Part shown: positions 1 through 31,614 of the stretch, piece by piece
How the letters are laid out: every line of letters starts with the position of its first letter
Numbering within the stretch: the stretch's first letter is position 1
IMG/VR virus record: IMGVR_UViG_3300043436_001747
Location: 1 to 31,614 of that record
Reading direction: 5' to 3' (one strand)
Source of the DNA: a virus
Length of the DNA stretch: 31,614 nucleotides
Notes under the pieces: model-generated
What the model saw: the letters and a program-made list of their open reading frames with translations, nothing else
Database searches by the model: none
What the model was told of the DNA's origin: nothing
Program-made: the position numbers and the translations under genes

Positions 1-3000
1 TTCTGGAGTTTGAGATGGCAATTTTCCATCAACAGAATGCGTGAAATCTGGTTCAATTTCTCTCTCTAATTCTTTTTTTGCTGTCTTTGGTTTTTTTTCT
101 CCTTTTCTTGCGGGCATAAACTGAATGCCCCCCAATGGTTGCTTCGTCGGCAACTCGCCAGCAACAGGTTTATCGTTCTTGTCAAGAATTGTGATTAGAT
201 TCTCGTCGAATACGACATAGTTGTATGTGCCTTCGCCTTGCTTGCGCGATGTTCCATCGAGGTAGCGTATGCCGGGAATACCTGCTGTAAGAAGTGCTTT
301 GGATGCTTCTTGAGGATTGCCAAGTCTACTATATGTTATTTGTCCTTGTTCGTTTGAATCATACTCATCGCTATCTGAACGATAATCAGCATTCATTTCA
401 GCAAGAGCTTTCTGCACCTTCTCGCTTTGCTCACTCAATGGCTTATCCCAATCGAGCAAGTCTTCGTCTTTTACATCAAGATCAACTTTATAAAGGTTTC
501 CTTCAAACTTTGCGAAACTACCTCCTTGGAGTAAACGAATGGCATCTTCCGCACCGGATATAAACTCTGTGTTGGACTGCACATTTGATCCAGATGATGC
601 CCATATTTCAGCTTGTCGTTTCCTCTGCGTAATTTCATTGATTATCGATGGCAGTGTAGTTTTTCCGTTTTTCCAAAAAGACTGAGCTTCTTTAAGGATT
701 TTTTGAGTAATTGGATTACTAGTCAAACCAACAAGAACGTCGCCTTTGGCATTCAATAACTTTACGCCAGACAGAGCGTCTCGGTAGTTTTTGGCTACCC
801 CTTTATTTTGTGCAAAGTAAAGCCCCCATCCATACGCCTGCGCTCCTTCGCCAGTGCCTATGTTTGCCAGCTTGAACTTGTCCACATCAAATGGAGTGCC
901 ATGATAAGCAGGAAGGAAGTTGATGAGTCCAGCGGATGACACTAAAGCATTTGAGAATGGCTTGATTACTGAGTCAGCTTCTGGTTTTGCACTTGTTTGA
1001 AGATCAGCGGGTTTGATGGTGTCAGCACCTATCATCTCCGAACTTTGTGGTTTTTCCGAGATAGTAGGTTCCATCTTGGTAAAAGTTTCAGATGGTATAA
1101 ATGGAGTTCCTGTTTCGCTATCTTTTCCGATAGGCCCAGAAACTTTCACAACATTATCAATTGGAATGCGTCCAGATGCCCTTAAATAGTCATCTGCGCC
1201 AATCATAAATAAATCAAGTCCCGCTGGGTCTATTGCAAGAACAACGCCTTGTTTGCCATGCGGAATATATGTTTCTGCTGTTACTACGTTCGTAGAAAGA
1301 TTGATTTCTTCTTCTGGAGAAATTACACCTCGACCATCTGTGTCAATGTATCCTTGGTTTTGGATTCTTTCCCAATCTTCTTTTGTTACTCCGCGAAACA
1401 AAACGCCTCCAGTAAGTTCAACTTCAAATTTGTCACCAAGAGCATCTGAATCAGCAATCTTTTTTCCTTTTTTCCATCGTCTACCAGTATCCCTTGGGCC
1501 AAACAATCCTTGCTCTATTTGCGTTGGAACACCTTCATTTAGTGATTCAAGATCGCTTAAATATCTGTCTCTTTCATCTAAACTTAACTTTTTTGCACCG
1601 GGATTCCTAACTTGAAATTCTAAATCGCGGACTTCTTTTCTTATTGCGTCATACTCTTCATAGAGTCTTGTTGCTTCAGGCGAATCAAACGATTCTTCGT
1701 TTGCCTTTGTATTAAAAGCTTCCAATGCGGACTTCTTTCTTGCATTTGCTTCAGCAAGCAATTTTTGAATATTTTCTATGCTTTGTGTTTCAACTTCACC
1801 TTCCATGCGTTCTGGCATGAAGTTGATTTTAGCAAATCCGTAGTTTACTGGAAGTTTTGTTGCGTTCTCGTTTGGAATCAATTCAGCAATGTGGTCAACG
1901 CGAATGGACATGATCGTGCGATTAGCATCCTTGTTCCGTGGATCGCCTTTTTTGCGCGGAATAGTTGTCCTATCAAGGTTTGTAAATTCAGTTCCTTTGT
2001 CGTAAAGGTTTAGAAGATCGTTAAAAATGTTCTTCTTCTGCAATGCAACTTGAGGATCGGCATCAAGACCAGTTTCTCCAGCTTTGCCTTGTTGCCAGTT
2101 ATTCAAATACTTTGAGAAATCATCAAATGTGCGCTCAAGGTTGTTGTCCCAGAAACGCAAGCGTCCCGGCATACGTTCGTTCCACAAGCGCATTTTATCA
2201 AATATGCGTCCAACAGAAATTGTGGTTACAAGGAAATTGCCTTTCTTAGACAAGTGCATTCCGATTGGCACAAGGTCATACATCTTTGGCGAGAATGCTT
2301 GATACTTGCCCTTGTCATTCATTACCGCTGCGTAATCCACAATGAACCTTGTTCCGTCTCCGCGAGCAATGGCATCATTAACTTTCAGCATATGCTCCTT
2401 GAGCGTCCTTGGAACAAGACTCTCTGGCATATCCTTGATAGCTTGAATTTGTGCTGGAGTAAATGTGCCGCGATATGTTTCTGAGCCTTCTGCTACTGGC
2501 TCAAAACGATTAGGAGTCCCGTAATCATCAGTATCAAGTGCCTCTGTAATTAGTTTTTTGCGATCCGCATCAATCTTCTTTGCGTCCTTCGCGTCATACA
2601 TGACAGGAGTTACCCCGTCTGGTTGCATGACCAAATCACGCGAGACAACAAGAGTTCCACCTTCGGGAACTTGCAGTCCTTGCGCTTCCGCTGGAATGTC
2701 GCCATATCCAGAAAGTTTCTTCATTCCAACATCAGTGCTTTGGAATGTTCCTTCCCGTGGATTTGGCGTTGTCACAGGCATTGACTCGCCAATTTGATTG
2801 CCGTCCTTGTCGAATACCTTGACCTTAAACTCTGTTTTGAATAGCGGAGAATCTTTTCCGAAACGCTCGATCAACGCAGAGTTTTTCATCATCTGCGCTT
2901 TGCTGATAGCAGGCATATCAGCTTCTTGCGCTGGAGGCGAAATTTCGCCATTTAAAGAAACTATCTGGCGCATTGCATCTCTTGCTGCCGCCATCGCTTC

Positions 3001-5847
3001 TGGTGGGAATTCTGCGCGTGTATTAGCGGCAGTAACAATGTCACCTCGCCCTCCCAATCCGTAAAAACGATTGATTGCACGATCCAGCAAGTTTTTCTTT
3101 GCTTTGATCCTTGCGCGATCCCACATGGCAAGCGTTGCGGAATCCAAATCATTTGCAAGATGCCTGCTGGACACTTCTCCAAGCAAGTCTGCCATGACTT
3201 CGCTCTTCATGTAGTTGGCAACTTTGTTTTCATCCAACTGACCACGGGATTCATCCCAAAGTTTGTTCAGCTTGGAAAATGCTTCTCTTCCTTGCGGGTC
3301 TAAATGGCGAAGGTATCCATCGTTGAAAAGTTCAACGAGTTTTGCCTTTGAGAAAATACCAGAAGTTGTCGCCTTGATATTTCCAGCGGCATCGCGGATT
3401 TCGTTTTGGAAAAGCATTGAACGCACTGGAGCAAGTGCTTCTTGGAACTCTGGCACAACATCCATGAAGTGCGATGTTTCGTGAACCAATGCTTCGGTTG
3501 GTGATTCACCAAACAACTTGATGCGCTCACGAATGGAGTCTGCATTGATAACAATCGATGGTTTTCTGCGGTCAAATGCAAGCCCTTGTTGTGCGGGATT
3601 TGAGTAAAATCCAGCTTGGCTTGCCATTTGAACAAGGTCAGCGTCTGGAACATTGCTGTTCGCTGGATCATTACGCAACCTTTGATAGATTTGATCGGTT
3701 GAAAGAACATTGAATCCAACATTGTTCTGACCGCTCTTCATAACACCATTGGTAATGTCTTGAAGGTTTGCGTATGTCTTCAAAAACTCCCTGCCAAATT
3801 CATTGCGCGTTTGCACATTGGCGCGTTTTACTTGATCAAGTGCAATCTTGTTTTTTTCTACTTCCGATTGAGCAAGTTTGATTTTTTGAGCATCTTCTCC
3901 TGATCCTTTGTAAGATGCCATCAAGTTTGCAAGGTCAGATTCACTTTCGTTCAGCTTTGTTTCTCTTGCAGAAATAGCATTATCAAAGTCAGAAATTTGA
4001 TCCAAGTTTGCTTGGGTTTCTGGATCAGCTTCTTGATACCTGCGGTGGATGCGAGAATCGTCTGAAATACGTTCACGTTGCTCAATTATAGGGTCATTGC
4101 CCATCATCTTACCCTTGATATGCTGCAATGCGCGTCCACCAAGAGTGATTGCAAGCCCATCAGCGAGCATCTGCTTCATCTCATCTGGATCAGCGGACTC
4201 TAATGCTCCAGTAGCAAGAGCAAGCGTAGTTCCGTGGATTCCAGTTTTTGCATACTCAACGGAGTTGGAAAGAATGTTATCAATCGTCTTTCCTCCACGG
4301 GAAAGGATTTTAGCCTTTAATGCTGACCCTTCAGCGGATTTGCCGAGCGTTTCAAACGTCTTTCCAAGAGGTGCAACCTTGCGAGCTTCTGCAAGCTCTC
4401 TAACAAATGTTGGAATTTCAAGTCCAACCTTCGTTCCTTTCAATACGCCTCTTGCGGCAACCCCGCCAAGAACGCCACTCAAAATACCAGTCATTGGCGA
4501 TTCGTCGGAAACGCTATAACCAGCAACACCACCAAGAACAGGAGCGGTAATGTTACCAAGAACTTTATTTACTTTTTCAGCGGCAGGTTTAAATCTTTCA
4601 ATCGCCTTCTCAATTTTTCCTGCACCTTGAGCAACCGCTTCTGCTCGCTCCGTGCGCTTTCTAAGCATTTCTGCAAATTCAGACTTTCGCAATGTTTGTG
4701 CTGCCTTGTTGATTTCAGCAATTTCATCAGCGGATTTGCCAATGTATTTCAATCCTTTTGCGATGCCTGTTCCTGCTTTTGCAACCGCTGAAACAGCACC
4801 CATTGTTCCCATGCCAAGCTCACCGGGAAGCAAGAACTCGCCAGCAATTCTTACGCGAGCATTTTCTTCTGGCAATTCAGACTCCATATCAGAAGTCAAA
4901 TTGTCAATTTGCTCACGCGCCATCGCGTCTTGTTGAACTTTTGCTTCCTCAACAGAAATATTGTCTCTTACTGCCAATTCTTCTGGCGATTCCATTTGCG
5001 ATTTTGCAATGTATGAAAGCGCATCTTTTGCCAGCGGATTATCAAGCATCCTGCTATAAACAGTTGGATGTTCACGGAAGTATTCAGCTTGAGCTTGCGA
5101 AACTAACCTTCGTCCTTTCCAGCGTTCAAATCGATCTTCTGGATTTACCAAGCCAAGTTTTTCACCAGCAGCATCCGCCCAACCAAAACCACCTTCTTGT
5201 GCTTTTGCTGTTGCCCAAGACACGCTTTCTGGAATCTCAAAAGCTGGAGCCATGAACGAGTAGAATGAACCTTTGGCTTTTTTAATGTTATTAGCAGCTT
5301 CTTCGTCACTGACAGTCATGTCAGTTGCCTTGACAACATCGCGTCCGAATTCCGCTGCTCCAAGTCCAACTTTTGCACCTAACTTTGAAACATTTTTAAC
5401 GACATCCCAAGCATCACCACCAAGATTATACCAATCCTCCCAAGATGTAGGAATTGATGGCATCTTTGACTTTTCAACCTCAAAAATGCGCCTTGCTTGA
5501 GCGTCATCAAGCGGAATATCTTTGCGAGATTGAGCTACCTTGTATTGTTCCTCATCGCTTAATGCGTTAAACAAACCTTTTTCTTCATCGTCAAGCTCGT
5601 TTGAACGTTTATTTGAAATAAGTCCAAGGAAAATATCTCCGCTGGATTTTTGCGTTGGAGCAGGTTCTAACCACCTTTCGGCAGACTCAAAAAAATCACC
5701 TTGCGGTTCTTCAACTGGAGTTTGTTGTGGTTCTGCCGAAACCTTCTGCTTAACATCTTCAAGAACGCTTACTGGTTTTTCTTCTTGAGGTTGTTGAGAT
5801 AGTTCCGCTTCGACTTCTGCCTTGATTTCGTCAAGAATGCTTGCCAT
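1..5847 (-). CDS. Giant polyvalent (probably injected) protein with HExxH and two ADP-ribosyltransferase-like regions; 3' end outside window
   Basis: The frame is open from ATG at 5847 to the window edge, giving at least 1949 residues with no stop, so the C-terminus is missing. It starts one base after the TAA of the preceding gene (TAAAATG). Seen in order: an acidic, Gln/Glu/Pro-rich N-terminus; two Gly/Ala-rich hydrophobic segments near 333-365 and 428-470; a charged, probably coiled-coil region near 588-695; HETSH at 789-793, a zinc-peptidase-type HExxH; a second charged helical region near 1345-1440; an Arg-Gly-led region at about 1484-1570 that looks ADP-ribosyltransferase-like; and a region starting with Tyr-His-Gly-Thr-Pro at 1648-1652 with IGTGEGAQAYGWGLYFA downstream, the pattern of the ART domain of phage polyvalent proteins. 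Motifs of the form I-[NQ]-F-[ML]-P-[AE] lie at 1341, 1642 and 1908. Such proteins are known as large phage multi-domain proteins thought to enter the cell with the DNA; that role here is inferred. Confidence 0.85.
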   Translation of the reverse strand, partial: MASILDEIKAEVEAELSQQPQEEKPVSVLEDVKQKVSAEPQQTPVEEPQGDFFESAERWLEPAPTQKSSGDIFLGLISNKRSNELDDEEKGLFNALSDEEQYKVAQSRKDIPLDDAQARRIFEVEKSKMPSIPTSWEDWYNLGGDAWDVVKNVSKLGAKVGLGAAEFGRDVVKATDMTVSDEEAANNIKKAKGSFYSFMAPAFEIPESVSWATAKAQEGGFGWADAAGEKLGLVNPEDRFERWKGRRLVSQAQAEYFREHPTVYSRMLDNPLAKDALSYIAKSQMESPEELAVRDNISVEEAKVQQDAMAREQIDNLTSDMESELPEENARVRIAGEFLLPGELGMGTMGAVSAVAKAGTGIAKGLKYIGKSADEIAEINKAAQTLRKSEFAEMLRKRTERAEAVAQGAGKIEKAIERFKPAAEKVNKVLGNITAPVLGGVAGYSVSDESPMTGILSGVLGGVAARGVLKGTKVGLEIPTFVRELAEARKVAPLGKTFETLGKSAEGSALKAKILSRGGKTIDNILSNSVEYAKTGIHGTTLALATGALESADPDEMKQMLADGLAITLGGRALQHIKGKMMGNDPIIEQRERISDDSRIHRRYQEADPETQANLDQISDFDNAISARETKLNESESDLANLMASYKGSGEDAQKIKLAQSEVEKNKIALDQVKRANVQTRNEFGREFLKTYANLQDITNGVMKSGQNNVGFNVLSTDQIYQRLRNDPANSNVPDADLVQMASQAGFYSNPAQQGLAFDRRKPSIVINADSIRERIKLFGESPTEALVHETSHFMDVVPEFQEALAPVRSMLFQNEIRDAAGNIKATTSGIFSKAKLVELFNDGYLRHLDPQGREAFSKLNKLWDESRGQLDENKVANYMKSEVMADLLGEVSSRHLANDLDSATLAMWDRARIKAKKNLLDRAINRFYGLGGRGDIVTAANTRAEFPPEAMAAARDAMRQIVSLNGEISPPAQEADMPAISKAQMMKNSALIERFGKDSPLFKTEFKVKVFDKDGNQIGESMPVTTPNPREGTFQSTDVGMKKLSGYGDIPAEAQGLQVPEGGTLVVSRDLVMQPDGVTPVMYDAKDAKKIDADRKKLITEALDTDDYGTPNRFEPVAEGSETYRGTFTPAQIQAIKDMPESLVPRTLKEHMLKVNDAIARGDGTRFIVDYAAVMNDKGKYQAFSPKMYDLVPIGMHLSKKGNFLVTTISVGRIFDKMRLWNERMPGRLRFWDNNLERTFDDFSKYLNNWQQGKAGETGLDADPQVALQKKNIFNDLLNLYDKGTEFTNLDRTTIPRKKGDPRNKDANRTIMSIRVDHIAELIPNENATKLPVNYGFAKINFMPERMEGEVETQSIENIQKLLAEANARKKSALEAFNTKANEESFDSPEATRLYEEYDAIRKEVRDLEFQVRNPGAKKLSLDERDRYLSDLESLNEGVPTQIEQGLFGPRDTGRRWKKGKKIADSDALGDKFEVELTGGVLFRGVTKEDWERIQNQGYIDTDGRGVISPEEEINLSTNVVTAETYIPHGKQGVVLAIDPAGLDLFMIGADDYLRASGRIPIDNVVKVSGPIGKDSETGTPFIPSETFTKMEPTISEKPQSSEMIGADTIKPADLQTSAKPEADSVIKPFSNALVSSAGLINFLPAYHGTPFDVDKFKLANIGTGEGAQAYGWGLYFAQNKGVAKNYRDALSGVKLLNAKGDVLVGLTSNPITQKILKEAQSFWKNGKTTLPSIINEITQRKRQAEIWASSGSNVQSNTEFISGAEDAIRLLQGGSFAKFEGNLYKVDLDVKDEDLLDWDKPLSEQSEKVQKALAEMNADYRSDSDEYDSNEQGQITYSRLGNPQEASKALLTAGIPGIRYLDGTSRKQGEGTYNYVVFDENLITILDKNDKPVAGELPTKQPLGGIQFMPARKGEKKPKTAKKELEREIEPDFTHSVDGKLPSQTPE

Positions 5848-5848
5848 T

Positions 5849-7582
5849 TTATCTATTTCCAAACATCGATTCTATTGTTTCTCCGTATTTTGTTACTGGC
5901 TGGCGAGGAACCGCTGGTTGAAATGTTGGTTGTGGAACTGGAGTAGGAGTTGGAGTTGGTTTTGGTTGTGATTTCTTTTTCAACTCTTCTTGTTGTTTAA
6001 CAAGATCAAATAATACTTTGCGCTTTGCAAGGAAGTCTGGAGAGTTTCTTTGATCTACTGGAACTTGTTCAAGCTCCATTGAAAGCGTTGAAATTTGGTC
6101 TTGTTGAGCTTGCTGTTGCGTCACTTCTTCTGGCATATCAAACTCAACAACAACTCGTTTTGGTTCTAAACCATATTCTTTTGCAAGTGAAGTATATGAT
6201 TTTTTTAATTCACCATATTCACCACGTCGAGAATCGTATTGTTTTTTAGCCTGTCCAAGAAAATCTTTTCTTTGTGAATCTGAAAGGATTTGACCATTTA
6301 AAAGTTTATTATATGAAGCAACAACCCTATCTGGAACTCCACCTGCATTTTGAGCATTTGCGTATTCGCCCTCACGAACAGTTGATCCGGGATCAAGAAG
6401 TTTCATGTAACCAAAAATCAAAGACATATCTCCAGCAGCAGAAGGTTCACCGCCAGATGTTTTAATACTTCTCCATGCGCTTTGAATTGTTTTGAAGTCT
6501 TTTGTTTGGCCTACATATTCATCGCGCAATTTCTTTTCCGTTTCAAAATTAATTCCAGTGTCCGTTGCTTTTCTTGCTTCAGCTTCTGCCTTTTGTTCAG
6601 CGGCAATTTCTGATCGGCTCATTTTTTCACGAGGTTCAACACGGAAAAATGGAATTCCATTTTCGTCAACTTCTTGCGTGTATTTTCCTTGCTTGAAACC
6701 GGGAATGTCACGATATGCCATTTGTTGGGCTTGTTCCTCTGTATCAACATCTCCAGACTCTGGCATTTGAATCTTTACCTCTTCTTTAGGTTGAGCTTTT
6801 TCAATTGACAGCAAAGTTTTTTGCGGTGGTTTTTCAAGAACACTTGGAATTACTCCATAAGGTTCAAACTTTGATTGAATTTCCTTTTCTTGTTCTGGAG
6901 AAATCAATCCTGTTGAAACTTTCCCAAGCTGCATTGATTTAGGTTGTTCAATTGGTGCAATTGGGCCAATTCCAGAATCAGTTGATGCTGTTAAATATTC
7001 AGCAGAAATATTTTCAAGTGCTTTTGCTTGATCTGCAATGTTTGCAGACATATCGCTTCCTTGCATTGAAGTGGTTTCTAAACCTGATGGAGTTAAATTA
7101 AAATCAATTTTATCATCAGTTGTTTCCGTTGATTCTGGAAGCGGTTCTGTATCTATTGAACGATAAATTCTTCTTTTTGCTCCAGCGGGAACAGAACCTT
7201 CAATTCGTTTATCAATTGCATCTGTCTCTAACTCTAATTTTTTTGTTTTAAGTGCTTCAATATATGGATCGTATTGTTTTGCTTTAAGAGCGGCTACTTT
7301 CAAGTCATGCGCTCTTTCAGCAAGTTTCTCCTCTTTAGCCTGCTCTGTCTTGTATTTAGCAGTAATGCCTTCAGTAATGCCGCCAACAGCAGCAAGAATG
7401 CCTTTGGAGATGCCTTCAGATACAAGTTCTGGACGCGAGGATGGAATAGGAGCGTATGTTAATGGCTGAAGCTGGAATTCAGCCCTGCGAGTGACATCAA
7501 GTGGTTGCAACCCTTGCAATGCGCCAAGATTGGCAAATTGAGGATTGAATTTATATCCTTCGCCAGAGTAAGAGATTGCCAT
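5849..7582 (-). CDS. Internal-virion-like structural protein
   Basis: 577 residues, starting two bases after the preceding TAA. The N-terminus is low in charge, with a small hydrophobic glycine-rich patch near 55-75, followed by a Lys/Glu-rich helical stretch (75-130) and a long acidic, Gln/Pro-rich middle. Residues about 350-480 form the recognisable part: a conserved helical module with SAAGDMSLIFGYMKLLDPGS (381-400), TVREGEYANA and a following NAGGVPDRV segment. I know this module from phage virion and ejection proteins, including very long ones, but its biochemical role is not established. A PTPTPTP linker (about 542-550) precedes a short C-terminal tail. The gene sits between small Gln/Ala-rich virion proteins and the giant polyvalent gene, as expected for an ejected or internal core protein. 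The role is inferred from domain and context. Confidence 0.75.
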   Translation of the reverse strand: MAISYSGEGYKFNPQFANLGALQGLQPLDVTRRAEFQLQPLTYAPIPSSRPELVSEGISKGILAAVGGITEGITAKYKTEQAKEEKLAERAHDLKVAALKAKQYDPYIEALKTKKLELETDAIDKRIEGSVPAGAKRRIYRSIDTEPLPESTETTDDKIDFNLTPSGLETTSMQGSDMSANIADQAKALENISAEYLTASTDSGIGPIAPIEQPKSMQLGKVSTGLISPEQEKEIQSKFEPYGVIPSVLEKPPQKTLLSIEKAQPKEEVKIQMPESGDVDTEEQAQQMAYRDIPGFKQGKYTQEVDENGIPFFRVEPREKMSRSEIAAEQKAEAEARKATDTGINFETEKKLRDEYVGQTKDFKTIQSAWRSIKTSGGEPSAAGDMSLIFGYMKLLDPGSTVREGEYANAQNAGGVPDRVVASYNKLLNGQILSDSQRKDFLGQAKKQYDSRRGEYGELKKSYTSLAKEYGLEPKRVVVEFDMPEEVTQQQAQQDQISTLSMELEQVPVDQRNSPDFLAKRKVLFDLVKQQEELKKKSQPKPTPTPTPVPQPTFQPAVPRQPVTKYGETIESMFGNR

Positions 7583-7584
7583 AA

Positions 7585-8181
7585 TTAAACGCCACCAAAT
7601 TTAAGGTCAGACGAAGATGGAAGCGAGAACATATTTGCTTTTTTAGATGCCGCTCCCGCGCCTTGGTTTACAAGACCTGTTAAAGCGGGATTTACAGAGG
7701 TTGTAGGTGCATTAGAATATGTTGATGGCAGCATTCCCGCTGCTGCACCAAGATTTGCGAGTGCTTCTTCACGCGATTTGTTGAAATCAAATCCACCGCC
7801 AGTTGCTTGTTGTCCAGCGGTTGCTTGTGCTTGCTGTGATGCAAGAAGTGCGTTGGCATCGCGGATGGACTGCATTGAACCTATTGTTGCAAGTTCTTGA
7901 CGAGCCGCTTGCTCTGCTTGCTGTTGGCGTTGCGTTCCGGCAGTAATTTGCGATTGCTTTAATGCTTCTTCTTGAGCTTTTTGTGCAGCAGCAGCTTGAG
8001 CGGCTTGCTGTGCTTGCATTTGAGACAAAAATTCCATTGTTGGATCAACTGGTGTTCCTCCATCGCCGCCACCTTTTTTACTTTTAGTTTTTGTTCCAAA
8101 AATAGCTTGCCGTCCATAATAACCAACAGGATTCAAAAATTTATATGGTGAATTTTTTGAAACCTTTAATGATCCACCCAT
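7585..8181 (-). CDS. Small Gln/Ala-rich virion protein, second copy of a pair
   Basis: 198 residues, beginning MGG and rich in Gln and Ala. It starts one base after the TAA of its neighbour (TAATATG). The end of the upstream gene supplies GGAGGA about 9 bases before this ATG, one of the few Shine-Dalgarno-like sequences in the window. It shares a plan with the upstream 162-residue protein: a basic or polar N-terminus, a V-D-P motif followed by a Gln-rich helix, an AAR segment, a glycine-rich linker, and a C-terminus of the form NMF-S-[LV]-P...FGG[AV]. I read the two as diverged tandem paralogues. The position between internal-virion-like genes suggests a small structural or ejection protein. 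No enzymatic motif is visible and the exact role is unknown. Confidence 0.7.
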   Translation of the reverse strand: MGGSLKVSKNSPYKFLNPVGYYGRQAIFGTKTKSKKGGGDGGTPVDPTMEFLSQMQAQQAAQAAAAQKAQEEALKQSQITAGTQRQQQAEQAARQELATIGSMQSIRDANALLASQQAQATAGQQATGGGFDFNKSREEALANLGAAAGMLPSTYSNAPTTSVNPALTGLVNQGAGAASKKANMFSLPSSSDLKFGGV

Positions 8182-8182
8182 A

Positions 8183-8671
8183 TTATGCTCCTCCGAAAGT
8201 TAAACCAGTTGTAGTTGGAACGGAGAACATATTTGAGCGTTGCTGTGTTCCACCTGCGCCAGCATTTGCTGCCATTGCTGCCGCTCCTTGTTGTCCTCCC
8301 ATTGTTCCAAGAGATGCTTGACGATACTGACCAGCATCACCAACAGGAGATGGCGTTGCTCCTCCAACTGGAGCAGATGCCTTTTGTGCAGCAGCCATAG
8401 TAGCTTGGTCTTGCGCTTGCTGACCAACATTCATTCCACTCAATGCGCTTCGTGCAGCAGCTTCGCCTTGTTGTTGAGCTTGCATTCCCGCCTGTTGTTG
8501 CGCTTGAATTTGAGCCTGCCTTTGGCGTTCAGCTTCAGCGGCAGCTTGTGATTCTGCCATTGACGCTTGCTGCTGTTGCTGCATAGCCATAAATGCAATC
8601 ATTGGATCAACTCCAGAAGGCTGTTGTTGTTGCTGTTGTTGCTGTTTAGGTTGTGATCGTCTTCCACCCAT
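8183..8671 (-). CDS. Small poly-Gln/Ala-rich virion protein, first copy of a pair
   Basis: 162 residues, beginning MGGRRSQPK and then eight consecutive Gln residues, followed by a Gln/Ala/Met-rich helix and a Gly/Ala-rich second half. It ends SNMFSVPTTTGLTFGGA, matching the end of the next gene (NMFSLPSSSDLKFGGV), so the two are probably tandem paralogues. It follows the YkgJ-like gene after a 35-base A/T-rich gap with no Shine-Dalgarno sequence. Low complexity makes a homology-based name unsafe. The composition resembles small internal or head-tail proteins of podoviruses, and a virion role is inferred from context only. The CAA/CAG tract that encodes the poly-Gln could vary in length by replication slippage. 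Confidence 0.7.
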   Translation of the reverse strand: MGGRRSQPKQQQQQQQQPSGVDPMIAFMAMQQQQQASMAESQAAAEAERQRQAQIQAQQQAGMQAQQQGEAAARSALSGMNVGQQAQDQATMAAAQKASAPVGGATPSPVGDAGQYRQASLGTMGGQQGAAAMAANAGAGGTQQRSNMFSVPTTTGLTFGGA

Positions 8672-8706
8672 AAATTAAAAGAATTTGTTGGTTGTTAGCA
8701 CGGCAT

Positions 8707-9003
8707 TTAACTTTGTTCAAGAACTTTTTTGCGAGCTTCTCTGCAAAGATCACTGCCGGGTTCAAATTGCCTGCAAGAATTTGGTCTGTCATTGTAAACC
8801 TTACAACAAACAGATTGACCAACTTTTCCTTCAAGAGCAATGCAGCGATTGTCAATTGTTTTCATCAGTGGATAATCTGTTCTGACCATTTCATTAGGTA
8901 TGTTTATTGCGTCTGATCGATCTCGTTTTAAGACAGGCCATGACCATTTAAAACAACAACAAGCACCGCATAATTTGCAGTCAAATTCATCTATTTGTTC
9001 CAT
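8707..9003 (-). CDS. YkgJ-like cysteine-cluster protein
   Basis: 98 residues with the cysteine pattern of the YkgJ/UPF0153 family: C9, C12, C15, C16 and C17 in a CKLCGACCC segment, then C54, C66 and C67, an RP pair (73-74) followed by C77, and C87 after an EPGSD segment. The family is annotated as metal- or Fe-S-binding and its reaction is poorly known. The ATG at 9003 lies inside the 3' end of the PP-loop gene (13-base overlap), so the two are translated as a coupled pair, which suggests a shared function. The pair is unusual inside a block of virion genes and is best regarded as an accessory (moron-like) unit. The family assignment is strong; what it modifies is unknown. Confidence 0.85.
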   Translation of the reverse strand: MEQIDEFDCKLCGACCCFKWSWPVLKRDRSDAINIPNEMVRTDYPLMKTIDNRCIALEGKVGQSVCCKVYNDRPNSCRQFEPGSDLCREARKKVLEQS

Positions 9004-9827
9004 GTAACAGGACGAAAACCAAGGTCATCATTAACCAAATCTTCGTATGGCACAAGGTGAGAAATGTTTGATATTTTAGCCTTTAATTTTGGACAATCAA
9101 CATACTTTCCTTCATGCCTGTTTACGCAGTTGAAGCAAATAGGATAGAAGTCTGCATTAAGCGACTTGTCGGGATTGTTTTTCCATTTGTGGTAATCTTT
9201 CACATACCTTGTCGGGTCTGGCTGAACTCCGTTGTCTTCCAGATACTGAAAAATATCGTCATCAGTCCAATCTCGCATTGGATACAATGACATTGGCGAA
9301 TTGTCCGCATAGCGAATATCAACTGCAAGCGGAACATGACCCTTAATCAAATCTGTGTCGCTATACTTGGTTCCAATATACACTGCTCCCCAAGGCCAAT
9401 TAAACGTGCCTGTAGGACGCTGTAGAACATCAGTAACGCCACACAAGAAATCCTCGCTTTCCTTTGGTCTTTCAGTCCCAAGAGAAAGACACACGGCAGT
9501 TCCTTGACCCCATTGATAGTATTTGATGAAATCAAAACGCAACTCGCCAGTCTCAACATCAGGCCCATCCGCAATCGCTATTTTGCTTGGAGCGTAATCG
9601 TAGACCTCAAGTTTCCACTCTTTAATCAAACGATCCGAATAAGCGTATCGTTCACGCAACTTTGGTTCACGATACTGGATGACAGGAAGATCAATTCCTG
9701 CTCCAAACTTGATCAAATGCAGCAGTGCCGTGGAGTCTTTACCTCCACTCCACAAAACCACTGCTCTGGGCCACCTTTTGTTCCATTCTTTGATTTTATG
9801 TATTGTTGTATCTATTAGTTGTTTCAT
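8991..9827 (-). CDS. PP-loop ATPase of the PAPS reductase/sulfurtransferase type
   Basis: 278 residues. SGGKDS at 27-32 is the PP-loop that adenylates substrates in PAPS reductases, ATP sulfurylase small subunits and related thiolation enzymes. A YPMRDWTDDDIFQYL segment (182-196) is also typical of the superfamily. Near the C-terminus C231-x-x-C234 and C245 may bind a metal or Fe-S cluster, which fits phage and DndC-like members more than a plain sulfate-assimilation enzyme. The start codon overlaps the preceding stop (TAATG), and the end overlaps the YkgJ-like gene by 13 bases. The likely chemistry is ATP-dependent transfer of sulfur or activation of a nucleic acid or small molecule. True PAPS reductase activity is possible but not shown. 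The partner protein with many cysteines supports sulfur or metal chemistry. Confidence 0.88.
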   Translation of the reverse strand: MKQLIDTTIHKIKEWNKRWPRAVVLWSGGKDSTALLHLIKFGAGIDLPVIQYREPKLRERYAYSDRLIKEWKLEVYDYAPSKIAIADGPDVETGELRFDFIKYYQWGQGTAVCLSLGTERPKESEDFLCGVTDVLQRPTGTFNWPWGAVYIGTKYSDTDLIKGHVPLAVDIRYADNSPMSLYPMRDWTDDDIFQYLEDNGVQPDPTRYVKDYHKWKNNPDKSLNADFYPICFNCVNRHEGKYVDCPKLKAKISNISHLVPYEDLVNDDLGFRPVTWNK

Positions 9828-10618
9828 TAAATAATAATTGCTACACCTGCCAATGCGCCAATTGCCGCTCCTCCAGTTGAAAGCATTTGACCTTGTTGCG
9901 CGTTTGCGCTAGCGGCATTTTGTTGAGCATTTTGAAGCATCATTTGCTCATAATTTTGTTGACTTTGCTGTTGATTTTGATTGATTTTTTGAAGTTGCCC
10001 GAGGTTAGAATTAATCCAATCTGTTGTCGATTGATTAAGTTGTTGCGCTCCTTGCATGACATTGCCTTGGTATTGTTGCATCGCAGCAAGATTTTGCTGT
10101 TTTGCAGCTTGCTCGGCAGCAATAATAGACGCTGGATCAAGACCGCCAATTGGAGCGGGAGTTTGAGCAAGGTATCCTTGTTGAATTGCGAGATTTTGCA
10201 ACCTTGCCTGCCTTCCAGCTTCTGTTGCTTGATCGTAAACGGCAGACCTGCCAATCAAGCTATCAGTTCCAAGTCCAGATTGGTTCATCAATCCTTTTTT
10301 GACCGCCCAATTGTCCATCCAAGTCTTTGTTGCATCCAAGTTAGTCGCCTCTGCAACTTTAGAACCAAGTTCATCGCGCATCTTGGAAATCTCTGGATTT
10401 AGCAACCGATCAAATTCCTTTGAACGCTGCAAATTGTCCATTCCAAACTCTGCCGCTTGCTGTGAAGTTTTTGCAGCATCAAAAGACTGCATTAATGGAG
10501 CTTGAGACGAGTATGATTTAAGAAGATTTGCTTGATTTTGCAACATCGCAAGTTGTCCTTGCGATTGAATACCTAAACCTTGAAGTGCTACCGTGGAGTT
10601 TGGTTTTTGGTATGCCAT
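9827..10618 (-). CDS. Gln/Ala-rich internal-virion-like protein, second copy of a pair
   Basis: 263 residues from ATG at 10618, which follows the upstream stop as TAATATG. An ATG at 10648 would add ten residues inside the neighbour, but the tight junction repeated across the window favours 10618. The protein is helical and Gln-rich and aligns along its length with the upstream 304-residue protein: both have an x-LGM/FGM-x-N-[LV]-QRS-[KR]-E segment, a W-x-x-x-x-GL segment, a TxIGxxAxYD-like segment, a P-[IV]-GG-[LI]-DP motif, an AAK-x-x-NL-x-A-[ML]-Q segment and an N-Q-S motif. A hydrophobic Gly/Ala stretch closes the C-terminus and could insert into membrane. An internal core or ejection function is inferred from composition and position before the polyvalent gene. 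Confidence 0.75.
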   Translation of the reverse strand: MAYQKPNSTVALQGLGIQSQGQLAMLQNQANLLKSYSSQAPLMQSFDAAKTSQQAAEFGMDNLQRSKEFDRLLNPEISKMRDELGSKVAEATNLDATKTWMDNWAVKKGLMNQSGLGTDSLIGRSAVYDQATEAGRQARLQNLAIQQGYLAQTPAPIGGLDPASIIAAEQAAKQQNLAAMQQYQGNVMQGAQQLNQSTTDWINSNLGQLQKINQNQQQSQQNYEQMMLQNAQQNAASANAQQGQMLSTGGAAIGALAGVAIII

Positions 10619-10619
10619 A

Positions 10620-11534
10620 TTATACAGCAATTGCTTTGGGAACCGCATTCATTTTGTATTGATATTCTCCAGCGGGATTTGTCCCCATACTTGCCGCTCC
10701 AGCACCTTTTGCCATTGAGCCATATCCTTGTGCCGCTCCACTAACAATATTTCCTGCCGCTTGAGCATATGCGCCAGTCATCGCTCTGTCTGCTGCAAGA
10801 TTTTGAGCTTGTTGCCCAAGCAATGCGCCTTGGTAATTCAATTTGTTTTGCATCGCGTTTTGTTGCAAATTTTGGAAGTTTGCTCCAGCTTGCGCCATTT
10901 GATCAGAGACAGATTGATTAAATCCTCCAATGTTTCCATACATAGCATTCTGCCAGTTTTGAAGTGCTTGCAAGTTAGATGCTTTTGCCGCTTCTTGAGC
11001 GGAAATTGATGTAGATGGATCAATGCCCCCAACTGGAGCTTGCATTTGACGAAGAATTTCTTGCTGCAATGCAAGGTTTTGCTGATCGTAGTTAGCTTTT
11101 GCTTTCAATGCAGCATCGTATGTTGCAGCTTGCCCAATTGTAGAATCTCCAAGCCCTGTTTCGTATCCTTGAATAAGTCCTTGGTTACGCGCCCATTCGT
11201 TCATGTATTGTGCTGCGTTATCCATGCTGGCAAGGCGAGCAAGTTCCGCACCTTGAGCTTGTCGCATTTGCGCTGCTTCTGGAGAAACCATTTGCTCTAA
11301 TTCGCGTGAACGTTGAACATTGGCCATTCCAAGTTGTGCAAGTCGTTTTGATTCAGCGGCAGCATCATACTCTTGCTGTGCTGGAGCCATTCTTGCATAA
11401 GCATCAAGCAATTGAGCTTGCGTTGCTTGTTGCTGTGTTTGGGCTTGCTGCATGGCAAGCATAATAGCCAAATCCCGCGAGGAATCTGGTTTTGTCAAAT
11501 ACTTTTTAGCATCAACTTTTTTTGCGCCACCCAT
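10620..11534 (-). CDS. Gln/Ala-rich internal-virion-like protein, first copy of a pair
   Basis: 304 residues starting MGGAKKVDAKK, two bases after the preceding TAA. It is a Gln/Ala-rich helical protein with a Gly/Ala-rich, weakly hydrophobic C-terminal region (about 255-285). It shares its order of motifs with the next gene: an LGMANVQRSRELEQM segment, a WARNQGL segment, a GDSTIGQAATYDAAL segment and APVGGIDPSTS, so the two are tandem paralogues. The MGG start is shared with the two small Gln-rich proteins downstream. No enzymatic motif is seen. I infer an internal virion or DNA-ejection role, by analogy with podovirus core proteins that follow the nozzle gene. Confidence 0.75.
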   Translation of the reverse strand: MGGAKKVDAKKYLTKPDSSRDLAIMLAMQQAQTQQQATQAQLLDAYARMAPAQQEYDAAAESKRLAQLGMANVQRSRELEQMVSPEAAQMRQAQGAELARLASMDNAAQYMNEWARNQGLIQGYETGLGDSTIGQAATYDAALKAKANYDQQNLALQQEILRQMQAPVGGIDPSTSISAQEAAKASNLQALQNWQNAMYGNIGGFNQSVSDQMAQAGANFQNLQQNAMQNKLNYQGALLGQQAQNLAADRAMTGAYAQAAGNIVSGAAQGYGSMAKGAGAASMGTNPAGEYQYKMNAVPKAIAV

Positions 11535-11536
11535 GA

Positions 11537-11923
11537 TTAAAAATTAGTCATACTATAAATTTCACGATCTGTTTTTGTCAAACCTAATTTATTCATAATT
11601 TCATTGCTAAAATTAGGCCGATCATTGACTAGTGGAACTCCAATGTATCCGGGTTGTCCAGAAAGTTGCGAATGCGCCTTCCAATCGCTCATCACTTGGA
11701 TCACATCTTGTGGTCGCGTGTGTTGTGGGTGAAAGGCAGGATAGACGACAGGAAGAAATACATGATCAGAATATCCAAATAACTTGCCATTAGAATAATG
11801 CGCGTAAACATTGATATTCGGGTGTTCGATGATTTCATGGTCAAATTCTTGAGCGAAATCTTGTAATTCATAGAATTCGTTTGATCCATGCCTTGCATAT
11901 TTATATTCAATTCTTGTTCTCAT
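11537..11923 (-). CDS. Conserved-looking phage protein of unknown function
   Basis: 128 residues with no low-complexity sequence. The N-terminal half is rich in aromatic, His and acidic residues. The middle has a striking segment, FLPVVYPAFHPQHTRP (about residues 56-71), then a DWKAHSQL...PGYIGVPL stretch and an ordinary polar C-terminus. It starts after TAG plus eight A/T bases and is followed by the first Gln/Ala-rich virion gene. The sequence looks like a compact globular protein under constraint, but I cannot tie it to a characterised family. Its place between the nozzle and internal-virion genes suggests a virion or assembly function. Confidence 0.65.
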   Translation of the reverse strand: MRTRIEYKYARHGSNEFYELQDFAQEFDHEIIEHPNINVYAHYSNGKLFGYSDHVFLPVVYPAFHPQHTRPQDVIQVMSDWKAHSQLSGQPGYIGVPLVNDRPNFSNEIMNKLGLTKTDREIYSMTNF

Positions 11924-11931
11924 ATATTTAT

Positions 11932-12186
11932 CTAATTAGTTCCAACCACAACTTCGTTTCCGCTCAATTCAGTTGGCAAGTATCCTTTAAATCTTTCTGC
12001 TTGCTGCTGAATAACCTTGTTCCGTGTGGAAAAGTTACCACAAACAACGCAAGGCAGGCAATTTTCAGCATCGATTGGAATTGGAACAGAAGAATAGAGA
12101 GGCACAACTGGATCATCGCCGAATGGTGATACAAAGCGGTTTGGGAAGTTTGTAACTTTTACAGAAGCGTCAACGATGGATGGCAT
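11932..12186 (-). CDS. Small hypothetical protein with a Cys-x-x-Cys-x-x-Cys motif
   Basis: 84 residues, starting one base after the nozzle gene (TAATATG). The first half is rich in Val, Pro and Ser and probably beta-stranded. C43, C46 and C49 form CLPCVVC, which could bind a metal or form disulfides. The C-terminal half is helical and then ends in a short beta-like tail. I do not recognise the family. A small tail or head-tail protein is the simplest guess from position, with no direct support. Confidence 0.6.
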   Translation of the reverse strand: MPSIVDASVKVTNFPNRFVSPFGDDPVVPLYSSVPIPIDAENCLPCVVCGNFSTRNKVIQQQAERFKGYLPTELSGNEVVVGTN

Positions 12187-12187
12187 A

Positions 12188-14290
12188 TTAGCAAGGATTT
12201 AATATTCTATATTGATTTGCCGCTGCATTTGCGGCCTGTTCAGCAAGAATTCCAGCTTGTTCTTCTGCGTGAGTGAAAGAAATACTTGACAAGAACGATG
12301 CTGCTGCCGTTGCTGAAATTGATGACAAAGATGGACAAGTTAAAGTCACAGTTCGATAAACTTTAGCATACCAACTTTGCTGGTCTGTTTGAGGCACTTC
12401 ATACGGACTTGGTAGTAAATCAAGAGTCAATGTTGATCCATCTTGGGCAAGCAAACAAGATTGTTTTTCTTTTGAATTTGGAACACCAGTTGACCTTTCG
12501 CTCCACGGGTCTTGAAACATCCGAATTATCTCAACTCCTAACTCTCCACACCATTCAACGAGCATAGAAAAGCCCTTATCAATATCCGTTGTCAGATAGG
12601 ATTCGCACGTTTCAGCAGTTGCATTTCGAGTTGCAGATTCAGTAATCAAACGTCGATATTGCGTGTTTAGAAAACCGAACTTTTCAATTTCTGGAGCAAA
12701 TGGAGTGTCCTGCCACTGGTAGTCTTCAGTTACTGCTAAAATGCGCGTGTCAAGAATTGATTGATACTGCCCCTTGCTTCCTCGATATGATGCCTTGACA
12801 TCTGCCGTTCCTCCAATCTCACAACATTCTAGTTCTGCGTAAACAAATTGTTTGTAATCCATCCCATCACCAAGCAAAGGTGTTTCAACTTGCGAGTAAA
12901 TGCGATTGAATAGTTCAGTTGTTGTTCCATCCGCATTGATGCTCAAATATGAGTCAACTCGGTTTTGAGTAAATGATTCCCAAAGCGAAATGTAAGAACC
13001 ATCATTTGTTGCAGAGTAATCAACGGAGAAATGAAAACATCGAGGTTGTCCATCAACAATTCCTGTAGTCCACTCAACTGGTCTGCTGCCAGTCCATACA
13101 CCGCACCAAGCAGGTTGGCGCGATGATCCCATTTCCGCTGCAACTGCCCAATCCATGACCATTGTAGCTGAATTTAGTGGTTCAAGATACGGAATGCTAT
13201 AGAGTAAATAATTCTCAAATGATGTAGCGCAAATGCCAGTTTGGTTGCCTGCCATGTATGCTTTTGCTCGCACCATTTCGACATCTTTATACAATACCTG
13301 CGACGAAAGGTAAGCGTTGCCAGCAACGTCCGCTGATACAAGTCCACCTTGCGAAAACCACCACATTTGACCAGCTTGAAACGCGATGGACTTGCCAGCG
13401 ATGCAACCTACATTCGCAAACAAAATAGTTTGAAAATTAGGCGTTGTTCCCCATGCTGCCCTGTCGTAAATTCCGCTTGAAAGAGCATAGGTTTCACGAT
13501 CTGTGAATACATACAATTTCTGGTCGTTATTCTGACCTACATAGTTCACCAATGCCGTTACTGGTCGAGTAAATGAGAAGTCTCCTCGCCCTGATCCCGT
13601 TGTGCGTTCCTGCCAGCTTGTAGGATCGCCAAGATCAGACGCAAGAACGATGTTTTTGTTAGCAATCCAAAGTCGATTACCAGAATATGCCATCCAAAAA
13701 CCAATTGGTATGTCAGGGTCTTGCACTCCAGTAGTATTTGATCCATCCCAATACACAGGAGCGTTCACGCCATCTTGGATGAACAATACGCGATGCGAAG
13801 GTGTGACTGAAACATCACCGCCAGTCGAAATGTTTGCTGATTTGGTTGCCAATGTGAAACAAAATTGTGAAACATTTGGATCAAGCGAAACATTGGTAAG
13901 TTGGAATGGTTTCCAATCTTTAGGTTGCGTTAATGGGAATGGACTCCAATAAACCTTGCCGTTTACAGCAAATACAATGTATGGCAACTCATCCGCTTCA
14001 ACTCCTTCGCCATTTGTTCCGTAAATTTGCGTAGATGTTGTAGCATCTGCTGCTTTGAATTGCTTGTTTGCAAGAAACAAAATTCCGCCTTGAAAATTGC
14101 CCGGAGGCAATGACAAACGCATGGATTGTCCCGGTCTTGTCTGCGCGATACCACCTCTAAATTGGCAATTTACTGCCCATTTAACTTGATTTTCTGGCAA
14201 TGCCCACGGATTACGAACAGAGTTTACGCCTTGAGTCCAACCAGCAGTTGTTTTTACTTGCCGTCCAGAAGTAATTTGAGGTGATTTCAT
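12188..14290 (-). CDS. Tail nozzle / tubular protein B-like, beta-propeller type
   Basis: 700 residues, starting one base after the adaptor gene (TAAAATG). The N-terminus has a W-T-x-G-V-N segment, an LPENQVKWAVNCQFRGG stretch and RPG, typical of phage tail-nozzle (T7 gp12-like) and stabilisation proteins that begin with a strand describing a propeller blade. The middle carries Trp- and Tyr-rich, beta-rich repeats, including NRLWIANKN, a KLYVFTDRETYALSSGIYD segment, GCIAGKS and a MWWFSQGGLVSAD stretch. Together with the adaptor immediately upstream this matches the adaptor-nozzle pair of podoviruses, which seals the portal and forms the lower tail tube. The C-terminus (about 660-700) is an Ala/Gln-rich helix. 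Assignment rests on motif pattern, size and gene order, not on an alignment. Confidence 0.78.
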   Translation of the reverse strand: MKSPQITSGRQVKTTAGWTQGVNSVRNPWALPENQVKWAVNCQFRGGIAQTRPGQSMRLSLPPGNFQGGILFLANKQFKAADATTSTQIYGTNGEGVEADELPYIVFAVNGKVYWSPFPLTQPKDWKPFQLTNVSLDPNVSQFCFTLATKSANISTGGDVSVTPSHRVLFIQDGVNAPVYWDGSNTTGVQDPDIPIGFWMAYSGNRLWIANKNIVLASDLGDPTSWQERTTGSGRGDFSFTRPVTALVNYVGQNNDQKLYVFTDRETYALSSGIYDRAAWGTTPNFQTILFANVGCIAGKSIAFQAGQMWWFSQGGLVSADVAGNAYLSSQVLYKDVEMVRAKAYMAGNQTGICATSFENYLLYSIPYLEPLNSATMVMDWAVAAEMGSSRQPAWCGVWTGSRPVEWTTGIVDGQPRCFHFSVDYSATNDGSYISLWESFTQNRVDSYLSINADGTTTELFNRIYSQVETPLLGDGMDYKQFVYAELECCEIGGTADVKASYRGSKGQYQSILDTRILAVTEDYQWQDTPFAPEIEKFGFLNTQYRRLITESATRNATAETCESYLTTDIDKGFSMLVEWCGELGVEIIRMFQDPWSERSTGVPNSKEKQSCLLAQDGSTLTLDLLPSPYEVPQTDQQSWYAKVYRTVTLTCPSLSSISATAAASFLSSISFTHAEEQAGILAEQAANAAANQYRILNPC

Positions 14291-14291
14291 T

Positions 14292-17200
14292 TTACCACAT
14301 TACAGGGTCAGCTCCATCTCCTTCCGCATAACAAACGGAATTAATTTGAGGAACTGCCATAGCATGACCATCAATTGATTCTTGTTGATTTTTGAGGTAT
14401 CCAAACGCAATCTGCCAGTAGCGCATAGCTTGATCTGCAAAATCCTTGTCTTCCAAGTCAACTGCGTGAACAGCAGCAATAATGGCGCGTTCTTGCTCAA
14501 GCGGAATATAATCATACACGCTTGTAATGCTTGGATTAGTCACCTTGTAAATAATCCTTGCCCATGCACAAGGCTTGCCAATGCGGATCCTACGATACTG
14601 CGGATTGATTTCTGTTGGATGATACTGACCGATTAGCGTCATGTCATTGCTGCGTCCGTAGTCCCATGCGTAAAGGCTAACGTATCCATCCGTAAGAGGT
14701 TTTTCAATGTGTGCAACGCTCTTAACAAAGATTGGATCGGAAATTGCGTCAACAAAAAATGTGGATGACACAGAATTTCCAGTCGTTGTGTATGTCCTGC
14801 GTCCAGTTGTGGATGTCAAGTTACGCGAATTGGCAAGCGTGTCGTAAAGCTCGAAAGAATTGTTATCAATCCGACGAACATAGTAATTCGTTCCAGAAAC
14901 CAATCCAATTGGCAATGTGTCGCCTTCTTTTGCGCGAGCTACAAGCAGCGTTCCTGTCTCGTAGAGCGATGAATCAGCAACAATGTTGTTAGATGGTTGA
15001 ACTGTAACATTGCGGATAATGTCAAGGCTCAACTGACCATTTCCTGTGGATGTCAAAACAACTAGAGACGCGCCATTATAAACGCGCACAGAGTCACCAA
15101 TAATTTTGATCGTGTAATTGGTCAATGCAACCAAAGGAGTTGGCAATGTTCCAGATGAGCTAAATTGAACAACTTGATCTTCAGTCAAGAAAGCAGTATT
15201 TACAGGCTTAATCAGATTTGAGTCAACAGATGGAGAAACCTGCGTCCGAATAGCGTAATATGTTTGACCAGTTCCGAAAGAATCAATGTTGATAAGCGTT
15301 GTTAGTCCAACATTTGAATATGCTTTTGCAAGCGTATTTGATGCAACACTCAAATAAAATGGAGTTACACTATTATCAATTGCAGGAGATGTCGTTGGAA
15401 GGATATAATCAGTTCCAAAATAAATTTGTTGTCCACTTGTCAAACTTGTAAAATCACCCAACCAATTATTTGTGAAATCAACTCCAAATGCTCGTGAAAG
15501 AACAACATAAAATGTTCCTGTTCCAGCAGAAGTAATGTTTACATCACTAAAATCTGTGTTTTGAACAGTAAATGTTCCAGTAACACCATTAAGCGGAGTT
15601 TCTGCACGATATGCAGTTCCAGAAACAAGAGGTGATGGCAATGTGCCTGTAGATGAAAAATTTACAAATACACCAGTTGACGGACTTAATGTTATGTTTG
15701 GATTTGAGGAATACCCTGTTCCTGTAGTAACAACGTTAAGTTGCGTTACTTGACCAGTTAGCGAATCAACAACAGCAGTTGCTGTTGCCCCAGTTCCTCC
15801 ACCACCAGTAATTTTTACCTCTGGAGGATCAATGTATCCAGAACCTCCATTTATCTTATTAAATCCAGCAATAAATGTTGTTGTAATTGTTGCAACAGCA
15901 ACCGCTGCTCCCGATCCAAATGTAATTGATGGTGCTGTTTGATAGCCAAATCCTGCATCTGTAATAACAACATTTGTAACAACTCCAGATACAATTATTG
16001 CATATCCAGTTGCTTGTCTAACTACAATTGTGCTTCCAGAAGGTGGGTCTGGAGGCAATGAAAAAGTTACATCTGGAGCAACTGCATAACCAGAACCTCC
16101 GCTTGTAATTCTAACAGATGTTACAGAACCAACTCGTATGGCTTGGAATTGCGCTCCAGAACCAGATGGAGTTGCAATATTAAGTCCCGGCGCGGTAATT
16201 TGACTTTCTGTGCCTACTTTTGATGTGGCTTGAATTAGCTTGACAAGCGAGTTTGTTCCCGATCCAGAAGTTGTAATCTTGATTGGATTCACGAAGTTTG
16301 TCGGAGTTGATGCAGCAGCATCAGCTTGGTTTTCGTGCAATGACACTGAAAAATTATCAATGACATTTACAAAGTAATTCTGATTTGCAATGAGCGGTTG
16401 TGGCAATACGCCTCCAGCAGTAAATGCCTGCACTTGGTCGCCATCGCTGAAGTAATGCCGAACGCTGAAAACAAGTTTTGTCTCTGGAACAATTGCTTTG
16501 CGAATATCAATGTCAATTGGCGACATTGAACCTGTTGTGTAAATTGGATTGCTATTACTCTTCGCATCAGAAAGCGAACTAAAGATGTTCAAATTCAGCG
16601 AATCTATCGGTTGTGCAAAGTATGTTTTCTTTTGTTCTAATGGCGCAGGAAGCGGCAATGTTGGAAAAACAACCTCGTTAGGCGAGTCAATTGCAAACGA
16701 TGGAGCAGATGCAAATTCCAACGAAGTTACAACTTGAGCATTACGCTGGTCGCGCAATTGCATTGAACCAAATCCAACTATGCTTGAAAGCGCGATTGGG
16801 TATTGCAATGCTTCAGCGTTTAGCGAATCGCTGAAAAGCTGGACTGTAACTGCGTCAATAACTCCAACATAATATGTTTGCCCATCGTTTAGCGGCACTG
16901 GAATTGTGCCTGTAAGCACCCTTGCAGACATTCCTTGACCAGATGTCAATCCATGTGGAGTTGTTGTTGTGAAATCAGTAATTGGATCAATGGCAACATT
17001 ACGGGTCGCAATCGTTGCATCATCTGGCGCAATAGTTCCATATTGGAAATCTTGCTGCGAGTGAATTGGAATGAGAAGACCATCCACTCCCATTCCGTTT
17101 GGCATTTGCGAGCGAAGATTGCGATTGTTTTGATCGGTTCCAAGAACGCGAATTTTCTTGCCAACATCATTGTTGCTTTCAGCAACCGCAATAAGTTGCG

Positions 17201-17546
17201 AAGGCTGAATGATGTCCATCAGCGTTGCTACATAGCCTCGATCATCCCATGCCCACTCAACGGAATTATACATTCCACCTTTGTTCACATGGTATTGGAA
17301 CAATCGATTGCGGAAGTATGTCGGAGAACCATCGATATTGACAGCAAGAGGCACATCAATGTTGCGAGGCAGCGCAAGACTGCAACGATCCCAGCCAGTG
17401 CAGACATCGACCTCCGCTGTAGTGTGCGTCCAGTGTCCAGATTCCATCAAGGTCTGGACTGCCTGCTGAATTTTACGAAATACCTTCTTGGTATCTGTTG
17501 ATCCTAAAATTTCAGCGCATTCATCGAAGATTTCCGAGACAAACAT
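14292..17546 (-). CDS. Head-tail adaptor-like protein with a large repeat-rich insertion
   Basis: 1084 residues, much longer than the roughly 200 of T7 gp11. The ends look like one adaptor: residues 1-180 begin with a helical SEIFDECAEILG segment and the last 150 (936-1084) hold HIEKPLTDGYVSLYAWD, an NPQYRRIRIG segment, a YDYIPLEQERAIIAAVHA stretch and an A-x-x-YW helix. Between them, about 186-935, lies a beta-rich insertion. I count about seven copies of a module with LP-x-PL followed by YY/YF-V and an [IV]-D pair, near 190, 278, 355, 622, 690, 772 and 850. Nested inside are four copies of a shorter G-x-V-x-x-V-x-I-T-x-x-G-x-GY-x-x-x-P motif near 472, 519, 560 and 598. The insertion probably projects from the tail neck and may bind host glycans. 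The protein directly precedes the nozzle gene. Confidence 0.75.
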   Translation of the reverse strand: MFVSEIFDECAEILGSTDTKKVFRKIQQAVQTLMESGHWTHTTAEVDVCTGWDRCSLALPRNIDVPLAVNIDGSPTYFRNRLFQYHVNKGGMYNSVEWAWDDRGYVATLMDIIQPSQLIAVAESNNDVGKKIRVLGTDQNNRNLRSQMPNGMGVDGLLIPIHSQQDFQYGTIAPDDATIATRNVAIDPITDFTTTTPHGLTSGQGMSARVLTGTIPVPLNDGQTYYVGVIDAVTVQLFSDSLNAEALQYPIALSSIVGFGSMQLRDQRNAQVVTSLEFASAPSFAIDSPNEVVFPTLPLPAPLEQKKTYFAQPIDSLNLNIFSSLSDAKSNSNPIYTTGSMSPIDIDIRKAIVPETKLVFSVRHYFSDGDQVQAFTAGGVLPQPLIANQNYFVNVIDNFSVSLHENQADAAASTPTNFVNPIKITTSGSGTNSLVKLIQATSKVGTESQITAPGLNIATPSGSGAQFQAIRVGSVTSVRITSGGSGYAVAPDVTFSLPPDPPSGSTIVVRQATGYAIIVSGVVTNVVITDAGFGYQTAPSITFGSGAAVAVATITTTFIAGFNKINGGSGYIDPPEVKITGGGGTGATATAVVDSLTGQVTQLNVVTTGTGYSSNPNITLSPSTGVFVNFSSTGTLPSPLVSGTAYRAETPLNGVTGTFTVQNTDFSDVNITSAGTGTFYVVLSRAFGVDFTNNWLGDFTSLTSGQQIYFGTDYILPTTSPAIDNSVTPFYLSVASNTLAKAYSNVGLTTLINIDSFGTGQTYYAIRTQVSPSVDSNLIKPVNTAFLTEDQVVQFSSSGTLPTPLVALTNYTIKIIGDSVRVYNGASLVVLTSTGNGQLSLDIIRNVTVQPSNNIVADSSLYETGTLLVARAKEGDTLPIGLVSGTNYYVRRIDNNSFELYDTLANSRNLTSTTGRRTYTTTGNSVSSTFFVDAISDPIFVKSVAHIEKPLTDGYVSLYAWDYGRSNDMTLIGQYHPTEINPQYRRIRIGKPCAWARIIYKVTNPSITSVYDYIPLEQERAIIAAVHAVDLEDKDFADQAMRYWQIAFGYLKNQQESIDGHAMAVPQINSVCYAEGDGADPVMW

Positions 17547-17555
17547 GGCGCGAAA

Positions 17556-17879
17556 TTAGCGCATGGAACCTTCTTGTGCAAGAGAATTCAGAAACTCTTC
17601 ATCAGCACCCATTGCAGCGGCTTCTGCGGCCATTGCTTCTCCTTCTGGAGCGGTTGCGCCACCCTTTTGAGCTTCAACATCTGCCTTGAGCGTTTCAAGG
17701 CCAGTTGCAAGCTGTGTGACGAGCGTGTAGATCGCATCAAATGCGTCAGAAGGCATTTCAACCATAACTTGTCCACCAGCGGGAGTAGCCATGTCAGGAG
17801 TTGGTGCGGCCATTTCCCCCGGCATCGCGTCTGGTGTTGGTGTTGGTGCTTCAGTTGGAAGCTCATTTTTTGGAGGCAT
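17556..17879 (-). CDS. Small acidic Pro/Thr- and Ala-rich hypothetical protein
   Basis: 107 residues. The N-terminal 40 are a Pro/Thr/Met-rich disordered stretch (PTEAPTPTPDAMPG and similar). Residues about 43-75 form a likely amphipathic helix (a DAFDAIYTLVTQLATGLETL segment), and an acidic Ala/Glu tail follows. It starts five bases after the preceding TAA and ends nine bases before the adaptor gene. The small helical, acidic form recalls scaffolding or chaperone-type proteins, but scaffolds are usually encoded just before the capsid gene, which is 13 kb away. I leave the function open. Confidence 0.6.
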   Translation of the reverse strand: MPPKNELPTEAPTPTPDAMPGEMAAPTPDMATPAGGQVMVEMPSDAFDAIYTLVTQLATGLETLKADVEAQKGGATAPEGEAMAAEAAAMGADEEFLNSLAQEGSMR

Positions 17880-17884
17880 AAATT

Positions 17885-18298
17885 TTAATCTTCGTATTCT
17901 TCGGTTTCGGATTCACTAGCAGCTTTCAAACCCATCTCGATAGCGTCTTCATCGTCTTCTTCTTCCATTTTGCTTTCTGGCATTTCCTCGCAGCATTCTG
18001 GTTTGATTCCACAAATACATAGCTCAACGGAATGACGCTTCTCATTTTTGCCATTGCGAGTGATGTCTTCATTGCGCTCCATAACTTTTTTGTAATGGAT
18101 GATTGCCATGCCCTCTTTTTTAAGCTTCTCAAGACCCTTTACATTGTCAAAGTAAAGCGAAGGATAGCTATATTCTTTGTCGCCCTCTTCAGCTTCCATC
18201 TCTGGTTCGGAAATTGACATTCCAATCATTGGTTTAATCTCTTCAGACAAATCAATAAAACCAGATTTTAGTTTAGTTTTTTCTTTTGTGTATGGCAT
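17885..18298 (-). CDS. Acidic hypothetical phage protein, possible virion component
   Basis: 137 residues. The N-terminal part is soluble and mixed; the central part has YSYPSLYFDNVKGLEKLK and then a strand-rich GMAIIHYKKVMER segment that looks like a compact beta fold. C110, C112, C118 and C119 sit in a CICG...CCEE stretch, and the last 25 residues are almost all Glu, Asp and Ser. The pattern YPSLYFDN followed by a short beta region recalls small capsid-associated proteins in other phages, but I cannot name a family with confidence. It follows the small tail-fibre-like genes after a 27-base gap. Confidence 0.6.
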   Translation of the reverse strand: MPYTKEKTKLKSGFIDLSEEIKPMIGMSISEPEMEAEEGDKEYSYPSLYFDNVKGLEKLKKEGMAIIHYKKVMERNEDITRNGKNEKRHSVELCICGIKPECCEEMPESKMEEEDDEDAIEMGLKAASESETEEYED

Positions 18299-18325
18299 AT
18301 TAATTCAGAATATCGGGCCAAGTTG

Positions 18326-18580
18326 TTATGCGTTGTAATAAGGAATTTTTCTAGTTGATCCATTTATGGAAATAGAAATATACCCAAGCGGAGTTGCAGG
18401 TAATGCAGATGCACCGCCTGCCGCTCCAACAGTTGTTGCTGTTGTTCCAGATGAGATTACAATATTACCAGAAGTAATAGTTCCAGTTGTAGTTAAATTT
18501 TGATTTCCAAAATTACTTGCACTCGTCAGCGAAGTTGTGTCGTTAAAAGTAATTCCTGCGGAGTCGATTTGTGTTGGCAT
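18326..18580 (-). CDS. Small Ser/Thr/Gly-rich tail-fibre-like protein
   Basis: 84 residues, almost entirely small beta-forming residues: repeated TTTGTITSGN-type strands, then an Ala/Gly-rich linker and a C-terminal strand pair ending in STRKIPYYNA. TSASNFGNQNLTTTGT and GYISISINGSTRKIPYY are patterns found at the ends of phage fibre proteins. It starts one base after its neighbour (TAATATG) and sits in a run of small tail genes. A fibre tip or minor tail protein is likely. No catalytic motif is seen. Confidence 0.65.
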   Translation of the reverse strand: MPTQIDSAGITFNDTTSLTSASNFGNQNLTTTGTITSGNIVISSGTTATTVGAAGGASALPATPLGYISISINGSTRKIPYYNA

Positions 18581-18581
18581 A

Positions 18582-18815
18582 TTATGAAACCCTTATTTGA
18601 ACTACAGAACCATTGCGATAAAATTGACCAACTGCAACTCCACCAGCAGCGGCGGCAACATCGTTAGCATATGATGTGCTTCCAGAAAGTGTTGTTGAAA
18701 TTATCTTCAATACGATAATTGAATCAGTAGTCAGAGTGGCTGAAGTAGTGCCATTGACTTTGATATACCCTTGCGCGAGGCTGGAATCATTTTCTAATGA
18801 GAGTGATGTTGCCAT
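18582..18815 (-). CDS. Small beta-rich tail protein
   Basis: 77 residues. Beta strands rich in Thr, Ser and Val lead to a C-terminal GGVAVGQFYRNGSVVQIRVS, a form I associate with small phage tail proteins encoded next to fibre genes. There are no cysteines, signal peptide or membrane segment. It starts two bases after the preceding stop (TAATTATG) and is followed one base later by another small tail-like gene. Function beyond a probable virion part is unknown. Confidence 0.65.
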   Translation of the reverse strand: MATSLSLENDSSLAQGYIKVNGTTSATLTTDSIIVLKIISTTLSGSTSYANDVAAAAGGVAVGQFYRNGSVVQIRVS

Positions 18816-18817
18816 AA

Positions 18818-19111
18818 TTAGTTCCTTGGATAACGAGCTTTGATCTCTTCTACTTTAGCAATCCATTCTTCTTTTGTTGCTTCGTCTCGTTGATACTTGA
18901 AGAAGATAGGATCAGACTCTGCAACATATGCAGTATGGCGAAGTGCGTCAATATCTGGTGGCGCAGGAGGATCGGCAGGTTCTGGAGTGTTTCCTTCACC
19001 AAGCCAAGTCAGATATGATTGGTAGTCAGTATTCGCGAGATCAGCGGGGATGAATGCGTTATCCGTGAGTCGCAGGATACTCGTTGAATCGTAGATGAGT
19101 TTGTAGTTCAT
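18818..19111 (-). CDS. Small tail-fibre assembly-like protein
   Basis: 97 residues. The N-terminal part (YKLIYDSTSILRLTDNAFIP, then D-x-x-N-x-DYQSYLTWL and an EGNTPEPAD segment) and the C-terminal helical part (a YQRDEATKEEWIAKVEEIKA segment followed by RYP) match the plan of small proteins encoded beside phage fibre genes: a dipped beta strand, a linker rich in Pro (PADPPAPPD), and a helix. Such proteins act in fibre assembly or as minor tail parts. The gene starts three bases after the carbohydrate-binding-like tail gene. Family recognition is from pattern, without alignment. Confidence 0.68.
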   Translation of the reverse strand: MNYKLIYDSTSILRLTDNAFIPADLANTDYQSYLTWLGEGNTPEPADPPAPPDIDALRHTAYVAESDPIFFKYQRDEATKEEWIAKVEEIKARYPRN

Positions 19112-19114
19112 ATA

Positions 19115-19900
19115 TTAAAGTTCTGCTGTTAGATTTAATCTGAAAGAAAATGTATTGCTTACAGCAGACCAGCTATTTGCTCCTCTTTCAACATAATAAG
19201 AAATAACTTCTCCCCCACTGGAAGAGGAGCTAAATAAAGATGCTGTGCTTGGCCCAGATACTATTGTAAAATTAACTTCTTGAATAGTTGGTGTTGCTCT
19301 CATTTTTACTGGTAGCGGGACTGAAAAAAATGGAGTATATGTTCCAGTTCCAAGAGACTGACCATGAGCATCTACAGTAATGTTTCCATGCGTTTGGTAA
19401 TACCTCTGACACAAAGAAAGTTCAATTCCAATAGGACGATTCTCAAATGGAGTTGCTACTGATCCTTCTTCAAGTTGGACAAGTGATACTGTTCCGCTTG
19501 AGAATTTAATCGTGGCATTCGTATTAGCAGGAAGTGTGACTTGTCCACCATTAGCAATCGCCGTTCCATTTACTGCTCCAGTTGCAGTTCCAGTCCATGA
19601 AAGCGTATATGTGCCACCTTCGATATTAAGGGATTCGATAACTTGTTCAATACCGCCAGCGGGAGCAGTAACGATATTGCCAGTTCCGCTTGCAGAGAAT
19701 GTCAGATTCTGACCAGATGTAACTACACGCCAGCGATCCAAGGTATATTGATTTGCTCCACTCGTCGCAGTTCCAGAAACATATGCGCGTTGGTTGATTC
19801 CAAAGTTACCATTGATGATTTTGTTCCGAAAAGCCAGCGCAGTTCCGTTCACCAATGCTGGCGTTACTATTCCTGTAGTTCCGTTAATTGTTACTGGCAT
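19115..19900 (-). CDS. Tail protein with a carbohydrate-binding-like jelly-roll
   Basis: 261 residues. It opens with the fibre-type strand MPVTINGTTGIVTPALVNGT, then KIINGNFGINQRAYVSG and a YTLDRWRV segment, a widespread signature of phage tail proteins with a carbohydrate-binding jelly-roll. Strands run on through a GGTYTLSWTG segment and VSLVQLEEGSVATPFENRP (about 155-172), also typical of that group, followed by a C-terminal beta domain (about 190-261). It is the last large gene of the fibre block before the small tail genes. The preceding gap gives AAGGATTAAAATT before the ATG, a Shine-Dalgarno-like AAGGA. The protein probably binds a host surface glycan. Confidence 0.78.
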   Translation of the reverse strand: MPVTINGTTGIVTPALVNGTALAFRNKIINGNFGINQRAYVSGTATSGANQYTLDRWRVVTSGQNLTFSASGTGNIVTAPAGGIEQVIESLNIEGGTYTLSWTGTATGAVNGTAIANGGQVTLPANTNATIKFSSGTVSLVQLEEGSVATPFENRPIGIELSLCQRYYQTHGNITVDAHGQSLGTGTYTPFFSVPLPVKMRATPTIQEVNFTIVSGPSTASLFSSSSSGGEVISYYVERGANSWSAVSNTFSFRLNLTAEL

Positions 19901-19912
19901 AATTTTAATCCT

Positions 19913-20485
19913 TTATACTACTGTCCAAACTGATCCACTTGGGATTGTTACTGTAACTCCTGCGTCAACTGTAATCGGCCCAGCAGTCATTGCGTTTTTG
20001 TTTGTGGTAATTGTATAGCTGGCAGTTACATTTTGATCGTTCTCCCAGAAGATTTCATCAGTTCCCGCTCCAGTTGCTCCTCCGCTTCCAATTCCTGTTG
20101 CTCCTTGAAGCCCAGTAGCCCCAGTAGGGCCGCCGCTTGGGCCTGTTGCTCCGATTAAACCAGTAGCTCCAGTTGATCCAGATCCCGTTGCCCCAACTGG
20201 GCCAGTTGCACCCATGAATGTGCCGTCATTGGCAAGACGAATGAAATAGCACATCAATCCTTCACCATCAAGTCGAGGCTGATCAAAAATTTCAGTTGTA
20301 TTATTAGGGTCACACGGAACATCCCAAATAACCCTACCATTAGTGATCGTCTTATTTATAGTTCCATAAAGAGCGTAAACAAGATTATCAATCAGCGATG
20401 GAACTGATTCTGAAGAAATTGTTGGATATGGAACTTCAGGGCAACAAGTGCTGCTATAAGTTGAGCTGTTACAGTTGCAAGACAT
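19913..20485 (-). CDS. Short collagen-like fibre protein
   Basis: 190 residues in three parts. Residues 1-91 form a globular N-terminus that begins with a cysteine-rich MSCNCNSSTYSSTCC segment and may be the virion-binding domain. Residues 92-141 form a short stalk of Gly-x-Thr triplets (GATG, GSTG). The tip (about 141-190) closes with an IPSGSVWTVV strand and is nearly the same domain as the tip of the longer collagen-like fibre just upstream. Collagen-like Gly-x-Thr repeats form triple helices and are used as stalks by many phages and by spore filaments such as BclA. The gene follows a 47-base gap that shows no convincing promoter or ribosome site. Confidence 0.82.
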   Translation of the reverse strand: MSCNCNSSTYSSTCCPEVPYPTISSESVPSLIDNLVYALYGTINKTITNGRVIWDVPCDPNNTTEIFDQPRLDGEGLMCYFIRLANDGTFMGATGPVGATGSGSTGATGLIGATGPSGGPTGATGLQGATGIGSGGATGAGTDEIFWENDQNVTASYTITTNKNAMTAGPITVDAGVTVTIPSGSVWTVV

Positions 20486-20532
20486 AAGATTTTGTTAAAA
20501 TTGCATTATTGAAAATTAAAGTCAAACATTTT

Positions 20533-22194
20533 TTACACGACTGTCCAAACTCCACCAGATGGAACTGTAACAACCACTCCAGATGCAATTGTGATTGGGC
20601 CAAAACTGCCAGCGTTTATTCCAACTGGAATTGAATAAGATGTATTCACTGTTTGTCCATTCAGAAAGAAGATGGCATCAGTTCCTGCTCCAGTAGCTCC
20701 ACCCGCCGATCCTGATGGGCCAGTCGCGCCTGTTGCCCCCTGTGCTCCAACTCCGGTTGCACCAGTTGCTCCTGTTGAACCAATTCCAGTTGCGCCTGTT
20801 AAACCTTGAATGCCAGTGCTGCCTGTTGAGCCTTGTCCGCCTGCAATTCCAGTGGCTCCTGTGCTGCCTTGTGTTCCTTGAATACCCGTTGAGCCAGTTG
20901 CGCCAATTCCAGTCGCTCCAGTGCTGCCTTGCAATCCAGTAGCTCCAGTAAGACCAGAAGTAACAATTGCAAATATCAATTGCTGATTGTTTATGAATTG
21001 CGATGTTCCTCCAGATGCAACAAGTGTTACTGTAATAGAAATATAACTATTAAGAACAACAGTTGGGGTAGCGGTAATCCTCCAAGTTTGGAAATTGTTT
21101 GAATTGCTTTGGTCTTGAACAATGAATGTATCGTTTGTTTTGAACAGAGGAAAGAAGACATCAATGTCATTTCCAAGCGCATCAATATGTGAAAGCGTTA
21201 CAATTGTAGATGCTGTTTGCGTAGCGTTATCCCAATACAATGTATTGATTGCAGGAACGCCGCTCGTTATAGTTGTGTCAGCTTTGTAGTTGTAAAATGT
21301 AGATGATTGTCCAGTAAGTCCAGTAGCACCTTGAATTCCTGTTGCGCCTGTGGCTCCAATCCCTGTAGCTCCAGTGCTTCCTTCTGGCCCAGTTGATCCA
21401 GTTGAACCTTCCACACCAGTTGCTCCAGTGGCTCCCACGCCAGTTGATCCTTGCAATCCTGTTGCTCCAGTTGACCCAGTCAAACCTTGAATTCCTGTAG
21501 CACCAGTAGTTCCCGCTCCAGTAGCTCCAACTGGGCCAGTAGAACCAGTTGCGCCAATTGAACCAGTGCTTCCAGTTGCTCCAATTCCACCATCTCCAGA
21601 AAGTGCAATTTGCCAGTCTGCAAAAGTTCCAGAACCTTGAACTTTATCTACATAAATTTTTACAAAATCATCTGCAACTTCAATAATATTTCCTTCAACC
21701 CAATCAAAAGGATAAGCAGAATTAGCAACGGCACGAACTCTTGATCCGTATGTCCATCCAACATCTGCTGAAGTAAAATAAAATGTTCTTAATCCAACTT
21801 GAATTGGATGCGATGTAAAACTTTGACGAGTAATTACTGGAGATATACCACTTGCTCCTTGCAACCCCGTTGATCCAGTTGACCCTGTTGCTCCAAGATT
21901 TCCCGTTGCTCCTTGAGTTCCTGTTGCTCCCGTAGCTCCAAACCCCGTTGCCCCTTTTGGGCCAGTTGCTCCAAGATTGCCAGTTGCTCCTCTTAAACCA
22001 CTTGCCCCAGTTGATCCAATTCCAGTTGAGCCTGTTAAACCTTGCTGTCCAGTTGCTCCAATAGCTCCTGTTGCACCTATCCCAGTTGCGCCTGTAGCTC
22101 CAACATAAGGCCAGTTGCAATCCATAGAATTTAATGGAGCGCATCCGCAATTTGAAGAGCTTTGTGGGCTTGGAACCCAATTGAATTTTGGCAT
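20533..22194 (-). CDS. Collagen-like multi-domain fibre protein
   Basis: 553 residues. A short N-terminus with cysteines (C16, C18, C26) is followed by three collagen-like stalks of Gly-x-Thr and Gly-x-Gly-type triplets at about 32-117, 202-296 and 415-503. Between them lie two globular beta domains, about 118-201 and 297-414, and at the end a short tip domain (504-553) ending in [10 protein letters not shown]. The tip matches that of the 190-residue neighbour. The stalk DNA is a run of near-identical triplet units, which makes recombination or slippage likely. It starts 18 bases after the SprT-like gene, behind an A/T-rich leader without a Shine-Dalgarno sequence. A trimeric fibre that holds several glycan-binding domains at different distances is the natural reading. 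Confidence 0.85.
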
Positions 22195-22212
22195 AAAAAA
22201 ACTACAAGGTGT

Positions 22213-22509
22213 TTACTTTGGTTGATTATTTTTGTCAAAAGAAAGTTTTAGCACTTGCCAATAAACTTCGTCAATAAGCGTTCCGAGTTCCTCTACTGTT
22301 TCTTCTTGCAAGTCTGATAACCTTGCGTGAATTAGTTCGTGCGATAAAACATTTAGAAGATTGCTTTGCGAGTTCGGATTGATCGTAATCAAGCGTTTTT
22401 CGTAATCGCAGCAACCATCGTCTGTGACACCATCAGTCTTGCCGGGATGTCCAAACTTAATAGTCCACAATTGACCATTAATTCTTGCTTTTACGCTTTT
22501 TTTCGTCAT
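22213..22509 (-). CDS. SprT-like mini zinc-metallopeptidase
   Basis: 98 residues. HELIH at 57-61 is an HExxH zinc-peptidase motif, and E70 and E73, in the EETVEELG segment that follows, are candidates for the third ligand. The order strand, helix with HExxH, acidic helix fits small SprT/gluzincin-like domains in phages. It has no signal peptide, so it probably acts in the cytoplasm. Its start codon at 22509 lies inside the preceding gene (32-base overlap), and no other ATG fits. Substrate is unknown. Related phage proteins may act on DNA-protein complexes or host factors; that is inference. Confidence 0.75.
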   Translation of the reverse strand: MTKKSVKARINGQLWTIKFGHPGKTDGVTDDGCCDYEKRLITINPNSQSNLLNVLSHELIHARLSDLQEETVEELGTLIDEVYWQVLKLSFDKNNQPK

Positions 22510-22738
22510 GGAAAAAATAATGTGGAACTTTTCTTACTCCATTACTTTTCTGTAAAAAGTAATCTTTCTTTTCAACTATTCCAAGTTCAATCCCCATTCT
22601 AACTTTTCGAGAAGCGTGACTTGAATTTATATTCCAAATTTTACATAGCTCAACAATTGAATACCATCCTTTAGGAACAGGCTCGTATCGTTTATGGATA
22701 CTATCTTGGATGATTTTTAAAAAGTCGTTTGGAGTCAT
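22478..22738 (-). CDS. Small winged-helix-like DNA-binding protein
   Basis: 86 residues from ATG at 22738. An ATG 48 bases upstream would add a Lys/Phe-rich tail inside the HNH gene's 3' end and is less likely. Residues about 26-55 (SIVELCKIWNINSSHASRKV, then RMGIELGIVEKKDYF) look like a helix-turn-helix, followed by a basic beta-hairpin (KSNGVRKVPHYF) and a highly basic tail (EKKRKSKN). This is the layout of a small winged-helix regulator. It starts 10 bases after the HNH stop. DNA binding is inferred from the fold pattern and charge. A role in controlling the lysis or fibre genes is possible but unsupported. Confidence 0.6.
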   Translation of the reverse strand: MTPNDFLKIIQDSIHKRYEPVPKGWYSIVELCKIWNINSSHASRKVRMGIELGIVEKKDYFLQKSNGVRKVPHYFFHDEKKRKSKN

Positions 22739-22748
22739 GATGCGAAAA

Positions 22749-23399
22749 TTAAACAAGAATTTTATTTCCTTTTTTGATATTTTCAATTTTCCACAATGGC
22801 TGAAAATTTGTGTAATGATTTAATTTTATCAACTCTTCTTCTGTTTTTGCAAGAGATATTGGTATTATATGGTCAAGACTCCATTCAGTTCTATTTTCCC
22901 ATGTCATTCCTTCTTTAAATTTATTCTCAATGTATTTTTTGAAAAAATCATAATCGCATCCAAGTATTTTACTTGTTTTTGTTTTTTTGGAAAAACCACG
23001 ATTTCTTATTCCGTTTTGGATCAGTGTAGAGATATTACATCTAATTTTATATATAGGATCACTTCTTCTTTTATTTCTAACATAATCTCTACTTGTTTTT
23101 CTAAACCTATCTCGATTTTTTTCTCTCCAAGAATTTTTAAGATGCCTACATTTTTCTTGGTTTTTGCTTCTCCATTCTTTCAAATACAGACTTAATTTTT
23201 CTTTATTTTGCTTTCTGTATTCTCTGCATCTTTCTTTTTCTTTTTCTTTATTTTCTTGCCACCTTTTTTTACATTTTTCAATACGCTTTTGCCTTATTTC
23301 TTGGTATTTTTCTGGATGAACCCAACGCTCTTTTCCAGTATGATAATACTGCCAAAAAACCATTCCATCACTTCTGATGTCTCCTTGCTTAAATCTCAA
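22749..23399 (-). CDS. HNH endonuclease, translated from a TTG start coupled to the preceding gene
   Basis: 216 residues if TTG at 23399 is used. The TTG overlaps the upstream TGA as TTGA, and the protein then begins in RFKQGDIRSDGMVFWQYY, a common N-terminal form of phage HNH proteins. An ATG at 23501 would add 34 residues overlapping the metallophosphoesterase and is less likely. A long basic, helical, Lys/Arg-rich middle (about 30-120) precedes a nuclease core in which WSLDHIIPISLA gives the Asp-His of the HNH motif (about D176-H177), followed by LNHYTNFQPLW (H195, N198) and a KGNKI end, the N and last H/K positions. Such free-standing HNH genes are often homing endonucleases. The DNA is A/T-richer than its neighbours, in keeping with a mobile gene. 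Confidence 0.82.
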   Translation of the reverse strand: MRFKQGDIRSDGMVFWQYYHTGKERWVHPEKYQEIRQKRIEKCKKRWQENKEKEKERCREYRKQNKEKLSLYLKEWRSKNQEKCRHLKNSWREKNRDRFRKTSRDYVRNKRRSDPIYKIRCNISTLIQNGIRNRGFSKKTKTSKILGCDYDFFKKYIENKFKEGMTWENRTEWSLDHIIPISLAKTEEELIKLNHYTNFQPLWKIENIKKGNKILV

Positions 23400-24160
23400 A
23401 TTGGAAGTCTCCACACATCTCCTTTTGCTCTTTGCGTGATTTGAAGTGATGACTGATGCAATGACTCGCAATATTCTCCCCACAGCCATCCTTGACACCA
23501 ACTGAATGTGCTTCGGCGATTTTTAGCATATTCTAATGCTCCGCGAGCAGTTAATGTTCCTATATTATAGCAAGTTCCACCATGATATGTTCTGGCATTT
23601 TGAATGGCTACACGATGAGTATGCCCCATTATTATTTTTCTCCTGCTTCTATCGCAGTATTGCTCTGCCATGTCTCTTGCCGCAGATTCTCCAAAACAAG
23701 TTCCATGAGTAAATCCCATGTCTGCTATATCAACAATTTGTTCAATTCCAGAATATGGAATCAACCTTGCTTTAAGTTTTTTTGATGTATCTTCAATTGC
23801 AGAAATAATTTTGTGGGCGCAATATGATGTAACAGCATTTTTGCTATTTGTTAGTTTCCATGCTCGATCCTCATGGTTGCCACAAAGGATATATGGGTCT
23901 TTGCATCCTGCCATTAGCTGTCGCAAGTGAGTTAATCCAGTATCAATATCTGGAGTTATTTCGTCTCCATCATTTCCAGACCCCGCGCCATTTCCCATTA
24001 ACGCAGACATATCAATAAAGTCACCAAGATGAAGTATTGTGTCTGGTTTATATTTTTCTTTAAATGACATTACTGCTTTCCACGCTTCGGAATCACAATA
24101 ACGAGCGTGTGTGCATGAAACTGCTAACACTTTCTTCCATTTGTGTGCAATATTAGCCAT
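23396..24160 (-). CDS. Metallophosphoesterase-like protein
   Basis: 254 residues. The calcineurin-like motifs are present: GDFID at 46-50, CGNHEDR at 93-99, a THG at 151-153 and MGHTHR at 178-183. Motif I is C16-T17-H18 rather than the usual Asp-x-His, so one metal ligand is a Cys or is absent. Phage members of this family may act on nucleotides, RNA ends or phosphoesters in the cell; the substrate is unknown. The gene starts six bases after the CHAP endolysin's TAA. Its TGA overlaps the HNH gene's TTG start. The HNH gene may be an insertion immediately behind it, or it may be part of a coupled pair. Confidence 0.85.
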   Translation of the reverse strand: MANIAHKWKKVLAVSCTHARYCDSEAWKAVMSFKEKYKPDTILHLGDFIDMSALMGNGAGSGNDGDEITPDIDTGLTHLRQLMAGCKDPYILCGNHEDRAWKLTNSKNAVTSYCAHKIISAIEDTSKKLKARLIPYSGIEQIVDIADMGFTHGTCFGESAARDMAEQYCDRSRRKIIMGHTHRVAIQNARTYHGGTCYNIGTLTARGALEYAKNRRSTFSWCQGWLWGEYCESLHQSSLQITQRAKGDVWRLPI

Positions 24161-24166
24161 ATTTAT

Positions 24167-24688
24167 TTATATCGATGCGATACTTGGATGAATGCGAATC
24201 AAATCTTTTACAAGTGTTTTTTTTCTAACTTTTCTCCAAACTCCGTCTCCGCTTGTTGAATCTCTTTCGCCTTTACCATTGGTGTTTCCTTCCAAAGTCA
24301 CAATTTCTTTACCTGTGTCTTCAACAACAAATCCAACATGAGAGAAGTCAAATGTTACAATGTCGCCAAGTTGTGCCTTATGCGTTTCATTATATACCTT
24401 AGTGGTGTTTGGACGTTGCAATGCCCAAGATTTTAGACCATGCGCAAGTGCTGTTTTTGGTCGCCATTCTTCAGGGCTTCTGCGTCTTAGATTAAGCCAA
24501 ATTACAACCTGCGGAATAGACAACCACTCGCGGATGCACCAATCAACATACGCCGCGCACCAAGGCCAAGAAGCAGGTTCAAGATTTGTCGCGGATTGAT
24601 ATTCGCGGATTCTTGATCCACTATTATTTCCACCTTCTTCCCTCACGCCAACTTCCGCAGAAGCAATGGCAATAAGTTTATGAAGCAT
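24167..24688 (-). CDS. CHAP-domain endolysin
   Basis: 173 residues with a single catalytic CHAP-type domain. WPWCAAYVDWC at 41-51 gives the nucleophile Cys44. DFSHVGFVVED at 114-124 gives His117. EGNTNGKGE (133-141) gives the third polar residue. A VGVREEGGNNSG segment near the start is also typical of phage amidase/endopeptidases. It has no signal peptide and no cell-wall-binding repeat, so it is expected to need a holin to reach the peptidoglycan. It follows the small holin-like gene after three bases. The role is bacterial cell-wall hydrolysis at lysis. Confidence 0.85.
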   Translation of the reverse strand: MLHKLIAIASAEVGVREEGGNNSGSRIREYQSATNLEPASWPWCAAYVDWCIREWLSIPQVVIWLNLRRRSPEEWRPKTALAHGLKSWALQRPNTTKVYNETHKAQLGDIVTFDFSHVGFVVEDTGKEIVTLEGNTNGKGERDSTSGDGVWRKVRKKTLVKDLIRIHPSIASI

Positions 24689-24691
24689 GAA

Positions 24692-24868
24692 TTATTTTTT
24701 CTCTTGACGAAACACATTGATTGCTCCTGCAACAGCAATTCCTGCCGCTGCAATTGCATTGAATTGGTTTGGTTCAATAGCCAATCCAGATGCAGCAACA
24801 ATCATAGCTACACCGCGCCAAGTGGATGTTTCAGATAAACGAGTAAGTATGTAATCAAGTATTTTCAT
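24692..24868 (-). CDS. Holin-like small membrane protein
   Basis: 58 residues, shorter than many gene finders report. A short N-terminal helix (MKILDYILTRLSETSTWRG) leads into two weakly hydrophobic segments, about 20-30 (VAMIVAASGLA) and 37-53 (FNAIAAAGIAVAGAINV), with a charged tail ending RQEKK. This layout, and its place directly before the CHAP endolysin, match small two-segment phage holins. Its ATG overlaps the preceding TGA as ATGA, so it is translationally coupled to the lipoprotein gene, and its TAA is followed three bases later by the endolysin ATG. Membrane topology is inferred. Confidence 0.75.
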   Translation of the reverse strand: MKILDYILTRLSETSTWRGVAMIVAASGLAIEPNQFNAIAAAGIAVAGAINVFRQEKK

Positions 24869-25062
24869 TTGTCTTTGTATATTTTGTGTTCTGGAATGAT
24901 TGGATTAAACCAATCTATTTTCTGTTCTACTGGGAAATATTTGACTTGCAAAGAAATTTGTATTTTTCCTAAATCACCTGCATTTTTTCCAGTTGGTGGA
25001 ATTAATATACTAACACAACCAATCATGCAAGCGGAAATTAAAATAATCAAGAAAAATTTCAA
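24865..25062 (-). CDS. Small lipoprotein, possible outer-spanin-like protein
   Basis: 65 residues. An N-terminal hydrophobic stretch (FFLIILISA) is followed by CMIGCVS, whose M-I-G-C at 13-16 fits a lipobox, so the mature protein would be a 50-residue lipoprotein with a Pro/Lys-rich beta-like body. It is coupled on both sides by ATGA overlaps to the membrane protein upstream and the holin-like protein downstream. The place in the lysis cassette suggests an outer-membrane spanin or another lysis helper. The sequence itself has no diagnostic spanin motif. Confidence 0.65.
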   Translation of the reverse strand: MKFFLIILISACMIGCVSILIPPTGKNAGDLGKIQISLQVKYFPVEQKIDWFNPIIPEHKIYKDK

Positions 25063-25280
25063 TTGGTAATTTTGTTTTTGACAAATTCAAAAAACACTGT
25101 CCAGATAAATGCTGCTGCTGCAATGATACCAAATGCGTAGCCGCGATGAGATTCTAATGAACGCAAGCGTTTTTCAAAATCTGCAAATTTACTGCCAAAG
25201 TCTTTTTGATTTTCTAACACAAGATCAAGTTTACCGGAAAGTATTCCGAGCGTTCGCTGAATGTCATCTTGCTCCATCAT
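25059..25280 (-). CDS. XhlA-like coiled-coil membrane protein
   Basis: 73 residues, with a second ATG three bases downstream of the first. Residues 1-45 form a charged heptad-like helix (DIQRTLGILSGKLDLVLENQ and on to RLRSLESH), and about 48-66 form one hydrophobic segment (AFGIIAAAAFIWTVFFEFV) before a basic KNKITN end. The N-terminal coiled coil plus C-terminal membrane helix is the layout of XhlA-type lysis proteins, which partner holins. The TGA overlaps the next start (ATGA), and the gene follows the putative lipoprotein after four bases. A holin accessory or inner spanin-like role is inferred. Confidence 0.68.
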   Translation of the reverse strand: MMEQDDIQRTLGILSGKLDLVLENQKDFGSKFADFEKRLRSLESHRGYAFGIIAAAAFIWTVFFEFVKNKITN

Positions 25281-25284
25281 AAAA

Positions 25285-25653
25285 TTAGTTTTCTATAAAG
25301 TGAGAACTCGTAAGTTTGGTTTCTGCACTGCACCATTTCAGCCACTCTTTTGCAACCGAATCAGAATTATCCCACCATGCGCGAAGGTTCATGCTTTTCC
25401 AATATGAATCCCAAACCCAAAGTTTGTTTTGGTTTGTTGGATAAAGGTAGCATGACAACGCATGGCTAAACTTAGGAGTATTTACTACAAGAACTTTTGC
25501 TTGAATCCCACTTTGTTTCAATGCTTGTGTCATGGCGATTGCTTCTGGCAAGCAAGCATTTTTGTATTTACCGACGAATTGCGGTTGATCTACTGGGGGA
25601 GTAGATGTGCAACTTGTCAGTAAGATAACAAATATGGAAACAAGGAATTTCAT
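25285..25653 (-). CDS. Lipoprotein with a possible transglutaminase-like Cys-His-Asp triad
   Basis: 122 residues. A signal sequence (KFLVSIFVILL) ends at the lipobox LTSC (12-15), so the mature protein is probably anchored to a membrane. Cys34 at the head of a helix (ACLPEAIAMTQAL), His64 after a strand (a KFSHALSCYLY segment) and Asp82 in VWDSYW have the order and rough spacing of the Cys-His-Asp triad of transglutaminase-like cysteine peptidases. The protein is conserved-looking, Trp-rich toward its C-terminus, and starts in an ATGA overlap with the preceding gene. It could be a periplasmic lysis or superinfection-related enzyme. Fold and activity are inferred. Confidence 0.7.
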   Translation of the reverse strand: MKFLVSIFVILLTSCTSTPPVDQPQFVGKYKNACLPEAIAMTQALKQSGIQAKVLVVNTPKFSHALSCYLYPTNQNKLWVWDSYWKSMNLRAWWDNSDSVAKEWLKWCSAETKLTSSHFIEN

Positions 25654-25895
25654 TCTTCAACCCAAGTGTAAATTCCATTTACAACTTTAAGTGCAAATGT
25701 TCCTGTGTCGCTTGGTGGTGTAGGCATACGCTCGGCGACGAGGATGGGAGCCTCGTCAACCCGAACGTAAATCTTGCCGTCCGTCACGTTGATCGCAATT
25801 TCGCGTTCGATCCATTGAGAAGTTGATGGTTTAGCACCGGGGATTAAACTCTGCAATGGGAGGATGCGTGATGGGATTTCGGTTTCGGACGGCAT
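25650..25895 (-). CDS. Small hypothetical protein near the fibre/lysis boundary
   Basis: 81 residues with no signal peptide or membrane segment. The N-terminus is Pro-rich (IPSRILPLQSLIPGAKPS); the remainder has several short beta strands, with EIAINVTDGKIYVRVDEAP in the middle and GTFALKVVNGIYTWVEE at the end. The latter pattern resembles the closing strands of small phage tail or fibre-associated proteins. It starts six bases after the LamG gene's TAA, and its TGA overlaps the next start (ATGA). The function is unknown. Confidence 0.6.
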   Translation of the reverse strand: MPSETEIPSRILPLQSLIPGAKPSTSQWIEREIAINVTDGKIYVRVDEAPILVAERMPTPPSDTGTFALKVVNGIYTWVEE

Positions 25896-25901
25896 TTGAT
25901 T

Positions 25902-26615
25902 TTAGACTCCAAATTTAACTTTTCCGAAGAATTTAACTGGAGCTTGCATTTTGACAAGCGTTGGTTGAGCAACGCCATCAAGTTCCAAACCAGTTCCGTT
26001 GTTATAGAGTTCTGCAACTTCTGCGTCACTTAATGCGCGGTTCCAGATGCCGACTGCGTCGATTGAAGCGGAAAAGGCATCAACACGATCTGCTTCAGAG
26101 CCTAAAACAAGTTGGCTCAAAGATTCAGCCGTGCAAAGCGCGCCTGTTATTGATTCTGAGAAAAAAATTAAATTTCCGTCAACAAATGCTTTAAATGAAG
26201 AATTTGAAGAACTATATACCATAACAACATGGTGATATTGTCCGTCATCTGGGATTGCACTGCCTTCAGCGAAAGAATAAAAACCTCCGCTAGAATCAGT
26301 AAAGAACCCCATTCCGATTTGCGTGCCATCACCCCAACCTGTCACTAGTGAAAAATCGTTACTACCTCCACCCCAAATGCTAAATATCGGAGAGCCTACG
26401 CTATTTTTATACCAGCAAGAAATAGATAGCTCTGAAGTGTTGGCAAGAAACGATGCGTCTCGTGAAAGTGATCCTTGATCAAACACAGCAGCATTCCCAA
26501 TTTTGCCAGAAGCAAAAGAGACGTTGCCGTTGTTGGTGAGGGTGCGGTTGTTGCCGGAGGAGTCGGTGAGGTCGGAGAGTTTATAAAAAGCGCGAAGGTT
26601 GTCTGTTAGTGCCAT
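25902..26615 (-). CDS. LamG/concanavalin-like adhesion protein
   Basis: 237 residues from ATG at 26615. An ATG at 26660 would add 15 residues reaching into the terminator hairpin and is unlikely. LTDNLRAFYKLSDLTDSSGN is the start of a LamG-type jelly-roll, followed by the strand NRTLTNNGNVSFASGKIGNA, then LSISCWYKN, DGQYHHVVMVYSS, FKAFVDGNL and IDAVGIWNRALSDAEVAELYNNG (about 193-215), the last being highly typical of LamG domains in phage and bacterial surface proteins. A short tail ends in a KFFGKVKFGV strand. A virion protein that binds host glycans is likely. It is the first gene after the probable terminator of the coiled-coil fibre gene. Confidence 0.83.
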   Translation of the reverse strand: MALTDNLRAFYKLSDLTDSSGNNRTLTNNGNVSFASGKIGNAAVFDQGSLSRDASFLANTSELSISCWYKNSVGSPIFSIWGGGSNDFSLVTGWGDGTQIGMGFFTDSSGGFYSFAEGSAIPDDGQYHHVVMVYSSSNSSFKAFVDGNLIFFSESITGALCTAESLSQLVLGSEADRVDAFSASIDAVGIWNRALSDAEVAELYNNGTGLELDGVAQPTLVKMQAPVKFFGKVKFGV

Positions 26616-26643
26616 AATATTTAAAAAATAGATTGCCAAAATA

Positions 26644-26674
26644 ACCCTGCCGCTACGCATTGTAACGGCAGGGT
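26644..26674 (-). terminator. Probable intrinsic terminator behind the coiled-coil fibre gene
   Basis: On the minus strand a perfect 9-base stem (ACCCTGCCG with CGGCAGGGT) closes a 13-base loop and is followed by TTATTTT. It lies about 20 bases after the stop of the coiled-coil fibre gene. Stem strength and T-rich tail fit an intrinsic terminator that would end or attenuate transcription before the LamG and lysis genes. The T tract is interrupted by an A, so it may be partial. Confidence 0.7.
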
Positions 26675-26690
26675 GTTATTTAGTTTAGTT
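26674..26690. repeat. 17-base near-perfect direct repeat, left copy
   Basis: TGTTATTTAGTTTAGTT on the plus strand matches TGTTGTTTAGTTTAGTT at 28391-28407 at 16 of 17 positions. The two copies sit just outside the two ends of the coiled-coil fibre gene, in the leader and in the trailer. They may be traces of recombination or shared untranslated elements. Confidence 0.75.
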
Positions 26691-26694
26691 CAGA

Positions 26695-28380
26695 TTAGAA
26701 CGTGCCACCACCGAGGATGAACCCAGTAAGTGTGCTTGTTCCAGAACCGATGATGTTTTGCGAAACAGTGACCGATCCAACAACGTCGAGCGCAGTGGAA
26801 GGAGTTTCAGTTCCGATACCAACTGAACCAGCAGCACCAACGAAAAGCGCAGTTGAACCTGCACCGCTGATTTCCATGCTGGAGGCTTGGAGGTTAACGC
26901 CGCTGATAGAACCACCAGTGATGCTTACATTGCTGGAGTTCTGGGTTGACATTGTGCCAAGACCAGCAATCGTGCCTTCAGCCGACGAAAGGCGGGTCTC
27001 ATGGTTGTCGGTAACGTCGCGGACGCTCTGAACGTCGCTTGTACGAGCAGAAACCTCGTTATCAATTGCAGTCTGGAGCGAGGCTACGGCAGCTTCACGT
27101 GCGGAAACTTCGTCAGCAATATCACTAGCAATCTCCGAAGCGAGGTCGCTGATAGCCGTTTGGCGAGCAGAAACTTCGTTGTCGATTGCAGTTTGCAGAG
27201 CGGCTTCAGCAGCAAGAGCGCGGGTCTCTTCAGCAGCAACAGCAGTGGCCGAGCTTGCAGTCAGGTTGGTGATTGCGTCCGTGAGGGAACCGTCAGCCGA
27301 CTGAAATGCAGACACAACCTCCGTGAGCGAGTCAAGGGCGGCAGGGTCGATGTTGCTCAGAACCGAATCAACACGGCTATTAACAGCCGAGATAGCGGAT
27401 TCACGGGCAGTGGTCTCAGCAGAGATCGCAGCAGCGCGAGCAGTTGCTTCGGCAGAAACAGCGGCGGCACGTGCAGTTTGTTCCGCAGAGATAGCAGCTT
27501 CACGAGCCGATGTTTCGCTAGCGATGTCGTCAGCAAGACCGGATTCAGCAGCTTCGGCGCGGGTTTGTTCTGCGCTAACAGCAGCAATACGAGCAGTTAC
27601 TTCAGCAGCAAGGTCGCTCTCAAGTTCAGCCTCCGCAGCTTCAGCGCGGCTAACTTCACTAGCAAGGTCGCTCTCCAAAGTGCTAACACGGCCAGTCAAG
27701 GTCGTAGCAGCATTTTCAATTGCGATAATGTCTGTCTCAGCTTCACTAACACGTCCTTCGACAATACCAGCAGCAGTCTCAATAGCGGTGCTACGAGTGT
27801 CGTTGGTGTTGGCGCGGCTAACGAGATTGCTGACATCGCCAGTCAGGATGTTGTCAGCGGCGATACGAGCGGCTTCTTCGTCGGAAATATCCGAAGCAAG
27901 TTCAGCTTCAGCGGCTTGAGCGCGAGTAACTTCAGCACCAAGGGCGGATGTCGCCGATGTGCCGAGAGCGGAAATGGCTCCGTTAAGATCAGAATCAGCC
28001 TGTTGAAAAGCTGTTACAACTTCCGAAAGGGAGTCAAGGGCCGCTGCATCCGTGTTGGATACAAGTGCGTCAACTCGGCTGGAGAGATCACTAACAGCAG
28101 TTTGACGTGCAGTAACTTCTGCGTCGAGGGCGGATTGAACTCCACCACTCAGGGACTCAGCGTAGCTACGGGTCGAGAAGTGACCTTCACCAGCGATTGG
28201 GACGATGGCGGTAGCATTACCTGCTCCGTCATTGCCTGTTCCGATGTAGAGGATGTTGTCGTTTTCGTTGTGGGCCAACTCTGCTGTGAGAGCGGATTGC
28301 GGTGCGCCTGCTCCTGCTGGATCACCGAGAAGACGATGACGATTGCTGAAGCGTGTGCGGTTGATGTCGTTGTTTGGCAT
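26695..28380 (-). CDS. Coiled-coil tail-fibre protein
   Basis: 561 residues. The first 80 residues contain LTAELAHNENDNILYIGTG, the N-terminal form seen in many phage fibre and tropism proteins. About residues 85-470 are an almost unbroken series of Ala/Glu/Ser/Arg-rich heptads (repeats such as AEVTARQTAVSDL, AISAEQTARAAAVSAE, ALQTAIDNEVSARQTAISDL), which predict a long parallel coiled coil. The end, about 500-561, has VGIGTETPSTALDVVGSVTV, a strand-rich motif common at fibre tips; no S74 chaperone domain follows. The gene is G+C-richer than its surroundings and uses many C-ending codons, as the capsid gene does. It is set apart by a leader, a terminator and flanking repeats. It probably forms a long trimeric tail fibre. 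Confidence 0.82.
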   Translation of the reverse strand: MPNNDINRTRFSNRHRLLGDPAGAGAPQSALTAELAHNENDNILYIGTGNDGAGNATAIVPIAGEGHFSTRSYAESLSGGVQSALDAEVTARQTAVSDLSSRVDALVSNTDAAALDSLSEVVTAFQQADSDLNGAISALGTSATSALGAEVTRAQAAEAELASDISDEEAARIAADNILTGDVSNLVSRANTNDTRSTAIETAAGIVEGRVSEAETDIIAIENAATTLTGRVSTLESDLASEVSRAEAAEAELESDLAAEVTARIAAVSAEQTRAEAAESGLADDIASETSAREAAISAEQTARAAAVSAEATARAAAISAETTARESAISAVNSRVDSVLSNIDPAALDSLTEVVSAFQSADGSLTDAITNLTASSATAVAAEETRALAAEAALQTAIDNEVSARQTAISDLASEIASDIADEVSAREAAVASLQTAIDNEVSARTSDVQSVRDVTDNHETRLSSAEGTIAGLGTMSTQNSSNVSITGGSISGVNLQASSMEISGAGSTALFVGAAGSVGIGTETPSTALDVVGSVTVSQNIIGSGTSTLTGFILGGGTF

Positions 28381-28452
28381 AATTAGTTTATGTTGTTTAG
28401 TTTAGTTTTTGTGTTTTTGTTTTTCTTGTTGAGTTTTTCAACAATGAAAGTG
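28381..28452 (-). promoter_or_regulatory. 72-base A/C-rich leader with a hairpin before the coiled-coil fibre gene
   Basis: After the stop of the 67-residue gene the minus strand has a perfect 7-base hairpin (TTGTTGA and TCAACAA around AAAAC, plus-strand 28426-28444), followed by a nearly T-free A/C-rich run of about 45 bases up to the ATG. There is no Shine-Dalgarno sequence. Such A-rich, unstructured leaders favour translation in hosts that do not depend on Shine-Dalgarno pairing. The hairpin has no T tract and is not a terminator. I see no convincing promoter, but one in this gap would explain the separate transcript suggested by the terminator. Confidence 0.5.
28391..28407. repeat. 17-base near-perfect direct repeat, right copy
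   Basis: Partner of the copy at 26674-26690 with one mismatch. This copy lies in the untranslated leader of the coiled-coil fibre gene, upstream of its ATG. Confidence 0.75.
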
Positions 28453-28656
28453 TTAATACGATCCAGCTTCTTCGATGTCAACGAAAATCTCGACTGGATC
28501 AAAAATAGTTGGAAGTTCTGATAAATTAATTTCGCTTGCTAAAACTGCATATCTTCCGGGCAGTGGTTGCCACAATGGATACAAGTCTTTATCCCAATCT
28601 GTTAAGAATTCTAACCATCCACCCTCAGTATTGATTACTGCGTATTTCTCAGTCAT
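28453..28656 (-). CDS. Small protein downstream of the collagen-like adhesin
   Basis: 67 residues from ATG at 28656, one base after the preceding TAA (TAATATG). A longer reading from 28896 would overlap the adhesin gene in another frame and has unnatural composition, so it is rejected. The sequence (KYAVINTEGGWLEFLTDWD, then a Pro/Leu-rich YPLWQPLPGRYAVL and a SELPTIFDPVEIFVDIEEAG tail) is compact and acidic with many aromatic residues. I do not recognise the family. It may be a fibre chaperone or a small virion protein by position. Confidence 0.65.
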   Translation of the reverse strand: MTEKYAVINTEGGWLEFLTDWDKDLYPLWQPLPGRYAVLASEINLSELPTIFDPVEIFVDIEEAGSY

Positions 28657-28657
28657 A

Positions 28658-30730
<2,073 letters not shown>

Positions 30731-30732
30731 AA

Positions 30733-31002
30733 TTACGAAATCACTACTTTTATCAAATTAGCGTCATTCACTGTTGGAGGTTGAACGGCATACGTCAATG
30801 TGAGAGTAGCAACAACGGCAGATGCTTTTTTATATACAACAGTAGCAATGTTGTTTGTTGTTCCGTAATATGTCAACGCAAGTTCGTCATACTCTGGAAT
30901 CTGAAATCCCTGCAATCCTGCAAGCGATGTTTCAATTGAATTGACTCCATCTAAAACAAGATGGCGATATTTTGCTGTATCAAGAATCGACGGAATTTCC
31001 AT
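30733..31002 (-). CDS. Small hypothetical protein between capsid and fibre genes
   Basis: 89 residues, with a [19 protein letters not shown] start and a body of alternating strands ([20 protein letters not shown], then an [15 protein letters not shown] segment and NLIKVVIS). It has no signal peptide, membrane segment or catalytic motif. It starts some 20 bases after a hairpin behind the capsid gene. The beta-rich form and position suggest a small virion protein such as a connector or minor fibre part; I cannot name a family. Confidence 0.62.
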
Positions 31003-31024
31003 AATTTAATTTGTAAGCTGATGA

Positions 31025-31056
31025 GGTGGCAGTGTCAACTTAATAACACTGCCACC
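31025..31056 (-). terminator. Hairpin without a T tract behind the capsid gene
   Basis: A perfect 11-base inverted repeat (GGTGGCAGTGT with ACACTGCCACC) encloses a 10-base loop. It starts 17 bases after the capsid stop. The minus strand continues TCATCAGCTTA, with no T run, so this is a weak terminator candidate at best. A processing or stabilising hairpin that raises capsid mRNA over the downstream genes is an alternative. Confidence 0.55.
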
Positions 31057-31073
31057 GATACCAACCTATTTGA

Positions 31074-31614
31074 TTAAGGAATTACGCAAGGCGTAGGATT
31101 GCCATCAAATGGGCAACGACGATAAACAATAGCGCACACGTTTTGTGGGCGAAGTGGCTGAATAGCGCGTTGGATTTGATAGATATGCTGACCGAAGTCA
31201 CCATACAGGTTACAATCGTTGTCGCGGAAGTAAGTCCACTCAAGTTCACCCATGGCGAGTTGAGGAGCGAATTTAAATGTGCCTTCGCCAACATAGTTTT
31301 CTGGAACAAGGCGTTTGAACGCTTCACCAGCGATAACGAACATGACTTCGTATGGAGCGGCAACCCAAGCTGGATTGCGGCGTTGAGCAAAACCATTCGT
31401 AACGGCAGTTGAAACGATTGGGTTGACCAGAGTCAAGACACCAGCAACGTTTGCAGTAGCGCGGAGAGGCTGTTGGTCGATACCAAAAGCAAACCCACGA
31501 TAGCCCATGAACTGATAACCAGAGATGGACTCTTCACCGAGCTTGAAGCTACCAGCGGAGAGATAGAGAAGGTCTTCCTTGACATCAGCGTCATTGCGGA
31601 AGTTCTCGATCTGA
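31074..31614 (-). CDS. Probable major capsid protein, 3' part (5' end outside window)
   Basis: The frame is open to the right edge, giving about 179 residues up to the TAA at 31074. Seen in this part: ENFRNDADVKEDLLYLSAGS at the edge, YQFMGYRGFAFGIDQQPLRA, VSTAVTNGFAQRRNPAWVAA, YEVMFVIAGEAFKRLVPENY and DFGQHIYQIQRAIQPLRP. The sequence is beta-rich, well balanced, without low complexity, and uses codons ending in C more than its neighbours, as highly expressed structural genes often do. The C-terminal part of a phage capsid protein is the best reading, supported by position before the small virion and fibre genes and by the hairpin behind it. Another large structural protein, such as a portal-linked protein, cannot be excluded without the missing end. 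Confidence 0.6.
   Translation of the reverse strand, partial: QIENFRNDADVKEDLLYLSAGSFKLGEESISGYQFMGYRGFAFGIDQQPLRATANVAGVLTLVNPIVSTAVTNGFAQRRNPAWVAAPYEVMFVIAGEAFKRLVPENYVGEGTFKFAPQLAMGELEWTYFRDNDCNLYGDFGQHIYQIQRAIQPLRPQNVCAIVYRRCPFDGNPTPCVIP

What the first reader, a model, noticed from the sequence alone, without database searches (positions are those of the whole stretch)
1..5847. A polyvalent protein of at least 1949 residues with HExxH and two ART-like regions as the last gene of a virion block
The frame from 5847 stays open to the window edge. It combines an HExxH motif (789-793), an Arg-Gly-led ADP-ribosyltransferase-like region (about 1484-1570) and a second region with the Tyr-His-Gly-Thr-Pro and Gly-Leu-Tyr-Phe-Ala pattern of the ART domain of polyvalent phage proteins (1648-1890). 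Two potential ADP-ribosyltransferase modules plus a protease motif in one injected protein would be an unusual early anti-host weapon. Established knowledge: polyvalent phage proteins string together effector domains and are thought to enter with the DNA. The domain calls and the injection are inference.
Basis: partly seen in the sequence, partly recalled or inferred. Interest (0 to 1): 0.75.

Follow-up and report, generated by a model that had tools for sequence, protein, structure and literature searches.

The report
Modular phage effector protein with joints
A very large virus protein, probably carried into bacteria with the viral DNA, is built from exchangeable parts separated by the same short peptide, and one of its parts is an ADP-ribosyltransferase that is itself a mosaic of exchanged pieces; this suggests where such giant proteins may be cut or recombined.

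Summary
The open frame is real: ATG at 5847, open to the window edge, 1949 residues; eight close relatives have 2033-2774. It is a phage polyvalent protein, a class described in 2017. Of three domain calls, the second ART (H1649, Y1677, D1881) is supported by Pfam ART-PolyVal above its cut-off. The HExxH region is supported as zincin-like by H789, E790, H793 and E883, kept in 23 of 23 aligned sequences, and a middling structural match. The first ART region (1484-1570) has no ART profile match and its model failed, so 'two ARTs' is not shown. Two unmentioned features are more interesting. (1) A short joint, consensus [LI]-[QN]-F-[ML]-P-[AE]-[ER], lies between modules and is a frequent homology breakpoint: 73 strict-form joints in 24 such proteins, none in 61,425 residues of other frames of the same loci. 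(2) The ART is a nested mosaic: conserved catalytic blocks enclose two variable slots, 10 types each, 17 combinations in 18 modules. I propose that the joints are cleavage sites of a bacteriophage polyprotein, recombination seams, or both. Cleavage is inferred; other lineages show different, weaker joint motifs.

The parts
1..5847 (-). polyvalent protein gene, 1949+ residues, cut by the end of the record
   Evidence: eight relatives of 2033-2774 residues
3055..3801 (-). zincin-like region, about aa 683-931
   Evidence: VIA-align: 11 lethal factor entries among 50 shown, Z up to 5.7, rmsd 4.9; 23-sequence alignment
3469..3483 (-). HExxH, aa 789-793 (HETSH)
   Evidence: H, E and H kept in 23 of 23 aligned sequences
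3199..3201 (-). E883, candidate third zinc ligand on a later helix
   Evidence: kept in 23 of 23; helix 233-250 of the model
1813..2580 (-). WYL-like region, about aa 1090-1345 (tentative)
   Evidence: VIA-align: BrxR Z 8.3, PafBC Z 8.2, CapW Z 7.1; best Foldseek E of any solved chain 0.43
1807..1821 (-). joint 1, FMPER, aa 1343-1347
   Evidence: 7 sequences; no ART profile
904..918 (-). joint 2, FLPAY (looser form), aa 1644-1648, leading into the ART
163..906 (-). ART-PolyVal module, about aa 1648-1895, H1649-Y1677-D1881
   Evidence: PF18760 E 7.5e-9; conservation
502..810 (-). variable central slot of the ART, about aa 1680-1782
283..426 (-). second variable slot of the ART, about aa 1808-1855
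106..120 (-). joint 3, FMPAR, aa 1910-1914
1..105 (-). start of a further module cut by the record end; resembles the one after the matching joint of L008
   Evidence: HSP of L008 to the window reaching aa 1949

Best explanation
It is a phage polyvalent protein: a virion-associated polypeptide that is probably ejected into the host with the DNA. An N-terminal scaffold conserved among close relatives (about 1340 residues, with a zincin-like domain) is followed by a variable series of effector modules, here an Arg-Gly module of unknown function, an H-Y-D ADP-ribosyltransferase and a further module cut by the record end. The modules are separated by a short joint peptide (consensus [LI]-[QN]-F-[ML]-P-[AE]-[ER]). 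I propose that the joints are the places where the chain is cut, most simply by its own zincin, so that each module works on its own, and that module exchange between phages often uses the same joints. The ART module is itself diversified by exchange of two internal variable slots, probably under selection from host targets or host counter-measures. Shown: open frame, motifs, joints, breakpoints at joints, slot mosaic. Inferred: packaging, ejection, cleavage, ADP-ribosylation, target.
For: ART: PF18760, H 25/25, Y 25/25, D 22/25 of aligned sequences. Zincin: H, E, H and E883 kept in 23 of 23; 11 lethal-factor entries among the 50 shown by VIA-align, Z up to 5.7. Joints: 73 strict matches in 61,129 aa of 24 proteins (window and relatives), 70 of them in the 27,184 aa C-terminal parts, and 0 in 61,425 aa of other plus-strand frames of at least 150 aa of the same loci. 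Outside F-[ML]-P, which the pattern fixes, only the Q/N before it (2.7 bits) and the two residues after it (2.2 each) stand out in 45 non-redundant sites. Breakpoints: 304 of 1048 HSP ends within 20 aa of a joint against 106.5 expected; 97 of 492 HSP starts lie at -6 to 0 and 90 of 556 HSP ends at +2 to +5. Pairings: 23 upstream and 40 downstream sequence types in 52 pairings. Slots: 10 x 10 types in 17 combinations among 18 modules. The catalytic N block is 85-100% identical to the window's in protein within the family but only 53-84% at third codon positions in the printed pairs. Virion context; PHROG phrog_873, filed under head and packaging and named endolysin, matches aa 1778-1900, E 5.5e-13.
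Against: No cleavage was observed. Joints are not the only breakpoints: 744 of 1048 HSP ends are more than 20 aa away, and larger piles lie 33-54 aa before a joint (166 of 492 starts) and 48-61 aa after one (101 of 556 ends). Phe at joints uses TTC in 38 of 45 non-redundant sites against 35% in the background (p about 1e-11), which also fits copying of a DNA seam; Pro codons are not biased, 30 of 45 against 57%, p 0.12. Several proteins with other joint-like motifs (NYSI or FSI: L053, L054, L056, L058-L062) contain no HExxH (other peptidase signatures were not sought), so an embedded HExxH zincin cannot be the general cutter. In a prophage set the joint test was weak: 0 of 46 proteins at empirical p 0.01 or less, 4 of 46 at 0.05 or less. 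None of four cultured-phage proteins has the joint. The zincin model has pLDDT 73 and pTM 0.55, and Foldseek found no solved match at E 0.001 or less. VIA warns that Z under 8 may mean only a common arrangement. Sequences are related, so counts are not independent events.
Confidence: 0.5

Rival explanations
1. The joints are recombination seams only. A short shared DNA word lets a phage annealing recombinase exchange modules, and the peptide has no function in the protein.
For: Breakpoints at the joint, TTC bias, Erf-like annealing protein and exonuclease genes downstream in relative L003; Rad52-like phage recombinases promote mosaics between diverged sequences (PMC3945230, abstract seen).
Against: Pro and the following codons vary; Leu replaces Met by other codons at some joints; other lineages show different peptides at the matching place before the ART.
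Confidence: 0.33
2. The joints are binding or unfolding signals, for packaging, ejection or docking on the scaffold, rather than cut sites.
For: They recur through the exchangeable part and are nearly absent from the scaffold: 70 of 73 strict matches.
Against: No partner is known; nothing tested here points to binding.
Confidence: 0.12
3. One reading: one injected weapon with two ARTs and a protease that attacks host proteins.
For: One ART and a zincin-like domain are supported; the first region has an invariant Arg-Gly and Asp-Asp in 7 of 7 sequences.
Against: No ART profile for the first region and its Ser position varies; its model failed.
Confidence: 0.15

Closest known systems
Polyvalent proteins of phages and conjugative elements (Iyer et al. 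2017, PMC5512222)
   Same: Large multidomain protein beside virion genes, zincin-like peptidase with ART; the paper already proposes release of domains by the peptidase and compares them with viral polyproteins (passages, sections 33 and 34 seen).
   Different: In what I read (find searches, sections 29, 33 and 34) no recurring joint peptide is described ('linker', 'short motif' and 'signature motif' occur 0 times) and no slot mosaic inside the ART.
ART-PolyVal, PF18760 (grouped with Tox-ART-HYD2 in that paper)
   Same: H-Y-D residues and YHGTP, GTGEGAQ, GLYFA blocks.
   Different: Variable slots of 70-103 and 48-95 residues exchanged independently.
Polymorphic toxins (PMC3482391, start of the abstract in a search listing only)
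   Same: Diversity of toxin modules generated by recombination with cassettes.
   Different: Here several modules in a row with joints between them and a phage virion context; no immunity gene was looked for.
Environmental Caudovirales polyvalent proteins in BFVD, e.g. A0A6J7WBL0
   Same: Predicted structure matches the model of aa 641-1345, E 4.1e-13, TMq 0.47.
   Different: Named only by domain; joints not examined there.

Membership tests
Phage polyvalent protein | two or more domains of disparate activity in one polypeptide | tested here: met
   ART-PolyVal plus zincin-like region; the second rests on motif and a middling fold match
Phage polyvalent protein | encoded beside virion genes | tested here: met
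   phrog_511 internal virion protein and tail-type matches in the same block
Phage polyvalent protein | enters the host with the DNA | not testable with these tools
   needs virion proteomics or an ejection assay
ART-PolyVal PF18760 (aa 1648-1895) | score above Pfam gathering cut-off | tested here: met
   36.9 against 31.2 bits for the module alone; 26.2, below it, for the whole protein
ART-PolyVal PF18760 (aa 1648-1895) | H-Y-D catalytic residues | tested here: met
   H 25/25, Y 25/25, D 22/25 aligned sequences
ART-PolyVal PF18760 (aa 1648-1895) | ADP-ribosylation activity | not testable with these tools
   enzyme assay needed
R-S-E type ART (aa 1484-1570) | match to an ART family | tested here: not met
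   best Pfam hits unrelated, E 0.014 or worse; hhalign to the second ART probability 0.1 per cent
R-S-E type ART (aa 1484-1570) | conserved Arg, Ser and Glu | tested here: not met
   Arg 7/7; Ser position varies (S, A, T); Asp-Asp, not Glu, at the position I took for it
R-S-E type ART (aa 1484-1570) | ART fold | tested here: inconclusive
   model mean pLDDT 40.7
Zincin metallopeptidase | HExxH and a downstream helical Glu | tested here: met
   23 of 23 each; on helices in the model
Zincin metallopeptidase | zincin fold | tested here: inconclusive
   lethal factor rows, Z up to 5.7, rmsd 4.9, 169 aligned; no Foldseek match at E 0.001 or less
Self-cleaving polyprotein | recurring site between modules | tested here: met
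Self-cleaving polyprotein | cleavage at the sites | not testable with these tools
   needs protein chemistry

The most novel reading that the evidence does not exclude
Phage polyvalent proteins are true polyproteins punctuated by lineage-specific cut sites (F-[ML]-P in this lineage; [FY]-S-[IL], [LIMTVY]-[FY]-Q, R-F-A-V or L-L-A-K in others), which serve at the same time as seams for shuffling effector modules; and their ADP-ribosyltransferase is a combinatorial enzyme whose catalytic frame is constant while two inner slots are exchanged independently, even between phages with different joints.
Probability: 0.35. Interest if true: 0.85.

Novelty: new variant of a known kind. Interest (0 to 1): 0.62.

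Why it matters
It has been proposed since 2017 that the peptidase in polyvalent proteins releases their domains, but in the parts of that paper I read no cut sites are named. The joints give precise, testable positions. The slot mosaic of the ART suggests a way by which phages vary an enzyme's target or escape host counter-measures without losing catalysis.

Tried and rejected
Two-ART reading: rejected as unproven. A first combined alignment of both ART regions misplaced the distant relatives of the first one, and so did a later one; the smaller alignment A6 was used for folding and the model still failed. Foldseek against solved structures gave nothing at E 0.001 or less for aa 641-1345; profile searches of solved-structure sequences gave no ART (best E 0.049, to an unrelated coiled-coil protein; none). 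Cultured phages: 4 of 50,697 records match the protein at E 1e-5 or less, all in the ART region, and none of the four proteins read has an F[ML]P site, one of them cut at the edge of the stretch. More relatives of the first region: 6 loci, all on contigs already held, and no further ones in the held frames. Per-protein de novo motif search (of the family only the window, L003 and L006 were given): nothing for the window; repeats in L006 and L003 (FMP.R), L053, L054, L059 and L060 (NYSI), L057 (RFQP), L058 (FSIS); chance-like patterns or nothing in the rest. Seed test with the exact 3-4 letters before the ART: 13 of 49 proteins, family members among them, at empirical p 0.05 or less and 4 of 49 at 0.01 or less in the viral set, the window itself 0.65 because FLP and FMP differ; prophage set 4 of 46 and 0 of 46. 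The class counts (F[ML]P 53 against 6.2 in 14 proteins; [FY]S[IL] 48 against 20.1 in 16; [LIMTVY][FY]Q 42 against 21.8 in 10; FAV 5 against 1.0 in 1; [LI]LAK 4 against 0.4 in 1) used patterns chosen after looking, so they are not a held-out test. The shuffle test (window 3 sites against 0.002; nine proteins 0 to 4) and the joint pattern were also written after seeing the sites; the other frames are their control. The 'constant' blocks are partly so by construction, as modules were picked by those blocks; one search compared an alignment made without that pick. A paper search for the letters FMPER gave only unrelated titles among the 20 of 29 listed.

Full report
The observation. The frame from ATG 5847 on the minus strand is open to the record's end and gives 1949 residues. 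The window is a whole IMG/VR record, so the gene is cut. Eight viral contigs carry relatives, best segments 44-99% identical. Their proteins, read to the stop codon, have 2033-2774 residues.

The domains. The module at about 1648-1895 is an ART of the polyvalent type: PF18760 at 7.5e-9 and 36.9 bits against a cut-off of 31.2 when scanned alone, and 24 of 25 aligned sequences match at E 0.01 or less. In the whole protein it scored 26.2, below the cut-off. H1649 and Y1677 are kept in 25 of 25 and D1881 in 22 of 25, the H-Y-D arrangement given for this clade in PMC5512222 (passage seen). PHROG phrog_873 (category head and packaging, named endolysin) matches aa 1778-1900 at 5.5e-13. The HExxH at 789-793 and E883 are kept in 23 of 23 aligned sequences. 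A model of aa 641-1345 (pLDDT 73, pTM 0.55) gave no Foldseek match at E 0.001 or less among solved structures but six among predicted viral proteins, the best named ART-PolyVal-like. VIA-align placed 11 anthrax lethal factor entries, a known zincin, among the 50 shown, Z up to 5.7 (rmsd 4.9, 169 residues); some rows span 43-685 of the model, others stop at 283-305. PMC5512222 relates these peptidases to the same protein. This agreement is suggestive, not proof. Pfam found no family at E 1 or less in the window's own segment; M48 matched 3 of 23 members, best E 0.002. The region 1484-1570 has no ART support and its Ser position varies; its function is open.

The joints. While comparing relatives I saw the same short peptide between unrelated modules: NFMPERM at 1342, the looser NFLPAY at 1643 and QFMPAR at 1909 in the window. 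In 24 related proteins, the window among them (several cut by contig ends, and one, L022, without a joint, its contig ending early), the strict form F[ML]P[AEQS][ERDQ] occurs 73 times in 61,129 residues, 70 of these in the C-terminal 27,184. Other plus-strand frames of at least 150 residues in the same loci have 0 in 61,425. For the looser pattern one search listed 93 hits. Three were dropped before the counts: one in a domain of L029, one variant near the start of L038, and one in the first 200 residues of L030, which is cut at its 5' side and where it may be a true joint. Two FLPA hits near the starts of L026 and L029 had been left out before. Ninety remained, and 45 after removing near-copies. 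Besides F-[ML]-P, which the pattern fixes, the preceding Q or N carries 2.7 bits, the two residues after it 2.2 each, and other positions at most 1.7.

Exchange at the joints. HSPs of at least 60% identity between the C-terminal parts end near joints more often than random positions do: 304 of 1048 ends within 20 residues against 106.5 expected. Of 492 starts 97 lie at -6 to 0, and of 556 ends 90 at +2 to +5. The other 744 ends are farther away. Larger piles lie 33-54 residues before a joint (166 of 492 starts) and 48-61 after one (101 of 556 ends); I read these as the shared linker before the ART joint and the edge of the ART's first slot, which is inference. Pairs are counted in both directions and are not independent. 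Twenty-three upstream and 40 downstream types occur in 52 pairings; the largest upstream type has 11 downstream partners, but seven of these share the letters MEGE before they diverge; the next has 7 partners, two of them alike. The window and L005 are 99% identical over aa 641-1345, yet L005 lacks the Arg-Gly module and its ART differs in the slots. In L003 an Erf-like annealing protein and an exonuclease lie downstream; such recombinases are known to make mosaics between diverged sequences (PMC3945230, abstract).

The ART as a mosaic. All 15 family proteins with this ART (of 24) and three from phages with another joint-like motif or none recognised (L053-L055) have conserved blocks (32 and 25 residues) around two slots. 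At 60% identity over 70% of length the central slot falls into 10 types, the second slot into 10 types, and 17 combinations occur in 18 modules. The window shares its central slot with L053 (75%, second slot 23%) and its second slot with L026 (98%, central 18%). Against the window the N block is 85-100% identical in protein within the family and 76-79% in L053-L055. Between the family pairs printed it is 81-95% identical in DNA and 53-84% at third positions, while the scaffolds of the most distant of those pairs are 28-31% identical in protein. So the ART has moved between scaffolds, and its catalytic blocks appear to be held at protein level.

How it may work. I commit to a polyprotein: modules ejected as one chain and cut at the joints, most simply by the zincin in the scaffold. 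Cutting by an embedded peptidase was proposed before (PMC5512222, section 33); the joints would be the sites. Against this stands the TTC bias at joint Phe codons (38 of 45 against 35%, p about 1e-11), while Pro codons show none (p 0.12), which fits a copied DNA seam. Both roles can hold together.

Wider pattern. Other lineages have other repeats at the place before the ART and elsewhere in the same protein: NYSI or FSI, RFQP, RFAV, LLAK, LFQ. Some of these proteins lack HExxH. The prophage set gave weak support, and the four cultured-phage proteins have no F[ML]P. I therefore regard the rule as firm for this family and as a lead beyond it.

Novelty. Polyvalent proteins with a zincin and an ART are known. 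In five paper searches on the subject and one for the joint letters I found no description of recurring joints or of slot exchange in the ART; the searches cover open-licence PMC only, and I judged from listings, from passages of PMC5512222 and PMC9503650 and from sections 29, 33 and 34 of the former.

Noticed in passing
window 1813-2580 (aa about 1090-1345): The best VIA rows for the second half of the scaffold are WYL-domain regulators: BrxR Z 8.3, PafBC 8.2, CapW 7.1. A WYL-like domain in an ejected phage protein would be curious; Foldseek E-values were not significant.
   Followed up: partly
window 8991-9827: A protein matching phosphoadenosine phosphosulfate reductase families (phrog_424, E 2.7e-12) sits inside the virion block; its C-terminus (GFRPVTWNK) recurs, with small changes, in a frame at the same place in L002-L009.
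   Followed up: partly
window 7585-8181 and 8183-8671: Two consecutive small proteins end in similar tails, NMFSLPSSSDLKFGGV and NMFSVPTTTGLTFGGA, and similar tails end small frames at that place in relatives; meaning unknown.
   Followed up: no
L140 (Verrucomicrobiota MAG contig): A polyvalent protein has RQFMPAAYHGTP before its ART, as in the window family; its two other F[ML]P sites (0.45 expected) do not look like joints.
   Followed up: partly
L045, L048: Two polyvalent proteins with relatives of the window's Arg-Gly module carry two VAPRQQV peptides each, one on either side of it, in the stretch printed, possibly another joint class.
   Followed up: no
window 20533-22194 and 28658-30730: Two collagen-like or tail-fibre-like proteins matching overlapping sets of tail families, with long frames on the opposite strand nearby.
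   Followed up: no

Follow-up and report, generated by a model that had tools for sequence, protein, structure and literature searches.

Introduction

In the sulfate-assimilation enzyme CysH, a catalytic cysteine located in a C-terminal ECGLH motif is required. The combination of a PP-loop and an Fe-S cluster is typical of tRNA thiolases, and DndC, of the DNA phosphorothioation pathway, is a PP-loop Fe-S protein as well. Viral genes labelled cysH are usually annotated, and often counted, as auxiliary metabolic genes (AMGs) of the sulfur cycle. For example, a survey of freshwater phages counts 167 cysH genes as AMGs for sulfate assimilation (PMC10914622). Other described systems act on peptides or proteins. 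CtaC is an Fe-S PP-loop enzyme that has been reconstituted as a thioamide synthetase acting on the peptide backbone (PMC6772006), YcaO together with TfuA thioamidates peptides (PMC5589413, PMC8120280), and in the protein-modifying enzyme FliB a CX4CX3CC motif has been shown to hold a [4Fe-4S] cluster (PMC8598068). In the cultured Burkholderia phages BcepIL02 and JC1, of the genus Lessievirus, the genes for an acyltransferase, a virion protein, a PAPS-reductase-like protein and further virion proteins follow each other in this order. The JC1 paper describes the genes of this cassette as moron genes.

The sequence analysed here, which we refer to as the window, is a viral record 31,614 bases long. 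According to the original prediction, it encodes a PP-loop protein (PP) with an SGGKDS motif and a Cys-x-x-Cys pair, whose gene overlaps by 13 bases that of a cysteine-rich, YkgJ-like protein. The ORFs and the Pfam matches confirm this. The comparative evidence suggests that the function of the pair is to modify the tail of an injected protein and lies outside sulfur metabolism.

Results

Organization of the locus

The PP gene (8991..9827, minus strand) encodes a 278-aa protein assigned to the PP-loop (AANH) superfamily, PAPS_reduct-like, on the basis of its ORF, its Pfam match and its invariant residues. The YkgJ gene (8707..9003, minus strand) shares 13 bases with it (8991-9003) and encodes a small protein of 98 aa of the YkgJ family (PF03692) with a CX2CX2CC motif, which its ORF, its Pfam match and the FliB precedent (PMC8598068) make a putative [4Fe-4S]/metal partner. 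Immediately 5' of the PP gene lies the gene of an ejection protein (9827..10618, minus strand), the candidate substrate, which was assigned through its homologues and the presence in the virion of JC1 gp64, its positional equivalent. Its start was placed at an internal Met, as in the homologues, within a longest ORF that begins at 10648. In TAATG (9829-9825) the stop codon of this gene and the start codon of PP overlap, so that the ejection gene, PP and YkgJ look translationally coupled.

The ejection gene is preceded by one for a paralogous ejection-type protein (10620..11534, minus strand; MGGAKKV...), which lacks the hydrophobic tail described below. Downstream of YkgJ, the sequence shows two genes for virion-block proteins, both on the minus strand and both with an MGG start, of which one (8183..8671) ends in NMFSVP...FGGA and the other (7585..8181) in NMFSLP...FGGV. 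The cysteine pair had been placed between two pairs of duplicated virion genes. Duplication is clear for the upstream two (38% identity, E=9e-43), but the downstream two are only weakly alike (31%, E=0.002), so that the second pair is not certain. A family match assigns 12188-14290 to an internal virion protein. An MGG[SAGRN] start is common to many virion-block proteins of the clade (in the window, those of 7585-8181, 8183-8671 and 10620-11534; in L077, those in the region 8855-17000), and several of them end in [NQ].F.[LMV]P....FGG[AVS]. This N- and C-terminal signature, shared by otherwise diverged proteins, is possibly an assembly or processing signal.

Upstream of the ejection genes lies a gene for a 128-aa protein (11537..11923, minus strand; FGYSDHV..P..YPAFHP), recognized by its conservation and matching no family. 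It is strongly conserved at this position in the clade, with or without PP, and occupies the place of the BcepIL02/JC1 acyltransferase. A GNAT identity was considered and is unsupported, as profile comparison with the BcepIL02 acyltransferase gave a probability of 3.8%. No tRNA genes were found in the window or in its 65-kb relative G001. Two further genes of G001 may be mentioned here. One encodes a CHAP-domain endolysin with an apparent intein-like interruption that has a LAGLIDADG match (L191, 3499-4953; CFDESVETLT...). The other matches Erv1/Alr sulfhydryl oxidases (L192, 14010-14636; E=1.4e-8) with CPC replacing the CxxC active site; it was considered as a thiol partner and rejected, since it lies apart and has CxC instead of CxxC.

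The PP protein lacks the catalytic motif of CysH

The SGGKDS motif of PP spans residues 27-32, and the Cys-x-x-Cys pair is C231-x2-C234. The protein matches PF01507 (PAPS_reduct) with E=3.5e-6 and 27.6 bits, against a curated cut-off of 22.5, and its family labels include phrog_424/phrog_2302 "PAPS reductase". Relatives are encoded on 119 viral stretches. SGGKDS is kept in 168 of 168 PP proteins, and C129, C231, C234 and C245 are invariant in relatives down to 35% identity. The dN/dS of PP (0.02-0.05) is the lowest among the genes compared, which indicates strong constraint. The catalytic motif EC[GA][LIM]H, however, is present in none of the 168 window-type and none of the 72 BcepIL02-type PP proteins.

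Judged by its sequence, the cysteine order of PP (C...CxxC...C) is APS-reductase-like rather than CtaC/TtcA-like, in a part where the structure model is weak. The model as a whole is moderate (pLDDT 70). Its fold matches include TtuA (Z 13.9), with FAD synthase, CysD and PAPS reductase at similar values of up to 15.1, and NcsA (Z 11.0). Such similar scores across PP-loop families fix the superfamily, not the function.

PP and YkgJ travel together

The YkgJ-like protein matches PF03692 with E=3.9e-7 and 31.1 bits (curated cut-off, 23). It had been credited with about ten conserved cysteines; ten are indeed present, of which eight are invariant among 20 relatives. The CX2CX2CC motif (C..CGACC) is kept in all 157 YkgJ proteins, and 68 viral stretches encode relatives. 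Profile searches found no relatives in the PDB, the AlphaFold model is unusable (pLDDT 42), and FliB was the one informative case in the literature on YkgJ function.

The proposal that the two genes travel together in other phages was borne out. Of the 98 distinct PP genes of homologous phage loci, 94 are followed by YkgJ within 1.6 kb (91 by script, plus L181-L183, where YkgJ overlaps PP more), and the pair persists just after an ejection-type gene at 55% (L143) and 35% (L144) PP identity. Together with the dN/dS of PP, the 119 and 68 viral stretches with relatives put the pair far beyond chance. The pairwise distances among PP proteins are correlated with those among YkgJ proteins (Mantel r=0.68, 0/999 permutations), which shows co-inheritance; physical interaction does not follow from such a correlation itself. 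A tight overlap of the two genes is not required, since one subclade (L053-L142) has an extra MGGS/MGGA virion-type gene between them. L143 and L144 are contigs of Chthoniobacter and Proteobacteria MAGs, respectively, that look like phage sequence; as they carry the ejection cassette, they are probably mis-binned.

YkgJ is nevertheless missing from 6 of the 21 PP-containing loci in the set collected by the virion gene 12188-14290 (see below), and no YkgJ relative was found elsewhere in PP-only phages. In PP-containing phages that lack YkgJ, its place after PP is taken by a conserved protein of 70 aa (IHEFKSP..VVTP.GDGYLFYVQ; L278, 13370-13582; L321, 4317-4538).

The ejection protein upstream of PP ends in a hydrophobic tail

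The ejection protein encoded directly 5' of PP stops abruptly after a hydrophobic tail that is rich in Gly/Ala and free of charged residues. In the window its sequence is GGAAIGALAGVAIII (9830..9874, minus strand), which the tail comparisons make the proposed modification site; in BcepIL02, where the protein is gp66, it is GLGTIAGAGIMAF. A tail of this kind is present on the protein immediately upstream of PP at 126 of 126 window-type loci, and 74 of 75 BcepIL02-type loci have a hydrophobic-tailed protein ending at most 1.3 kb upstream of PP. Other nearby A/Q-rich proteins carry such a tail in 38 of 252 cases for the window type and in 0 of 81 for the BcepIL02 type.

To avoid ascertainment by PP, loci were also collected by the virion gene 12188-14290. 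Among the 44 of these with enough flank, PP is present in 21 and YkgJ in 15. In the combined set (loci collected by PP, YkgJ or this virion gene), and with any nearby ORF allowed, the tail was found at 71 of 76 PP-containing loci, at 0 of 13 enzyme-free loci and at 1 of 3 YcaO loci. On a tree of 65 rows from this set, on which PP changes six times, PP presence and the tail agree in 64 rows, and the sole disagreement (L308) carries YcaO. The tail criterion was chosen with the tails already in view, and the tree used a slightly looser version of it than the any-ORF test. Of four independent pairs, 3.8 agree in direction and none is opposed (p=0.125); with only four pairs, the sign test cannot reach significance.

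Relatives without an enzyme have the tail extended, fused or replaced. At the enzyme-free loci L289, L294, L296 and L297 the hydrophobic segment is kept, but further residues follow it at the C-terminus. The ejection proteins of the sister pair L327 (with PP) and L341 (without PP) are 82% identical and differ in the last ~20 residues; no PAPS_reduct match exists anywhere in the 61-kb record of L341.

YcaO and TfuA occupy the same slot in sister phages

At the loci L285, L293 and L308, YcaO and TfuA take the place of PP (for L285, PF02624 with E=5.5e-55 and PF07812 with E=3.1e-33). PF02624 is absent from the relatives G001-G004 and present in the sister phage G013. L308 has a free hydrophobic tail (...AAAAAVVAAL), whereas in its enzyme-free sister L312 the tail is buried by fusion with the next gene. 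TfuA is present at 22 of 23 viral YcaO loci. Where it could be resolved, the gene upstream of YcaO encodes an A/Q-rich, often MGG-starting virion-type protein. Of 14 distinct upstream tails, 12 have the motif Y[CL][KRQ].G close to the C-terminus and two are hydrophobic. YcaO lineages thus mostly follow a different tail, and the two enzyme types need not carry out the same chemistry.

A distant PP family in cultured Burkholderia phages

A tblastn search of cultured phages with P0001, P0002 and the L144 homologue gave no match, and cultured relatives were reached only via the JC1 paper. The PP proteins of the window and the Burkholderia type are homologous (profile probability 97%) and only about 25% alike; C129, C231 and C234 of the window protein are aligned with the CC and CxxC motifs of the Burkholderia proteins. 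The pattern CC-x60-110-CxxC is present in 72 of 72 distinct BcepIL02-type relatives in IMG/VR, and in none of these 72 does YkgJ lie directly downstream of PP. JC1 gp66 (99 aa), which takes the place of YkgJ, was considered as its counterpart and rejected because its translation shows no cysteine protein.

According to the JC1 paper, mass spectrometry detected the flanking gp64, gp67 and gp68 in the virion; gp65 (the PP protein), gp63 and gp66 are absent from the list. With gp65 missing from this list, PP looks like an enzyme of the maturation stage rather than a structural part.

Discussion

The main new finding is the position of the PP gene beside the gene of a hydrophobic-tailed ejection protein. 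Nearly all phage PP genes of the two types checked adjoin an ejection protein, and all lack the catalytic motif. The original prediction, which regarded sulfur or metal chemistry as unexpected inside an ejection-protein operon, holds for the coupling as well as for the oddness. Among the functions it offered, the coupling between tail and enzyme and the occurrence of YcaO-TfuA in the same slot favour virion-protein modification.

We consider it an even chance that PP-YkgJ serves the maturation of a virion protein, with the C-terminal tail of the neighbouring ejection protein as its target. For its activity, cluster, substrate and product, and for the role of YkgJ, we infer the following. The two genes would be expressed late, PP would bind ATP through SGGKDS and would hold a metal site, most likely Fe-S, on C129/C231/C234/C245. 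It would act on the Gly/Ala-rich hydrophobic C-terminal tail of the ejection protein whose gene directly precedes its own, most likely by ATP-dependent sulfur insertion (backbone thioamidation) or, alternatively, by an adenylation-based modification of the C-terminal carboxylate. YkgJ may be an optional Fe-S/metal accessory, standing to PP as TfuA stands to YcaO.

A very different function would follow from the family labels (PF01507 and the phrog_424/phrog_2302 "PAPS reductase" entries) and from the survey that counts 167 cysH genes among freshwater phages (PMC10914622), namely that PP is a CysH-type AMG for sulfate assimilation, and an auxiliary metabolic unit had also been among the predicted functions. 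The ECGLH motif is absent from all 168 window-type and all 72 BcepIL02-type proteins, and the partner that the PP genes keep is an ejection gene instead of other cys genes; we therefore reject this function as highly improbable. Phosphorothioation of phage DNA by a DndC/SspD-like system, or another role in defence or counter-defence, seems just as improbable. DndC is likewise a PP-loop Fe-S protein, but neither PP nor YkgJ matches a PADLOC family at E<=0.001. The cysteine desulfurase family (PF00266) is absent from six long phage records, while 14 of 14 control genomes were positive, so that no phosphorothioation pathway is visible in complete relatives, even though a host enzyme could serve; this function, too, was rejected. 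Thiolation of tRNA by PP and YkgJ late in infection, in a TtcA/TtuA-like manner and with the place in the operon reflecting expression timing only, is unlikely but deserves more weight than either of these. A PP-loop with Fe-S is typical of tRNA thiolases, and TtuA and NcsA are among the fold matches, although scores as high were obtained with FAD synthase, CysD and PAPS reductase. G001 has no tRNA genes, and the tail coupling, the constant place by one ejection gene and the replacement by YcaO-TfuA would be left unexplained.

The main rival to tail modification concerns the association itself. Because the tail physically adjoins the enzyme gene, recombination of blocks that join the 3' end of the ejection gene to its neighbour could give the same pattern, with PP-YkgJ as a moron that has an unrelated job. 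The changes within the sister pairs lie exactly at the border between tail and enzyme gene, and the independent-pairs test is underpowered. The same rule is found, however, in two PP families with a likeness of only about 25%, and the pattern recurs with YcaO, an enzyme unrelated to PP, which L308 has and its near-identical sister L312 lacks. Strong purifying selection and the fixed place also argue against a mere passenger. The two distant families and the unrelated enzyme make recombination less likely without removing it, and we regard it as rather improbable.

In many uncultured freshwater phages, two genes for predicted metal-binding enzymes lie among those of the injected proteins. More broadly, and with somewhat less confidence than for the window itself, podophages may use interchangeable peptide-modifying modules (a PP-loop Fe-S protein with or without YkgJ, or YcaO-TfuA) that mature the C-terminus of an ejection protein; RiPP-like tailoring such as thioamidation would be needed for passage through the envelope, and many phage cysH genes would belong here. 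If true, this would be, as far as we know, the first case of an ejection protein whose backbone or C-terminus is modified by phage-encoded enzymes, and a single genomic slot would hold two unrelated enzyme systems for the same job. Some of the viral cysH genes, at least, would then be virion-maturation enzymes, and the entry of podophage ejection proteins and their crossing of membranes would become open to chemical test. The prediction is testable in already cultured Burkholderia phages of the genus Lessievirus.

Among known systems, PP resembles PAPS/APS reductase (CysH, PF01507) in its PP-loop fold, SGGKDS motif and Pfam match, but ECGLH is absent throughout and the context is a virion operon. 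BcepIL02-type relatives keep the CC-x60-110-CxxC of Fe-S APS reductases, while window-type PP has a single C129 plus C231xxC234 and C245. CtaC of closthioamide biosynthesis, with which PP was compared by description, belongs to the same PP-loop/AANH superfamily, and its Fe-S-dependent and ATP-dependent sulfur insertion into a peptide backbone is the chemistry proposed for PP; it differs in its carrier-protein-bound substrates and TtcA-type cysteine order (PMC6772006). FliB, a flagellin lysine methyltransferase, shares with YkgJ a CX2CX2CC-like cysteine motif and acts on a protein (PMC8598068), but YkgJ, with only 98 aa, is roughly as large as the PF03692 domain by itself and shows no methyltransferase part. 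The BcepIL02 gp65-gp67 and JC1 gp63-gp65 cassettes have an acyltransferase, a hydrophobic-tailed virion protein and PP in the same order, but no YkgJ. YcaO-TfuA, finally, is likewise a two-gene unit of enzyme and accessory in the same slot after the ejection gene of sister phages, with an unrelated fold, unrelated genes and mostly another ejection-protein tail. The module of the window is therefore an analogue of YcaO-TfuA by position, not a member of that system.
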